The notes: generated from the letters alone by a model not told the origin. Numbered from the stretch's first letter, positions 1-52,348 are shown. The stretch is DNA of 52,348 nucleotides from a virus (IMGVR_UViG_3300044715_001249:1-52348), one strand, 5' to 3'. Made by a program: numbers and translations.

Positions 1-50
1 CGCCCGCGCCGCCGACGCCGCCGACGCCGCCGACGCCGCCGCCCGCGCCG
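1..50. repeat. Direct terminal repeat, left copy
   Basis: These 50 bases are identical to 52299-52348. Collapsing the two copies gives a 52,298 bp circle and keeps the Ala-rich reading frame open across the junction. The simplest reading is the overlap left when a circular or circularly permuted genome is assembled. Because the sequence is itself a GCC/GAC repeat, a collapsed longer repeat cannot be excluded. Confidence 0.85.
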
Positions 51-301
51 CCCGCGCCGCCGCCTCCAAGGCCGCCGCCGCCGACGCCGCCGCCTCCAAG
101 GCCGCCGCCCGCGCCGCCTACGCCGCTTACGCCGCCGCCGACGCCGCCCGCGCCGCCGACGCCGCCCGCGCCGCCGACGCCGCCGACGCCGCCGACGCCG
201 CCGACGCCGCCGACGCCGCCGCCGACGCCGCCGACGCCTCGTACCTGACCCAGGGCGCGGCCTTGGTGCTAACAATCCTGGCCGCCGAGGTGACCCCGTG
301 A
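2..301 (+). CDS. Ala/Asp-repeat protein, C-terminal part (continues from 51856)
   Basis: This is the 3' part of a gene whose 5' part is 51856-52348. Joined at the 50-bp overlap it would encode about 247 residues. This part is almost entirely Ala with regularly spaced Asp, Arg, Tyr and Ser-Lys pairs (DAA, RAA and YAA units), ending in a short unrelated hydrophobic tail (YLTQGAALVLTILAAEVTP). It is probably a long alpha-helical or coiled protein. No enzymatic domain is visible. The stop TGA at 299-301 overlaps the GTG start of the next gene. The repeat DNA is prone to slippage, so copy number may vary. Function unknown. Confidence 0.7.
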   Translation, partial: ARAADAADAADAAARAARAAASKAAAADAAASKAAARAAYAAYAAADAARAADAARAADAADAADAADAADAAADAADASYLTQGAALVLTILAAEVTP

Positions 302-663
302 GCACCCCCGCCTACATTGCACAGGCCCTAGAACAGGGCAAAACCATCGACGAGCTCGCGACCGAGCTCGAGGTCACGGCCCGCCACGCCCGGCGCTTGG
401 CCAAGGCCGCGGGCTGGGTCCCGGGGCCGAGGCGCTACGCCGGGCCGCGGGTGCTCAAGGTCCGCGTCGCGCCCGAGGTCTACGCCGCGATCGAGGCCCG
501 AGGTGGACGCTCGGTCGAGGACACGATCGAGGCCCTGCTCGCGATCGTGGCCGACGCCCAAGCGTGCCAGGCCACCCGCGAGAACGCGCTCAAGGGCGAC
601 AGCCATGCCTGGGCCGCGGGCTACCTCGACGCCTTCGTCGCGAGGATCGGGGGTGCGCGGTGA
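298..663 (+). CDS. Small helix-turn-helix-like protein
   Basis: 121 residues from a GTG start that overlaps the upstream stop (GTGA). Residues about 8-40 (ALEQGKTIDELATELEV then ARHARRLAKAAGW) look like a sigma-4/homeodomain-like helix-turn-helix, as in many phage DNA-binding proteins. A basic linker follows, then a helical segment. It could be a regulator of the neighbouring accessory genes, but no binding site can be tied to it from sequence. The domain call is moderate and the function is inference. Confidence 0.6.
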   Translation: MSTPAYIAQALEQGKTIDELATELEVTARHARRLAKAAGWVPGPRRYAGPRVLKVRVAPEVYAAIEARGGRSVEDTIEALLAIVADAQACQATRENALKGDSHAWAAGYLDAFVARIGGAR

Positions 664-1193
664 ACACCTGGCCCCTCCCCTGGCGCATCGCCGCCGCGCT
701 CGCCCGCGAGTCCGGGCTCGACTGGGCGCGGTGGGCGTACGGCGAGTACTACTGCGACTGCGACACGGACGCGATGATCGTCCCGGGCGTCGAGTACATC
801 GGCATCCCAGACCCATCGGACGCCGAGGCGTACCGGGCCGACTGCGCGCGGCGGGGCGTGGATCCGGGGCCGATGCCGGCGTTGGAGTACGTCGGCGACG
901 GCGACGGCGTGGAGTGGCTTGCGCTGCTGTCGAGTGCGATCGTCATCGTGGGTCGTCTATCGGCGACGATCGACGCCCACGCGGTGTCGATGGAGTGCGG
1001 TCGCGATACGGCTGAGCGACTCGCCCGCCTCTTGGCCCTTGCCACCGCGGCAGCGCGCGCGATGGGGGTGGGTGATGGCGACCTCGCTTCAACGCTACTG
1101 GTTCGCCGCGAGGACCGCATGCGGACCCCGGGAAAGACGCGACTCGCTCGCGCGCTCGCCGAAGCCGAGCGGCTGCTACAGCCCGACGTGTAG
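660..1193 (+). CDS. Hypothetical protein
   Basis: 177 residues from GTG 660, chosen because it overlaps the stop of the preceding gene (GTGA); upstream ATGs would overlap that gene extensively. The N-terminal half is acidic and aromatic (EYYCDCDTDAMI) and the C-terminal half is Ala-rich helical. I do not recognise a family. Its 3' end overlaps the convergent primase-helicase gene by 18 bp, so this is where the early plus-strand cluster meets a minus-strand gene. Confidence 0.55.
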   Translation: MNTWPLPWRIAAALARESGLDWARWAYGEYYCDCDTDAMIVPGVEYIGIPDPSDAEAYRADCARRGVDPGPMPALEYVGDGDGVEWLALLSSAIVIVGRLSATIDAHAVSMECGRDTAERLARLLALATAAARAMGVGDGDLASTLLVRREDRMRTPGKTRLARALAEAERLLQPDV

Positions 1194-3449
1194 CGCGTAG
1201 GACTGCACGAGGTCGAGCGCGACGGCATGGACCCTAACCGGCCCGCGCCGGCGCTCGACCCCGTCCGAGACCCCGACGAGTGCGGCGGCGATCGTACGCA
1301 GGCCTGCCCCGCGCGGCGCGGGGAACAGCGCACCGAGCAGCCCCGCGGGGTCGACCACGACATGCCCGGGGATCTCGTCGACCCGGCACCATTCCGAGCC
1401 GCCGATCTGCACCTCTTGCGCGATGCGCACGAGCAGATCGCCGCGCAGCCCCGAGCTTACGCACGCGAGCCGGCTCAGCTCGAGGTCACCCGCGCCGACC
1501 CAGAACCGATCGACCGGCGTGTGCTCGCGCGCGAGCTCGGCGAGCCACAGCACGTGGCGTGCGATCGCATCGCCCTCGACGAGGTCGAGCGGGTCGATCG
1601 ACGCGCGCGACCAGTGGCCGACCACCGGGATGTGCAGCACGCGATCGCCGAACGCATGCAAGCTCTCGTCGTTGAGCTCCCACGACACCGCGCCGCGGAT
1701 CAGCGCAACGGCGTCGTTCGTGGCGACCGCGTACCGCATGCAACCCTCGACGCGCTGCACGTCGTGCCCCTTGCGCTCGAGGCGTTGGACGCGATCGTTC
1801 ACGCCCTCGCGCAAGAACGCGGCGAGGGCTTGCCCGGTCTCGGTCGACGACGTGTCATCGTCGGCGACGGCGAGGCCGCTCGACGTGACCTCGCTATTGA
1901 ATCGACGGCCGAGGACGTCGCGCATCTTCGACGCGCCTTGCGGCCACAGCCGACCGACGCCTTGCAAGATCATCGATTTGCCTGTGCCCGGCGCCCCCGA
2001 TAGGATCAAGGCGCGGCACGGGAGATCGGTGCGCAGCAGCCCGGCGAGCCAGAGCCCGAGCTGCGAGGCGTAGGGCCCGGCGAGCTCGGCGACGAGGCGC
2101 TCGACGGCCGGCGAGCGCTCGGGCTCGAGGTCGGTGCGGACCGGCGCAGCCGCGACGGTGAGAGCGTTGATGCTCGGGTCGTACGTCGTAGCCCGGCACG
2201 CCAGCGAGTGCTTGAGGTCGGCGAGGGCGCGGCCGTGCGCGCCGAGCAGCGCGCCCACGTCCTCGAACGGGTCGAGCGTGTACACGGCCGCGAGCGCGCC
2301 GAGGACGTCGACGGTGAGACCATCACGCAAGAACGGCCCGGCCCACGACTCGCCCACGCGCAGGTAATAGGACTTGCCGCGGTGCAGCACGAGCGGACCG
2401 TCATCAACCAGCGCGGTCGCGTCGCTCTCGACACCGACCCACGACCACGCCGCGCGCCGGCGCGCGCCCGTGGTCTCGTCCGCGGCATCGCTGCGGCTCT
2501 CGCGGTCGGCCGTGATGCGGCCCCACTTCTGCAACACCGCTTCGGTGATCGGGATCTCGCACGGGGCGATCGCCTCCATCGCGTCGGCGCTCGGCCCGAA
2601 CAGGGCCGCTATCGCGTCCGGGTCCGCGTGCGGCCATTCATCGGCGAGTTCGCAGAGCACGCGATAGAGCACCGAGTCACGCTCGCCCGGGTCCGAGAAC
2701 GGGCGCCCGTCGGCGACCTGTCGAAGCGCACGGCCGATCGACTGCCGGCCCGCACGCGAGGTCAGGCGCTCGCCGAAGGCGCGCAGATCAAAGCGGCTCG
2801 GGTTGATCATCGCCGTGCCGAGGCGCTCGAGGCCGCGGCGCCAGTGCTCGTGCAAGGGCGGGAACGCGACGCGGCCCGAGGTGAGCACGTCGATCAGGGC
2901 GGGGCTCGCGGTGTACTCGTGCGAGGTCGCGGCGTGGATCGAGCCCGGTGCGAGCACGTAGCCTCCGGTGCTCTTGACGTCGACGCCGCTCGTGATGCCG
3001 TTGCGGCTTCGACTCACGCCGCGATACCATAAATGGATGCCGCCCCCGACGCGGCCGGAGTAGGTGCGAAACTCGGTCGAGCCGCAGACCGCGAGCACGT
3101 CGTCGAGACGCTCGGGCTTGTCGACGTCGATCACGGTGCAGCCGAACGACGCGGGCAAGATCGCGGCGTTGCTCGCGGCGTGGCGCCGGCACCAATCGCC
3201 GAGGACCTCGGGCGGGATCGGGGGCGAGCCGTGCTCGGCGAAGCTGTGCGGGTCGTCGTGAAGCGGGTTCCATCCCTTCTCGCCGCGCTGCACCTTGGCG
3301 CGGCCCCAGCCCGAGATCACCGGCGACTTGGCGCCGGGGACCATCGGGATCACGTTCGCACCGAGACCAACCCACGGCGCAGCGACAGCCCAGAAGCGGC
3401 CGACGACCGGCACGTGCGCGTCGAGCCAAGGCAAGCGAGTGGGGCTCAA
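1176..3449 (-). CDS. Prim-Pol / D5-like primase-helicase
   Basis: 757 residues. The N-terminal third is an archaeo-eukaryotic-type bifunctional primase-polymerase: catalytic DVD at residues 108-110, SGRVGGGIHLW at 131-141, and DVKSTGGYVLAPGS around 157-170. The C-terminal half is a P-loop ATPase with Walker A GAPGTGKS at 485-492 and an acidic ADDDTS strand as Walker B, as in phage D5/SF3-like helicases. It should prime and unwind at the replication fork with the family A polymerase at 7870. The apparent start is TTG 3449; a minicistron at 3469 (ATG, seven codons) ends in TGA overlapping this TTG, so translational coupling is possible. It runs opposite to the neighbouring replication genes. 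Confidence 0.9.
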   Translation of the reverse strand: MSPTRLPWLDAHVPVVGRFWAVAAPWVGLGANVIPMVPGAKSPVISGWGRAKVQRGEKGWNPLHDDPHSFAEHGSPPIPPEVLGDWCRRHAASNAAILPASFGCTVIDVDKPERLDDVLAVCGSTEFRTYSGRVGGGIHLWYRGVSRSRNGITSGVDVKSTGGYVLAPGSIHAATSHEYTASPALIDVLTSGRVAFPPLHEHWRRGLERLGTAMINPSRFDLRAFGERLTSRAGRQSIGRALRQVADGRPFSDPGERDSVLYRVLCELADEWPHADPDAIAALFGPSADAMEAIAPCEIPITEAVLQKWGRITADRESRSDAADETTGARRRAAWSWVGVESDATALVDDGPLVLHRGKSYYLRVGESWAGPFLRDGLTVDVLGALAAVYTLDPFEDVGALLGAHGRALADLKHSLACRATTYDPSINALTVAAAPVRTDLEPERSPAVERLVAELAGPYASQLGLWLAGLLRTDLPCRALILSGAPGTGKSMILQGVGRLWPQGASKMRDVLGRRFNSEVTSSGLAVADDDTSSTETGQALAAFLREGVNDRVQRLERKGHDVQRVEGCMRYAVATNDAVALIRGAVSWELNDESLHAFGDRVLHIPVVGHWSRASIDPLDLVEGDAIARHVLWLAELAREHTPVDRFWVGAGDLELSRLACVSSGLRGDLLVRIAQEVQIGGSEWCRVDEIPGHVVVDPAGLLGALFPAPRGAGLRTIAAALVGVSDGVERRRGPVRVHAVALDLVQSYALHVGL

Positions 3450-3476
3450 GGCATCACCTCGGTCGGCATGGTGAGG

Positions 3477-3485
3477 ACTGTAGCA
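3477..3485 (-). promoter_or_regulatory. Extended -10 promoter for the primase-helicase
   Basis: On the minus strand this reads TGCTACAGT, an extended -10 (TGn-TACAGT) with no clear -35. The ATG of a 7-codon minicistron (3469) lies seven bases downstream, so the transcript would be leaderless at that ATG. The same TGCTAnnnT word occurs ahead of many genes in this genome. Confidence 0.55.
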
Positions 3486-3505
3486 CGATCGATCACGATC
3501 CCGTG

Positions 3506-3511
3506 TATACT
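3506..3511 (+). promoter_or_regulatory. -10 element TATACT for the small RHH-like gene
   Basis: TATACT lies six bases before GTG 3518 and about 20 bp from the divergent primase promoter. A good -35 is not visible. The spacing puts the transcript start at or next to the GTG, implying a leaderless mRNA. The GATC-rich segment between the two -10 elements could be a shared control region. Confidence 0.5.
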
Positions 3512-3517
3512 ACTTTC

Positions 3518-3706
3518 GTGACGCCCCTCGACAAGACCGAGATCAACCGCCGCAAGAACGCGAGCCTAGTCCAGTCCCGCGTGCCGCTCGGGCTGCGCCT
3601 GCGGCTGATCCGCGAGGCGCGGCGGCAACGGGTCAGCGTCAGCGCGTTGATCGCGGCGACGCTGGCGATTGCTTTTCCTGTGGCGCCGGCGAAGATCAAG
3701 GGGTAG
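3518..3706 (+). CDS. Ribbon-helix-helix-like small regulator
   Basis: 62 residues from GTG 3518. An in-frame GTG at 3503 lies inside the -10 element and is therefore unlikely. The pattern SRVPLGLRLRLIREARR followed by SVSALIAATLAIA matches the strand-helix-turn-helix spacing of Arc/CopG-type ribbon-helix-helix DNA-binding proteins, which act as dimers. Its divergent position next to the primase promoter suggests control of that intergenic region. Fold assignment is by pattern only. Confidence 0.55.
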   Translation: MTPLDKTEINRRKNASLVQSRVPLGLRLRLIREARRQRVSVSALIAATLAIAFPVAPAKIKG

Positions 3707-3716
3707 AGGTAGTCGC

Positions 3717-3788
3717 ATGATCGTGCTCGTGCTCGCCGCGGCCTTGTTCTGGCTCGTGATCCGGTCGAAGGGCGACGCGTCGCCATGA
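3717..3788 (+). CDS. Tiny membrane protein (23 aa)
   Basis: A 23-codon ORF preceded by a purine-rich GAGG, whose stop overlaps the start of the nuclease gene (ATGA). The product is one hydrophobic segment (MIVLVLAAALFWLVI) followed by a short charged tail (RSKGDASP), so it is probably a single-pass inner-membrane peptide. Two similar tiny membrane ORFs sit in the same transcription block (7728 and 13067). Function unknown. Confidence 0.5.
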   Translation: MIVLVLAAALFWLVIRSKGDASP

Positions 3789-5089
3789 CCGCCCCGAGTT
3801 GCGACCACGTCTGGGCCCGCGACCTCGGCCGCGTGCGGTGTGCCGCGTGCGGCGTGTTGGTGCACGCGTCCCCAACACAGCTCGAGGACTGGCGCGCGTG
3901 CCCGCGCAAGTGGAAATATCGCCGCCTGCGCAAGCTCTACCCGGTGCCCGATAACGTGTGGGCCGCGTTCGGCACCCGCGCGCACAAGATCCGCGAGGAC
4001 TGGCTGCGGTCCGCGATCTGGACCGAGGCGATCGCCGCGAGCAAAGAAGGGCAGTGCGTCGCCGCCGGCATCGAGCACTGGCCGCGCCCCGGGCAGGCGC
4101 TCGGTGTCGAGATCGAGGTCGAGCGCGCCGACCTGCTCGGCGACGGCGTGCCGTGGACGTTCAAAATCGACGACGTCGCCGCGTCGACCCACGCGTACGA
4201 CCTCGGCGATCTCAAGACGATCGGGCAGCTGCGCTACCGCAAGACCGCGGCCGAGCTCGAGGCAGACGCGCAGCGCGTCGTGTATTCGGTCTGGGGCGGG
4301 CCGGTGCTGCGGCTCCCGGTGATCCGCGCGGCGTGGACGTACTGTCAGCGCTCGCCCGCGGGCGCGGCCCTGGTCACGCACGAGGGCGTGGTGAGCCACG
4401 ACCGAGAGCGGCTCGCCGCGATCAACGTCGAGGCGCGGGCGATGCTCGAGGCGAACCTGCGCCCGCTCGACGAGCAGGACCGCAACCGAGCCGAGTGCTA
4501 CCGCTACAAGGGGCACCCGTGCGCGTACGTCGATCACTGCCTGGCCGATCAGAATCTTCTTGCGATCGATTCGATCGAGCCGTATACACCGATCACCATG
4601 ACCGCACCCACTCTCGCAGACGTCCTTGCAGCCCAGGCCGGCACGGCCATCCCCGCACCAGTCGCGCCGGCTCTGCCGCCGATGCCCGTACCGGGCCCGG
4701 CGCTTCCGCCCCCGCCCCCGCCGAAGCCCTTGATCGTCCTCGCACCCGAGCTCGAGGCGTGGGTCGCGGGCTGCGTCGCCGCCGGCCACGACGAGGCCGT
4801 GGTCCGGGCCCAGGCCGAGGCCGCGATGGTCGGCCGGGCCGCGCCTGCGCCCCAGGCCGCGCCTGCGCCCCAGGCCGCGCCTGCGCCGGTCGTGACGCCC
4901 GCACCCGAGACCCCGACGCCCGCCCCGGCCCGCCGCGGGCGACCGCCCAAGGCGCGCACCGATGTGCCGCTCGTCGACGTGCACACGATCGCGGCCACGC
5001 TCGCGGCGCGCGCGGTGTCGGGCCCGGCCTCGCCCGAGGCCGTGGTCGAGGCGTATCACGCGGTACTCGCGCTGCTCACGGGCGAGTGA
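3785..5089 (+). CDS. Cas4/RecB-like Fe-S nuclease with Pro/Ala-rich tail
   Basis: 434 residues. An N-terminal Cys cluster (C6, C19, C22) looks like a zinc ribbon. Residues about 30-255 form a PD-(D/E)XK nuclease of the RecB/Cas4 type: H67, D129-D130, the D-x-K of GDLKT (142-144) and QRVVY (163-167). C39 with C238, C246 and C252 is the four-Cys pattern of iron-sulfur nucleases. It probably trims DNA ends in recombination or replication. After residue 272 comes a Pro/Ala-rich linker with APAPQA repeats, an RRGRPPK AT-hook-like motif and a helical C-terminus; an internal ATG (4598) could produce this part separately. Start overlaps the preceding stop (ATGA). Confidence 0.85.
   Translation: MTAPSCDHVWARDLGRVRCAACGVLVHASPTQLEDWRACPRKWKYRRLRKLYPVPDNVWAAFGTRAHKIREDWLRSAIWTEAIAASKEGQCVAAGIEHWPRPGQALGVEIEVERADLLGDGVPWTFKIDDVAASTHAYDLGDLKTIGQLRYRKTAAELEADAQRVVYSVWGGPVLRLPVIRAAWTYCQRSPAGAALVTHEGVVSHDRERLAAINVEARAMLEANLRPLDEQDRNRAECYRYKGHPCAYVDHCLADQNLLAIDSIEPYTPITMTAPTLADVLAAQAGTAIPAPVAPALPPMPVPGPALPPPPPPKPLIVLAPELEAWVAGCVAAGHDEAVVRAQAEAAMVGRAAPAPQAAPAPQAAPAPVVTPAPETPTPAPARRGRPPKARTDVPLVDVHTIAATLAARAVSGPASPEAVVEAYHAVLALLTGE
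4838..4887 (+). repeat. 18-bp tandem repeat inside the nuclease tail
   Basis: Just over two and a half copies of an 18-bp unit encoding AAPAPQ. It lies in the flexible linker and would allow length variation without a frame change. Confidence 0.8.
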
Positions 5090-6726
5090 TGGCCAGCCCC
5101 GCAGCAGACTTCGACGCCTCGGGCATCGCGTGCGAGGACGGCGACCCCGACCTCGCGCGCGTGCTCAAGCTGTCGGCGTCGACCTCGGCCTCGCCCGAGT
5201 TCGTGGCCGCGCTCTCGGTCCGGCTCTCGCGGCCGGGCACCGATTGCGAGCTGCGGCAGAAGCAAGCAGAGGCGCTGCGGGACCTGTGGGATCACGGCGG
5301 GGTGTTTGCGTCGATGCCGACCGGCGAAGGCAAAACGCTCGTGACGCTGCTCGCCGCGACGCTGCTCGGCTCCGAGCGCCCGGTCTTGATCTTGCCCGCG
5401 AACTGTCGCGACAAGACGCGCACCGAGTTCGCCGAGTACCTCGCCGATGGCTGGCACGTGCGCCTGCCGACGCTGCTCAGCTACTCCGAACTGTCGCGGG
5501 CGGATCGCGAGCATCGGCTGCTCGAGCTCGCGCCCGATCTGATCTTGCTCGACGAGGCCGACGAAGCGCGCAACGTCGACGGGACTGGCTTCGGTCGACG
5601 GATCCGCCGCGCCTTGGCCAAGCTCGAGCCCCGCCCCCGCGTCGGGATCCTCAGCGCCACGCTGATCACCGATCAGCTCTTGGACTACTGGGAGCTCTTG
5701 CGATGGGCGCTGCGCGACGAGGCCCCGGTGCCGCAGCACAAGCCCGCGGCCGAGCGATGGGCGAGCGCGACCGACCGCACGATCCGCGGCGAGCTGCGCC
5801 GGCGTGAGCCCGGGGGCTTGGCCAAGATCCCGGGCGGGTTCCACCATCACCTGCGCACGCGCGCCGGCGTCGTCTCGGGGCGCGGCGAGGTGTGCCCGGC
5901 CGAGATCGAGATCACGACCTGGGTGCCGCCGATCGACGACGGGCTGCGCCGCTTGATCACGACCTGCGCCTTGCTCGGCAAGCGCCCCGACGGCGAGCGC
6001 GTAACCGAGTGGGAAATGCCCGATCTGCAGTGCTGCCTCGCGCAGGGCTTCTACCAGGTTTGGGACCCGCTGCCGCCGCGATGGTGGCTCGACCCGCGCC
6101 GCGCGTATCTCGAGTACGAGCGTGCCGTGCTCGACGAACAGATCGAGGGCTTCGACACGCCATCCCAGATCCGCGACGCGCTCGACGATCGGCACCGCCG
6201 ACCACAGCCGCCGGCCGCTGCCGAGGCGCGAGCCCTGCTCGCGGCGTGGCGCGCGGTCAAGGACAAGTTCGAGCCGAACTCGGTCCCGGTCTGGGTCACG
6301 CCCGCGATCATGGATGCGGTCGTCGCACACGCGACGAAGCCCGGCCAAATCGTATGGGTCAAGCACCGCGCGCCGGGCATCGAGCTGCAGCGCCGCGGCC
6401 TGCCATACTTCGGCGCGGACACGGCCCCGCACCAACACACGCCCGGCGCCCCGATGTGCTGCTCGATCCCCGCGCACGGCCGAGGCAAGAACCTGCAAGC
6501 GTGGTGGCGCGCGCTCGTGCTGCACCCGCCGGCGAAGGCCCGCAAGTGGGAGCAGTTGATCAGCCGCGAGCATCGACCCGGGCAACACGCCCCGACGATT
6601 TTCGTTGAAGTGATCGCGGGCGTGGAGTACCATGGGCAAGTGCTCGAACGCGTGGTGAACGAGGCGAAAGCCGATTCCGACGCCTCGGGCGTACCGAACA
6701 AGATCGTGATCGCGAAATGGAAGTGA
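5089..6726 (+). CDS. SF2 DEAD/SNF2-like helicase
   Basis: 545 residues. Motif I MPTGEGKT (76-83), motif II DEAD (155-158), motif III SAT (189-191) and a motif VI-like SREHRPGQ near residue 505 identify an SF2 helicase/translocase of the SNF2-like branch. Expected role: ATP-driven duplex unwinding or translocation in replication or recombination, working with the overlapping upstream nuclease (TGATG junction). Most residues between the two ATPase cores are not recognisable. The gene ends three bases before a tRNA-like element. Confidence 0.88.
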   Translation: MASPAADFDASGIACEDGDPDLARVLKLSASTSASPEFVAALSVRLSRPGTDCELRQKQAEALRDLWDHGGVFASMPTGEGKTLVTLLAATLLGSERPVLILPANCRDKTRTEFAEYLADGWHVRLPTLLSYSELSRADREHRLLELAPDLILLDEADEARNVDGTGFGRRIRRALAKLEPRPRVGILSATLITDQLLDYWELLRWALRDEAPVPQHKPAAERWASATDRTIRGELRRREPGGLAKIPGGFHHHLRTRAGVVSGRGEVCPAEIEITTWVPPIDDGLRRLITTCALLGKRPDGERVTEWEMPDLQCCLAQGFYQVWDPLPPRWWLDPRRAYLEYERAVLDEQIEGFDTPSQIRDALDDRHRRPQPPAAAEARALLAAWRAVKDKFEPNSVPVWVTPAIMDAVVAHATKPGQIVWVKHRAPGIELQRRGLPYFGADTAPHQHTPGAPMCCSIPAHGRGKNLQAWWRALVLHPPAKARKWEQLISREHRPGQHAPTIFVEVIAGVEYHGQVLERVVNEAKADSDASGVPNKIVIAKWK

Positions 6727-6729
6727 CAT

Positions 6730-6848
6730 CGACCGATCGTCTAAAGGCCAGTGCGTGCGCAGCGGTTTCGCGTCCGGGCGACGTAATCCAGAGGAAAGAT
6801 CCCGGGAGTGTCCCGGGGATGCGGGTTCGATTCCCGCTCGGTCGACCA
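6730..6848 (+). tRNA. tRNA-like element, unusually long (119 nt), anticodon unresolved
   Basis: The 5' CGACCGA (6730-6736) pairs perfectly with TCGGTCG (6838-6844), followed by A and an encoded CCA (6846-6848). A canonical T arm GCGGG-TTCGATT-CCCGC lies at 6821-6837. A D-arm-like TCGTCTAAAGGCCA starts at 6737. CCCGG-GAGTGTC-CCGGG (6801-6817) has anticodon-arm dimensions and GTG at the anticodon place, but lacks U33; it could instead be a long variable arm. About 40 extra bases lie between a CCAG direct repeat. This may be an interrupted, degenerate or non-canonical tRNA, or a tRNA mimic. Confidence 0.5.
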
Positions 6849-6889
6849 TGCGGCGCGAGCCGCAGTAGAAGCAAGGCAAGGACAAGAAC

Positions 6890-7558
6890 ATGACGCAACC
6901 GATCAGCCCAGAACAATGGCAAGCCTTCCGCGCGCAGGGGCATACCGATGCGCAGATCATGAGCCACTTCCACATCAACCCGACCCCGATGCTGCCTGGC
7001 CCGCCGCCACCGGCTCCGGCCCATGCACCGCGCGGCAGCATCGACGATCTCACGGGCGACGAGGCCGTGTTTCGGCACCCGAAGCTGCCCGCCGGCACTC
7101 GGCTCGTGACCGTGCTCGAGATCGAGGGCCCGGTCGCGACGAACTACGGCGACGCGGTGTTCGTGGGCGTGTGCGACGAGCACGGCGACAAGTACAGGAT
7201 CAAGCACAAGCACGGGACCGCGATCGAGCAGAACATCGCACGCCAGTCGCTCGCGTGCCTCGTCGCGGCATGCGGCGCGCGAAGCCTCAGCGAACTTCGC
7301 AAGGGCTGCGCTCGTCAGGTCCGGGTCAACGCGGTTGAGGCCGTGGCCAAGAACGGGCAACCGTACATTCGCGTCGACTACCTCTCGGCGTCGGCCCCCG
7401 TGCCGAGCTCGGCCCCCACGGCCTCGGCCCCGGCCTTGACCATGCCGCCGATGCCCGGGGCGCCCGCCATGCCCGCCATGCCCGCCATGCCCACGGCCCC
7501 GGCCGCGGCCTTGCCGACCATGCCCCCGCCGGGCTGGATGGGAGCGTGGCCGCCGTGA
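6890..7558 (+). CDS. Hypothetical protein with Pro/Met-rich tail
   Basis: 222 residues. The N-terminus (SPEQWQAFRAQGHTDAQIMSHF) looks like a short helical DNA-binding or docking motif. A compact domain follows at about 60-165 (GTRLVTVLEIEG, then KYRIKHKHG), reminiscent of small beta-barrel proteins, and then a low-complexity Pro/Ala/Met tail with MPA repeats. Its position between helicase and polymerase suggests a replication accessory such as a single-strand binding protein, but no family is recognised. Confidence 0.6.
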   Translation: MTQPISPEQWQAFRAQGHTDAQIMSHFHINPTPMLPGPPPPAPAHAPRGSIDDLTGDEAVFRHPKLPAGTRLVTVLEIEGPVATNYGDAVFVGVCDEHGDKYRIKHKHGTAIEQNIARQSLACLVAACGARSLSELRKGCARQVRVNAVEAVAKNGQPYIRVDYLSASAPVPSSAPTASAPALTMPPMPGAPAMPAMPAMPTAPAAALPTMPPPGWMGAWPP

Positions 7559-7731
7559 ACGGGAACCAGATCCCGCGGATCACGATCCGCGTCGTGAAGG
7601 TCCCGACCACGGGCGAGCTGCTCGACGAGTACTATCGTCAGCGCGGGCTCGTGCACGGCTCGGGCTCTGAGCCCGACGTGCGGGGCACCGGCGGGCGACG
7701 CATCGCGCCGAAGGGGTCGAGCGCGCGATGA
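7555..7731 (+). CDS. Hypothetical small basic protein
   Basis: 58 residues from GTG 7555, chosen for its overlap with the upstream TGA (GTGA); an in-frame GTG at 7546 would overlap more. An RITIRVVKVPTTGELLDEYYRQRG segment is followed by a Gly/Arg-rich tail. No known family. The stop overlaps the next start. Confidence 0.5.
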   Translation: MNGNQIPRITIRVVKVPTTGELLDEYYRQRGLVHGSGSEPDVRGTGGRRIAPKGSSAR

Positions 7732-7844
7732 TCGGATCTGTGCTCATCTTGGCCGTGTTCGCTGTCATGTTCGCGCGCTGGCAAGTCGGCGCCGCCGCCG
7801 TGGCTCTGGTCGCTTTCGCGATCTGGGTCGAGCACATGCGCTGA
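7728..7844 (+). CDS. Tiny membrane protein (38 aa)
   Basis: 38 residues starting at an ATG that overlaps the previous stop (ATGA). Two hydrophobic stretches (IGSVLILAVFAVMFA and VGAAAVALVAFAIWV) separated by RWQ predict one or two membrane spans. It could be a holin-like or membrane-anchoring peptide, but the location in the replication block argues against a lysis role. Function unknown. Confidence 0.5.
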   Translation: MIGSVLILAVFAVMFARWQVGAAAVALVAFAIWVEHMR

Positions 7845-7869
7845 ATCTCACGGGCCGCGGCACCTTCCC

Positions 7870-9909
7870 ATGATCACCGCCATCGACACCGAGACCGAGC
7901 TCGCGGGCAATCGCAACCCGATCCCGCGGCTGGCTTGCGTGTCGATGGCGTCCGAGCTTGGCGTCGAGGTCGTGCACCACAGCGACCCGCGCTTGTTCTC
8001 GATGGTGGTCGGGGCGCTGGCGGGCGGTGCCGTGTTCGCCAACGCCCCGTTTGATTTGTTCGCGCTGTGGCGTCACCTCGGCCCCAAGCTGTGGCCGCAC
8101 ATCCGCGCCGCGCTTGAGGCCGGGCGCGTGTTCGATGTCTTGACCCGCGAGAAGCTGATCGACATCGCTGCCGGCAAGCATCGCCAGCGCGGCGCGTACA
8201 ATCTCGGAGCCGTGGCCGAGCGCCGCGCGGGCATCAAGCTCGACAAGCACGACCCCTGGCGCCGCCGCTACGGCGCCTTGATCGACATCCCGATCAAGGA
8301 CTGGCCGATCGCCGCGATCGAGTACTCGCAGCGCGACGCATGGGGCACGTGGCGCGTGTACCAAGAACAAGAGGCCGAGCGTGCGCGGCATCGGATCGAC
8401 GTGTTCCTCGACGCGCCGGCCCAGGCCCGCGCCCACCTCGCGCTGTACGCGATGACGCTGCGCGGGATCCACACCGACGCCGCCCGCGTCGAGGCGCTCG
8501 ATCGGTTGCTCTCGGAGCGGATCCGACGGCTCGAGGCGCGCATCCTGATCGACAAGCTCGGCCGGTACAAGCACAAGAAGAAGCGCCCGAGTCCCGTGGT
8601 GCGCGCCAAGGCCGCGGCGCAGGCCGCCCTCGTCGAGTGGTGCCGCGCGACGGGCCGGCAGGCCACACGCAACGACCTGACGGACGCCGCGCGCATGCGG
8701 GGCGAGACGCTGGGGTCGATCGCCATGTCCAAGAAGGCGCTCGAGGCCGCCGGGGTCCCGCGCGGGAAGTGGCTCGACCTCGACCTCGTCGACAAGGCCG
8801 ACCCGTTCAAGGTCGCGCACCCGCTCGAGGTGTATCGCGAGCTCGGCGGGCTGCGGGCGGCCTACTCCAAGAACATCCCCGTTCTGCGCCACCCTGTGAT
8901 CCGCACGCGGTACGACGAGCTCGTGAGCTCGGGCCGCACGAGCGCGTCCGGGTTCAAGTCGATCCAGGTCGAGGACGCGGACGACGACGACGACGATAGC
9001 CTCGCGGACTTCGATTGCGAGCTCGAACCCGGCGACGAGTGGGTCGGCACGAACACGCAGAACTTCGGCCGCGACGGCGGCTGGCGCGAGTGCTTGATCC
9101 CGCCGCCCGGCAAGCGCCTGGGCTCGACCGATTACGGCGCGCTCGAGCTCGTGACGTTCGCGCAGGTACAACTCGACATGCTCAAGCGCTCGACGCTCGC
9201 CGACCTCCTGCGCGCGGGCAAGGACCCGCACCGGGCATTCGCTGCCGAGCACGTACTGCGGATCCCCTACGATTTTTACAGCAAGGCCCAGCACAACGAC
9301 GCGCGCCAGCTGGCGAAGGCGTGGAACTTCGGCAAGCCCGGGGGCATGGGCGAGGGTCGGTTCATCGAGTGGGCGTGGGTGACGTACGACGTCGCGATCA
9401 CGCCGGCGCAGCACAAGCAGATCGACGCGGTCTATCACGCGGCGTTCCCAGAGGTGCGCATGTTCTGGCACGCGATCAAGAGCAAGATGCAGACCGGGCA
9501 CGGCGATCGCGGCCCGGTCTACACCGTGGTGCAGCCGCGCACGCATCGGATCCGCGGGGGCTGCGGATTCCCTGACGCCGCGAATACCCACTTTCAGGGG
9601 CTCGGCGCGGACGTGGCCAAGCGCGCGGCCTGGCTCTTGTTCTGCGCCGGCCTCGACCCGTCCTCGCCCCTGCACGGCTGCTACCAGATTCTGTTCGAGC
9701 ACGACGCGTTCTCGACCGTCATCGCCGACAGCCCCGATCACGTGCCGTGGCCGAAGGGGACCCCCAACGCCGCGGCCGGGGCGTGCGCTTGCCGGGGCTG
9801 CTCGCAGCTCGCAGAGCAGGAACGGATCATGATCGCGGCCTCGGCCGAGCTGTGCCCAGACGTGCCGATGAAGGTTGAATCGACGAACACCGATCGGTAT
9901 CAGAAGTGA
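7870..9909 (+). CDS. Family A DNA polymerase with 3'-5' exonuclease
   Basis: 679 residues. Exonuclease motifs: DTE at 6-8, NAPFD at 58-62, YSQRD at 152-156. Polymerase motifs: A, DYGALE from 421; B, RQLAKAWNFG 479-488 followed by KPGG; C, EHDAF around 610-614, retaining the HD pair but with Ala where PolA enzymes often have Glu. It is the replicative polymerase. An acidic run of Asp near 370-376 and a Cys-containing insertion (CACRGC) near the C-terminus are unusual. Neighbours are helicase upstream and nucleotide-pool enzymes downstream. Confidence 0.93.
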   Translation: MITAIDTETELAGNRNPIPRLACVSMASELGVEVVHHSDPRLFSMVVGALAGGAVFANAPFDLFALWRHLGPKLWPHIRAALEAGRVFDVLTREKLIDIAAGKHRQRGAYNLGAVAERRAGIKLDKHDPWRRRYGALIDIPIKDWPIAAIEYSQRDAWGTWRVYQEQEAERARHRIDVFLDAPAQARAHLALYAMTLRGIHTDAARVEALDRLLSERIRRLEARILIDKLGRYKHKKKRPSPVVRAKAAAQAALVEWCRATGRQATRNDLTDAARMRGETLGSIAMSKKALEAAGVPRGKWLDLDLVDKADPFKVAHPLEVYRELGGLRAAYSKNIPVLRHPVIRTRYDELVSSGRTSASGFKSIQVEDADDDDDDSLADFDCELEPGDEWVGTNTQNFGRDGGWRECLIPPPGKRLGSTDYGALELVTFAQVQLDMLKRSTLADLLRAGKDPHRAFAAEHVLRIPYDFYSKAQHNDARQLAKAWNFGKPGGMGEGRFIEWAWVTYDVAITPAQHKQIDAVYHAAFPEVRMFWHAIKSKMQTGHGDRGPVYTVVQPRTHRIRGGCGFPDAANTHFQGLGADVAKRAAWLLFCAGLDPSSPLHGCYQILFEHDAFSTVIADSPDHVPWPKGTPNAAAGACACRGCSQLAEQERIMIAASAELCPDVPMKVESTNTDRYQK

Positions 9910-9910
9910 C

Positions 9911-9948
9911 GATTTTTTCTAGACACGCCCGCCCCGAGCCCGTAGAGA
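9911..9948 (+). promoter_or_regulatory. Promoter TAGACA-17-TAGAGA
   Basis: An AT-rich CGATTTTTTC tract precedes TAGACA (9920-9925), 17 bp, then TAGAGA (9943-9948), ten bases before ATG 9959. The upstream tract matches that of the operator-bearing promoters at 18.9, 47.3, 47.9, 50.06 and 51.3 kb, though TGTCCGCGG is absent here. It probably starts a transcript for 9959 to about 16.7 kb. Confidence 0.5.
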
Positions 9949-9958
9949 TCAAGAACCG

Positions 9959-10165
9959 ATGCGACTGTCATCCACGATCACCGACGACGAGATCACGCAC
10001 GTGTGCGAGTTGATCGCCACAGGTCAGAGCTACGTGCCTGTACCGCGATGCGGTCGCGTGCTGCTCGCGTGCATGCACCTTGGCTTGTTCGACGACCCAA
10101 CCCGCGCCGTGCCGACGCTGACGCCGGCCGGGCTCGCCCGCGCCGAGGGGAGGCCGTACCCGTGA
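9959..10165 (+). CDS. Hypothetical small protein
   Basis: 68 residues. Looks like a compact winged-helix-like fold (ITDDEITHVCELIATG... LTPAGLARAEG), a pattern common in small phage proteins. The stop overlaps the GTG of the next gene. First gene after the 9.92 kb promoter. Function unknown. Confidence 0.55.
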   Translation: MRLSSTITDDEITHVCELIATGQSYVPVPRCGRVLLACMHLGLFDDPTRAVPTLTPAGLARAEGRPYP

Positions 10166-10803
10166 GCAAGAAACTCGCCCCTATCCACCCGACCGAGGCG
10201 CCCAAGCCCGTGACCGTGGATCTGTTCGCGTCGTATGCCGAGGCGAAGGCGTCGAGCTCGACGACGGCCGACCACGCCGCGCAGATCCTCGCGCTCGATT
10301 CGATCGACGGCCCCGAGCAAGAGGCCTGGGTGGCCGAGCGCGGACGCGAGATCGCGGCGGCGCGCTCGGCCCTCGACGCGCAGCTCAAGACCTGGCTCAA
10401 GCCCGTGCGCGAGCTCGAGGTCACGATCAAGGGCTTCGCCTCGGTCGTGTTCGAGGGCAAGCCCACGCCGATCCCGAAGCTGCTAGAGCGCTGCAGCAAG
10501 CACCTCGCCGATCTGCTCGGCGCCGCCCGGGCGCGCGCAGCCGTGACTCAGGCCGCGCTGCTGCCCGCGGCTCGGTCGGCCGAGGAGGTGAGCGCGGCCT
10601 TGGCCGTGCTGCAGCCCAAGCCCGCGGGCTTCGTCGAGGTCGAGCACTGGAGCTGGGAGATCGCAGACATCGCCTCGATCCCGCACACGTATTTTGTCCT
10701 CGACGTGGCGCGACTGGACGCCGAAGCGAGCGAGCAGAAGGGCGCGATGGCGGTGCCGGGTATTCGCCCGGTCTGCACCAAGAAGGGACATTTTCGATCA
10801 TGA
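10162..10803 (+). CDS. Hypothetical protein, possibly DUF1351-like
   Basis: 213 residues from GTG 10162 (GTGA overlap). A helical N-terminal half (residues 30-140) is followed by a C-terminal segment IPHTYFVLDVARLDAEASEQKG...VPGIRPV. That end resembles the IP-x-Y / pGi pattern of phage DUF1351-like proteins found near recombination genes. Function not established. It lies in a tightly overlapping set of early genes. Confidence 0.6.
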   Translation: MSKKLAPIHPTEAPKPVTVDLFASYAEAKASSSTTADHAAQILALDSIDGPEQEAWVAERGREIAAARSALDAQLKTWLKPVRELEVTIKGFASVVFEGKPTPIPKLLERCSKHLADLLGAARARAAVTQAALLPAARSAEEVSAALAVLQPKPAGFVEVEHWSWEIADIASIPHTYFVLDVARLDAEASEQKGAMAVPGIRPVCTKKGHFRS

Positions 10804-11096
10804 GCCGTCGAGAACTAGGACCATCCCCAGGCCGCGCCGCTGCGTTGCGCAAGCAAGTCGAGGCCACCAAGCCCGGCCGACCCAGCATCCTCGACGAGGC
10901 CGCGGCCATGACCGCAAGCAAGCGATGGGTGTTCACCGCCGAACAGCTCGCAGACATCGCCGAGGTGCGAGCGGCTGTGGCCGCGGGCAAGATCCCGCGC
11001 GTGGGTACCGAGCGGCTCGCGCGCGTCTTGAAAGCGCGGTACGCTATGCCGTGGTCGGTCGCATCGATCCGCGATCACATCAAGGAGACCCCTTGA
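10800..11096 (+). CDS. Hypothetical protein
   Basis: 98 residues, ATG overlapping the upstream stop. Basic N-terminus, then WVFTAEQLADIAEVRAAVAAG and ALE/VRD-type helices near the end (SVASIRDHIKET), reminiscent of a small HTH. Overlapping ends point to translational coupling with the phosphoesterase. No family recognised. Confidence 0.55.
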   Translation: MSRRELGPSPGRAAALRKQVEATKPGRPSILDEAAAMTASKRWVFTAEQLADIAEVRAAVAAGKIPRVGTERLARVLKARYAMPWSVASIRDHIKETP

Positions 11097-12211
11097 CCCA
11101 CCGCGAGACCATCGCCGAAGGGCTGGCCCGCGAGGCCGCCGAATCCGCAGCCCGCGAGGATGCGACCCGCAAGGCCCGCGCTGAGCAGCGCCTGCGCGAC
11201 ACCAACGCGACGCTGCGCGCGAAAGTCGAGACCTTGACCGCGGACCTTGCCGCGGCGAGCACCTACGCCGACGCGTTGCAGTACGTGAAGGCGAACCCGC
11301 TCGAGCCCGTGCGCATCGCCCCGCGCGAGAAGTCGAGCCGCGCGCACGAGGCGATCGCGGTCTGCGTGCTCTCCGATCTGCACCTCGACGAGAGCGTCGA
11401 CCCGGCCGAGATCAACGGGCTGAACGAGTACAACCCGGCGATCGCGGCCGAGCGTATGGATCGACTGGCGATCGGGCTCGTGTGGCAACTCGAACTCATG
11501 CGGGCTTCGGGCTCGGGTGCGGGCTACAAGATCCGCGATCTGCTCGTGCCGAACCTCGGCGACGTAACGACGAACTACTTGCGCGACGAGGACATCCACG
11601 GCAACGCGATGACCCCGATGGATGGGTTCGTGTTCGCGGCCGGCCTCGAGGTTCGATTCCTCGCGACCATCGCCGAGCGGTGCCCGTGGCTCGCACGCAT
11701 CCATTGCCCGCGCGTGCCGGGCAATCACGACCGCATGTCGTTGACCCGCCGCACGCCGTTTCGCAAGCGCGTGGCGCTGAGTTCGGCGCCCCTGCTCGCG
11801 CACATGATCGCGAGCGCGCCGGAGATCCGCGCCGACAAGCGCATCACGATCGAGCTGAGCCACGCCGAACATGTCTATGTCGATGTCTTCGGCAAGACCC
11901 TCCGCGGCATGCACGGCGATCGGTTCAAATATCAGGGCGGCGTGGGCGGGATCTTCGTTCCGGCGCGGCGTCACGTCCAAGGCCTGAACAAGACGCGCCA
12001 CGCCGAGATCACGATCTTCGGCCACTACCACACACAGAAGGCCGACGATCTGTGGATCTCGAACGGATCGCTGATCGGCCCGAACGCGTACTCGATCGCG
12101 AACGGAATGGACCCAGAGCCGCCGGCCCAAGTGTTTTTCCTGATCGACAAGGCTCGTGGCAAACGCAACGTCACGCCGATCCAGGTCGGCCGAAAGGATG
12201 AATGGTCATGA
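11093..12211 (+). CDS. Calcineurin-like metallophosphoesterase
   Basis: 372 residues from TTG 11093, supported by AAGGAG eight bases upstream and a TTGA overlap. Residues about 1-90 are a charged helical region. The phosphoesterase core has SDLHLDE, NLGDVTT, GNHDR and FGHYHT, the metal-binding motifs of the family. Phage members include Mre11/SbcD-like nucleases and other phosphodiesterases. No partner ATPase (SbcC-like) is present, so the substrate is unknown. Ends overlapping the HD gene. Confidence 0.85.
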   Translation: MTHRETIAEGLAREAAESAAREDATRKARAEQRLRDTNATLRAKVETLTADLAAASTYADALQYVKANPLEPVRIAPREKSSRAHEAIAVCVLSDLHLDESVDPAEINGLNEYNPAIAAERMDRLAIGLVWQLELMRASGSGAGYKIRDLLVPNLGDVTTNYLRDEDIHGNAMTPMDGFVFAAGLEVRFLATIAERCPWLARIHCPRVPGNHDRMSLTRRTPFRKRVALSSAPLLAHMIASAPEIRADKRITIELSHAEHVYVDVFGKTLRGMHGDRFKYQGGVGGIFVPARRHVQGLNKTRHAEITIFGHYHTQKADDLWISNGSLIGPNAYSIANGMDPEPPAQVFFLIDKARGKRNVTPIQVGRKDEWS

Positions 12212-12753
12212 CCTCCGGCCCCTACATGATGGCACGATCTGGGCGACGATTCTACTTCGCCGCCCCTGACCCAGAGGCGATCGACCTCGGCGACATCGTG
12301 TTTGCGTTGCGGTACCTGCACCGCTATACCGGGCACGTCGGCCGGTATGACGTCGGCGTGCATAGCGTCAACGTGCTCGCGTGCGCCCGCGAACTCGGGG
12401 CCGACCATGCAACGCAGCGCGCGGCCCTCATGCATGACGCGCACGAGGCTTTCGTGGGCGATGTGTCGTCGCCGTTGAAAGCCGCGATGCGGGCCGAGCT
12501 CGGCATGGATGTGGCGTGTCCGTACGATGAGATCGAGGACCGCGCTGCGCTCGCCGTCCGGCGACGGTTCAAGATCGAGGGCTTCGACGAGGCTCTCGTG
12601 GCCAAGGCCGATCGCATGGTCACGCACGCCGAGGCGCTGCATTTCCTCGGCGAGCCCGCTCGAGCTTGGGCCGCTGACCCGTGGACCGGGCTGCGGTACG
12701 AAATGCACCCCGAGCGGTTCGCCTGGGCGTGCCAGGACTGGGGGATCGTGTGA
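12202..12753 (+). CDS. HD-domain nucleotide phosphohydrolase (YfbR-like)
   Basis: 183 residues from ATG 12202 (an in-frame ATG at 12208 overlaps the upstream stop). RRFYF near the N-terminus, HSV (54-56), HDAHE (78-82) and a distal D in AKADRMVTHAEALH give the HD metal site. The layout matches small phage YfbR-like 5'-deoxynucleotidases and dNTP hydrolases. Likely role: adjusting host nucleotide pools. DatZ of Z-genome phages belongs to a related group, but no PurZ is present here, so ordinary nucleotidase activity is the safer call. Confidence 0.82.
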   Translation: MVMTSGPYMMARSGRRFYFAAPDPEAIDLGDIVFALRYLHRYTGHVGRYDVGVHSVNVLACARELGADHATQRAALMHDAHEAFVGDVSSPLKAAMRAELGMDVACPYDEIEDRAALAVRRRFKIEGFDEALVAKADRMVTHAEALHFLGEPARAWAADPWTGLRYEMHPERFAWACQDWGIV

Positions 12754-13070
12754 TCGACAATAAGGTCACGCCGGCGAGGTGGCGCGCTGCGTTGCGTCGC
12801 ATTCGTCGGATCGCTCCGGTCACCACGCCGGTGCGATTCGTGCGGTCAAGTAGCGGGCCCTACTGCGCTTACGTCTGGATCGCGGACAAAGGCCACCGCA
12901 TCGTGATCTCCGATTCGATCGGCTGGCAGGCGCTGATCGATTCGCTGCTGCACGAGTGGACGCACGTGCTCCGCCACGAAGCCGATCCGCACGCAGACCC
13001 CGACGCGCACGACGATCTATTTTGGATCGAGTTCGGGGCCCTGTACCGTGCGTGGAGGCGGTGCAAGTGA
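12750..13070 (+). CDS. SprT/zincin-like metalloprotease
   Basis: 106 residues from GTG 12750 (overlaps upstream TGA). HEWTH at 68-72 preceded by LIDSLL is a zincin active-site helix; E94 in FWIEFG may supply the third ligand. Small phage proteins of this layout are usually labelled SprT-like or putative metallopeptidases; their substrates are unknown. Embedded among nucleotide-pool genes and translationally coupled on both sides. Confidence 0.7.
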   Translation: MIDNKVTPARWRAALRRIRRIAPVTTPVRFVRSSSGPYCAYVWIADKGHRIVISDSIGWQALIDSLLHEWTHVLRHEADPHADPDAHDDLFWIEFGALYRAWRRCK

Positions 13071-13156
13071 AAGCCCTGCACTGGCTCGCCGTCCCGCCGC
13101 TCGTCGTGCTCACCCTGTTCCTGTACCTGTTCGCCACTCACGAGGATCACCGATGA
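13067..13156 (+). CDS. Tiny membrane protein (29 aa)
   Basis: 29 residues from GTG 13067, overlapping the stop upstream and the start downstream. One hydrophobic segment (LAVPPLVVLTLFLYLFA) ends in THEDHR, consistent with a single-pass membrane peptide. Third of three such peptides in the plus-strand early block. Function unknown. Confidence 0.5.
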   Translation: MKALHWLAVPPLVVLTLFLYLFATHEDHR

Positions 13157-13419
13157 CCGACCGAAAGCTAGCACTAGAACTCGCCCTCGCCGATGTCGCG
13201 GCCGAACTCATGGCCGCGCGCATGTCCTGGCCCCCGTTCAACTCGGCGCACGAGGGCTACGCCGTCGCGGCCGAAGAGGTCGACGAGCTGTGGCAGCACG
13301 TCAAGGTCAAGCAATGCAATCGCGACCTCGACGCGATGCGGCGCGAGGCGATCCAGGCCGCGGCCATGTTCGCCGCTTTCGCCGCTGAGTGCTGCGGCGA
13401 GAAGACGGGGAGGACGTGA
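13153..13419 (+). CDS. MazG-like nucleotide pyrophosphohydrolase
   Basis: 88 residues from ATG 13153 (ATGA overlap). FNSAHEGYAVAAEEVDELW then EAIQAAAMFAAFA follows the EExxE / helix pattern of the all-alpha NTP pyrophosphatase (MazG-like) superfamily, in a short single-domain phage form. Expected activity is hydrolysis of (d)NTPs to monophosphates. It neighbours an HD nucleotidase and a DUF5664-like protein, forming a nucleotide-pool cassette. Confidence 0.7.
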   Translation: MTDRKLALELALADVAAELMAARMSWPPFNSAHEGYAVAAEEVDELWQHVKVKQCNRDLDAMRREAIQAAAMFAAFAAECCGEKTGRT

Positions 13420-14066
13420 TGGACTACAGCAACGGACGAACCGCCGGGGATGATGCGATCGCGTGCGATATGCCGATGTGCAGTCGCGATGCCGAGCGTG
13501 GTGGACGATGCTACGCGCATCGTCACATCGATCAGGATTTCACGCTTTCGGCCGCGGCCGCGGCCGCGCCCAAGCCCCGCGCCGAGATCGAGGCCGAGAA
13601 GGCGGCCAAGCCGCGGCCCGACCTGTTGCCGCCCGCTGCGCTCGCGCTCGCGCTGCATCACAAGCGCAGTATCTCGGAAGCCTTCGACGCCTTCGCCCGA
13701 TTCACGGCGACGCGGGATCGGTTCGCGCTCGGCTCGGCGCTCGACTGCATCTTGTTCGAGATTGGCGGCGACCGTGCTACGGCCCTCATGGCCGCGGGCG
13801 AGATCATGGGCGTGGGCCTGCGCAAGCACGGGCCGTGCACGTGGCGGATCGCAGGCACCGAGCAGGCCGACCCGCAGACGCACTACGCCTCGGCGGTGCG
13901 GCATATCCTCGAGCACTGCGCCGGCGTCACCGTCGACCCGGACTCTGGCAAGCACCCGCTCTTGCACGCGGTCTGCCAGATCGCGATCATGCTCAACCTG
14001 ATCGACGACCCGCCGAACTACCCCGAGGACAACGACGGCCGTGCCATGATCGGGAGGCCAAAGTGA
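13419..14066 (+). CDS. DUF5664-like (dATP/dGTP diphosphohydrolase N-terminal type) protein
   Basis: 215 residues from ATG 13419 (TGATG junction; GTG 13416 is the alternative). A short Cys/His segment at 10-32 (CDMPMC, RCYAHRH) looks zinc-binding. An Ala/Lys linker follows, then a helical region. The C-terminal THYASAVRHILEHC... HPLLHAVCQIAIMLNL matches the RH/H-H pattern of DUF5664, a phage family annotated as dATP/dGTP diphosphohydrolase. Probably acts with the overlapping MazG-like protein. Activity is family-based inference. Confidence 0.65.
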   Translation: MDYSNGRTAGDDAIACDMPMCSRDAERGGRCYAHRHIDQDFTLSAAAAAAPKPRAEIEAEKAAKPRPDLLPPAALALALHHKRSISEAFDAFARFTATRDRFALGSALDCILFEIGGDRATALMAAGEIMGVGLRKHGPCTWRIAGTEQADPQTHYASAVRHILEHCAGVTVDPDSGKHPLLHAVCQIAIMLNLIDDPPNYPEDNDGRAMIGRPK

Positions 14067-15490
14067 GCGCACCGCACACGTTCGTCGTACAGGGCGATTG
14101 CCTTGACGTGCTCAAGACCTTTCCCGACGCCTCGATCTCGGCCGTGGTCACAGACCCGCCGTACGGCCTGAGCAAGGAGCCGGACATGCTCGAGGTGCTG
14201 CGGCACTGGCTGGACGATGGCGAGGTCTATCGCCACACCGGCGGCGGGTTCATGGGCAAGACCTGGGACTCGTTCGTGCCCGGGCCCGAGGTGTGGCGCG
14301 AGGTGCTGCGCGTGCTCAAGCCCGGCGGGCACGCGCTCGTGTTCAGCGGCACGCGCACGTACGACCTGACGGTGCTCGCGATGCGCATCGCCGGCTTCGA
14401 GATCCGGGACCAGCTCGCGTGGATGTACGGCTCGGGGTTCCCGAAGTCGATGAACGTCGCGCTCGCGATGGCGAAGCACCTCGGCGAGAAGTTCGTCGAA
14501 GTACCGCACCCGACGAACGCGTGCCCCGGCGGACAGTGGTGTCGCTGCACAGATCGCGACGAGCGCTCGCAGTCGGGCGCGACGAAGCACCCGCCCGATT
14601 ACGAGTTCGCCGACGACTCGGTCGCCGTGCAGTGGGACGGGATCGGTACAGCCCTGAAGCCCGCGCAGGAACCGATCGTGCTCGCGCGCAAGCCCCTCGC
14701 AGGCACCGTCGCGGCGAACGTGCTCGCGCACGGGACCGGGGGGATCAACGTGGACGCGTGTCGGATCGGGTTCGCGCCCGGTACCACCACCGCGTGTGCG
14801 GCATCGGCCGGCAGCGGCTCGGGCAAGGCTAGCACCAACGTGGGGTTCGTGGGTGGCATCGTCTCGCCCGCGCACGAGGCCGGCCGATGGCCCGCGAACG
14901 TGCTGTTCGACGAGACCGCGGCCGCGATGCTGGACGAGCAGACGGGCCCCGTCGCCGGGCAGCAAGGACGCGCGAAGGTCGCCGGCAGCGAGCAAACGCG
15001 CACCGTCTACAGCGGCGGTCGCAACTACCGATCAGGCAACCCCGAGCCGCGGGGCGACACCGGCGGCGCGTCCCGGTTTTTCTACGCCGCGAAGACCAGC
15101 CGCGCCGAACGGGAAGCGGGGCTCGATCACCTGCCGGCGGTCAAGCCTGCGACGGTCACGGGCCGCGCCGAGGACAGCGCAGGGCAGAAACACGCTCGCT
15201 CGGGCATGCCCGGCGGCGAGCCCCGCCGCAACGTCCATCCTACGGTCAAGCCGATCGCCCTCATGCGCTACCTCGTCCGGCTCATCACGCCGCCCGGCGG
15301 CATGGTCCTGGACCCGTTCGCGGGCTCGGGCTCGACGCTCTGCGCGGCCGTGCTCGAGGGCGTGACCTCGGTCGGCATCGAGCTCACGCCCGAGTACATC
15401 CCGATCATCGAGGGGCGCGTCGAGCATTGCAAGACCGTTGCAGCCATTGCGGGTGCCGATGCGCGCGAACGATTCGAGGCCGATCAATGA
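14063..15490 (+). CDS. DNA N6-adenine/N4-cytosine methyltransferase (beta class)
   Basis: 475 residues from GTG 14063 (GTGA overlap). Catalytic motif IV TDPPYG (30-35) comes before the SAM-binding motif I DPFAGSGST (417-425), the order of the beta class. HPTVKPIALMRYL precedes motif I, as in RsrI/DpnA-like enzymes. A long central region (about 170-380) with Cys pairs and Gly-rich stretches probably forms the target-recognition part. No restriction enzyme accompanies it, so it is most likely an anti-restriction orphan modifying phage DNA. Specificity cannot be read. Confidence 0.9.
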   Translation: MSAPHTFVVQGDCLDVLKTFPDASISAVVTDPPYGLSKEPDMLEVLRHWLDDGEVYRHTGGGFMGKTWDSFVPGPEVWREVLRVLKPGGHALVFSGTRTYDLTVLAMRIAGFEIRDQLAWMYGSGFPKSMNVALAMAKHLGEKFVEVPHPTNACPGGQWCRCTDRDERSQSGATKHPPDYEFADDSVAVQWDGIGTALKPAQEPIVLARKPLAGTVAANVLAHGTGGINVDACRIGFAPGTTTACAASAGSGSGKASTNVGFVGGIVSPAHEAGRWPANVLFDETAAAMLDEQTGPVAGQQGRAKVAGSEQTRTVYSGGRNYRSGNPEPRGDTGGASRFFYAAKTSRAEREAGLDHLPAVKPATVTGRAEDSAGQKHARSGMPGGEPRRNVHPTVKPIALMRYLVRLITPPGGMVLDPFAGSGSTLCAAVLEGVTSVGIELTPEYIPIIEGRVEHCKTVAAIAGADARERFEADQ

Positions 15491-15906
15491 CCTTCCGCAT
15501 GCCACGACCTCGACGAGCCGACCCCGAGGGCGATCTACAACGCGAGATCGTTGGGCTGCTGCGCATCGCTGGCGTCGATTTCTGCCACGTGCCGAACTCG
15601 ACCGGGCGCGGCGGGGCGCGACGTCAGGGGCAGCTCAAGGCGTTGGGGGTCGAGCGCGGGATCTCGGACCTGTTGATCTTCGATCGGCCCCCTGCACATC
15701 AGCGCGGCGCATGGATCCCGTGTGGCGCGTGCCTTGAGCTCAAGGCGAAGGATCGTGCGAGCCCGGTCAACCCGTGGGACGACAAGCGCGCGAGCCTCGA
15801 ACAACGCGAGTTCTTGCGCCGGCGCCACGCCCAGGGCTGGGCCGTCGCGGTCTGCGGCCCGGGCGAGGCGCTCGCGCAGCTCAAGGCATGGGGGTTTCTC
15901 CGATGA
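15487..15906 (+). CDS. VRR-NUC nuclease
   Basis: 139 residues (ATGA overlap). GDLQREIVGLLRIAG, GISDLLIF, CLELKAKD and SLEQREFLRRRHAQGW match the E / GxxD / ExK / QxxW-like signature of stand-alone VRR-NUC domains, a PD-(D/E)XK family common in phages and related to Holliday-junction and FAN1 nucleases. Likely role in recombination or debranching of replicating DNA. A central CGAC pair is an extra feature. Confidence 0.85.
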   Translation: MTFRMPRPRRADPEGDLQREIVGLLRIAGVDFCHVPNSTGRGGARRQGQLKALGVERGISDLLIFDRPPAHQRGAWIPCGACLELKAKDRASPVNPWDDKRASLEQREFLRRRHAQGWAVAVCGPGEALAQLKAWGFLR

Positions 15907-16088
15907 TTGAACGCCCTCACGTCCGAGTTCGCGTGCTCGACCATCCCCTCGTGTGGGTGCTGATCCGCGAGACCGCCGGCCCCCTCGGCGCCGTCGTCGA
16001 GCTCGCCGCCGCGGGCCGGCGCCTCGTCGTGCCCCGGTGCTGGGTGCGGCAGACGGACGAGGCCGTGTCGATCAGGGCCGTTGTATGA
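15903..16088 (+). CDS. Hypothetical small protein
   Basis: 61 residues with four-base overlaps at both ends. Beta-rich pattern (HVRVRVLDHPLVWVLIRE ... GRRLVVPRCWVRQ). No family recognised; the overlaps support it as real. Confidence 0.5.
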   Translation: MIERPHVRVRVLDHPLVWVLIRETAGPLGAVVELAAAGRRLVVPRCWVRQTDEAVSIRAVV

Positions 16089-16696
16089 TCGCTGCGCTGT
16101 TCGTCGAGGCCGATGGGGTCTATGCAGGGCGCGACGACGTCGACGCGTGGTCGATCGACCGCGACGCGCGGCGCTACACCGGCACCGCACCCGTGGTCGC
16201 ACACCCGCCGTGCGAGAGGTGGGGCCGGTATTGGAGCGGCGGCCCGTCGGCCAAGGTGCGGCGCTTGCTCGGCGACGACGGCGGGTGTTTCGCGACCGCG
16301 CTCGCGAACGTGCGTCGGTGCGGCGGCGTGCTTGAGCACCCCGAGGCATCGCATGCGTGGACTGCGTTCGGTCTCACCAAGCCGCCGAAGCGCGGCGGAT
16401 GGATCCCAGCGGGCGACGGCATCGGGCACACGTGCTGCGTCGAGCAGGGGCACTATGGTCACGCCGCGCGCAAGGCGACATGGCTATACGCCGTTCGTAC
16501 GACACGCCCCGATCTGATCTGGGGCTCGAGCGGATCGCGTGCCCGGCTCGAGCCAGGATTTCACTCGGCGGCCGAGCGCGCCGCAGCACCGCCCGAACGC
16601 CGACTCGTGTCGCGGCTCAGCCGCGACGAGCGCATCGGGACCCCCCCCGCGTTCGCCGAGCTGTTGCTCGACCTCGCTCGATCTGTCACCCCCTGA
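16085..16696 (+). CDS. C5-cytosine-methyltransferase-like protein lacking the SAM-binding end
   Basis: 203 residues (ATGA overlap). VVAHPPCERW carries the PPC catalytic-loop motif, and GGVLEHPEASHAW with FGLTKPP resembles the ENV/substrate region of C5 methyltransferases. The N-terminal FxGxG SAM motif is absent. Such short proteins recur in phages, often beside methyltransferases; activity is uncertain. The 3' end overlaps the convergent TIM-barrel gene by 11 bp. Confidence 0.6.
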   Translation: MIAALFVEADGVYAGRDDVDAWSIDRDARRYTGTAPVVAHPPCERWGRYWSGGPSAKVRRLLGDDGGCFATALANVRRCGGVLEHPEASHAWTAFGLTKPPKRGGWIPAGDGIGHTCCVEQGHYGHAARKATWLYAVRTTRPDLIWGSSGSRARLEPGFHSAAERAAAPPERRLVSRLSRDERIGTPPAFAELLLDLARSVTP

Positions 16697-17375
16697 TCTG
16701 CCACAGCAACGAGCGCCCGACGAGATGCCGCAGCGCCCAGATCTGGATCCGCTTCGGGCGCCCGGCCGCCTCCCATGCGAGCCGCAGCCCGTTGGGCGGC
16801 TGCGAGTACCCGGCGAGCGCCGGGATCATCGCGGCCGTCGGTGCGCGCTTGGCCCAGCCCGCGAGCACGCCTGGGATCCGGGCGTGGCTAAGCGAGCCCT
16901 CGCGCGTCGTGGCGTACGCCTGCGGGCCGACCACGTCGGCGCGGGCGAGCAGTGGGTCGAGGCTCTTGGGGGCGTACCCGATCCCGGTCACGCCCTCGCG
17001 CGCGCCCGCGAGGTCGATCAGGTCCGCGGCTGCGGCCGGGTCGAGCCCGCCGCGCGCCTGCGTCCACGGTTCTTCAGCATCCCACCAGATCACGCGCACG
17101 CCGTAGTCCACGCTCGACTGCGTGAGCCAGTCGCACGCCGCGGCGATGTAGTCGCGGTGCGGCATCGCCCACGCGGTGAGCTCGAGCACGAGCCCTGCGT
17201 CGACGATCCGGCGGCACGCCTCGTCGGTCCCGGCGTCGGGCTTGAACTTGCTCGAGGAATCGCGGAATGGGCTCGCGTCGTGGACCATCACGTTGAGCGC
17301 CGTCACGCCCTCGGCGACGGCCCACTCGATCTGGGTCTTGGTCGGGCGCGCGCACCAGAGCGTGATGTCGATCAT
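16686..17375 (-). CDS. TIM-barrel glycoside-hydrolase-like protein, endolysin candidate
   Basis: 229 residues from ATG 17375, placed six bases after a minus-strand TGCTACGAT. Alternating strands and helices: FDIT-like MIDITLW at the start, VIWWDAEEPW near the middle with a D-x-E pair, VVGPQAYA, and a closing IQIWALRHLV. The layout resembles GH25-like or related (alpha/beta)8 muramidases. No other muralytic enzyme is visible in the genome, which makes it the best lysis candidate. No signal peptide, so it would need a holin. Family assignment is inference. Confidence 0.55.
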   Translation of the reverse strand: MIDITLWCARPTKTQIEWAVAEGVTALNVMVHDASPFRDSSSKFKPDAGTDEACRRIVDAGLVLELTAWAMPHRDYIAAACDWLTQSSVDYGVRVIWWDAEEPWTQARGGLDPAAAADLIDLAGAREGVTGIGYAPKSLDPLLARADVVGPQAYATTREGSLSHARIPGVLAGWAKRAPTAAMIPALAGYSQPPNGLRLAWEAAGRPKRIQIWALRHLVGRSLLWQIRG

Positions 17376-17412
17376 GGTGGAATCGTAGCACGATCTGGGG
17401 TAGGGTGACGTT
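17376..17412. promoter_or_regulatory. Bidirectional promoter
   Basis: Minus strand: extended -10 TGCTACGAT (17390-17382), then six bases and the ATG of the TIM-barrel gene. Plus strand: -10 TAGGGT (17401-17406), six bases, then GTG 17413 of the C5 methyltransferase. Both spacings imply leaderless transcripts, and the two -10 elements are only 10 bp apart, so occupancy should be mutually exclusive. Confidence 0.6.
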
Positions 17413-18114
17413 GTGCCAGTCCTGATCGATCTGTTCTGCAAGGCTGGCGGTTGCGGGGTCGGGTACGCGCGGGCGGGCTGGGACGTCGTCGGCGTCGACA
17501 TCGAGCCGCAGCCGAACTACCCGTTTCGGCTCATGCGTGCCGACTGGTACGAGGGCTTGATCGCGCTGCTCGTCGAGCTCGGGCAAGCCGTCGTCGCCGT
17601 CCACGCGTCGCCACCGTGCCAGGCGTACACGACCGGCGGGCGCGTGAGAGAGAGAGAGAGCCGACCTCGATTGATCGAGCCCGTGCGCGAGGCGTTCGCC
17701 GAGCTCGCCGCCGCCGGGATCCACACCGTGATCGAGAACGTCGACGAGGCGCCGCTCGTCGAGCCCGTGCGCCTGTGCGGATCGATGTTCGGCCTCGGCG
17801 TGCGGCGGCATCGATTGTTCGAGGTCTCGTTCGAGTGCGAGCGTCCGACGTGCTCGACCGCGATGCACAAGGCGCAAGGACCGATCGCCGGTGTCTACGG
17901 GCGACCGCACGGCGCGGGCGGTGCGTGGCCCGGTATGCTGCCGAGCACGCATGAGTCGTGGTCGCGCGCGATGGGGATCGATTGGATGACGTCGGCCGAG
18001 CTGAGCCAAGCGATCCCGCCCGCATATACCGAGTGGATCGGGCGGCGGATCCCGCGCGAGCGTCGCGCTATCGACGACTACGGCCCGCCCGTCGACGATT
18101 TTGGATTCCGTTGA
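17413..18114 (+). CDS. DNA C5-cytosine methyltransferase
   Basis: 233 residues from GTG 17413, set by the -10 TAGGGT six bases upstream. Motif I LFCKAGGCGVGYARAGW near the N-terminus, VGVDIEPQ as motif II, catalytic ASPPCQAYT, IENVDEA (motif VI ENV) and RHRLFEV (motif VIII) are all present. The protein is short, with a reduced target-recognition domain. Probably modifies phage DNA against host restriction. The run GAGAGAGAGAGAGAG in its reading frame (RVRERES) is a possible slippage tract. Ends directly against the convergent MuF gene. Confidence 0.88.
   Translation: MPVLIDLFCKAGGCGVGYARAGWDVVGVDIEPQPNYPFRLMRADWYEGLIALLVELGQAVVAVHASPPCQAYTTGGRVRERESRPRLIEPVREAFAELAAAGIHTVIENVDEAPLVEPVRLCGSMFGLGVRRHRLFEVSFECERPTCSTAMHKAQGPIAGVYGRPHGAGGAWPGMLPSTHESWSRAMGIDWMTSAELSQAIPPAYTEWIGRRIPRERRAIDDYGPPVDDFGFR
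17646..17660 (+). repeat. (GA)7 microsatellite in methyltransferase gene
   Basis: Seven GA units plus one G, in the coding region just after the catalytic PPC motif. Gain or loss of one unit would shift the frame and truncate the enzyme. Confidence 0.85.
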
Positions 18115-18876
18115 TCACGTGTCGAACGCCGACCCGATCGGGATCGTGAGCTCGACCGGGATCACGGCCCTGGCCCAGCATCGGCAGTTGATCGGCTGGC
18201 CCGGCAGGCCCTCGACCGGGTCGCCGTCGGGGTAGGGCAGGATCCGCCCGTGCAAGGCTTGATGCGCCTCGCGCACGCGATCATCCTCCTGCGTCACCCA
18301 CTCGAACTCGGTCGCCCCAATCGCCCGCGCGCGCTCGGCCTGGATCTGCGCGTGCAGGTTCGCGATCTGGTGCTGCGCGATCACCTTGAGCCGGCCCTCA
18401 AGCGAGCCGTAGGCCGTCGGGATCCCGTTCGTGGCCCACTCCGCTTGCAGCTCGGCCGAGCTCATGCCGAGGTCGAGGGCCGCGACGATGTCCTTGCGCA
18501 ACGCCTCGGCGACCTCGTCGCGCACGCCCGTGATCTTGGCCGCGGCCTCGCGGCTCCATTTCTCGACGGGGTCGAGGGTGTCACCGCGGGCCCGGGGCTT
18601 GCGTCGCGCAGCTGCAGCCCGCTCCCATCGACCCCAGCCCGAGGCCGAGCGCGCCCCGACCTTGGCCATGATCGCGGCCACGATGGCGCGGATGCGCTTG
18701 TCGGACCACGTGCGGCGCAGCGCGGCGCCGAGGGCCCGGGCGTCGGCCGGGGTCTTGACCCGCGGGAGCGTCGCCTTGATCCGCGCCACCATCGGCGCGA
18801 GCGCACGCCGTAGCTCGACCTCGAGCCCGCGCGGGGCCGGGGATCCGGCCGTCTCACGGGGCCGAGGGAGGGGCAT
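18115..18876 (-). CDS. MuF-like head morphogenesis protein
   Basis: 253 residues. The C-terminal DDRVREAHQALHGR followed by PGQPINCRCWA is the signature of phage Mu gpF-like (MuF) minor head proteins; the N-terminal 100 residues are basic and helical. These proteins sit at the portal vertex and help DNA ejection or head assembly. It follows the portal gene in the minus-strand order but is separated from it by a plus-strand gene (18950). AAGGAT lies upstream of the start. Confidence 0.85.
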   Translation of the reverse strand: MPLPRPRETAGSPAPRGLEVELRRALAPMVARIKATLPRVKTPADARALGAALRRTWSDKRIRAIVAAIMAKVGARSASGWGRWERAAAARRKPRARGDTLDPVEKWSREAAAKITGVRDEVAEALRKDIVAALDLGMSSAELQAEWATNGIPTAYGSLEGRLKVIAQHQIANLHAQIQAERARAIGATEFEWVTQEDDRVREAHQALHGRILPYPDGDPVEGLPGQPINCRCWARAVIPVELTIPIGSAFDT

Positions 18877-18901
18877 CGGCGATCCTTGGCGCGATTCCGC
18901 G

Positions 18902-18943
18902 CGGTCGATTTATCTTGCACGTGTCCGTGGGCCCTGCTAGTTT
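18902..18943 (+). promoter_or_regulatory. Operator-type promoter TTGCAC-17-TAGTTT
   Basis: CGATTTATC, then TTGCAC (18915-18920), a 17-bp spacer beginning GTGTCCGTGG, TGC-TAGTTT (18938-18943), AGGGAC and ATG. It is the same architecture as the promoters in the 47-50 kb accessory cluster, with TGTCCGTGG in place of TGTCCGCGG. Confidence 0.75.
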
Positions 18944-18949
18944 AGGGAC

Positions 18950-19234
18950 ATGAGCCGCCGCAAGAACACCGCCGCCCGCGTCCCCTTCTCGGTCAAGGTC
19001 ATCCGCCCGTTCTCCGATGCGTCCGGCGTCGACTGCCTGATCGACGTGCTTGGATTTCGCTTCTCGGCAAACGTGCTCGGCGACGAGCGCGTGCAGATCC
19101 TGCCCGGACAGAGCGGGTCGGTCGCTGCGTCGCGTCGTGCGTATAAGCAAGCGCGCGCGGACTTCGCCGCGGCGCTGGCCGCCACGGTCGACGCTACCTG
19201 GCGCGAGGCGAATCGTGCGATGTACGCCGAGTGA
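18950..19234 (+). CDS. Accessory (moron-like) small protein
   Basis: 94 residues on the plus strand between two minus-strand head genes, with its own promoter six bases upstream. Basic N-terminus (SRRKNTAARVPFSV), then a beta-rich core (VDCLIDVLGFRFSANVLGDERVQIL) and a helical C-terminus. Not recognised. Its independent promoter and opposite orientation mark it as an inserted accessory gene, part of the operator regulon. Confidence 0.65.
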   Translation: MSRRKNTAARVPFSVKVIRPFSDASGVDCLIDVLGFRFSANVLGDERVQILPGQSGSVAASRRAYKQARADFAAALAATVDATWREANRAMYAE

Positions 19235-19236
19235 CA

Positions 19237-21069
19237 TTACGGCACCACGCCCCCACCGCCGGGGGCATCGGGCTCCGGCTCCTGGTCGGTCGGGTCGTTC
19301 GGATCCTCGGGCTCGACGATTTCCTCGTGCGCCTTGGCCATCGCCTCGACCGCGGCGAGGCTCACGACGCGGTGCGAGCCGAAGCCCCAAAACGGCAGGC
19401 CGCGCTCGATCATCCGCGTGATCGTCCGGGTCTTGATCCCGAATCGCTGCGCCGCGGCCTGCACCGTCACGCGGTCGCCCGGCAGCTCGTCGAGCGACGG
19501 CGCGGGGGCTCCGGCCGGGGCCGGCCCACCCGGCACAGGCGGCGGCCCGAGCACGCTCGCTTCGCGCCCGCGCAGGTTGGGGAACGCAACGCCGAGCGCC
19601 CCGATCCCCTGAGGGTAGGTCAGCTCGCGCATGTTTACCGCGCGCATGATGTCGATCAGGCTCGCGATCTGTGCGCCGTTCATCGCCTGATCGGCCGGGG
19701 TCGCGACCTCGGCCGGGGGCGAGGGCGTAGCCCCCGCAGCCACGCCCGCGGCCACGTCGGCCGGGTCGAGCTCGAGCGGATCGGCGTTCGCCTCGCCCGC
19801 GATCTTGATCATGCCGACATCGCCCCGGACGAACCGCGCCTCGCGGATCTCGTCCGCCGTCAGCACGCCCTTGTCGACATAGGCCGCGTCCGCGGTCGCG
19901 TTCTTGCTGTGGATCTCTGCGTCGCCCTCGGCGGATCGCGTCCACAGCGGATCCCACTCGATCTCGAACGAGTCGATCGCGAGGCCGTGCAAGCGGATCG
20001 CGATCTCGACGCCGCGCCGCAGCCCGGGATCGATCTCTTGCTTGCGCCACGATTCGACGCGCTTGTGGTAGATCTCCTGCGGCCCGCTCAACTCGCCGCC
20101 GCGCAGCCCGGTCGGGCTTTCGTTGAACAAGATCTCGCGTGGGTACTCGGTGCCGGCGACAAGCCGGCTCTCGCTCTTGTCCGCGAGCTCCGCCGCGCCG
20201 GTGAGTCCCTGCGTCACGGTGCCGAGCTCGTCGTCCTTGTCCATGACGGCGAGGCCGTAGGCATCGAGCGCCCTGCGTGTTGCGTCGGCCCGCTTCTGGA
20301 TCCGATCCATGCCGGCCTTCGTCTGCGCCTCTTGCTTGTATCCGCTGAGCCGCAGGTAGAGCAGGCTTGCCCCGTACATCATCGACACGCCGTGCGCTGC
20401 GGTGGCGCCGTAGCGGCCGAGATCGTCGAAGTGACGATCGAGCACCGACGGGCCCCAGCCCGTCGGTGACGGCGCCTCGTATTGCGCCTCGATCGGGAGC
20501 TTGATCGGTTCGTGGGGGATCGCCCGCGTGTGGTGCAGGTCGACCGAGGCGCTTGCGATGCCAGTCACCTGATAGGCGAGCGCCATCCCGTACGTCGGCG
20601 ACATCAACCCCACGTCTTGCTCGAGGGGACGCGCTCGCTCGGCCGGCACCGCGGCGAACCGCAGCAAGCGGGACGCCGGGCCGATCGCCATCGGCTGCTT
20701 CGGCTCGCCCGAGTTGAGCACGGCGATCGTCGTGATCGCGCCGCCGTATTGCCGCGCCCACTCGGCGCTCTGCCGCTCGGCCGTGGTCAGCCCAGCCGCG
20801 TCGAGCTCGGCCTTGATGGCCGCGGCGTCGAACTTGTCCGCGTCCGGGCCCGCGACCTTGGTGATTTTCCAGTCGACCGAGAACGCGGTCTCGACGATCA
20901 GCCCGACGATCCGCGCGGCGATCGGGTGCTGCCGGATCAGGGCGTCGATCATGCGCGGCGGCAGCGGCTCCCGCTGCTGGAACAGGATCCCCGCGTGCTT
21001 GTCCTTGGCAGATCCCAGGCTCGAGGTCGTCGAGGCCCAGTCGTCGATCCGTGGTGCGCGGCGCGGCAT
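19237..21069 (-). CDS. Portal protein (DUF1073-like) with C-terminal HTH
   Basis: 610 residues from ATG 21069, six bases after TGCTAAACT. The body (VDLHHTRAIPHEP, YGASLLYLRLSG, PREILFNESPTGLRGGE) follows the DUF1073 phage portal pattern, and the gene lies between TerL and MuF as expected. It would form the dodecameric DNA gate. After a Pro/Ala-rich linker, residues 532-577 (RVTVQAAAQRFGI ... SHRVVSLAAVEAM) match an excisionase/MerR-type HTH_17 domain, which is unusual for a portal. The last 30 residues are acidic then Gly-rich. Confidence 0.85.
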   Translation of the reverse strand: MPRRAPRIDDWASTTSSLGSAKDKHAGILFQQREPLPPRMIDALIRQHPIAARIVGLIVETAFSVDWKITKVAGPDADKFDAAAIKAELDAAGLTTAERQSAEWARQYGGAITTIAVLNSGEPKQPMAIGPASRLLRFAAVPAERARPLEQDVGLMSPTYGMALAYQVTGIASASVDLHHTRAIPHEPIKLPIEAQYEAPSPTGWGPSVLDRHFDDLGRYGATAAHGVSMMYGASLLYLRLSGYKQEAQTKAGMDRIQKRADATRRALDAYGLAVMDKDDELGTVTQGLTGAAELADKSESRLVAGTEYPREILFNESPTGLRGGELSGPQEIYHKRVESWRKQEIDPGLRRGVEIAIRLHGLAIDSFEIEWDPLWTRSAEGDAEIHSKNATADAAYVDKGVLTADEIREARFVRGDVGMIKIAGEANADPLELDPADVAAGVAAGATPSPPAEVATPADQAMNGAQIASLIDIMRAVNMRELTYPQGIGALGVAFPNLRGREASVLGPPPVPGGPAPAGAPAPSLDELPGDRVTVQAAAQRFGIKTRTITRMIERGLPFWGFGSHRVVSLAAVEAMAKAHEEIVEPEDPNDPTDQEPEPDAPGGGGVVP

Positions 21070-21075
21070 GGGGCT

Positions 21076-21084
21076 AGTTTAGCA
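21076..21084 (-). promoter_or_regulatory. Extended -10 promoter for the portal gene
   Basis: Minus strand TGCTAAACT, then AGCCCC and the portal ATG. It lies just after the TerL stop, allowing portal expression independent of the upstream fibre and terminase genes. No -35 is seen. Confidence 0.5.
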
Positions 21085-21088
21085 CGGG

Positions 21089-22510
21089 TCACTCATACGG
21101 GGACCACACGGGCAGATCCTCGATCCCGCGGAGCAACAGCGCGTGCACGGCGTACACACACGCGTCGAGCCGGTTCGGCGACGCGGCGCCTTCGGTCCAC
21201 GTGATCCACTCCTGTTCGAGTGCGTAGAACTTGCCCGCCATGTGCGCCTGATTCGTCTCGAACAGCGTCGCCACAGGCTCGGCCCGGGCCCGCTTGCTCT
21301 CGCCAGTGTGCACGTCGGAGACGACGATCCCGCCCGCGTCGTTGCGCTGCCGCTGTGCCGTCTTGATCGCCGCGATGACACCGCCCCGGCCGCCCTGATT
21401 GATCTCGGCCACGATCTCGACCGGGCACTCGAACGCGCGCGCGTACTTGACCGCGGTGTCGACCGCGAGCTCGGCCCATTGGGTGAAGCTCAGGCGCCCC
21501 GCGGTCAAGTCCTCGAGCACGAACGCGTTCGCGGGCGCGCCGTGGTCCGCCCCGGCGACCACGATCCCGGTCGGGTCGCTGTCGTCGTGATTGTCGAGGC
21601 CCGGGTCGATCGCGACCACGACGCGCGAGAGTTCGTGCGGGGCGTACTCGACCCGCGAGCCGTCGAGCATCGCCTGCGTGAGCAGGATCGTCGAGTCGAG
21701 CAGCATCGCCTCGTACTCCTGCAGCCACTCGCGCGAGCCTCGGATCGATTTGGCGTAGGCCGAGATCTCGACGAATCGATTTTCCAGGCTCGACCCGCGG
21801 CGCAACGTGACTTGCTCGCGCATCGCGTCGCTCAGCAGCCAGCGCGTGATCTCGTTCGGCTTGGGCGTCGTCGTGATCAGGCCCCGCATCGGCGAGCCGT
21901 CGCGGAACTTCGCGCGCACCGATGGCAGAAACCCGAGCTTGAAATGCTCAGCGGCGCGCTTGGGCCACGCCGCGATCTCGTCGGCCCAGAACAGCGAGAG
22001 GCCGTCGCCGCGGCCGAAGTCGGCTTGATGCGCGCCGTAGCAGCGCAGGATCGATTGCCGCTTGGGCGGCCCGATGTACGCGACGCCTCGATTCTCGATG
22101 TGGCGGAACGGGATCCCGCGCCGCTCGCAGACCGCTTGCAGCCCCTGCGGATCGTAGGGCGATCCGCACGACGCGAGCGGGTGCCCGATCATCGTCGCGC
22201 GCATGTCGTCCGCGTTCTTGGCGATCAGCGCGCCGCGAAACGGGCCGCGTTCCTCGTGCTCGTTCGCGACCCACTCGGCCCCGGTGCGTGTCTTGCCGAA
22301 GCCTCGGCCTGCGACCATCAACCAGATCTGCCGGCAGTCCTCGGGCCGCAGCTGCGCGTCGCGGGCCGCAAGCTCCCACATCTTCGACACCGCGACGCGG
22401 GCCGCCGGGTCGAGGCGCTCGATCGCGGCGCGCATGGCCGCGAGCCCGCGCCTCGCCCGGAGCTCGCGCAGCGCCCGAGCTGCGGCGCGGAGGTCGACCG
22501 GCGCGGACAT
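21089..22510 (-). CDS. terL: Terminase large subunit
   Basis: 473 residues. Walker A AGRGFGKT (67-74), Walker B LFWADE (173-178), coupling motif TTTPKP, then the RNase H-like nuclease with AIDPG (D302), AEINQGG (E369) and a distal Asp in NRLDACVYA. It is the ATP-driven packaging motor and headful/site nuclease, working on the portal encoded next to it. TerL is followed directly by the portal, but no small terminase gene precedes it; fibre genes do. Confidence 0.95.
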   Translation of the reverse strand: MSAPVDLRAAARALRELRARRGLAAMRAAIERLDPAARVAVSKMWELAARDAQLRPEDCRQIWLMVAGRGFGKTRTGAEWVANEHEERGPFRGALIAKNADDMRATMIGHPLASCGSPYDPQGLQAVCERRGIPFRHIENRGVAYIGPPKRQSILRCYGAHQADFGRGDGLSLFWADEIAAWPKRAAEHFKLGFLPSVRAKFRDGSPMRGLITTTPKPNEITRWLLSDAMREQVTLRRGSSLENRFVEISAYAKSIRGSREWLQEYEAMLLDSTILLTQAMLDGSRVEYAPHELSRVVVAIDPGLDNHDDSDPTGIVVAGADHGAPANAFVLEDLTAGRLSFTQWAELAVDTAVKYARAFECPVEIVAEINQGGRGGVIAAIKTAQRQRNDAGGIVVSDVHTGESKRARAEPVATLFETNQAHMAGKFYALEQEWITWTEGAASPNRLDACVYAVHALLLRGIEDLPVWSPYE

Positions 22511-22512
22511 GG

Positions 22513-23556
22513 TCAGGCCGTGAGCTGGATAATGGTGCCGACGGAACCGGCTGCGCCCGCGCCGCCGGCGAGGTGCCCCGCGCCGCCGGCCCCGCCCGCG
22601 ACGCTGATCGTGCCGGCGCCCGTGTACGCGCGCGAGACGAGGTAAATCAGGCCGCCACCGCCACCGCCACCGCCGCCGTTGCCGATCGCGTCGGGGCCGG
22701 TGAACGCCTGCCCGCCCGCGCCGCCGCGCGCCTCGATCGTGCCCGCGTTCGCGAGCCGATAGGCGAAGATCACGATCACGCCGCCGCCCGAACCGCCACC
22801 GCCGCCGGTGCCCGAGTCGCCGCCACCGCCACCGCCACCGCCGGCCCCGCCTTGCAGGACCGTGACGGTCCCGGAGCCGCCGACGATCCAGCCATGCGCC
22901 GCGCTGATGTGACGCACGCCGTTCTGCCCCAGCCCGCCCGCGCCCGCGGCGACTCCGGCCGATCCGCCGGCCTCGCTCGCGTCCACGCCCGCGTCGTTGC
23001 TCGCCCCGCCCGCCCCGCCGTTGCCGCCGACGCCCGCCGACGCAGCGCCGCCGGCTGAACCTGCGGTGCTCGAGTTCCCGCCGGCACCGCCCACGGCGCT
23101 ACCGCCGATCGAGCCGACCGCCAGCGCTGCGCCTGCGGTGCCGCCCGTGACGTTGTTCGCGGGCTGCGCTCCTGCGTTGCCGTTCTGCCGGATCACGCCG
23201 CCGACCTGGATCGTCAGCAGCCCGCGCACGAACACGCGATAGCCTGCGGTTACGAGGATGCCCGTACCCGTGACCGTCAGCGTCTCGTAATACATGTCGC
23301 GCGTGAGGGTCGTTGTGCCGCCGGTGATCGTCACGACCCCGTCGACACCATCGCCGTACACGCCACGGCCTGCATCGGCGAGCCACAGAATGATCTTGTT
23401 CAACGCGAAGTTGATATGGTCGACGGGGATCGTAGCGCCCGCGACGAGACCCTGCGCCAGCGCGATCGGTTCGTTCTTCGTCGGCGAGCCCGAGCGAACG
23501 CCGCTGCTGTAGTTCGTGTCGGTCGCCCACGTGGGTTCGGTCGTCTCGGCTGGCAT
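22513..23556 (-). CDS. Glycine-rich tail fibre / adhesin
   Basis: 347 residues. The N-terminal 90 residues probably attach to the baseplate (TNYSSGVRSGSPTKNEP, INFALNKIILWLADAG). The rest is a beta-repeat leading into long Gly runs (GGGGGGGG, GGAGGAG) typical of polyglycine-sandwich receptor-binding tips. GGAG precedes the ATG. Third Gly-rich fibre in the genome, less similar to the 24193 and 44339 pair. Likely host-range determinant. Confidence 0.75.
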   Translation of the reverse strand: MPAETTEPTWATDTNYSSGVRSGSPTKNEPIALAQGLVAGATIPVDHINFALNKIILWLADAGRGVYGDGVDGVVTITGGTTTLTRDMYYETLTVTGTGILVTAGYRVFVRGLLTIQVGGVIRQNGNAGAQPANNVTGGTAGAALAVGSIGGSAVGGAGGNSSTAGSAGGAASAGVGGNGGAGGASNDAGVDASEAGGSAGVAAGAGGLGQNGVRHISAAHGWIVGGSGTVTVLQGGAGGGGGGGGDSGTGGGGGSGGGVIVIFAYRLANAGTIEARGGAGGQAFTGPDAIGNGGGGGGGGGLIYLVSRAYTGAGTISVAGGAGGAGHLAGGAGAAGSVGTIIQLTA

Positions 23557-23565
23557 GGTGATCTC

Positions 23566-24189
23566 CTATGGGCTGAACGAGTAGGCGCCGGTACCGGCCC
23601 CGGCGATCGCACTCGCAGAGTAGTCGCCGATATCCTTGGCGGCAAGGGTCAGCGCCGATGCCGAGTAGTCGCCGATCACGGCGAGAGAATCGCCGACCAC
23701 GGCCTCGAACCCGTACGCGGCCGCGGTCGCGTTGCCCAAGATCTGCAACAGCAACGGCGTGTCGGTCGGGTCATCGAGCTCGACGTTGACGCGATAGCCC
23801 ATCGGATAGGCATCGGCGTACGCGAGCGGAACATGACCCGTGAACAGCTCGACGATCCGCAGGATGACCGGCGTCGTCGTCGTCGAGCTGAGCACGAGCT
23901 GCGCCTGAATCTGCAAGAGCACGCGGTAGCGTGCGTCGGTGTACCCGTAGCGCGGCAGCTGCAAGATGGCGCCGAGGCGATCGAGCTGCACGCCCTCGGC
24001 GGTGTCGAGGTCGAACGCGGCGCGCGTCAGGATCGACGCGTCGATCAGATCGTTCGTTCGCTCGCCGAACACGTCGACGAAGCCCGAGAGCCGCGGCGAG
24101 CGCGTGAACATGAGCAGGCGATCGGACGCCTCGAGCGCCTCGCTGCCCCATGTCACCGCGCCCCACTCGAATCCCCATTCGCTGCTCAT
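23566..24189 (-). CDS. Baseplate/tail protein (DUF2612-like)
   Basis: 207 residues. DTAEGVQLDRLGAILQLPRYGYTDARYRVLLQIQAQ is the conserved core of DUF2612/gpI-like tail proteins that follow baseplate J in contractile-tailed phages. It probably links the wedge to the fibres. The C-terminal third contains two IGDYSASA repeats. Oddly, it lies between two glycine-rich fibre genes, not next to gpJ. Confidence 0.75.
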   Translation of the reverse strand: MSSEWGFEWGAVTWGSEALEASDRLLMFTRSPRLSGFVDVFGERTNDLIDASILTRAAFDLDTAEGVQLDRLGAILQLPRYGYTDARYRVLLQIQAQLVLSSTTTTPVILRIVELFTGHVPLAYADAYPMGYRVNVELDDPTDTPLLLQILGNATAAAYGFEAVVGDSLAVIGDYSASALTLAAKDIGDYSASAIAGAGTGAYSFSP

Positions 24190-24192
24190 GGC

Positions 24193-25416
24193 TCACCCGG
24201 TGATCACGTAGATCGCACCCGCCCCGCCAACACCGCCCGCGCCGCCGTTGCCGGCCTGGCAGCCCGAGCCACCGCCGCCCCCGCCCCCGCCGTGGGATCC
24301 ACCGGCCCCGCCGGCGCCGCCCGCGGTGCTCGGCGTGTTCGTCGAGCCGCCGCCCCCGCCACCTTCGCCGCCGCGGTGTCGAGCTCCGGCCGTGCCGGCC
24401 CCGCCTGCGGTCGGCGAGGCGCCGCCCGTGCCGGCCGTGCCGCCGCTGCCGGCGATGATCGATCCGCTCGAGCCGCCCGCGCCCGCGGCCTGCACGGTGC
24501 TGACGTTCACACCACCACCGGCACCACCGCCGCAACCGCCGAAGATCGACGAGCCGCCAGCGGTCGACACCGGCGTCGCGGATCGCCCGCCACCGCCGGC
24601 CCCGCCGTACTCGGTGCACGTCGGCGCGGTGACGCTATTCGAGCCGTTGCCGCCCGACCCGCCCGACACGCTCGTGCCTGACGTCGTGCCCGGCCCGCCG
24701 CCTGCGCCGACGCTCGCGGTCCCGTCGGTGCCCGCGGCACCCGTGCCGCCACCGCCACCGCCACCGCCGGCCGTGCCGGCGTTGTCCCCGAGCTGCCCGC
24801 CGCCGCCGCCGTACGCGGTGAGGCGCAGCGTACCACTGCCGAACGTCGTGTCCCCGCCGACCTGCCCGGCAGTGCCGTCGCCGTTCGTGCCGCCCGAGTA
24901 GCCCGCGCCTGCGATGCCGCCTGCGCCGACCGTGCCCGTCACGGTGTCGCCAGCGGCCGCACACAGATCCCCGAGCCGATAGGTCCGTTCGACGCGAGCG
25001 CCACCGCCGCCACCGCACCCGCCCGTGCGGCTCGTGCCGCCGTTCGCGTGAGCCGCACCGCCGCCACCACCACCGCCGGCCCCGTACGCGATCACGCGCA
25101 CGAGCGTGTCGTCCGAGAACCCGGCCGGGCGCGTGTAAGTGAACGCGCCCGCGGTGATCCGCGACTGGACGTCCTGCGCCGGTGTGCCCGGCGCGGCCTC
25201 GAGCGCGGTCGTGCGCGTGGTCAGGTCGTACAGCCGCGCTTGATAGGCCAGCGTGCAGTCATCGACGTAGTTCGCCCACGCCGCGATCGCCCGCAGCTTG
25301 GAGTCAGCATCGGCGCGCGTGCGCGGGTTGTCGAGCTTGAGCGTGAGCAGCTCTGCGTGCGCCGCCGCGAAGCTGACGGCGGCCAAGTCGATGTCGAGCG
25401 GGGTGATGTTCGCCAT
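24193..25416 (-). CDS. Glycine-rich tail fibre tip, paralogue A
   Basis: 407 residues. About 95 helical residues (NITPLDIDLAAVSFAAAHAELL) come first, then a FTYTRPAGF segment and roughly 280 residues of Gly-rich sequence with interspersed motifs RTGGCGGGGGARVER, YGGGGGQLGDNAGTAG and a final AIYVITG. The same motifs in the same order occur at 44339-45685, so the two are paralogues. Likely a receptor-binding adhesin with polyglycine II helices. Confidence 0.8.
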   Translation of the reverse strand: MANITPLDIDLAAVSFAAAHAELLTLKLDNPRTRADADSKLRAIAAWANYVDDCTLAYQARLYDLTTRTTALEAAPGTPAQDVQSRITAGAFTYTRPAGFSDDTLVRVIAYGAGGGGGGGAAHANGGTSRTGGCGGGGGARVERTYRLGDLCAAAGDTVTGTVGAGGIAGAGYSGGTNGDGTAGQVGGDTTFGSGTLRLTAYGGGGGQLGDNAGTAGGGGGGGGTGAAGTDGTASVGAGGGPGTTSGTSVSGGSGGNGSNSVTAPTCTEYGGAGGGGRSATPVSTAGGSSIFGGCGGGAGGGVNVSTVQAAGAGGSSGSIIAGSGGTAGTGGASPTAGGAGTAGARHRGGEGGGGGGSTNTPSTAGGAGGAGGSHGGGGGGGGSGCQAGNGGAGGVGGAGAIYVITG

Positions 25417-25419
25417 GGG

Positions 25420-26634
25420 TCAGATCTCCACGATGGTGACGCGCGCCGCGGCGAAGGCCGCTCGCGCTCGGATCCCGATCGAGAGCTTGGTGGTCTGCCA
25501 CGTGACGCCGTCTGGGCTCAGCTCGATTAGCACGTTGTCGATCCCCGGCAGGCCCGCGGCGAAGATCGCCCCGCTCAGCACGTAGGGGCGCACGTCATCG
25601 CCGATCGAGAACGAGACCGCGGCCTGTTCGAGGATCAGATCTTCGACCGTGTCGTCGACGCCGATCGGCGTTTCGTCCTCGGCGGTGCTCGTCGTGATCG
25701 TGCATCGCACCCACACGTTGACGTCATCGACGCGATCGAATCGCATCACGTGCACGAATCCCCACGTATCGGTCACGTTCTGCGTGACGTCGGTGCCGTA
25801 GACCTCTGCGCCCGCCGAGCGGCTCGCGAAGATCGCCGCGGCGACGTCTGCGTCAGCGCCCCCGACGACGATGGGATTGATCGCCTTGCCGGGGATCCCG
25901 TCGGAGTCTGTGACCAGCGTTCGGTTTTCATAGACCCGCGCGTACGTCACGCCCTCGACCTCGAGGATCGCGGACTCGATCGCCTTGATCGGCCCGGCCC
26001 CGCGCTTGTACGCCTCGGTCGTCGCGCGCACGCGCAGCGCCGCATCGGTCTCGATGTCGCGGCCAACGATCGGTTGCGCCGTGCTCTCGAACGAGCCGAC
26101 GTCAGACCACCCCACGACCGTGTCGAGGATCGTCCAGTCGTCGAAGCCGACCGCGGGATCGAGCGGGACCTCGTCGGCGCCCGCGGCCTCGCGCTCGATC
26201 GTGATCGAGAGCGTGCCGCCGCCGGGCACGAGGCCGCCGACGGTGACCTCCCACGTGGTCTCGAGCACGTCATACCGCAACCGGGCGCCCACGGGGATCG
26301 TGGTGCCGGGCGTCGCGGTAGCCGTGCCGACCACGCGGGAGAGGGCAGCGGGGATCCGCGTCATGCCGAGCAGTCGCACCACGCGATCGAGCTGCGGGCC
26401 CTCGGCCTCGAGCGACAACGCGTTGTAGACCGCGAGCAGGGCTTCTTGACACGCGACCTCGCGCTCGGCCTCGATGCGGACGATCTGCCCAAGCGTCGAG
26501 GTCACGCCCTCGCGCATGCGCTGGGTCTGCGCCGGCGTGAGCCCGAGCCCCGTCGCCTGCGCGACGATGATTTCCTCGAGCACGTCATCGAACGACTGGA
26601 TCGATAGGCCGGTGGAATCGATCGTGGCGCTCAT
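25420..26634 (-). CDS. Baseplate J-like protein
   Basis: 404 residues from ATG 26634 (ATGA overlap). N-terminal SFDDVLEEIIVAQATGLGLTP, the region EAEGPQLDRVVRLLGMTRIPA, VPLDPAVGFDDW and DAALRVRATTEAYKRGAGPI follow the gpJ/gp47-type baseplate wedge family. It forms the outer wedge that converts to the star shape on contraction. Preceded by the gp25-like gene as in P2/Mu/T4-type modules. Confidence 0.9.
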   Translation of the reverse strand: MSATIDSTGLSIQSFDDVLEEIIVAQATGLGLTPAQTQRMREGVTSTLGQIVRIEAEREVACQEALLAVYNALSLEAEGPQLDRVVRLLGMTRIPAALSRVVGTATATPGTTIPVGARLRYDVLETTWEVTVGGLVPGGGTLSITIEREAAGADEVPLDPAVGFDDWTILDTVVGWSDVGSFESTAQPIVGRDIETDAALRVRATTEAYKRGAGPIKAIESAILEVEGVTYARVYENRTLVTDSDGIPGKAINPIVVGGADADVAAAIFASRSAGAEVYGTDVTQNVTDTWGFVHVMRFDRVDDVNVWVRCTITTSTAEDETPIGVDDTVEDLILEQAAVSFSIGDDVRPYVLSGAIFAAGLPGIDNVLIELSPDGVTWQTTKLSIGIRARAAFAAARVTIVEI

Positions 26635-27005
26635 GCGATCACCGTGCTTTCGACCGTAGTCTCGGTCCCGTCCGACACGCGGATCACGACCGAATACGAG
26701 AGCGTGCCGTTGTCGAGGATGTACTGCGGCGCGCCCACGATCTCGACCACGCCCTCGACGCTGAGGATCGTCTGCGAGAGCAGCCCGGCGATCCCGGGCA
26801 GCGGCTCGAACCCGAAGATCCCATCGAGGTACGGGAGCCCGGCGCCGCGATCGTAGCGGCTTTCGCCGCGCCAGGTCATGAGCCGGTAGACGACCCGCTG
26901 AGCGACCTCGGCGGCAAGCGAGACGTCGGACACCAGCACCGCATCGCCGTCGACGAGCGTCAGATCCCACACCCCGGTCGTCGCGTCGATCTGCAGGTCG
27001 CTCAC
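26631..27005 (-). CDS. gp25/gpW-like baseplate wedge protein
   Basis: 124 residues from GTG 27005 (GTGA overlap). SDVSLAAEVAQRVVYRLMTWRGESRYDRGAGLPY is the conserved gp25-like core (EI.qri...L.T..GE....p..G), though the classical EPR is not intact. Small wedge component contacting the tail sheath. Coupled to both neighbours by 4-bp overlaps. Confidence 0.85.
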   Translation of the reverse strand: MSDLQIDATTGVWDLTLVDGDAVLVSDVSLAAEVAQRVVYRLMTWRGESRYDRGAGLPYLDGIFGFEPLPGIAGLLSQTILSVEGVVEIVGAPQYILDNGTLSYSVVIRVSDGTETTVESTVIA

Positions 27006-27688
27006 TGGATCAGCACCTTGACCGAGAGTGTAGCAGCGATCGCCGCAGCAAACGCCGTGTTGGCGGCCTGCAGCGCCGTGGCGAACGCGGGCGCGCCGGG
27101 GGCGAGCCCGGCCCATGTCGAGGCCGCCGTCGACACCGCTGTCAAGTAGGTGGCGAGCGCAGCCGCAAACGCGGTGCCGAGGATCGCGGGCTGCGCTGCC
27201 GCGGCCCCGAGCTTGACGAGCGTGCCCTCGACGACGGTGCCGGTCGGGTCGACGGGCGCGACCGTGGGCCCGATCGGACACGGCAGAAACAAGCCATCGC
27301 CGAGCGAGTGTGTACGCCCGTTGATCGGATCGTCGGGCGCGCCCGTGAGCAAGAACCGGGCAAGGCATCGATCGGCGAACACGACGAGCCCGGTCGAGCC
27401 GGGCAGGATCGGCGTGGTGACGTACGACAGCGGCCCGCCCATCATGAGCACGGGGACCTGCGGGCACACGATCGGCGCCTGCGGGATCTCCTCGTCTTCG
27501 ACGTAGATCACCGGCAAGAACGCGAGCATGACATCGGCGCGGCGCGTGATCGGGTCGAAGCTGAGCACGGTCGCGGGCGCCGACACGCGCAGGTCGAGCT
27601 CGAGGGCGCGGCGCTCGAGGGCGAGCAGGTCGCCGAGCTGCGCGACGGGACTCGCGCCGTCGACCTTGTCCTTGGCGTCTGTGGTCAC
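27002..27688 (-). CDS. Baseplate spike / Gp138 N-terminal-like protein
   Basis: 228 residues. VSAPATVLSFDPITRRADVMLAF and GPLSYVTTPILPGSTGLVVFADRCL match the OB-fold of Gp138/gpV-type spike proteins that pierce the outer membrane. The C-terminal 60 residues are Ala-rich and could form a helical tip support. Followed by the gp25-like gene. It most likely sits at the centre of the baseplate on the hub protein encoded upstream. Confidence 0.85.
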   Translation of the reverse strand: MTTDAKDKVDGASPVAQLGDLLALERRALELDLRVSAPATVLSFDPITRRADVMLAFLPVIYVEDEEIPQAPIVCPQVPVLMMGGPLSYVTTPILPGSTGLVVFADRCLARFLLTGAPDDPINGRTHSLGDGLFLPCPIGPTVAPVDPTGTVVEGTLVKLGAAAAQPAILGTAFAAALATYLTAVSTAASTWAGLAPGAPAFATALQAANTAFAAAIAATLSVKVLIQ

Positions 27689-28605
27689 AGGATCCTCCGT
27701 AGCACGAGATCGGCGCGCGCTGGCGCCCCGCTCTCGGTGTCGAGCTCGTACTCGCCCGATTCGATGCGGAAGGGCTCGGGCACGCCCGGCGCGACGCGCC
27801 CGACGAGCGAGACCTGCCGCCCGGGCGCGAGGTTCGGATCGAGGAACGTCGCCACCTTGACCACGCCGCCCGCGTCCTCGGCGGGTTCGCTGAGCCAGTG
27901 CGTACGCGGCAGCACGATCGCGAGCCCGTCGACCGGGAGCTTGCGCTTGGCCATGAACAGCTGCGAATCACGGATCCACCATCGCGCGCCGATGATCCGC
28001 GCGGCCTCGTCGAGCAAGTCGCGAGCCTTGCCGATGCGGACCGCCGTGTAGAACAGCGTTAGCGCGGCCGGGTTCATGGTCGCGATCGCAGCCGCGACGC
28101 TCGGGTGCGGCACGATCGGGATCAACGGCGGGGCGGCCGGGGGCACGTAGGCGGCGGGCGAGTTGATGCACGCAAGGGCGATCGTCACCATCGTGGACGC
28201 GTCGACGCCGGCCGAGCTCGTGAACTGGGCCGGGATCGCAGCGTCGGCGATCGCGTCGCCGCCGTCATCGGCCGTCGCGGTCGTGATCCAGTCGGCGCCG
28301 TCGAGGGTCGACGACAACGACCGGACATCGCCAAGGAACATCTTGATCGTGATGCCCGAGTAGCCCGAGAGGATCAGCAGCTCGGCGCGCCCGAGCTCGC
28401 TCCAGATCGTTTGCATGGCGAGGCGCCGCGGGAGATCGAGCCCGTAGATCGCGATGCTCGCCGAGTCGGGCGTCGACGTCATCGTACGCGTGACGCGAAA
28501 CGCGACGCGAGGCGACGGCGGCCCGGGCAGACCGAGCGACACGATCGGCTGACCCGCAAGCGTCACGTTCACCGCGGGCTTGAAGATCCGCGGGAAGGTG
28601 ATCAC
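27685..28605 (-). CDS. Baseplate hub protein (gpD/gp27-like)
   Basis: 306 residues from GTG 28605, which overlaps the stop of an 11-codon minicistron. An N-terminal beta domain (NVTLAGQPIVSLG, MTSTPDSASIAIYGL, ITIKMFLGDV), then a helical/beta segment with LLDEAARIIGARWWIRD-type sequence and a final beta region. The arrangement before the spike gene fits a tail hub. Similarity is structural and by context, so the call is moderately sure. Confidence 0.7.
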   Translation of the reverse strand: MITFPRIFKPAVNVTLAGQPIVSLGLPGPPSPRVAFRVTRTMTSTPDSASIAIYGLDLPRRLAMQTIWSELGRAELLILSGYSGITIKMFLGDVRSLSSTLDGADWITTATADDGGDAIADAAIPAQFTSSAGVDASTMVTIALACINSPAAYVPPAAPPLIPIVPHPSVAAAIATMNPAALTLFYTAVRIGKARDLLDEAARIIGARWWIRDSQLFMAKRKLPVDGLAIVLPRTHWLSEPAEDAGGVVKVATFLDPNLAPGRQVSLVGRVAPGVPEPFRIESGEYELDTESGAPARADLVLRRIL

Positions 28606-28637
28606 GCATTGCCCTCGGTGAATGTCGAAACGGTCAT
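28602..28637 (-). CDS. Minicistron coupled to the hub gene
   Basis: Eleven codons (MTVSTFTEGNA) with AAGGA upstream, stop TGA overlapping the GTG of the hub gene. It may exist only to deliver ribosomes to a weak start. Two similar arrangements lie before the primase (3469) and the internal scaffold start (42912). Confidence 0.35.
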   Translation of the reverse strand: MTVSTFTEGNA

Positions 28638-28647
28638 GACGGGTCCT

Positions 28648-30246
28648 TCAGGCGACGGTGTCTGCTGGGATCACCAGCACGAGGTAGGCGGCGGGGTGGT
28701 TCGTGTTGGTCGCAACGAAGCCGCCGTTCGTCGCGATCGGGCTCGCGACTGCGACGGTGGGGTCGGTCGTGTGGACGTTGCCGCCGGTGCCGTCGCCGTT
28801 CACCGAGCGGAAAATCTCATACTCGCTCGCGGCCTCGAAGTCCGACGGGTTGTCGTCGGGTGACGCGTCGTCGAAATCGGCGTTGAACGCGAAGCGGAAG
28901 TTAACCGTACCGGCGTTGTTCCGCACGCCCCACCACAGCACCGCGCTTGCGTCGACGGCGACGTCGCCGGCGTTGACCTCGACCCATGCATCGGTCGCGC
29001 TGCCGGAGCCGACCGCTTCCCACAGCACCGTCGCGCCGACGGCGTCGCCGACGCTCCCGCCCTGCGCCACGAACAGCCGCAGCTGCGACGTGTGTGTGTC
29101 GCCGTACCCGAGCGCGTGCGAGCGTAGGCGGAGGCCGAGCACGTCGGGCGGGGTCTGCCCCATGAACAAGTCGGCGCCGCCGGCATCGGGAATGATCAAC
29201 GCCGACTGCTGCGCAAGGGTCGTCGGCACGGGGATCTGCGTGCCCCATCGCGTCGACCATTCAGCCGACGTTCCGCCGGTGTCGACGTACTCGATCCCGA
29301 GCATCGGCGGCGACGTAAACGTGCCGGTGTTCGTCACGCCCGACAGCGACGACGGCCACGCGACGGACGGGTCGGGATCGACGCCGGTCGTGTACACCTC
29401 GAGGATGTCCACGAAGTCCATGCCGGTCGACCCGGCGACGCGGTATCCCGGGGCTGCGACGCCGCCCTCGCCCTTGAGTACGCAACGGTACACCGTCGCG
29501 CTCGTCATCGTGAACACCTGCGACGGCGTCAGCTGGATCGTCACCCATCCCGTCGAGCCGGTCGGGATCACGACCTCGGCGCGCAGCGTCGTCGCGGCGT
29601 AGTCGCCTCGCGTCGTGCTGCCGCCGGTGTAGATCGCGGCGCGCATGTTCGCGCCGGTCGTGTCGACGTACACGCGGATCGACTTGACGATCACCGTCCG
29701 CCCTGACGGGCTCACGCCGATGCCGCCGACGCCCTCGGAGATCACCGCGCCGGTGAAGCTCGTGGTCTGTCGACGACAGCCGAGGATCCCGCGCGCGCTG
29801 TTCCACACGCCGCCGACCGTGCATGTTCCGATCGCCCCGGTCACCGCGACGTCACCGCCGCTCGGCGTCGCCGTGTGCGGCGTCGCGGCCTCGATGGCCG
29901 TCGCGATCGCAGTGGCGCGCTGCGCCGCGGTGCGGTCGCCAGCCGGGTGCTGCACCTCGATGCCGGTGTAGCCCGAGAGCCCGGCGACGTAGGTGCCTGG
30001 GTCGACGCCGACGTAGCGGCCCGTGCCGTCGTCGTGCGACTCCCAGACGTAGTAGTCGGTGCCGGCGCCATCGTCGGGGATCGCGAGGTAGTTGCCCCAT
30101 CGCGTCGTGCCGTAGAGCCCCTGCCATGCACCCGCGGCTCGCGTGTGCCATGAAATCGGCTGCAGCGTGAACGTGGCCGAGGGCGCGGGCGGGCCCGACG
30201 GACCACGCGCGCCGGCGATGCTCGCGATCTGTTGGATCCGTCGCAT
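28648..30246 (-). CDS. Tail fibre-like protein
   Basis: 532 residues. A collagen-like GARGPSGPPAPS at the N-terminus, then repeated beta-sandwich-like segments (VKSIRVYVDTTGANMRAAIYTGG; LRLFVAQGGSVGDAVGATVLWEAV) resembling carbohydrate-binding or jelly-roll modules. The first repeat concerns residues near 190-280 and the second near 375-470. Position between baseplate plug and hub genes suggests an exposed baseplate fibre. No enzymatic site is seen. Confidence 0.65.
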   Translation of the reverse strand: MRRIQQIASIAGARGPSGPPAPSATFTLQPISWHTRAAGAWQGLYGTTRWGNYLAIPDDGAGTDYYVWESHDDGTGRYVGVDPGTYVAGLSGYTGIEVQHPAGDRTAAQRATAIATAIEAATPHTATPSGGDVAVTGAIGTCTVGGVWNSARGILGCRRQTTSFTGAVISEGVGGIGVSPSGRTVIVKSIRVYVDTTGANMRAAIYTGGSTTRGDYAATTLRAEVVIPTGSTGWVTIQLTPSQVFTMTSATVYRCVLKGEGGVAAPGYRVAGSTGMDFVDILEVYTTGVDPDPSVAWPSSLSGVTNTGTFTSPPMLGIEYVDTGGTSAEWSTRWGTQIPVPTTLAQQSALIIPDAGGADLFMGQTPPDVLGLRLRSHALGYGDTHTSQLRLFVAQGGSVGDAVGATVLWEAVGSGSATDAWVEVNAGDVAVDASAVLWWGVRNNAGTVNFRFAFNADFDDASPDDNPSDFEAASEYEIFRSVNGDGTGGNVHTTDPTVAVASPIATNGGFVATNTNHPAAYLVLVIPADTVA

Positions 30247-30249
30247 GGG

Positions 30250-30576
30250 TCAGAGCTGCGCGGTGATCGAGATCTCGAACGCGGACGCGGGCCCGGTGAG
30301 CCCCGCCCCGGCCTCGGTCGCGACCGCGATCCAGAGGTTCGATCCGCCGATGAACACCGGCAGCACGAGCGCCGTCACGGCGCCGATGAATGCCGAGAAG
30401 ATCGGCACTGCGGCGCCGTCGGGCGCGGTCGTGCCGGCGAGTGCGTACAGCTTGACGTACGCCCCCGCCGCCCCCGGGTTGTGCGCGAAGATCGTCTGTA
30501 CCTCGGCGACCGCGCCGAGGGCGATGCGTGACGGGGTTGCGCCCTGTGCGGCGAATCGGATTGGTGCTGCGCTCAT
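30250..30576 (-). CDS. Small tail protein, unknown
   Basis: 108 residues, ATGA overlap with the plug-like gene. All-beta pattern (AEVQTIFAHNPGAAGAYVKLYALAG, LVLPVFIGGSNLWIAVATE), like small fibre-attachment or decoration domains. Probably packs with the following 532-aa fibre. Family not recognised. Confidence 0.6.
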   Translation of the reverse strand: MSAAPIRFAAQGATPSRIALGAVAEVQTIFAHNPGAAGAYVKLYALAGTTAPDGAAVPIFSAFIGAVTALVLPVFIGGSNLWIAVATEAGAGLTGPASAFEISITAQL

Positions 30577-30908
30577 GAGTCGGCCCTTCGGTAGTAGAGC
30601 ACGGCGGCGAGATCCACGGTAGTGGCCGTCGGCGGCTCGCGATCGAGTGAATACACGAACAGCTGCCCGGGCGGGACGCGCGGGTCATGCTTCGCCCCGA
30701 GCAGCAGGTCGATGCCGGGGACCATCGTCACGGGCCCGAAGATCTGCGCGCCGTCGAGGGCGAGCACCCACAGCCGCCAGCGATCGTCGATCGCCGCGTA
30801 CCGGCACCGCAGCCCGAGCCGCAGCCCGTCGAGGTCGACGAACTGGATCCGGTCGCGATCCGCGTCCGCCCCCTTGACGTAGATCCGGGTGAGGGTTTCG
30901 CTAGCCAA
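30573..30908 (-). CDS. Baseplate plug-like protein
   Basis: 111 residues from TTG 30908, which overlaps the upstream stop; TTG 30920 is the alternative. FVDLDGLRLGLRCRYAAIDDRWRLWVLALDG with GIDLLLGAKHDPRVPPGQLFVYS is the pattern of phage baseplate plug family proteins found next to the hub in contractile-tail modules. Coupled at both ends. Confidence 0.75.
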   Translation of the reverse strand: MASETLTRIYVKGADADRDRIQFVDLDGLRLGLRCRYAAIDDRWRLWVLALDGAQIFGPVTMVPGIDLLLGAKHDPRVPPGQLFVYSLDREPPTATTVDLAAVLYYRRADS

Positions 30909-31521
30909 GGCCGCCCCCAACGTCTGCCACGACGCTCGCGGCGGGCTGCGCTCCGGCGTTGCTTGTGGTCGCCGAGCCGGCGAGCATGGCGTCGAGGTCG
31001 AGCGCGCCCGCGACCGAGAGCGGCGACACGATGCGCAGCTCCTGGAACGTGATCGAGAGCTCGACCTTGTTCGAGCCGGGGTGTGTCTCGGTCATCGACG
31101 TGATCGCCATCGTCGGAAAGATGCGCCACGGGAGCACGAGCAGCACGGGCTCGCGCACGTCGATGAACCGCCGCAGCTTGGCGAGCTCGAGCAAGTCGCG
31201 GCGGATGATCGAGCCGAACCCGCCGAGCTGCGAGGCGATCAGCCCGAGCGGCGTCGCCGACAGCGTGCCGGTGACGGTCACGAGCTCGGGCCCTAGTTGG
31301 ATGTTGTCGGCGACCGAGCGCTCGATGGGGGACCGCGCGACCGTGATCGTCCGCGTCGCGCTCGAGCTCTTGAGCAAGTCGAGGCGCGCGCGGTTCGGCA
31401 GCGGCACCGCGATGTCCGTCAGGATGAACGCCGCCACGCCGGCGGCACCCGTGACCGGATCGAGCACGAAGATCGACGCGGTGCCGGGGCGGCGCAGCGT
31501 GCCGAGGTTGACCGCTACCAT
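30901..31521 (-). CDS. Tail protein downstream of tape measure
   Basis: 206 residues from ATG 31521, just after the tape-measure stop. Central VREPVLLVLPWRIFPTMAITSM and VELSITFQELRIVSP are typical of baseplate-proximal proteins encoded right after tape-measure genes (Dit-like or gp53-like position). The C-terminal 40 residues are Ala/Gly-rich. Exact family not recognised. Confidence 0.65.
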   Translation of the reverse strand: MVAVNLGTLRRPGTASIFVLDPVTGAAGVAAFILTDIAVPLPNRARLDLLKSSSATRTITVARSPIERSVADNIQLGPELVTVTGTLSATPLGLIASQLGGFGSIIRRDLLELAKLRRFIDVREPVLLVLPWRIFPTMAITSMTETHPGSNKVELSITFQELRIVSPLSVAGALDLDAMLAGSATTSNAGAQPAASVVADVGGGLG

Positions 31522-31525
31522 GGCA

Positions 31526-33334
31526 TCACCGAGCGAAGTTGACCTTGGCCGTGCGCGTGGCCGCGGCGATCGAGCCTTGAAAATAGTCGCGGATCGCCCG
31601 GCCCGAGAGGTCACCGACCGTTGCCGGATCGCCCGCGCCGTCGATCGACTGCGCGATGTCGAAGTTGAACGTATTCGTGATGTTCGAGATCAAGACCTGC
31701 GGCTCGGCACCGCGGGCGATGCTCGACAACGCCACGTCGGGCACGTTCTCGTCGCCGAAGATCTGCGAGAGCAGCGGATCGGTTTGCTTCTTGACCGTGA
31801 GGTCGACGCCCGCACTCGACCCGAGGCGCGACAGCGCCGCGTTGCGAGCGATGAACGGCGTATCACCGGACGCGACCGAAGACGCGCCCGCCTTGATCGC
31901 GGCATCGACCGCGGCCGGGCCGACGCCGAAGCGATCGGCGAGGCGCCGCAGCTCGTCCCCGTATTGGTCGTCGAACTCGAACTCGCCCGCGCCGATGTCC
32001 TCGGCGAAGCCCGAGCCCTTGCCCCCGCCGCGCTTCTTGCGGAACTTGGCGCCGCTGTCGAGCTGCGCCTGCGCGTTGCGCTTCTTGGCCCGGTCGGCGA
32101 TCGCTGCCGATTCCGCGGCGGTGCGGCCGACCGTGTTCGCCGCGAGCTCGGTCGCGTCCGCGGTCGTCTTCTTGCTCGCCGCCGCGCGGGCGCGGCCCTT
32201 GGCCTCGAGCGCCGCGAGCTCGCGATCGATCTGCCCGACCGGGTCGATCCCGGTGTCGGTGATCGAGCCGTCGAGGATCCCGGCGCGCCGCGCCGTGAGC
32301 TCGTTTCGCCGCGCACTGTCCTCGGCCCCGAGCAAGGCCGGGGCCCCGCGCGTGCCCGACGTGCCGCGGTTCGACAACCCGGCGAGGGCGTCGCTCAGAC
32401 CGAGCGCGGTGTCGAGGACCGACCCGAGGGCGAACCCTAGCCCGCCGACGACGGCGACCAGCCCCGCCACGCCCGCCACAGAGCCGGCCGCGGCGAGGCC
32501 GACCGAGGTCAGCCCGGTGGCGACGGCGCCGAGCTTGAGCCCGACGAACGCGACGCCCAAGGCCCCGACCGCGGGCAAGAAGTCGCGCCAGTTCTCGGCG
32601 AGTTTCTGCACGACGGGAATCAGCTCGATCCCGATGTCGCGAGCGAACGCCACAACCTGCATCTTGAGCTTGCCGACCTGGTCGTCGAACTCGGCCGCGG
32701 CCGCGATCGCGTCCTCGCGCAGCACGAGCCCCGAGCGCTCGGCCTCGTCGCCCATCGCCTTGAGCCCCGCCGCGCCGTCGGCGAGCGCCGGCAGCAGCTC
32801 GAGGCCGCCGCGCCCGAGCAGGTCGAGCGCGAGCGCGGTGCGGGTTGCGGGGTCGTCGACCTGGCTGATCCCGTCGGCGAGGATCCCGAGCTGCTGCTCG
32901 GCGCTCTTGCCGTTCAACGACTCGATCGAGATCCCGAGCTTGGCGAACGCCTCCGCGGCGGGGCCGGTGCCCTTGCGCGCATCGTCGATCTGCTTGTTCA
33001 GCACCTTGATCGCGGTACCGAGCGCCTCGGGCCCGGACCCCGCTTGCGTCGCCGCGAAGCTCAGGCGCTGCAGCTCGGTCGTGCCGATGCCGAGGCGCCG
33101 ACTCATGTCGTCGATGTTCGCGGCCGACGCGGCCGACCGCTCGACGAGCGCGAGCAATCCGCCCGCGGCCCCAAGCGCGGCCTTGCCGACGCCCGCGATC
33201 ACGCCGCCGAACTTCTGCCACGCGGCGGCGCTGCGCTCGGCCGCTTCCTTGGCCGTTTTCTCGGCCTCGGTCACCTCGCGCGTGTCGGCCTTGAACGTCA
33301 GCGCCGCGATGAACTCTGCGATCACGTCGGCCAT
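31526..33334 (-). CDS. Tape measure protein
   Basis: 602 residues. N-terminal coiled-coil (EVTEAEKTAKEAAERSAAAWQKF), the hydrophobic stretch VGKAALGAAGGLLALV, then DDMSRRLGIGTTELQRLSFAATQAG, a classic tape-measure motif. A second hydrophobic region lies around 260-315 and charged Gly-rich sequence follows. It sets tail length; 602 residues suggests a short tail of roughly 90 nm by the usual 0.15 nm per residue. ATG shares a base with the stop of the frameshifted chaperone (TAATG). Confidence 0.85.
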   Translation of the reverse strand: MADVIAEFIAALTFKADTREVTEAEKTAKEAAERSAAAWQKFGGVIAGVGKAALGAAGGLLALVERSAASAANIDDMSRRLGIGTTELQRLSFAATQAGSGPEALGTAIKVLNKQIDDARKGTGPAAEAFAKLGISIESLNGKSAEQQLGILADGISQVDDPATRTALALDLLGRGGLELLPALADGAAGLKAMGDEAERSGLVLREDAIAAAAEFDDQVGKLKMQVVAFARDIGIELIPVVQKLAENWRDFLPAVGALGVAFVGLKLGAVATGLTSVGLAAAGSVAGVAGLVAVVGGLGFALGSVLDTALGLSDALAGLSNRGTSGTRGAPALLGAEDSARRNELTARRAGILDGSITDTGIDPVGQIDRELAALEAKGRARAAASKKTTADATELAANTVGRTAAESAAIADRAKKRNAQAQLDSGAKFRKKRGGGKGSGFAEDIGAGEFEFDDQYGDELRRLADRFGVGPAAVDAAIKAGASSVASGDTPFIARNAALSRLGSSAGVDLTVKKQTDPLLSQIFGDENVPDVALSSIARGAEPQVLISNITNTFNFDIAQSIDGAGDPATVGDLSGRAIRDYFQGSIAAATRTAKVNFAR

Positions 33335-34091
33335 TACCGGGCCCTCCCGCGCTTCTTGTGCTGCTGCGGTGCGGCCTCGGCGTTCGCCTGCGCCGCGTCA
33401 CGCCACGACCGCGAGACCACGTCGACCTCGGCGAGATCGTAGGCGTCGTCGAGCGAGAGCGTCGTGGCCAGGGCGTAGAACATCGCGACGTCGGGGCCCC
33501 CGTCGGGGCGGATGCAGAGGTTGCCGATCAGCGGCGGGAGGTTGGCGAAGCCGATGCCCTTGTTCGACCCCTTACCGGCCTTGCTCTGCGGCTCCCACTC
33601 GGCTAGTGGGAGCCGAAGGTAGGGCCCCGGAAGTTGTGCGCGAGCACGAGCGCGCAGACCTTGAGCAAGTGCAGGTAGTCGCCTGCGAAGTGGCTGTCGA
33701 ATCGGTCGGGCGTGAACTTGCCCTCGCCGCCGTCGCGCAGCGCCCCGCACTGCGTGTTCGCGAGCAGCTCGAGCACGAGCGGCACGAGGCCATCGCGCAG
33801 CGCTCGATCGGCGGTGGCGACGAGCGCCGCGGCGAGCCGGTCGACCGACAAGCCCTCGCCCTCGCCGGTGGCGACAAGCCGCAGCATGCCCGCGCCGAGC
33901 AGCGTGGTGATCCGCGGCAAGAGCTCAAGCCCGACGCGCGCGGGCAGCTTCGTCGACGTGTACATCACGCCGTCGAGCTTGTGCTGCACCGTGCTCGGCT
34001 TGAGGTCGACGGCGCGCAGGTCGGCCGCGAACGCGAGCAACGCCTTCGCGTAGATCTCAGCCGCGGTCGGGTCTTTTGCCTCGGTGCTCAT
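33334..34091 (-). CDS. Tail assembly chaperone G-T, -1 frameshift product
   Basis: Predicted 252-residue fusion: the G frame as far as FRGP, then slip by -1 into the overlapping frame (YLRLPLAEWEPQSKAGKG ... QQHKKRGRAR). The second frame has no good start of its own, covers the gap between G and the tape measure, and ends in TAA overlapping the tape-measure ATG. This is the typical G/GT arrangement. Confidence 0.7.
33603..34091 (-). CDS. Tail assembly chaperone G
   Basis: 162 residues from ATG 34091 (ATGA overlap). Helical protein located between tube and tape-measure genes, the standard position for gpG-like chaperones. It ends in TAG a few codons after a slippery heptamer. Ribosomes slipping there would make the longer GT form. 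Chaperones of this kind bind the tape measure and recruit tube subunits. Confidence 0.75.
   Translation of the reverse strand: MSTEAKDPTAAEIYAKALLAFAADLRAVDLKPSTVQHKLDGVMYTSTKLPARVGLELLPRITTLLGAGMLRLVATGEGEGLSVDRLAAALVATADRALRDGLVPLVLELLANTQCGALRDGGEGKFTPDRFDSHFAGDYLHLLKVCALVLAHNFRGPTFGSH
33621..33627 (-). promoter_or_regulatory. Slippery heptamer GGGCCCT for -1 frameshifting
   Basis: On the minus strand the zero frame reads G GGC CCT, an X XXY YYZ heptamer. It lies 18 bases before the TAG of the G frame and exactly where the T frame becomes available. Confidence 0.65.
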
Positions 34092-34546
34092 GCGAGATCG
34101 TGGCCTCCGAGCACCGGCCGAATCGCGGCGCACTCCCACGTCCACGTCCGCGATCCGCGTTCGCTGCCGAACGAGAAGTCTGGGATGTCGACGAGGAACG
34201 CGCCATCGCATTCGACGATGGTGTTTCCGTTGAGGTCGCGCAACACGAGAGCGCCCACGACGTTCTCGCTGATCGCATCGGCCGCAGCCGCCGCGCTCAG
34301 CTTGGTGTTCGTCGGGCTCGACGCGCTCAGCGTGACGCGGATTCGTCCGCCACCGTTGTAGTTGCGGACGCGCGTGGCGTTGCCCGCGAGATCGACCTCG
34401 CGGGTCCACGCGTCCGAGTCGGTCTCGATCACCGCGAAATCGCCGGTGCTGACGGCGCCCTCGAGGATGTCGATCGTCCCGGGCGGGATCGGGATGACCC
34501 AGGTCCCAACGACCTTGAGCGGGGAGTATTGCCGGAGCTCAGCCAT
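34088..34546 (-). CDS. Tail tube protein (DUF3277-like)
   Basis: 152 residues. YSPLKVVGTWVIPIPPGTIDILEG, GDFAVIETDSDAWTREVDLAGNATRV and a final EWECAAIRP-like end match DUF3277 tube proteins that accompany DUF3383 sheaths. It polymerises into the inner tube around the tape measure. Follows the sheath gene in transcription. Confidence 0.85.
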   Translation of the reverse strand: MAELRQYSPLKVVGTWVIPIPPGTIDILEGAVSTGDFAVIETDSDAWTREVDLAGNATRVRNYNGGGRIRVTLSASSPTNTKLSAAAAADAISENVVGALVLRDLNGNTIVECDGAFLVDIPDFSFGSERGSRTWTWECAAIRPVLGGHDLA

Positions 34547-34556
34547 GGGTGGTCCT

Positions 34557-36002
34557 TTACTGGCGCGCCTCGATGGCGAGCGCGACGGCTTCGATCGAGG
34601 ATCGCAGGTAGACGAGTCCGGTCGCGCTCAAGGTCCGCGCCTGTCGCTGGGTCGTGGTGGTCTCGGCGAGCTGTGGTACGTCGAGGTACGGCGTTTTCGT
34701 CCCCTCGAGATCCTCGCCCTCGGGTACGACGAAGTCGACGAGGTGACCGGCCGAAACGCCGATCTGCAGCACGCCGGCCCACGCGGTGTAATAGCGATTG
34801 ATGCCCGCGTCGGTAAACGGCACGTCTTGCGGATCGCGGAGGTTGACGTTGATCGTCGCTTCCTCGAGCCGCGCGCGCAGCCAGTCGAGCGACGTCGTGA
34901 TGTCGATGCGCCGGCCCGCTGCGGCCGCACCGCTCGGCATCCACCCCTGGACGGTGAACGCCTGCACCGCGACGCCGCTCGACATGACCGCGGGCGCGAA
35001 ATAGTTCACGTTCTTGGCGCGCAGCGCCGTGACCTGCACGTCGGTCAAGTTGTCGCCCGAGATCCCGGCCACGCGCTTGAACGACCATCCGCCCTTCTGC
35101 GTGTCGAGGTCGAAGCTCAGGCACCGCGACGTCCAAGCGGCATCGAGGTACTCGGAATCGCTGGCGTGGTAGATCAACGCGGTGCGGGTGTACTGCAACC
35201 GGAACAGCGTATCGCCGATCGCCGCGTCGGTCGTCGTGACCGTGAGGTCGGCCGTACTCGCGACGGCGGTGCCACTCGCGACGACGGTGCCGCTCGCGAG
35301 CCCGGGCAGGATGCGAAACGTGACCGTCGCCCCCGTGCCGCCGGGCGCAGCCGCGAGCACGCCCGCGAGGTTCGTGCCGAACTGGGTCGTGAGCTGCGTA
35401 CGGAAGGCGTCGCCGACGAGGGCGAGCGTCGCGGGCGTACCCGCGGTGCGCGTGGTCGTGACGGTGACCGGCGCGCCGAGCCCGAAGCCCGTGAACGTGA
35501 GGATATAGGTACCGTCGGCGACGGTGCCCTCGAACAGCGCCGAGAAGCTCGGGCCCTCGTTCGCGAGCAGCGACGCGTCATTGCTCTGCGCGATCGCGAT
35601 CTTGGGGAAGCTCGCGGCCTCGACCCACGCCGCCAGCGCTGCGATGTCGGCCGCGGTGCGGCTCTCGATGTTGATCGCGTACCACGCCCCAGGATCGACC
35701 GCGAGGATCGCGTCGAGGCTCGCGGCGAGGTTCGCGTCACCGACGTCGCGCCGGCCGATGTAGACCGACCGCACACGCGGCTGCTGCGAGAACACGGCCG
35801 TCGCCCACGCGTACTCGGCGGTCGTGCTGACGAAGCCCGCCGTGACCATCGCGGCGAGCGAGGTGTAGGGGCCGTCGAGCCGGTTCGCCGTGACGGTGTG
35901 ATCGGAGACGAAGATCGGCGTGCCGAAGCCCGCGGGCGCGGTGCCCTGGCCCTCGAGCAAGACCGAGATCGTGACGTAGTTGCTGATGGACTGGGACGGC
36001 AT
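34557..36002 (-). CDS. Tail sheath protein (DUF3383-like)
   Basis: 481 residues. N-terminal YVTISVLLEGQGTAPAGFGTPIFVSDH, central GTYILTFTG-type beta region and C-terminal DVPFTDAGINRYYTAWAGVLQIGV match DUF3383 contractile sheath proteins. It establishes the phage as myovirus-type. A TGCTACACT -10 element lies about 70 bases upstream, inside the end of the neck gene, and could boost sheath expression. Confidence 0.9.
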   Translation of the reverse strand: MPSQSISNYVTISVLLEGQGTAPAGFGTPIFVSDHTVTANRLDGPYTSLAAMVTAGFVSTTAEYAWATAVFSQQPRVRSVYIGRRDVGDANLAASLDAILAVDPGAWYAINIESRTAADIAALAAWVEAASFPKIAIAQSNDASLLANEGPSFSALFEGTVADGTYILTFTGFGLGAPVTVTTTRTAGTPATLALVGDAFRTQLTTQFGTNLAGVLAAAPGGTGATVTFRILPGLASGTVVASGTAVASTADLTVTTTDAAIGDTLFRLQYTRTALIYHASDSEYLDAAWTSRCLSFDLDTQKGGWSFKRVAGISGDNLTDVQVTALRAKNVNYFAPAVMSSGVAVQAFTVQGWMPSGAAAAGRRIDITTSLDWLRARLEEATINVNLRDPQDVPFTDAGINRYYTAWAGVLQIGVSAGHLVDFVVPEGEDLEGTKTPYLDVPQLAETTTTQRQARTLSATGLVYLRSSIEAVALAIEARQ

Positions 36003-36005
36003 GGA

Positions 36006-36875
36006 TCACCCCTCGGTGTCGACGTCAAGCGGAATCGTGATCGGTGCGGTCGTCGCCCCTCGTGCCTGCAGTGTAGCACGGGCGCGCGTAATCGCGCCGA
36101 CCGGCTCGACCGTGAGGCCAACCTGCGAGACGTACAGGGTCACGGCTGAACGGCTCTGCCAGGCCGGGCCCGAGAGCGCGTCGAGGCTCACCACGCGGCC
36201 CGGGGCGCCCGTCCACGCGAGGCCGTACCGCTCCATGATGGCCGTGGCGATCGGCAGGTTGCGGCGCCCGAGGATCTGCGCGAGCGCAGCGGGGGCACCG
36301 GCGCGCGGTGCGCGGTTCGTGCTGAACGCCTGCAGCTCGACCCACGCTCGGACGTCGACCGACTGCGCCAGCCCCGCCCCGGTCGTGAGGGTCGTGAGGG
36401 TCGCGAGACCCGGCGTGCTCTGCCGCACGCGCAGCTGATAGAGATCGCCGAGTTCGAGCGCCGCAATCGTGATTACGTTCGTCGAGCTCGCGGCGAACGT
36501 CGCGTCGACGAGCGAGCCCGGTGCGGCAGCGATCGCCGCGAGCAGCCCATCTCGCACGACCTCGACGTCGTCGAGCGCTTGGATCACGTACTCGAACCGG
36601 CGCCCGCTCGCGTGCAGGGCGATCGACTCGCCCACGGTCGCGGCGTTGATCGTCAGCGTCGCGGTCAACGGGAGCACGCACGGCACGGCCGCGGCCCCGC
36701 CCATCGGGTCATCGTCGGGACCGGCGAGCAAGCGGCACGCGACGATCAGGTCGGCCGCAGCCCCGCGCGGGAACTCGGACGGCGCCCATACCACGGTCGC
36801 GGCCGGCACGATCTCGCGGATCAGCGCGACGAGCCCGGCCTGTAGTCGTTCGATGTGGACGGCGCGCGTGGTCAC
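36006..36875 (-). CDS. Neck terminator-like protein
   Basis: 289 residues from GTG 36875 (GTGA overlap). N-terminal half of the neck/tail-terminator type (VVWAPSEFPRGAAADLIVACRLLAG; FEYVIQALDDVEVVRDGLLAAI); the C-terminal half resembles an LIC_12616-like phage neck terminator extension (VSLDALSGPAWQSRSAVTLYVSQVG). Sits before the sheath gene, as expected for the tail completion ring. Confidence 0.7.
   Translation of the reverse strand: MTTRAVHIERLQAGLVALIREIVPAATVVWAPSEFPRGAAADLIVACRLLAGPDDDPMGGAAAVPCVLPLTATLTINAATVGESIALHASGRRFEYVIQALDDVEVVRDGLLAAIAAAPGSLVDATFAASSTNVITIAALELGDLYQLRVRQSTPGLATLTTLTTGAGLAQSVDVRAWVELQAFSTNRAPRAGAPAALAQILGRRNLPIATAIMERYGLAWTGAPGRVVSLDALSGPAWQSRSAVTLYVSQVGLTVEPVGAITRARATLQARGATTAPITIPLDVDTEG
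36070..36078 (-). promoter_or_regulatory. Extended -10 element upstream of sheath
   Basis: Minus-strand TGCTACACT inside the 3' end of the neck gene, 68-70 bases before the sheath ATG. Matches the genome's recurring TGCTAnnnT word. Here it would give a short leader, unlike most copies. Confidence 0.4.
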
Positions 36876-37237
36876 GGCGCGACCTCGTCTCGCAGCTCGG
36901 CCTCGGCCATGAGCACGCCGCCGAGCGCTGCGTAGTCCTCGACCGCGGCGACCGAGTACACGCGGCCCTGATAGACGACGTCGGGCGCCGGCGTGGCGCG
37001 GACCGTGTCGAAGGCGTCGACGTCGAGCACGTAGATCGTGATCGTTTCGCGCGCGTAGTCGGCTTCGGGCCCGCGCATGCGCGAGCGCTTGTTCGTGGGA
37101 TGCACCACGGCGGTGATCGTCGTGTCGGCCGAGCTCGACAGCGTCTCGCCGAACGCGTCGGCCGTCGCCGCGCCGAACGAGCGCAGCGTGATCGTGGTCG
37201 TCGGGATGTCCCCGATCAAGGCGCGGACGTCGATCAC
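36872..37237 (-). CDS. Head-tail joining protein candidate
   Basis: 121 residues from GTG 37237. Beta-rich with ITAVVHPTNKRSRMRGPEADYARETITIYVLD, a pattern of head-tail stopper/joining proteins. Coupled by overlaps to the gp10-like and neck genes, consistent with the connector module. Family call rests mainly on position. Confidence 0.6.
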   Translation of the reverse strand: MIDVRALIGDIPTTTITLRSFGAATADAFGETLSSSADTTITAVVHPTNKRSRMRGPEADYARETITIYVLDVDAFDTVRATPAPDVVYQGRVYSVAAVEDYAALGGVLMAEAELRDEVAP

Positions 37238-37764
37238 TTGGCACCGCCCGTGCGCAAGATCTTGTCCCCATCGCGCACGGCGTACGACGTCGCGTCATAC
37301 AGCGCGCCGCTTTCGATCAGCGGGTCGTCGTGCCCCTTGGACTTGATCGTGGCGCCGGCCAAGGGCTTGGCCCAGCTACGCGCGTCGAGGATCGACTGCT
37401 GCACGGCCTCGACCATGCGCTCGCCAACGCCGGCCTGCGCCTCGTCGACCGACGCGTCGCCGCTGAGCAGCCGACGAAACGCGTTCTTGATCGCGTCCGC
37501 GATCTCGTTTGAATATTTCGCGAGCCCCGTCCGCACGAACGGCCGCGATGGTATGTGCCCGCGCGGCATGTCGTACTGGCGATCGTCGCTGCCCGGCGTG
37601 CCGAACTCTTGCCACGCGGCGACCTGCGCCACGCTCGCGTTCGCGTGCGGGTGCTTGGACTGGCCCGTCGGGCCCTGATAACCCACGGTGACGCGCTGCC
37701 GCTGCAGCGTCTCGGTGTCGGCCTTGAGCTTGCCGATCCCCAGGTCGCGGACCTCGACGGTCAT
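37234..37764 (-). CDS. Tail completion protein (HK97 gp10-like)
   Basis: 176 residues from ATG 37764. VTVGYQGPTGQ, VAQVAAWQEFGTPG and IPSRPFVRTGLAKY are typical of gp10-like/minor tail proteins (G..YGT / P.RPFmR motifs), and GHDDPLIESGALYDATSYAV is the conserved end. Part of the connector module. Confidence 0.8.
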   Translation of the reverse strand: MTVEVRDLGIGKLKADTETLQRQRVTVGYQGPTGQSKHPHANASVAQVAAWQEFGTPGSDDRQYDMPRGHIPSRPFVRTGLAKYSNEIADAIKNAFRRLLSGDASVDEAQAGVGERMVEAVQQSILDARSWAKPLAGATIKSKGHDDPLIESGALYDATSYAVRDGDKILRTGGAK

Positions 37765-38087
37765 GCGTCCTCGCAGATCTGATCGTACAGGCCACACGCC
37801 TGCGCGAGCCGTGGATCGCGAGCCGACGCCTTCGCCGTCCACCGCATGCACTCGCGCGCGTGCCGTCGGATCTTGCGGGCCTTACCGAAGATCTTGATCG
37901 GGGTATCGCGCAGCGCCTTCGCCATCGCGCCGTGGAACAGCGCTTGCTCGTGCGCGAAGGCGTACGATTGCCGCCGCATGATCGAGCCCTGGATCAGACC
38001 GAACACGCCATCGAGCGCGCGCTCGGCCAACGCCTTGGCGTCAGCTCGAGCGGCGTCTGCAAACTCGCGTGGGACGAAGATCGGCAT
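37761..38087 (-). CDS. Hypothetical virion-module protein
   Basis: 108 residues, ATGA overlap with the gp10-like gene. Basic and helical, with two Cys near the end (ARECMRW, AQACGLYDQICED). Unknown function; could be a connector or an internal head protein. Confidence 0.5.
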   Translation of the reverse strand: MPIFVPREFADAARADAKALAERALDGVFGLIQGSIMRRQSYAFAHEQALFHGAMAKALRDTPIKIFGKARKIRRHARECMRWTAKASARDPRLAQACGLYDQICEDA

Positions 38088-38090
38088 GGG

Positions 38091-38732
38091 TCAGATGCTA
38101 TACCCGCCGCCGGCGGTGCACGAACCCTGCGAGGTCCAACAGGACGCCTTGCCAGGACCCGTGCACGACCCGCCACACTCTGCGCTGCACTTCGGGCGCC
38201 TCTTGGGTTCGACCGGCTCGGGCACGTATCCCGCGGGACACGTATAGTTGCCGTTCTCGCATGTCTCGGGCAGGGCCGTGCCGACCGGCTCGCCCTCGAC
38301 CTGCCGCCCGTTCCAGCGACACCGCGTCAGGACACCGCCCGCGCCGCCGCCACACGTGCCCGATCCGCTCGTGGCTTGGCTATTGCCGGGAGTGACGCAG
38401 CAGGACTCCGTGCCGTCATGCGGGTGCAGGGGGCTGCACTTGCAGACGCAGAACGTCGAGAAGCTCATACAGAACGTGGGCGGGCATCCGTCCTCGGTCG
38501 TGCTGAGGTCGACCTCGAACCCGTCGATCGATGGTGGCGCATCCTCGAGAGGGCGGCAGGCGTAGGCGTGCTCGGCCTCGGCGGCCTCGGTCTCGGTCGT
38601 GCTGCTGCTCGTCTCGGTCGCGCCGGCGCCAGAACTCGAGCTCGATCCGAACGCGCCCGTGTCGAAGTCCTCGACGAAGCACCCGCAGACGAGCGCGAAC
38701 AGGATGACGATGGGGTGAATGATCTTGTGCAT
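38091..38732 (-). CDS. Cys-rich lipoprotein inside the head-tail module
   Basis: 213 residues from ATG 38732 (GAGGG upstream). MHKIIHPIVILFALVCGC is a lipoprotein signal with the likely lipidated Cys at 18. It is followed by a Ser/Thr/Glu-rich linker (SSSSSGAGATETSSSTTET) and a secreted domain with 17 further Cys, including CPPTFC, CVCKC and a CC pair, probably disulfide-bonded. This looks like a bacterial surface lipoprotein. Possible roles: superinfection exclusion, receptor masking, or outer-membrane lysis. No homology can be checked here. Confidence 0.75.
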   Translation of the reverse strand: MHKIIHPIVILFALVCGCFVEDFDTGAFGSSSSSGAGATETSSSTTETEAAEAEHAYACRPLEDAPPSIDGFEVDLSTTEDGCPPTFCMSFSTFCVCKCSPLHPHDGTESCCVTPGNSQATSGSGTCGGGAGGVLTRCRWNGRQVEGEPVGTALPETCENGNYTCPAGYVPEPVEPKRRPKCSAECGGSCTGPGKASCWTSQGSCTAGGGYSI

Positions 38733-38740
38733 GGTGTCCC

Positions 38741-39073
38741 TCACGGCATGGCGATGAATGTGCGGAGGACTTCGGCGAGCGCCGCCACGGCCCCGCCGCC
38801 GCCCGCTGCGGCGCCGAGCGAGACCGCGGTGCGGCGACTCTGCGCGCCGCGTTCTTCGGCGTTGTGATCCTCGAGGGCGCGCAGGCGCAGCACGATCGCT
38901 GCGTTCTCGAGCTCGATCTTCTCGGCGCGCACGTGCACGCCGTCGACGAGCCCGCGCACGTTGGCGATGTCACCGCGTAGCGCGGCCATGTCCACGCGCA
39001 GATCCCCGAACCGCTCGTCGAGCCGGTCGAGTTTCGCGAGCATGCGCTCGAGGGTCTCGCTGATCTCGCTCAT
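38741..39073 (-). CDS. Coiled-coil protein with C-terminal membrane segment, holin/XhlA-like
   Basis: 110 residues. Long amphipathic helix (ISETLERMLAKLDRLDERF ... VHVRAEKIELENAAIVLRLRALED) followed by SLGAAAGGGGAVAALAEVLRTFI, a weak membrane span. The architecture resembles XhlA-type holin accessory proteins. It lies next to the lipoprotein gene and could belong to a lysis or membrane module. Function is inference. Confidence 0.5.
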   Translation of the reverse strand: MSEISETLERMLAKLDRLDERFGDLRVDMAALRGDIANVRGLVDGVHVRAEKIELENAAIVLRLRALEDHNAEERGAQSRRTAVSLGAAAGGGGAVAALAEVLRTFIAMP

Positions 39074-39435
39074 GCGACCACGATCCCCGGGCAGACGGTG
39101 CTAGCGATCGAGAGGAACGCCCGCCCGAATGATGTCGACGCCAGGGACGGATCCCAGCCCGCGGGGATCGTCGGCACCGCGTACGACACCGAGATCGCGC
39201 CAGCGGCACGCGACGCCACGATCCCGCCCTCGCCCGAGCCGACGGTCGTGGCGGGGTTGAGCGCGAGGTAGTGGGCGGCGAGGAAACACTGCGCCCGGAT
39301 CGTGCGGTCGGCGAACAGCTCGTCGCTGATCATGGCCTCTGCGTCGGACAGGGCGAGCGCGCGCTGAGCCGCCGTCGCGCCGGTCGCTGTCGACGGCACA
39401 CGCGCGGTCAAGTCTGCGTCGCTCGCGTACGCCAT
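39070..39435 (-). CDS. Head-tail connector (DUF4054-like)
   Basis: 121 residues. LSDAEAMISDELFADRTIRAQCFLAAHYLALNP with later AISVSYAVP and TSFGRAFLSI is the DUF4054 pattern, an adaptor protein that follows major capsid genes in contractile-tailed phages. Overlaps the downstream coiled-coil gene. Confidence 0.8.
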   Translation of the reverse strand: MAYASDADLTARVPSTATGATAAQRALALSDAEAMISDELFADRTIRAQCFLAAHYLALNPATTVGSGEGGIVASRAAGAISVSYAVPTIPAGWDPSLASTSFGRAFLSIASTVCPGIVVA

Positions 39436-39438
39436 GGA

Positions 39439-39819
39439 TCAACCCCAGCCCGCGGATCCGTCTGCGTCTGTGGGCTGTGGCTCGGGCTGCGCGCCGTTCA
39501 GCCGCGCCTTGATCTTGGCGATGACGGTGGCCCGCTTCTCGCGCTTGCCCCACTCGCTGAACGCCTGCCGGCTCGTGCCGCGGCGCAGCACCTCGGCAAC
39601 CTCGCCTTCGGCGTAGGTGGTCGGGTCGACGACGCGCAGCCCGAGGCCGCCCATCGCGTCGCGGTTTGCGTCGACGTAGTCGGCGCGCACGTAGTTGAGT
39701 CCGCGGCCGACCATCGTCGACTCCTGGGTGTGCGGGTCGATCGTGCGGCGTAGGATGATCATGCGCTCGCTCGAGTTGTCGACGAACACGAACGGCGGGG
39801 GCTGGGGCTTGTCGGCCAT
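39439..39819 (-). CDS. Hypothetical protein downstream of capsid
   Basis: 126 residues. VFVDNSSERMIILRRTIDPHTQESTMVGRGLNYV, then SRQAFSEWGKREKRATVIAKI. Conserved position between capsid and DUF4054 genes suggests a head decoration or connector accessory. Family not recognised. Confidence 0.55.
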   Translation of the reverse strand: MADKPQPPPFVFVDNSSERMIILRRTIDPHTQESTMVGRGLNYVRADYVDANRDAMGGLGLRVVDPTTYAEGEVAEVLRRGTSRQAFSEWGKREKRATVIAKIKARLNGAQPEPQPTDADGSAGWG

Positions 39820-39846
39820 GGGATCCTCGGGTTGTTCAACGCGAAG

Positions 39847-39921
39847 ACCCGCGGCGAGGGGTACAGCTCGACGCGGGTCGTTTTCACCGCCGAAGCCCCG
39901 TGGCCTTGCGGCCTACGGGGC
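39847..39921 (-). promoter_or_regulatory. Two strong hairpins after the capsid gene
   Basis: The 123-bp gap downstream of the capsid holds GCCCCGT-A-GGCC-GCAA-GGCC-ACGGGGC (39895-39921; GNRA loop and one bulged A), then a second stem GACCCGCG/CGCGGGTC (39847-39880) with an 18-base loop. There is no U-run, so these are more likely a transcript-stabilising or processing structure, or an attenuator, than an intrinsic terminator. Confidence 0.6.
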
Positions 39922-39942
39922 GAGTGCTCGGCAGGGTGCGCG

Positions 39943-41007
39943 TTACGGCTGGGCGCCAAACACGACGATGTGCGCGGCCAGGGGCCGCACGACCTTGACG
40001 CCGCCGATCTTGGCGTGCGACACGATCTTGACCTTGAAATCCTGCTCCTGCGGCGGGCGCTGGGTCAGGCCGCGGGCGCGGATGAACGCGAGCTCGTCGG
40101 AGTTCGCATTGGGTAGCGCAAACATGAGGTCGCCGCCGAACGGGAACGGATCCGGGGTCGGTCGCCGCGAGGCCTGGCACTCGTTCAGGCCGCGGAAGCT
40201 CACCTTGCCCTGGCCGGTGTCGTCGCCCGAATAGAGCTTGAGCAGGCGATCCCAGAACGACACGGCGCCGTCGGCCGTGCTGCCGATGTAGAGCGAACGC
40301 AAGCGCCGGATCATGCCGAATGGCATGTACACGATCGCGGCGTGGTGCTGCTCGATCGACTGCACCGGGATCGTGTCGACGAGCGCGAGCACGTCGGTGA
40401 TCAGCTCGTCGCCAGTCTTGACCGACCAGTGCCGGCCGCCGACGCCGAGCGCCGCGAGCGACTGCGGGATGTTCGGGTGCGTGAGCAGCCCGGGCATGTT
40501 CTTGGCCATGTCGCCGAACAGCCACTTGCGTTGCACGAACTCATCGTGCGCGCGCTTGACCGCGCCCGCCTTGATCGTGTTCAAGGCCATGCCGGCTTTA
40601 GCCGCGCGCTCGAGCTCGAAGATCGTGTACTCGTACCCGCCGCCGAACTCGGCCATCACGCCGGTGTAGCGCGAGGCCTTGACGTATGCCGAATCCATGA
40701 TCGACCCGTCGTCGTCGATCCAATTCATCTGCGCGCCCGAGTCCACCATGTAATACTCCCAGACCAGATCGGCCGGGTCGACCGAGCCGTCGATCGGGAG
40801 CACCTGACCGGCCGCGACGGGCAGATCCGGGTAGAGCGTCTCGACGATCTTGGGGAACACGTGGCGCAGCTTCTCGGCCCAGATCGGGGCGAGGCTTGCG
40901 TCGCAACGCCCGAGACCCGCGAGGGACTGCGCGAACGCCTTGATCGCGGCGCCGTCGGCTCGCGCCATCGCGAGAGCCGCATCGAGGATTTGCTTGGGGT
41001 ACTTCAT
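39943..41007 (-). CDS. Major capsid protein (DUF2184-like)
   Basis: 354 residues from ATG 41007, with AAGGA upstream; GTG 41022 is possible but lacks such a site. GGGYEYTIFELERAAKAGMALNTIKAGAVKRAHDEF with LFGDMAKNMPGLLTHPNIP follows the DUF2184 HK97-fold capsid pattern. Preceded by cement and protease/scaffold genes, giving a complete head assembly order. Confidence 0.85.
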   Translation of the reverse strand: MKYPKQILDAALAMARADGAAIKAFAQSLAGLGRCDASLAPIWAEKLRHVFPKIVETLYPDLPVAAGQVLPIDGSVDPADLVWEYYMVDSGAQMNWIDDDGSIMDSAYVKASRYTGVMAEFGGGYEYTIFELERAAKAGMALNTIKAGAVKRAHDEFVQRKWLFGDMAKNMPGLLTHPNIPQSLAALGVGGRHWSVKTGDELITDVLALVDTIPVQSIEQHHAAIVYMPFGMIRRLRSLYIGSTADGAVSFWDRLLKLYSGDDTGQGKVSFRGLNECQASRRPTPDPFPFGGDLMFALPNANSDELAFIRARGLTQRPPQEQDFKVKIVSHAKIGGVKVVRPLAAHIVVFGAQP

Positions 41008-41018
41008 GGCGGTGTCCT

Positions 41019-42200
41019 TCACGGCTGCATCTGCAGCTTGACCTTGGCGAGTGCCCCGGCCGCGGCGGTGCTCGTGTAGCGGCAGATGCTCGAGACGTCG
41101 AGCATGTCGACGTCTGCTGCGCTGACGGTCGCGGTCGCGGTCGCGGCCTCGGTGTCATCCGACCAGATGTGAACCGAGGGCTCGTCGACGAGCACACCGG
41201 CCGACGCGGCGATCGTCAGGGTCGTGGTGTTGTCGGTCGGCACGAGGACCGCGGCGAGACCATTCGCGGCGATGTCCGCGGTGACCGCATCGAACAGGCC
41301 CGCGCACGCGTCGGCGATCGACGTGGTCGCGTCGGTCGGATGATAGACGGCCTCGATCTGATACCGGCGCCCGTTGGACACGACGCCGAACGAGAACCCG
41401 TAGATCGCTCGGTTGACGACCGGGGTCACGGTGAGGGTTTGCGCCGTGCCGGCCGGGGTGTCGCCCCAGTCGCCGATGCTCGAGCCCTCGACGCGCACGT
41501 ATACGCGCGACGCCGGGGTCACGGCCTCGGTCACGGTGATCCAGAACTCGCCATCCTCGGCGATCGGGTAGTGGTGCCCGCGCAGGCACAGATCCGAATC
41601 CGTGGTCAGCTCGTCGCCGAAGTCGGACGGGAGCGCGTGAAAGTGATTCGCATCCGAGCGGAACAGCATCCCGGCGATCTGTTCGACCGTGGTGGTCGAG
41701 GTCATGGCCGCGAACTCGTCGTCGGCGGTGCCGCGTGCGACGAGCTGACCGAACGCGAGCCCGGCCCCGCCCGCGGCCGTGGTCACGGTCGAGGTCGAGG
41801 TCGCGGCCGCGCCATCGGGGCCGCCGACGCGCGTGATCGAGTACGAGCGATTGGCGTGCCGCGCGGTGAAGGCAAGCACGAGGTTGGAGCCGTCGACCTC
41901 GGTCGTGGCCGCGACGGTCACGAGCGAGTTCCACTTGGGGTTGGCTGCGACCGCGGCCCGGATCGCCGCGCCGAGGGTCGCCTCGTTCGCGCTGCCGGTG
42001 ACGCTGGGCAGTGCCCACGCCTGGCCCGACTGCAGATCGGTGATCGTCAGCGCGACGGGATCGGTACCCGCGCCGGCGGTGATCGTCAGCGACAACACCT
42101 GCGCTTGTCGAGCGAGCTGCCGCGGCCGCGAGACTCGCGGGGCGAGAAGGGGCATGCCCGCGATCGCGGGCGTCATCTGGAGTGCGTAGGTGCCTTGCAT
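41019..42200 (-). CDS. Structural cement / head decoration protein candidate
   Basis: 393 residues between protease/scaffold and capsid. Mostly beta, Thr/Ala-rich with repeated Ig-like segments (LTITAGAGTDPVALTI; FWITVTEAVTPASRVYVRVEG; TTTLTIAASAGV). Position and composition fit a capsid cement protein, unusually long for that role, so it may also present exposed Ig-like domains. Confidence 0.6.
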   Translation of the reverse strand: MQGTYALQMTPAIAGMPLLAPRVSRPRQLARQAQVLSLTITAGAGTDPVALTITDLQSGQAWALPSVTGSANEATLGAAIRAAVAANPKWNSLVTVAATTEVDGSNLVLAFTARHANRSYSITRVGGPDGAAATSTSTVTTAAGGAGLAFGQLVARGTADDEFAAMTSTTTVEQIAGMLFRSDANHFHALPSDFGDELTTDSDLCLRGHHYPIAEDGEFWITVTEAVTPASRVYVRVEGSSIGDWGDTPAGTAQTLTVTPVVNRAIYGFSFGVVSNGRRYQIEAVYHPTDATTSIADACAGLFDAVTADIAANGLAAVLVPTDNTTTLTIAASAGVLVDEPSVHIWSDDTEAATATATVSAADVDMLDVSSICRYTSTAAAGALAKVKLQMQP

Positions 42201-42214
42201 GGTCGTGCTCCTGA

Positions 42215-42898
42215 TCAGCGCGAGAGGTGGGCCGCGTACGCCTCGACGATCGGATCGTCATCGTCGGCCGCGTCGGTCTTGTGCGCGACCTCGAACGGGT
42301 TGATCGACACCGGGGCCGGGGTCGAGCTCGCGACCTCGACGAGGGCGTCGAGCACCGCGCCATCGGCCGCGTCGGCGCGCGCCTTGGCATGGGGCAGCAC
42401 GTGGGCGACGTACGCCCGCGCGAGCGCCTGATCGTCGGCGGAGTCGATGACCGAGGTCGGGAGCCCGGCCGCGGCGCTGAGCCGCTCGAGCCGACCGCGT
42501 CGGCGCACGAGGGCGGTGATCTGGTCGGGCGTCATCGATGGCATCTTCTTGTCCTTGTCCTCGTCGTCGGGGGGCATCGCGGGCTCACCAGCGGCGTCCT
42601 CAGGCGCCTCGGGCATTTCGCCCTCGGCCATGGCGGGAGCCGCCGCGGCTCCGCCCGCCTTGCGTGCATCGAGAGCCTCGGCGACGAGGGCCGCGATCCA
42701 GGTCGCGACCTCCATCTCGGTACCGTCGGGGCCGACGAGCAGCGCCTTGGTGGTCGGGATCCCGACCTCGTCGGCGAGCGCGGTCGAGATCTTGGACTGT
42801 GCGTGATCGCACCACGCCTTGACCGCGTCCATCTTGGTGCCCGCCGGGAGCTTGATCACGCGGGTGGCGCGTGCAGAGTCGAGTGTGGGCTTGCTCAC
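42215..42898 (-). CDS. Internal in-frame scaffold protein
   Basis: 227 residues from GTG 42898, same frame as the protease gene. Upstream lie TGCTACTCT (minus strand 42940-42932) and a six-codon minicistron (ATG 42912, MRSHP, TGA overlapping GTG 42898). Separate synthesis of scaffold from a nested start is known for lambda C/Nu3 and similar phages; here both a promoter and coupled start are visible. Confidence 0.55.
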   Translation of the reverse strand: MSKPTLDSARATRVIKLPAGTKMDAVKAWCDHAQSKISTALADEVGIPTTKALLVGPDGTEMEVATWIAALVAEALDARKAGGAAAAPAMAEGEMPEAPEDAAGEPAMPPDDEDKDKKMPSMTPDQITALVRRRGRLERLSAAAGLPTSVIDSADDQALARAYVAHVLPHAKARADAADGAVLDALVEVASSTPAPVSINPFEVAHKTDAADDDDPIVEAYAAHLSR

Positions 42899-43525
42899 GG
42901 GTGGGACCTCATGATCGGGCTTGACTTGGGTAGAGTAGCACGACTCCGCGGAATCGCGCGCGGAATCGAGCAGCACGCGCACGGCCGGGCCAGCGCGGCC
43001 CCGCTCAACGCTGGCGACGTGATTGCCGGCGAGCGCCCGCTGCACGGCGTCGTAACGCTGGCCGCCCGGGGCCGCCCCGGGCTCGGGGTGTACGTCGGCG
43101 AGGAATCCGATCGAGAGCTCGTGTTGGCCGCCGAGGATCTTGTCGATCAGCCCGGCATCGGTCACGCGCAGGCGCGCGGCCAGGTACGCGACGCCGTCGA
43201 CGTCGACGATCCGCGGCTCGGAGATCACGACGCCGCGCGAGTACTCGCGCGCGTTCGTGGCGTCGACCATCACGGGCGGGTGATCGTCGGTCACGGGCGC
43301 GTGGCGCCACGAATCGGCCGCGGCCTCGAGCTCGTCGCGCGGGCGAAACTCGAGCCAGGTCGAGCGCCCATCCGAGTACTCGAGCAAGCCGTCACGGGCG
43401 AGGTACGCGTCGACGTCGAGGTAGCCCTCGGGCGTCTTGACGGCGCGCGCATGGCCGGGCGAGGACGGGGCGTCGCCCCAGTCGAGCGCGATCCGATCGA
43501 TGCGAAGAACGCGAGTCACAGCCAT
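42215..43525 (-). CDS. Head maturation protease (DUF2213-like) fused to scaffold
   Basis: 436 residues. The N-terminal half contains EYSRGVVISEPRIVDVDGVAYLAARLRV, GQHELSIGFLADV and NHVASVERGRAGPAVRV, the conserved DUF2213 motifs (H and S candidates for a serine protease). The C-terminal half is acidic and helical (MPEAPEDAAGEPAMPPDDEDKDKK), as expected for a scaffold. A promoter and a GTG start lie between the halves, so the scaffold can probably be made alone (see 42215-42898). Confidence 0.85.
   Translation of the reverse strand: MAVTRVLRIDRIALDWGDAPSSPGHARAVKTPEGYLDVDAYLARDGLLEYSDGRSTWLEFRPRDELEAAADSWRHAPVTDDHPPVMVDATNAREYSRGVVISEPRIVDVDGVAYLAARLRVTDAGLIDKILGGQHELSIGFLADVHPEPGAAPGGQRYDAVQRALAGNHVASVERGRAGPAVRVLLDSARDSAESCYSTQVKPDHEVPPVSKPTLDSARATRVIKLPAGTKMDAVKAWCDHAQSKISTALADEVGIPTTKALLVGPDGTEMEVATWIAALVAEALDARKAGGAAAAPAMAEGEMPEAPEDAAGEPAMPPDDEDKDKKMPSMTPDQITALVRRRGRLERLSAAAGLPTSVIDSADDQALARAYVAHVLPHAKARADAADGAVLDALVEVASSTPAPVSINPFEVAHKTDAADDDDPIVEAYAAHLSR
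42932..42940 (-). promoter_or_regulatory. Extended -10 promoter for nested scaffold
   Basis: Minus strand TGCTACTCT inside the DUF2213 gene, about 20 bases before the minicistron ATG 42912 and 34 before GTG 42898. No -35 seen. Confidence 0.5.
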
Positions 43526-43614
43526 CCGCTTTCCTCACAGGTCGGGCACGGATCAGGGACGGGGCCGATCGGGGCGACAGTGCGCCCGCACATGGGGCAG
43601 ACCGGGTCAGCCAT
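43516..43614 (-). CDS. Tiny zinc-ribbon protein (32 aa)
   Basis: 32 residues from ATG 43614 with CPMC and CPTC pairs spaced as in a minimal zinc ribbon (MADPVCPMCGRTV ... PDPCPTCEESGWL). The stop lies just inside the start region of the protease gene and the start overlaps the end region of the next ribbon gene. Possibly a transcription or assembly accessory. Confidence 0.55.
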   Translation of the reverse strand: MADPVCPMCGRTVAPIGPVPDPCPTCEESGWL

Positions 43615-43777
43615 GGCGATCGACCTTGCCCTCGCGCTTGGGCGCGGCGTCGACCTTGGTGATCGCGTCCGCGGACGCAGCTCGGCGCTGCGCGGCCTCG
43701 CATCGCGCGAGGCTCACCGGGCCCGAGCCGTGGAAGTCGCCACAACGCGGGCACTTGGTGCCGCCGTTGGTGTTCAC
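43607..43777 (-). CDS. Small zinc-finger-like protein (56 aa)
   Basis: 56 residues from GTG 43777, overlapping the upstream stop (GTGA). GGTKCPRCGDFHGSG gives one CxxC with nearby His, and a further Cys at 26, then a basic tail ending in HG. Probably binds one zinc ion. Function unknown; sits in a run of three tiny genes before the head protease. Confidence 0.5.
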   Translation of the reverse strand: MNTNGGTKCPRCGDFHGSGPVSLARCEAAQRRAASADAITKVDAAPKREGKVDRHG

Positions 43778-43968
43778 CCGCTCGAGCTCCCGGACCCGCC
43801 GAGGTCAGGGCCGGGCGCCGCGCCGGAGCTCTCGACCTCGCCCCCGAGCGCATCCTCGATCAGCTGCGGATCGGGCTGGCACACGACGTTCGGCGCGAAC
43901 ATGGCCGAGATCGCGACGATGGCCGCGCACACGAGCGCGGCGATTGCGGTTTTCTGCTTGGGGGTCAC
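43774..43968 (-). CDS. Small membrane-anchored or secreted protein
   Basis: 64 residues from GTG 43968, six bases after TAGACT. MTPKQKTAIAALVCAAIVAISAMFA is a signal anchor; the remainder (NVVCQPDPQLIEDALGG then Gly/Ser/Pro-rich) would be periplasmic. A lipobox is poor (VVC). Could be a spanin-type or signal-anchored accessory. First gene of the head operon. Confidence 0.55.
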   Translation of the reverse strand: MTPKQKTAIAALVCAAIVAISAMFAPNVVCQPDPQLIEDALGGEVESSGAAPGPDLGGSGSSSG

Positions 43969-43974
43969 GCCACG

Positions 43975-44003
43975 AGTCTAGCGCGATTCCGCGCGCGCGT
44001 CAT
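43975..44003 (-). promoter_or_regulatory. Promoter ATGACG-17-TAGACT for the head operon
   Basis: Minus strand: ATGACG (44003-43998), 17 bp, TAGACT (43980-43975), then CGTGGC and GTG 43968. Spacing implies a leaderless transcript covering the zinc ribbons, protease, cement and capsid. Confidence 0.55.
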
Positions 44004-44076
44004 GACCCGGCATGCGCGCAAACCCCGCTTTGTAAAGCAGCTGGCGTCGAAACGTAGAAGGGTGCATATCAGGATC

Positions 44077-44349
44077 ATGCTCAGCACCAAGCAAGCCCGC
44101 GTTCTGACTCACCTCGCCGCCCGCTCGATCTCGGGGGCGCCGTCGGTCCTCTCCATCGTCCGCGCGCTCGAGACGGACCGCGGCCACGCGGCCGGCTATC
44201 TCCGACTGGCGCGGCTCGCCAAGCGTGGGATGGTGACCATCCTCCCGCTGCACGAGGGTGCGCGCCGCGTGCTGATCACGGCCGCGGGTCTGCGCGAGGT
44301 TGCGGGCGTGTACCCGTACGCGGCGGATGCAGGCCGCGTCACCACGTGA
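44077..44349 (+). CDS. Winged-helix (MarR-like) small regulator
   Basis: 90 residues from ATG 44077, with AGGA just upstream; GTG/ATG starts back to 44002 are possible. LSTKQARVLTHLAARSISG ... LARLAKRGMVTIL ... GARRVLITAAGLREV is a winged-helix pattern with recognition helix and wing. Plus-strand gene between minus-strand fibre and head genes, overlapping the fibre gene 3' end by 11 bp. Candidate regulator of the divergent head operon promoter. Confidence 0.6.
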   Translation: MLSTKQARVLTHLAARSISGAPSVLSIVRALETDRGHAAGYLRLARLAKRGMVTILPLHEGARRVLITAAGLREVAGVYPYAADAGRVTT

Positions 44350-45685
44350 ACACGTAGACCGCGCCGGAGCCGCCTGAGCCGCCGTTGCCGCCGCGGTTGC
44401 CCGCGCCTTCGCCGACCCCGCCACCGCCACCGCCACCGCCGTGGGATCCGCCAGCCCCGCCGTTGCCGCCGTTGGTGCCGGTCGTGATCGTGCCGCCGCC
44501 GCCACCGCCACCTGCACCGCCGCGCGCTGCACTGCCATCGGCGCCCGCCGAGCCAGCGGTCGGCGATACGCCGCCCGTGCCCGCGGCCCCGCCGGTACCG
44601 GCCGCGATCACGCCCGAGGCGCCGCCGGCCGTGGGCGCGATCAGGGCCGGGGTCACGGTCGCCCCGCCACCGCAGCCACCGCCGCCCCCGCCGAACAAGG
44701 ATCCGCCGCCGGCACCGTTGGCTGGCACGCTCGTGTGCCCGCCCCCGCCCCCGCCCCCGCTCTCCGCCGAGATCGCGGCCGTGGCAGAGGCTCCGCCGTT
44801 GCCGCCGCAGCCCCCGCTCGGGGTCGCTGGTGTACCCGGCCCGCCGCCTGCGCCGGCCGAGGCCGTGCCCACGGCGCCCACCGCACCGGCGCCACCGCCA
44901 CCGCCACCGCCGCCGGCCGTGGCCGCGTTGTCTCCGAGCTGCCCGCCACCGCCGCCGAAGGCTTGGGCGAGGTTGGTGCCGCTCGAGAACTGGCTCGTGC
45001 CCCCGGCCGCGCCCGCGGTCCCGTCCGCGCCGGTGTTTCCGACACCGGCGACGCCCGAGGCGCCGACCGTGACGGGCTCGGTCGGGCCGAGTTCGGACGC
45101 TCGATACCAGCGCTCGACCCGAGCACCGCCCCCGCCCCCGCACCCGCCCGTGCGCACGACACCGCCGGTCTGCGACGCGCCACCGCCACCGCCACCGCCA
45201 CCGCCGAACAGCACGACGCGCACGAACGTCGGCGAGAACGTCGTGGGCTTCGTCCACGTCGGCGAGCCCGGCGTGGTGAAGGGTTGCACGTCGGCCTGCG
45301 CGGCGCCGTTGATCGTCTGCTCAGCACCAGCGGCGTTGTATCGCTTCCATCCCGCTCCATGATGATACACGCACGATTCGGCGGGCGCGAGCGTGCCCGA
45401 CCACATGCGAGCAAGCGTCGCGTTGTCGCTGAACGAGATCGTGACCGTTTGCGCGGCTGCGTCGGTGTTGAACACCGAGATCATTTCGACGCTGCGCTGC
45501 GTGCTCGCGGCCGGGCTCCCGACGATCGTCACCGGCGTGGTGCCGTTCGAGTTGATGCGCGTGCGCCCGGCCGTGAAATCGGTTGCGGTCTGGTCGGCCC
45601 AGAACGCCGTGCACTGCACGGTCGTGGCCGAGCCCGAGGCAAGCACAAGCGCGATCGTGTCGGTCGTTGCGGATAGCGTGATCAT
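44339..45685 (-). CDS. Glycine-rich tail fibre tip, paralogue B
   Basis: 448 residues (ATGA overlap with the upstream fibre). The N-terminal 150 residues form a beta domain (TLSATTDTIALVLASGSATTVQC; VEMISVFNTDAAAQTVTISF). The C-terminal 290 are Gly-rich with RTGGCGGGGGARVER, FGGGGGQLGDNAATAG, SLFGGGGGGCGGG and terminal AVYVFTW, matching 24193-25416 motif for motif. Likely receptor-binding tip at the end of the collagen-like fibre. Confidence 0.8.
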   Translation of the reverse strand: MITLSATTDTIALVLASGSATTVQCTAFWADQTATDFTAGRTRINSNGTTPVTIVGSPAASTQRSVEMISVFNTDAAAQTVTISFSDNATLARMWSGTLAPAESCVYHHGAGWKRYNAAGAEQTINGAAQADVQPFTTPGSPTWTKPTTFSPTFVRVVLFGGGGGGGGGASQTGGVVRTGGCGGGGGARVERWYRASELGPTEPVTVGASGVAGVGNTGADGTAGAAGGTSQFSSGTNLAQAFGGGGGQLGDNAATAGGGGGGGGAGAVGAVGTASAGAGGGPGTPATPSGGCGGNGGASATAAISAESGGGGGGGHTSVPANGAGGGSLFGGGGGGCGGGATVTPALIAPTAGGASGVIAAGTGGAAGTGGVSPTAGSAGADGSAARGGAGGGGGGGTITTGTNGGNGGAGGSHGGGGGGGGVGEGAGNRGGNGGSGGSGAVYVFTW

Positions 45686-46920
45686 CGGTGATAGGCCCTC
45701 GTCTGGACTTGCGCGTGGGTCATGGCTGCGATCGCGGATGCGAGCTGCGCCGCGGTGAGCTCGGCGGCCGCGCCCGCGCCGGCGGTCGTCTTGCCGGCGA
45801 ATCGAGGCCCGGCCGCGAACTGGAGATCGGTGATCGCCCCGCTCGCCGCCACGCTCGCGAGCGCGACCGAGACCACGCTCGTACCGCTGCGGCGCAAGAA
45901 CTCGCCGTCGGCGATCGCGTCCACGTCAAGCGTGGTCCCGTTCGCGTCGAGTTGCGTCGCGGCCCCGCCCCCGCCACCGGGCGCGACCCATGTCCCATCC
46001 GCGCGCAAGAAGTTCGACGTGCCGCCGCCGCTGAGCGGCACGAGCCCGGACGCGGACGCGGTGAAGTTCGCGATCACGTCGCCGCCGCCCGTGACGTGCG
46101 CCGTCGCGTGACTCGTCGGGGTTCGCGCGTCGCTCAGGCGCGCGTCGTTGCCGACGCAGACCGTCGTGCCCGTCGAGCCCGTGGCGAGGCGCGCGAACGG
46201 CAGGGTCCCGGTCGTGAGATCGGCGGCCGAGCCCGAGCTCGCGACCGCGACAAGGCCGAGCGTCGTGCGGGCCGCGGACGCGTCCGCGTCATCGACGAGC
46301 GTCGCGCCGAAGGCCGAGATCCCGTGCACGGCCGAAGTCACCGCGGCGTGGGTCGCGATCCCGCCCGCGGCCTCGTACGCGCTCGCGGCCGTGGTCGCGG
46401 CCGTGCCAAGGCCGAGCGTTGTGCGCTGCGCCGCGGCGTCGGCATCGTCGAGGATCGCGCGACCGGCCGCCGTGATGTCGGTCACGTCGACCATCACGTG
46501 CGTGTGCGCGGTCGGGGCTCGCGCGTCGCTCAGCCGCGCATCGTTGCCGATGCAGACCGTCGACCCCGTCGAGCCCGTGGCGAGGCGTGCGAACGGAAGC
46601 GTCCCGGTCGTGAGATCGGCCGCGCTAGCGCTCGACGCGACAGTCGCCAGCCCGAGGGCGGCGCGAGCCGCGGCTGCGTCGAGGGCCGCGATGATGGTTG
46701 CACCGAAGGTCGTGATCCCGTGCACGCCCGAGGTCAAGGCCGCGTGCGTGGCCACGTCCCCGCCGCCGGATCCGTCCTCGCCGGGCTCCCCCTGGGGCCC
46801 GGGCGGGCCCTCGATCACGTTCGGGATCGTGATGCGGATCACGTCACCGAAGCGCAGCAGCTGCGAGCCGCGCGTCTCGACGACACCTGAGAGCTGGATC
46901 GGTCGGCGCGTCGAGGCCAC
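45682..46920 (-). CDS. Collagen-like tail fibre with internal repeats
   Basis: 412 residues from GTG 46920, five bases after TGCTACCCT; GTG 46935 is the alternative. N-terminal GPPGPQGEPGEDG is collagen-like. Two long repeats follow, each with ASSASAADLTTGTLPFARLAT or close variants and NDARLSDARxPT, as in phage tail-fibre shafts. Together with the coupled Gly-rich tip it forms a second fibre locus far from the baseplate genes. Confidence 0.8.
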   Translation of the reverse strand: MASTRRPIQLSGVVETRGSQLLRFGDVIRITIPNVIEGPPGPQGEPGEDGSGGGDVATHAALTSGVHGITTFGATIIAALDAAAARAALGLATVASSASAADLTTGTLPFARLATGSTGSTVCIGNDARLSDARAPTAHTHVMVDVTDITAAGRAILDDADAAAQRTTLGLGTAATTAASAYEAAGGIATHAAVTSAVHGISAFGATLVDDADASAARTTLGLVAVASSGSAADLTTGTLPFARLATGSTGTTVCVGNDARLSDARTPTSHATAHVTGGGDVIANFTASASGLVPLSGGGTSNFLRADGTWVAPGGGGGAATQLDANGTTLDVDAIADGEFLRRSGTSVVSVALASVAASGAITDLQFAAGPRFAGKTTAGAGAAAELTAAQLASAIAAMTHAQVQTRAYHR

Positions 46921-46925
46921 GCCCC

Positions 46926-46944
46926 AGGGTAGCACAGGCTACCC
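46926..46944 (-). promoter_or_regulatory. Fibre promoter overlapped by a palindrome
   Basis: Minus-strand extended -10 TGCTACCCT (46934-46926) before GTG 46920. It is embedded in GGGTAGC-ACAG-GCTACCC (46927-46944), a perfect 7-bp inverted repeat. A repressor binding it, or a hairpin in RNA, would control fibre expression. Confidence 0.55.
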
Positions 46945-46960
46945 GGGGCCGGGGATCCCC

Positions 46961-47311
46961 CTAGAACACGAGGTAGACGTCAGGGATGACCGAGACCTCG
47001 CCGCGGCCTCTGGTCTCGCGGGTCCAGCCGAAGCGGGTGAAGGTGGGGTTTGGGAGCTCACACCCGCCATCGATGCGGCGGAGCGTGCGACGCACCGCGA
47101 CCTCGCCGCCGAGCCGGGCGACGAAGATCCGCGCGACCCGCTTCGCGGCCTGCTCGGCCGTCTCGCCCGCGGCATAGTCGAACATGTCCGAGCCACGGAA
47201 GCGGCAAAGCACGCCGTCGATGACGCGCGAGCGCTTTTGCACGGTGATGCACCCGGCGCCGAAGCGGATCTCGGCGATGGGGGTTTCGGTCGCGGTCGAA
47301 GTCGTTGCCAT
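46961..47311 (-). CDS. Accessory protein with Thr-rich leader
   Basis: 116 residues from ATG 47311, six bases after TAGGCT. MATTSTATETPIAEI is the Thr/Glu-rich N-terminus shared with other genes of the cluster. A compact beta-rich domain follows (GCITVQKRSRVIDGVLCRFRGSDMFDY ... EVSVIPDVYLVF). Unknown function. Last gene of the minus-strand accessory cluster. Confidence 0.65.
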   Translation of the reverse strand: MATTSTATETPIAEIRFGAGCITVQKRSRVIDGVLCRFRGSDMFDYAAGETAEQAAKRVARIFVARLGGEVAVRRTLRRIDGGCELPNPTFTRFGWTRETRGRGEVSVIPDVYLVF

Positions 47312-47317
47312 GTCCCT

Positions 47318-47346
47318 AGCCTACTGCACGCCGCGGACATGTGCAA
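47318..47346 (-). promoter_or_regulatory. Operator-type promoter TTGCAC-17-TAGGCT
   Basis: Minus strand: TTCTTGCAC, spacer with ATGTCCGCGG, TAGGCT, AGGGAC, ATG. The spacer also has TGCAC/GTGCA arms flanking ATGTCCGCGGC. Nearly identical to the promoter at 47887-47915, including the upstream GGTCGATTGTTC. Confidence 0.8.
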
Positions 47347-47413
47347 GAACAATCGACCCGGGGGCCGGCCGAGGCCCTCACAGCACGTCGGCAGACCACG
47401 CCGCCGTCAAGGT

Positions 47414-47638
47414 CTAGCCGCTGACCTCGCGCACGACCAGGGGCGTGTTGCAGTCCTCGGCGAACGCCGCGTCGACCACGCGCTCGGCCGCTGCTCGGCG
47501 CTTGAACACCCGGACGGCGTCTGCCTTGCGATAGACACCGTCGGCGCGCCACACAAAGACCCCGAACACGTTCGGATGCCCGGCGGGGGCCGAGCGCGCT
47601 GCTTCGACCTCCGCCATCCACGGGGCCCGCCGTGCCAC
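47414..47638 (-). CDS. Hypothetical small protein
   Basis: 74 residues from GTG 47638, sharing one base with the upstream TAG. FGVFVWRADGVYRKADAVRVFKRRAAAERVVDAAF looks like a small alpha/beta fold. Co-transcribed with 47880. Unknown. Confidence 0.5.
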   Translation of the reverse strand: MARRAPWMAEVEAARSAPAGHPNVFGVFVWRADGVYRKADAVRVFKRRAAAERVVDAAFAEDCNTPLVVREVSG

Positions 47639-47880
47639 TAGAACGCACCCCAGAGCTTCGAGCCGTACGCCGGGATCGAGGTGTAGAGGCCAGCCCGCGC
47701 GCGGCGGGCGTTCGCCTTGCGCCAGGCCGCTGCAGCTGCCGACGCGCCGATCGTGTCGGCAATGTGCTCAGCGGCCCATTCGATCGCCTCTGCCGGGGCG
47801 GTCAGCACGGTGACGCCGTAGCGGTTTGCGAGCGTGGCGGTCAGGGTGGTGGTCTCGGTCGCGGTCGTCGTCGTTGCCAT
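47638..47880 (-). CDS. Accessory protein with Thr-rich leader
   Basis: 80 residues from ATG 47880, six bases after TAGGTT. MATTTTATETTTLTATL resembles the start of 47311 and other cluster genes. A helical core follows (AEAIEWAAEHIADTIGASAAAAAWRKANARRARAG) and an aromatic end. No family recognised. Confidence 0.6.
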   Translation of the reverse strand: MATTTTATETTTLTATLANRYGVTVLTAPAEAIEWAAEHIADTIGASAAAAAWRKANARRARAGLYTSIPAYGSKLWGAF

Positions 47881-47886
47881 GTCCCT

Positions 47887-47915
47887 AACCTACTGCATGC
47901 CGCGGACATGTGCAA
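47887..47915 (-). promoter_or_regulatory. Operator-type promoter TTGCAC-17-TAGGTT
   Basis: Minus strand: TTGCAC (47915-47910), spacer ATGTCCGCGGCATGCAG, TAGGTT (47892-47887), AGGGAC, ATG. About 55 bases around it match 47309-47360 with only a few substitutions. Confidence 0.8.
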
Positions 47916-48021
47916 GAACAATCGACCGCTCGATCTCGAGCAAGGCCGCGGCCGCGGCTCGGGCGAGGATGCGGGCGCGGGCGCAGCGGGCCGCGATCAA
48001 GGCGTGCTTCGTCGGGGTCAT
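47890..48021 (-). CDS. Possible small basic helical protein (43 aa)
   Basis: ATG 48021 to TAG 47890: MTPTKHALIAARCARARILARAAAA and onward. It fills the gap after 48036 and ends inside the next promoter. Helical and basic, no family. High-GC sequence makes chance ORFs likely. Confidence 0.3.
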   Translation of the reverse strand: MTPTKHALIAARCARARILARAAAAALLEIERSIVLAHVRGMQ

Positions 48022-48035
48022 GCCCGACCCATCGG

Positions 48036-48395
48036 CTACCGGCGCCGGTACTTGAACGCGAGCGACTCCGCGGCCTCGGCGATGTCCTCGGGCGTCGCCG
48101 AGGCCGGGCGCATGCCCGCGAGCTCGCACAGCTCGAACACGGCGCGCACGTGGTGCTCATCCCATCGCTCGGCCTCGACCTGGTAGAGGGCGTCGATCAG
48201 CGACTCGGTCGCGACCTGGGCCGGGCGCCCGCCATAGCGCGGCCGGGGCGGGACCCAGTCAAGGATCTTGCGCGCGTCCGCGGCGAAGACTTCGGCCGCG
48301 TGCTCGGGCGCCTCGGCGCGTTCGCGCCACATCTTGACGTCGGCCTCGAGCAACTCGATCTGGCGCTTGGCCTGGGCTAGTGTGAGCTTACTCAT
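48036..48395 (-). CDS. Hypothetical coiled-coil protein
   Basis: 119 residues from ATG 48395 (ATGA overlap with the lipoprotein stop; ATG 48401 also in frame). Coiled N-terminus (LTLAQAKRQIELLEADVKMWRERAEA), Pro/Arg linker, then a helical domain ending LAFKYRRR. Co-expressed with the zinc-protease lipoprotein. Confidence 0.55.
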   Translation of the reverse strand: MSKLTLAQAKRQIELLEADVKMWRERAEAPEHAAEVFAADARKILDWVPPRPRYGGRPAQVATESLIDALYQVEAERWDEHHVRAVFELCELAGMRPASATPEDIAEAAESLAFKYRRR

Positions 48396-48871
48396 AGACA
48401 TCCTCGTGTGAAGCGCGCTGCGCTCTCGTGCACGGCCTCGATCTGGTCGGCGTCGAACGTGGCATTCGGATCGCGCCCGAGCCGGCTCCCGTGCATGATG
48501 TTGGCGGGGTCGTCGTCGTGTTCGAGCAGAAACACGTGCCCGATCTCGTGCGCGATCGTTAGCGGGCGGACCTCGACGCGCGCGGCCTTGCGACACCAGC
48601 CCCGGCCCTCGGTCTTGCCCGAGATCCCCTCGCCCGCGTCGTCGACGAGGCGCAGCCGCACCACGCCCCAGCGCTCGGTGGTCTCGGTGCGGTAGCAGTC
48701 GAGGTCGAGCGCGGCACACGCCTCGAGCACGGCCTCGGGCAACAGCGGGCCCCAGGCATCGTGCTCGACCTCGGCCGGGGTCTCGCGCTCGTCAGCGACG
48801 TGCACCGCGATCGGCCGGGGCGCGCCGCAGCCCCCGAGCAGGGCCGCGGCGAGGGCGATGCGAGCGGTCAC
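48392..48871 (-). CDS. Lipoprotein with metzincin-like zinc site
   Basis: 159 residues from GTG 48871 (GTGA overlap). MTARIALAAALLGGC is a short signal with lipobox LGGC (Cys15). HEIGHVFLLEH (108-118) followed by DDDPANIMHG gives HExxHxxxxxH plus a Met-turn (M126), the arrangement of metzincin proteases such as matrixins, though the family Gly in the motif is Leu. Predicted to be exported and lipid-anchored in the periplasm or outer membrane. Possible target: host surface or competing phage proteins. Unusual cargo for a phage. Confidence 0.75.
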   Translation of the reverse strand: MTARIALAAALLGGCGAPRPIAVHVADERETPAEVEHDAWGPLLPEAVLEACAALDLDCYRTETTERWGVVRLRLVDDAGEGISGKTEGRGWCRKAARVEVRPLTIAHEIGHVFLLEHDDDPANIMHGSRLGRDPNATFDADQIEAVHESAARFTRGCL

Positions 48872-49047
48872 CGCCCACCGTATCGGGCGATGTGCCGCGC
48901 GCGGTCGATGCTCTTGCCGAGGTAGCGATCGGGCTCGCAACCCATGGCGCCCGTCACGACGCCGTCGCGCGTGATGAGAAAGATCTGCCCGCCCGAGAGC
49001 TTGTCGCGAAGGGTCAGGCGCGTCGCGGTCGTCTTGATCGTTTCCAT
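48868..49047 (-). CDS. Accessory protein with Thr-rich leader
   Basis: 59 residues. Start set at ATG 49047, six bases after TAGGAT as in sister genes; ATG 49053 abuts the -10. METIKTTATRLTL, then a beta hairpin (GGQIFLITRDGVVTGAMG) and DRYLGKSIDRARHIARYG. Stop overlaps the lipoprotein GTG, so both form one operon. Confidence 0.6.
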   Translation of the reverse strand: METIKTTATRLTLRDKLSGGQIFLITRDGVVTGAMGCEPDRYLGKSIDRARHIARYGGR

Positions 49048-49053
49048 GTCCAT

Positions 49054-49081
49054 ATCCTAGCTTATGCCGCGGACATTACAA
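49054..49081 (-). promoter_or_regulatory. Operator-type promoter TTGTAA-16-TAGGAT
   Basis: Minus strand: TTGTAA (49081-49076, overlapping the stop of the upstream gene), spacer TGTCCGCGGCATAAGC, TAGGAT. Drives the gene at 49047 and the lipoprotein. Confidence 0.75.
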
Positions 49082-49444
49082 GGCCCAGATCAAGAACCCG
49101 ATCGCGAGCAAAGTCACGAACGCGGCCTCAGCCACGCGCTCGATCCTGCGGCACACGCGCTCGTGCTCGGCCTCGCGCTCGCGCGCGGTCCGATCGGCCA
49201 GGTCGCGGATCTCGCGCATGGTCCGGTCCGAGAGTGCGGTCATGCGCGCGAACGCGGCGGCGAGCGGCCGCGACGCGCGCACGGGCCGGGCTGTGGCAAC
49301 CGGCGCGCCGGCCTTGAGCCACGCGTCGATCTCGGCCTCGAGCTCGCGCTCGCGCGGGATCGGTGTGACCTCGGTCAACTCGGCGTGGGGGCGGGACCCG
49401 ACCGTGATGGCGCGGCGGGCGGTGACGGTCTCGGTGGCGGGCAT
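49076..49444 (-). CDS. Tail-anchored coiled-coil protein
   Basis: 122 residues from ATG 49444, six bases after TAGTAT. MPATETVTARRAITV leader, then helical sequence with ELEAEIDAWLKAG and DRTAREREAEHERVCRRIERVAEA and a single C-terminal membrane span (AAFVTLLAIGFLIWAL). Tail-anchored topology with the N-terminus in the cytoplasm. Candidate membrane-acting exclusion or lysis-accessory protein; unknown. Confidence 0.6.
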   Translation of the reverse strand: MPATETVTARRAITVGSRPHAELTEVTPIPRERELEAEIDAWLKAGAPVATARPVRASRPLAAAFARMTALSDRTMREIRDLADRTAREREAEHERVCRRIERVAEAAFVTLLAIGFLIWAL

Positions 49445-49620
49445 GTCCTTATACTACCGATCTCGTGTCCGATCCGGTAGTCGTGTTCGCACCGGAGCGA
49501 GAACGTCATCCGTCCGCGCCGGCCGTCGTCGATGCCGAGCTCGATGGCGCCGGCGACCTCCTCGAGGACGCCGTCGATCGCGTCGGCCAGCTGGGCCGCG
49601 AAAGCGTCGAGGCCGGTCAC
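49375..49620 (-). CDS. Possible small protein overlapping the next gene
   Basis: 81 residues from GTG 49620 (GTGA overlap). The first half is plausible (TGLDAFAAQLADAIDGVLEEVAGAIELG) and the Pro-rich second half overlaps the promoter and first 70 bases of 49444. It could be real with a dispensable tail. Confidence 0.4.
   Translation of the reverse strand: MTGLDAFAAQLADAIDGVLEEVAGAIELGIDDGRRGRMTFSLRCEHDYRIGHEIGSIRTCPPPRPSPPAAPSRSGPAPTPS
49451..49479 (-). promoter_or_regulatory. Promoter variant with TAGTAT -10
   Basis: Minus strand TAGTAT (49456-49451), AAGGAC, ATG, as in the operator family, but the -35 (TACCGG) is poor and TGTCCGCGG is missing; a GGACAC word lies in the spacer. Confidence 0.5.
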
Positions 49621-49790
49621 GGCTTCACCTCGTTGTGAGTGGGGAGCGTCGCCTCGTCCACACCGGACGGAACGCGGACCTTGAGCACGCGACCGCACCG
49701 CGAGCAGCGGGTGCGGCCCGCAAGGGCTTCGCCAACGGACAGCATCACGCGCGCGCCGCTGTTCCAACACTTGTTCTTGTTCTTGGTCAT
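49617..49790 (-). CDS. Small zinc-ribbon protein (57 aa)
   Basis: 57 residues from ATG 49790. MTKNKNKCWNSG begins it, then RTRCSRCGRVLKVRVP gives a CxxC after an isolated Cys8, and an acidic tail. Stop overlaps the next GTG. Likely a zinc-ribbon accessory. Confidence 0.55.
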   Translation of the reverse strand: MTKNKNKCWNSGARVMLSVGEALAGRTRCSRCGRVLKVRVPSGVDEATLPTHNEVKP

Positions 49791-49850
49791 GGTCGTGGCT
49801 CCGGTGGTGGTGGGCTCAGAAGGTGCGCGGGGGCGGGGCCCCGGCCGGGC

Positions 49851-50057
49851 TCAGGCCGCGCAGCTCGGCCAGGGCGAGTGCTCGCACTCGCGGCAGACCG
49901 CGACACCGGCGACGAAGTGCCACGTGCGGGTGCTCGTGTAGTCGCACCGGCCGTGGTAGGCGAAGCCGGTCAGGGAGTAGATCGGGGCGCCATCCCACCG
50001 GGTCTCGGTCTCGTTCGTAGGGCAGGTCGCGGCGGCGGGTGCGGCGGTCGTTTCCAT
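49851..50057 (-). CDS. Accessory Cys-containing small protein
   Basis: 68 residues from ATG 50057, six bases after TAGGAT. METTAAPAAATCPTNETET is the Thr-rich leader; the rest contains C12, C38, C55, C58 (CRECEH) and C66, consistent with a zinc ribbon. Unknown function. Member of the operator regulon. Confidence 0.6.
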   Translation of the reverse strand: METTAAPAAATCPTNETETRWDGAPIYSLTGFAYHGRCDYTSTRTWHFVAGVAVCRECEHSPWPSCAA

Positions 50058-50063
50058 GTCCTT

Positions 50064-50092
50064 ATCCTAGCTCAAGCCGCGGACATCGTCAA
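50064..50092 (-). promoter_or_regulatory. Operator-type promoter TTGACG-17-TAGGAT
   Basis: Minus strand: CGATTTCTTC, TTGACG, spacer ATGTCCGCGGCTTGAGC, TAGGAT, AAGGAC, ATG 50057. Best -35 of the family. It overlaps the last codons of the HTH gene upstream. Confidence 0.8.
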
Positions 50093-50577
50093 GAAGAAAT
50101 CGGCACGTCCTCAACGTTTTCCGTGGCGAGCTCGATCGCGCGCAGGACCTCGGCCGCGGCCTCGACCGGGTCGGGGGCATCGGCGGCCGGGTCGTGCCTC
50201 GAGCGGCGCTCGCGCGCGAGCTCGACGATCTTGCCCGCGGCCGCGATCCGGTCCGCGCCTCGGCCGACCTGTGACTCCGCCACCCACACGCGCAGGGCAT
50301 AGGCCTCCAGCTCGTCCGGGGTCGCGTCCTCGGCCGGGGGCTCGAGGTGGCTCACGGCCTCGACGACCGCGGCCTTGGCCGCTTGCTTGGCGGTCGGGGC
50401 CGCTGGACAGCTCAAGGGCCATTTGGGCCCGTACACGGCCCGCTCCCGCTGAATCTGCCTTCGGACGGTCCGCCGATCGACCCCGAACTTGGTCGCGATC
50501 ACGTGCTGCGGGGTGTCGTTGAGCAGCAGCAGCCGCAGGGCTTCGGAATCGATGACGGGGGCTGTCGGGTCGGCCAC
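50089..50577 (-). CDS. HTH protein; small terminase candidate
   Basis: 162 residues from GTG 50577. LLLNDTPQHVIATKFGVDRRTVRRQIQRE (about 16-45) is a clear helix-turn-helix. The rest is helical (EAYALRVWVAESQVGRGADRIAAAGKIVELARERR). Small terminases share this shape, and no other TerS is evident, but it lies far from TerL in the linear map. A regulator of the accessory cluster is the alternative. Confidence 0.55.
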   Translation of the reverse strand: MADPTAPVIDSEALRLLLLNDTPQHVIATKFGVDRRTVRRQIQRERAVYGPKWPLSCPAAPTAKQAAKAAVVEAVSHLEPPAEDATPDELEAYALRVWVAESQVGRGADRIAAAGKIVELARERRSRHDPAADAPDPVEAAAEVLRAIELATENVEDVPISS

Positions 50578-50586
50578 GGCTCGTCA

Positions 50587-50595
50587 AGTGTAGCA
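50587..50595 (-). promoter_or_regulatory. Extended -10 promoter for the HTH gene
   Basis: Minus strand TGCTACACT, nine bases before GTG 50577. No -35 visible. Recurring TGCTAnnnT class. Confidence 0.5.
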
Positions 50596-50788
50596 CGCGA
50601 CGAAGCTTGGCGCGGCTCGCGCTGGACTCGGTCGCGGCGTGCAGCGGGACCCTACTTTTTATGGACAAGATCTGAACTGACGACGACGTCTACGAGAAAA
50701 TCCCCTAGATCCTAGTAGTCTACATTACACGATCTCGCCGCCTTCCGACTACAGCACAGCGAACGATCCAGATCATCGCCAAAAAAAG

Positions 50789-50797
50789 TGCTACGGT
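50789..50797 (+). promoter_or_regulatory. Extended -10 promoter TGCTACGGT
   Basis: Plus strand, preceded by seven A residues and followed by seven bases and ATG 50805. Leaderless-type spacing. Confidence 0.5.
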
Positions 50798-50804
50798 CGA
50801 AATC

Positions 50805-51320
50805 ATGCTGTACCAGTTCCCGATCCTGCAAACCGACTACAAGACCGCTAAAACCGTGGCCAGCGGCAAGTTCTCGCTAACGAGCGTGTATCACGCGGCT
50901 TTCAAGATCGGTCGATCAATCTGGGATATTACTCGCCCCGATTTATGCGGCGAAAAGCCCTCGCCAGCGTCGCCCGGGCAACTCGCGAGCTTGCCGTGGG
51001 ATGCGCGCGAGTGGCCCGAGGATCGCGCGTGGTCAGCGAGCGCGTGTGCGCGATGGTGCGTCCATGTAGGCCTGCCGCTCGTGGCGCGGCACATGCCCCC
51101 GCCCCCGCCGAAGCCGCTGCCCCCGCCCGTGAGCGGCGTCCACCTGCTCCTGGATCGCCCCGACCCGAGGATCACCTACCCGCACGCCTACGTCGACAAG
51201 CCGCGCGGCGAGGCCAAGCTCGTGGCGTATGCCGCGTCTCACGGGTACGGGATCGACTGGGCGGCGGAGTCGCCCCGGATCGTGTCGCTCGTGTCCGCGC
51301 CGGTGTTCCCGCTCGAGTGA
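50805..51320 (+). CDS. Hypothetical protein with AT-richer 5' end
   Basis: 171 residues. The first 45 (MLYQFPILQTDYKTAKTVASG ... IWDITRPDLCG) use many more A/T-ending codons than the rest; the middle has a Pro run (MPPPPPKPLPPP) and the C-terminus is alpha/beta (KLVAYAASHGYGIDWAAESPRIVSLV). May be a fusion of imported and resident sequence. No family recognised. Confidence 0.6.
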   Translation: MLYQFPILQTDYKTAKTVASGKFSLTSVYHAAFKIGRSIWDITRPDLCGEKPSPASPGQLASLPWDAREWPEDRAWSASACARWCVHVGLPLVARHMPPPPPKPLPPPVSGVHLLLDRPDPRITYPHAYVDKPRGEAKLVAYAASHGYGIDWAAESPRIVSLVSAPVFPLE

Positions 51321-51323
51321 CGT

Positions 51324-51372
51324 CGATTTTTCTTGTCCGAGCCCTTGTCATGTCCGCGGACGCTGCTAGGAT
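51324..51372 (+). promoter_or_regulatory. Operator-type promoter TTGTCA-16-TAGGAT
   Basis: CGATTTTTCTTGTCC upstream, TTGTCA (51345-51350), TGTCCGCGGACGCTGC, TAGGAT (51367-51372). Contains the perfect palindrome GTCCGCGGAC. Unlike its sisters, no usable gene starts six bases later; a leader of about 50 nt follows. Confidence 0.75.
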
Positions 51373-51380
51373 AGAGACGT

Positions 51381-51412
51381 GGGCGGGAGAGCAGCGCATC
51401 GCTGCACCGCCC
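51381..51412 (+). promoter_or_regulatory. Structured 5' leader hairpin
   Basis: GGGCGG-gaga-GCAGCG-cat-CGCTGC-a-CCGCCC: two perfect 6-bp stems stacked with an internal loop. GGAG follows at once, ten bases before ATG 51428. Could control translation or stabilise the mRNA. Confidence 0.6.
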
Positions 51413-51427
51413 CGGAGAAACGACACG

Positions 51428-51709
51428 ATGACCACCGAGACCATTACCGCCACCATCACCGACCGCGACACCGCGACCACCATCGGCCTGGCCGGATCGG
51501 TCGACGCCGACATCGCTCTTGATGGTACGCACATCGGTCGCGTGACGCTCGCACGCGACGACCACGGCACGCTCGGCATCTGGGGTGACACGATCGACAA
51601 CTGGGCGGATACGAACCTCTGTCAGCGGCTGGTCGCGCTCGGAAAGAACGAGCGCCGCGAGATGATCGGCGAGATCGAGGACGCCGTGCGACTCGCCGCG
51701 AGACGCTGA
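51428..51709 (+). CDS. Accessory protein with Thr-rich leader
   Basis: 93 residues. MTTETITATITDRDTATTI is the cluster-type N-terminus. A beta-rich middle (DADIALDGTHIGRVTLARDDHGTLGIWGD) precedes a helical end. Only regulon member with a 5' leader and a conventional ribosome site (GGAG). Unknown function. Confidence 0.65.
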   Translation: MTTETITATITDRDTATTIGLAGSVDADIALDGTHIGRVTLARDDHGTLGIWGDTIDNWADTNLCQRLVALGKNERREMIGEIEDAVRLAARR

Positions 51710-51720
51710 CCACCCCACCG

Positions 51721-51773
51721 CCCGAGCCTGCCCGTAACGCACCCCTTCGCCGGGGCGAGCGTGCGGGCTCGGG
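51721..51773 (+). terminator. Long GC hairpin after 51709
   Basis: CCCGAGCC (51721-51728) pairs with GGCTCGGG (51766-51773); inner ACGC/GCGT and CCCC/GGGG stems extend it. No U-run follows, so either a high-GC type terminator or a processing structure. Remaining bases to 51855 show no further feature. Confidence 0.5.
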
Positions 51774-51855
51774 GCGTGTGAGCACCCCACCTCTACCCGC
51801 CCCCATCATCCTGACCCGAGGCTCGCACGAGAGCCCCACCGAAGGCCTGTGCGCC

Positions 51856-52348
51856 ATGGAGCTGACCGCGTACCTCGCGGGCGAGCGCCACAGCGATCAC
51901 CCGGCCTGCGCGTGTCCAGTACTCGCCGCGTTCGTTCGGCGCGTCAACGACGCGAGCGCCTGGCCGAGCGACGCGGCACGTACCGCAGCGCTCGAGCCCG
52001 TCTCGCGCGCGCTGATCGGCAGCGCAGACCCCGCAAAGCGACAGAGCCGAGCACTCGCCCTGACTGACTGGGGGCTCCGAGTGTGTCGGCTCGCGCAGGC
52101 TCGCGCGCGCGGCTGGGCCAAGATCGCGGCAGCGATCGACGAGCTCGCCCCGATCGTGGATCGAAAATCGGCCTTGGCTGCGCGTGATGCGCTGCTTGAC
52201 GCTCGCGCCGACGCCGCCTACGCCGCCGACGCCGCCGCCCGCGCCGGCGACGCCGCCGCCTACGCCGCCGCCTACGCCGCTTACGCCGCCGCCGACGCCG
52301 CCCGCGCCGCCGACGCCGCCGACGCCGCCGACGCCGCCGCCCGCGCCG
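51856..52348 (+). CDS. Ala/Asp-repeat protein, N-terminal part (continues at 2-301)
   Basis: ATG 51856 opens a frame that runs off the end; at the 50-bp overlap it continues in frame to 301. The first 115 residues are a normal helical domain (MELTAYLAGERHSDHPACACPVLAAF ... WGLRVCRLAQARARGWAKIAAAIDELAP), followed by the DAAYAADAAARAG repeat region. AAGG lies upstream. Function unknown; long Ala-rich helices may form coiled rods. Confidence 0.7.
   Translation, partial: MELTAYLAGERHSDHPACACPVLAAFVRRVNDASAWPSDAARTAALEPVSRALIGSADPAKRQSRALALTDWGLRVCRLAQARARGWAKIAAAIDELAPIVDRKSALAARDALLDARADAAYAADAAARAGDAAAYAAAYAAYAAADAARAADAADAADAAARA
52299..52348. repeat. Direct terminal repeat, right copy
   Basis: Identical to 1-50; see the left copy. 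Confidence 0.85.

Follow-up and report, generated by a model that had tools for sequence, protein, structure and literature searches.

The window analyzed here (the whole 52,348-bp stretch of DNA of an IMG/VR virus record, ~70% GC) contains six promoters of one family, which drive at least six small-gene units and share the asymmetric word TGTCCG(C/T)GG in the spacer between the -35 and -10 hexamers. In the explanation that we place just on the probable side, small accessory units are driven by these promoters, which depend on a host sigma factor and are mostly leaderless, and the phage-specific word would be the putative site of one regulator over all of the units, with occlusion of RNA polymerase as the favored mode of action.

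The DNA belongs to an uncultured high-GC tailed phage, for which family scans identified a primase, exonucleases, a DNA polymerase, a dNMP phosphatase, and a methyltransferase, along with a structural set of portal, terminase, capsid, tape measure, and baseplate wedge. The last 12 kb of the window have no near match in the phage collection, and searches for relatives using the capsid protein and a 901-aa plus-strand frame returned no match; this frame lies opposite the tape measure gene and was rejected as a spurious ORF. The contig ends share an 11-nt overlap, and an Ala-rich repeat ORF beginning at 51778 continues in frame across the joined ends until it reaches a stop at 299-301. A circular or circularly permuted genome, opened within a repeat, is therefore probable.

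Promoter sites and their spacer word

A pattern scan of the window for the composite TTG-N3/4-TGTCCG(C/T)GG-N7-TAGNNT yielded 6 occurrences, compared with 0 in 200 dinucleotide shuffles. Five of these sites, for which a control reading of the pattern gave 0 matches, agree exactly, in coordinates and strand, with the promoters of a preliminary description of this DNA, and the sixth is the diverged copy that it had placed at 18915-18943. Four are on the minus strand: TTGCAC-A-TGTCCGCGG-CGTGCAG-TAGGCT (47318-47346), then AGGGAC-ATG at the start of 46961-47311; TTGCAC-A-TGTCCGCGG-CATGCAG-TAGGTT (47887-47915), then AGGGAC-ATG at the start of 47638-47880; TTGTAA-TGTCCGCGG-CATAAGC-TAGGAT (49054-49081), then ATGGAC-ATG at the start of 48868-49047; and TTGACG-A-TGTCCGCGG-CTTGAGC-TAGGAT (50064-50092), then AAGGAC-ATG at the start of 49851-50057. 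The plus strand carries TTGTCA-TGTCCGCGG-ACGCTGC-TAGGAT at 51345-51372 and the diverged TTGCAC-G-TGTCCGTGG-GCCCTGC-TAGTTT at 18915-18943, the latter followed by AGGGAC-ATG at the start of 18950-19234. All six have TTG and TAGNNT elements 16-17 bp apart, as in sigma-70/sigma-A promoters, and a strict 9/12 sigma-70 scan is passed by only two of the six (50064 and 51345, each matching the consensus at 9/12 positions).

The bare 9-mer is mildly enriched in the window (6 found and 2.1 expected, with 3/100 shuffles equally high), and was rejected as evidence for the family given this weak enrichment. Its sixth exact copy (41273) has no promoter and falls within a structural gene; it is the only exact copy outside the promoters. 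When up to one mismatch is allowed the word occurs at 56 places, and only at the six sites does it fall 10-60 nt upstream of a start. Two locations previously listed as partial variants are not members: 9920 has the CGATTTTTTC tract and lacks the TGTCC word, while 49451 lies in a minus-strand comparison promoter (49442-49456, TAGTAT-AAGGAC-ATG) that has the same leaderless -10, discriminator, and ATG, with no -35 and no word.

The word is located 7 nt before the -10 hexamer and oriented with transcription at every site (6/6), at approximately -28 to -20, and this distance stays fixed while those on the -35 side and to an upstream tract vary. In pairwise comparisons of the sites, the core is 8-9/9 identical in every pair, and the -10 and discriminator are conserved; the seven nucleotides between the word and the -10 match at 0/7 to 6/7 positions across pairs (0-3/7 in most), and the DNA further upstream is close to random in most of them. 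Between 47318 and 51345 the core is identical at 9/9 positions, and nearly everything else apart from the -10 and discriminator agrees about as often as expected by chance. A conserved core at fixed spacing amid diverged flanks argues for function rather than mere copying, with the exception of the 47318/47887 pair, which is 93% identical over 81 nt, first codons included, and is by its sequence a recent duplication, leaving about five independent sites. The CGATTnnTTC tract previously described upstream of most sites adjoins the -35 at four of them (as CGATTGTTC at 47318), but it is displaced ~14 nt upstream at 51345, and at 49054 it is degenerate; an UP-like element and a terminator T-tract were considered for it.

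No consistent dyad was found at the six sites (the best arrangements pair 4-6 of 9 positions, about differing centers), so that the usual site of a dimeric repressor is not evident and a palindromic operator is not supported. Only the CCGCGG within the word is palindromic, and this is not present at 18915. The idea of a methyltransferase site was also rejected, as the count of CCGCGG (142 vs 132 expected) shows neither avoidance nor notable enrichment.

Leaderless geometry and the genes behind the promoters

The -10 hexamer ends exactly 6 nt before the ATG at five of the six sites, and also at 49444, and the six bases between the two read ANGGAC at 5/6 sites. Because standard promoter spacing puts the first transcribed base on the A of the ATG, leaderless mRNAs are predicted for these five promoters and for 49444. 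The motif TAGNNTNNGGACATG has six exact matches, vs 0.09 expected with one mismatch allowed, and in 8 of the 61 called genes a TANNNT ends exactly 6 nt before the start, whereas every other offset up to 39 has two or fewer. The same leaderless -10 geometry is found at the portal gene of the window and of its relatives L145 and L029. When the leaderless starts were folded as 50-nt RNAs (n = 5), four were below the shuffle-mean structure and one was approximately average. The exception to the leaderless geometry is the promoter at 51345, where the predicted +1 is near 51379 and is followed by a hairpin leader (-21.8 kcal/mol, z -1.7), GGAG, and an ATG at 51428. The first codons are Thr-rich and common to the units (MATTT, METT, MTTET); these and the leaderless geometry were absent from the preliminary description.

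The earlier view of one promoter family preceding small, mostly unrelated genes holds. Family searches left the small unit proteins mostly as orphans, with no family assigned. On the minus strand, these include a 116-aa protein (46961-47311; MATTSTATET...) with no family found, an 80-aa protein (47638-47880; MATTTTATET...) followed by a 74-aa protein (47414-47638), and a 68-aa protein (49851-50057; METTAAPAAA...). The unit at 49054 comprises a 59-aa protein (48868-49047; METIKTTATR...), a putative lipoprotein zinc protease (48392-48871), and a 119-aa protein (48036-48395), all on the minus strand. The lipobox-like LAAALLGGCG and the HEIGHVFLLEH motif make the second of these a likely lipoprotein metzincin, and the zinc-protease lipoprotein named earlier is plausible, although its Pfam metzincin hits are sub-threshold.

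The plus-strand unit at 51345 begins with a 93-aa protein (51428-51709; MTTETITATIT...), for which a family scan gave no match. Its homolog in L070 (34% identity, pairwise E 3e-10) is itself predicted to be leaderless, behind a different spacer that contains the inverted repeat CATTCGTC-T-GACGAATG. The next gene (51778-52348) is the 5' part of a 286-aa Ala-rich repeat protein, with the rest at 1-301 if the contig is circular, and a predicted third gene (298-663, plus strand) encodes a 121-aa HTH-like protein and overlaps the Ala-rich gene at GTGA.

Morons, which are usually autonomous units, are accessory genes that sit inserted among phage genes and bring a promoter of their own. The small antisense gene at 18950-19234 (plus strand, 94 aa) likewise has its own promoter, and is located between the portal gene (19237-21069, minus) and a head-morphogenesis gene (18115-18876, minus). 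Because the portal/head-morphogenesis junction is gapless in L145, the closest relative, where the two genes overlap, this unit is by comparison a moron-like antisense insertion. It differs from morons in that several units of the window have one promoter-internal word in common, and no convincing terminator is evident after 19234.

Relatives and published systems

Portal-based and promoter-based searches found the distant relatives G001 (L030), L029, L145, and G017, with many genes in common; G001 and G017 each have many of the window's gene families. G001 has six leaderless promoters, and five of these have a spacer like nCTCGAAGCGTTCTGT, the -10 TATCTT, and TCTCTC before the ATG; a CGATTT tract is found beside the -35 in some of its promoters. 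The G001 copies are similar over ~60 bp, and 47318 and 47887 are a clear duplication, so part of the similarity among sites could stem from a promoter cassette that was copied and pasted. G017 has ~4 such promoters, with C/G-rich related spacers and common first codons, and an unrelated contig group (G003/G010/G014) has the same layout in three promoters, with its own word. Within-phage spacer identity is 0.69 in the window, 0.71 in G001, 0.48 in G017, and 0.73 in G003, compared with 0.26 between phages, for hand-copied spacers in sets chosen for having such promoters and with the relatedness of copies uncorrected. G012 has 18 leaderless promoters with a spacer identity of 0.29 and no common word, which indicates that the architecture does not force one.

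These comparisons suggest that the layout is common across phages and the word phage-specific, and if site and regulator co-evolve, related phages would be expected to have different words. No relative was found to carry the word of the window; a scan of viral contigs for the word and -10 gave 22 matches, all in unrelated contexts, and a stricter scan gave one match, in a 38% GC contig, which looks coincidental.

The nearest published cases are from mycobacteriophages. In cluster K phages (e.g., Adephagia), seven 46-47 bp ESAS repeats, each with a SigA-like promoter (17-18 bp spacing), are found upstream of genes and have a common internal element and an unidentified putative regulator, for which repression was deemed plausible by the authors (PMC11373665). 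The window similarly has promoter repeats upstream of genes with a common internal element; however, the element in ESAS is a 15-17 bp imperfect inverted repeat, with a SAS near the start codon, whereas that of the window is an asymmetric 9-mer in the spacer, without a consistent dyad, in promoters that are mostly predicted to be leaderless. In cluster A phages (L5, TipsytheTRex), the repressor binds as an HTH monomer to operators/stoperators, short asymmetric sites that recur in the genome and point in the direction of transcription; these 13-mers number >20 per genome, in promoters and short intergenic spaces (PMC9283540). The window word is also short, asymmetric, transcription-oriented, and repeated, but its functional-looking copies are all inside promoters at fixed spacing, with one exact copy outside, and no family matching the HTH-stoperator-domain repressor was found. 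By analogy, the system of the window may work like ESAS and stoperators, and it is assigned to neither because the defining features of both are missing. In the Deinococcus-Thermus, leaderless "-10 motif" genes have their -10 hexamer 6-7 bp before the start codon (PMC12340547), a similar distance to that at the window sites; that mode is host-wide and lacks a common spacer word, whereas the subset described here has a -35 and a common word.

Candidate regulators and alternative explanations

A constrained spacer word in one promoter family makes a common trans-acting factor the natural reading, and in this respect the co-control proposed in the preliminary description stands, while the blocking that it proposed is not distinguishable from activation. 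In the mechanism we favor, host RNA polymerase (of the sigma-A/sigma-70 type) would use all six promoters, five of which would yield leaderless mRNAs whose +1 is the A of the ATG, 6 nt after the -10. Each promoter would drive one short accessory unit, at least one of them a moron-like antisense insertion, and one regulator encoded by the phage would bind TGTCCG(C/T)GG and co-control all of the units. The bound regulator would occlude the polymerase, steric repression being the simplest sign of control. Timing, like sign, is inferred, and the roles in early takeover or superinfection control suggested earlier are unsupported: neither an integrase nor an immunity repressor turned up in the part of the ORFs whose proteins were scanned.

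Of the four regulators proposed earlier, the HTH-like protein at 298-663 becomes the strongest candidate, since the in-frame junction of the contig ends would place it in the 51345 operon; its match to HTH_23 is weak and below the cut-off, and its single-sequence structure model is of low confidence. The protein at 50089-50577 has a confident N-terminal tri-helix in its structure model, with no match at E <= 0.001 in a structure search, and could equally be a small terminase subunit. No above-threshold family support was found for the candidates at 3518 and 44077, and there was no confident repressor family among the genes scanned.

Repression is somewhat likelier than activation, although the 7-nt distance to the -10 would fit a polymerase-contacting activator equally. 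A phage protein that binds TGTCCGCGG beside RNA polymerase, as an activator or by sigma appropriation, would define a co-activated gene class, and would account for a word-to-(-10) distance that is invariant at six sites while -35-side distances vary, and for several poor -35 hexamers (TTGCAC, TTGTAA) in a family of which only two members pass the 9/12 scan. However, the TTG of the -35 is kept at every site, so contact with sigma region 4 is probably retained; in addition, a spacer-bound protein more often blocks, and no activator family was found. We regard this alternative as unlikely, if still a serious one.

It is also quite improbable that no trans-acting factor exists, and that one strong promoter cassette was copied along with moron-like genes, the word being a relic or an intrinsic strength element. 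Copying is consistent with the duplicate at 47318/47887, which extends into coding sequence, with the first codons common to the units, and with the ~60 bp common to the G001 copies, but it does not readily explain the intact core of 47318 and 51345, which outside the core, -10, and discriminator are near chance. Moreover, the leaderless starts at 49444 and the portal gene lack the word, and the 18 of G012 have no common one, so the word is not needed for promoters of this kind. Phages do borrow host regulators, and the word could be the operator of one; nonetheless, ~85,000 species genomes gave 21 single matches, which is close to chance expectation, and a cellular regulon with this word was rejected. 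None of the 21 is in a leaderless GGAC-ATG context or repeated in the genome stretch examined, and related phages use different words, making this reading very improbable.

For the wider group, we tentatively propose, as a possibility rather than a likelihood, that a high-GC tailed-phage lineage uses a fixed leaderless chassis for moron-like genes in which the word is swapped with its cognate regulator, giving a private operator code that would control newly acquired cassettes. The constant architecture, set against phage-specific words, would make operator-regulator co-evolution testable across relatives. If the preferred explanation is true, one short word marks an accessory-gene program of the phage that can be read from sequence alone, and would help to locate accessory genes under common control in phages that have not been cultured.

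Promoters of other contigs

In three contigs with a spacer word of their own (L042, L061 and L065, from G003, G010 and G014), the predicted leaderless promoters carry a doubled TTGAC (CTTGACAACCCCTTGACGGGCGAG-TAGGAT), and this arrangement is common to two to three genes per contig. Contig L131 (G012; 55001-74663) has about 20 closely spaced predicted leaderless promoters on a single strand, most of them TTGACA-like and with no spacer word in common, and many of its genes appear to have a promoter each. Perfect inverted repeats (GTCTAACAG-GTGG-CTGTTAGAC and CATTCGTC-T-GACGAATG) lie inside the spacers of predicted leaderless promoters in L044 and L070, respectively, and have the classic form of a dimer operator. 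In L030 (G001), a distant relative of the window phage, a dyad (AAATCGA-CCGGGCCCTT-TCGATTT) occurs upstream of some repeated promoters.

Leader and tail-gene region of the window

A leader hairpin (51379-51427) separates the 51345 promoter from the ATG at 51428; a GTG at the predicted +1 starts a His/Arg-rich frame of 47 aa. Among the Gly-rich and collagen-like tail genes (44339-46935), the GTG at 46920 has a -10-like TACCCT 5 nt upstream.

Contig ends

A gene for an Ala/Asp-rich repeat protein (ADAADAAY...) runs across both contig ends (51778-52348 and 1-301). Because the ends overlap by 11 nt and its frame is preserved through the join, the sequence suggests that the genome is circular or circularly permuted.
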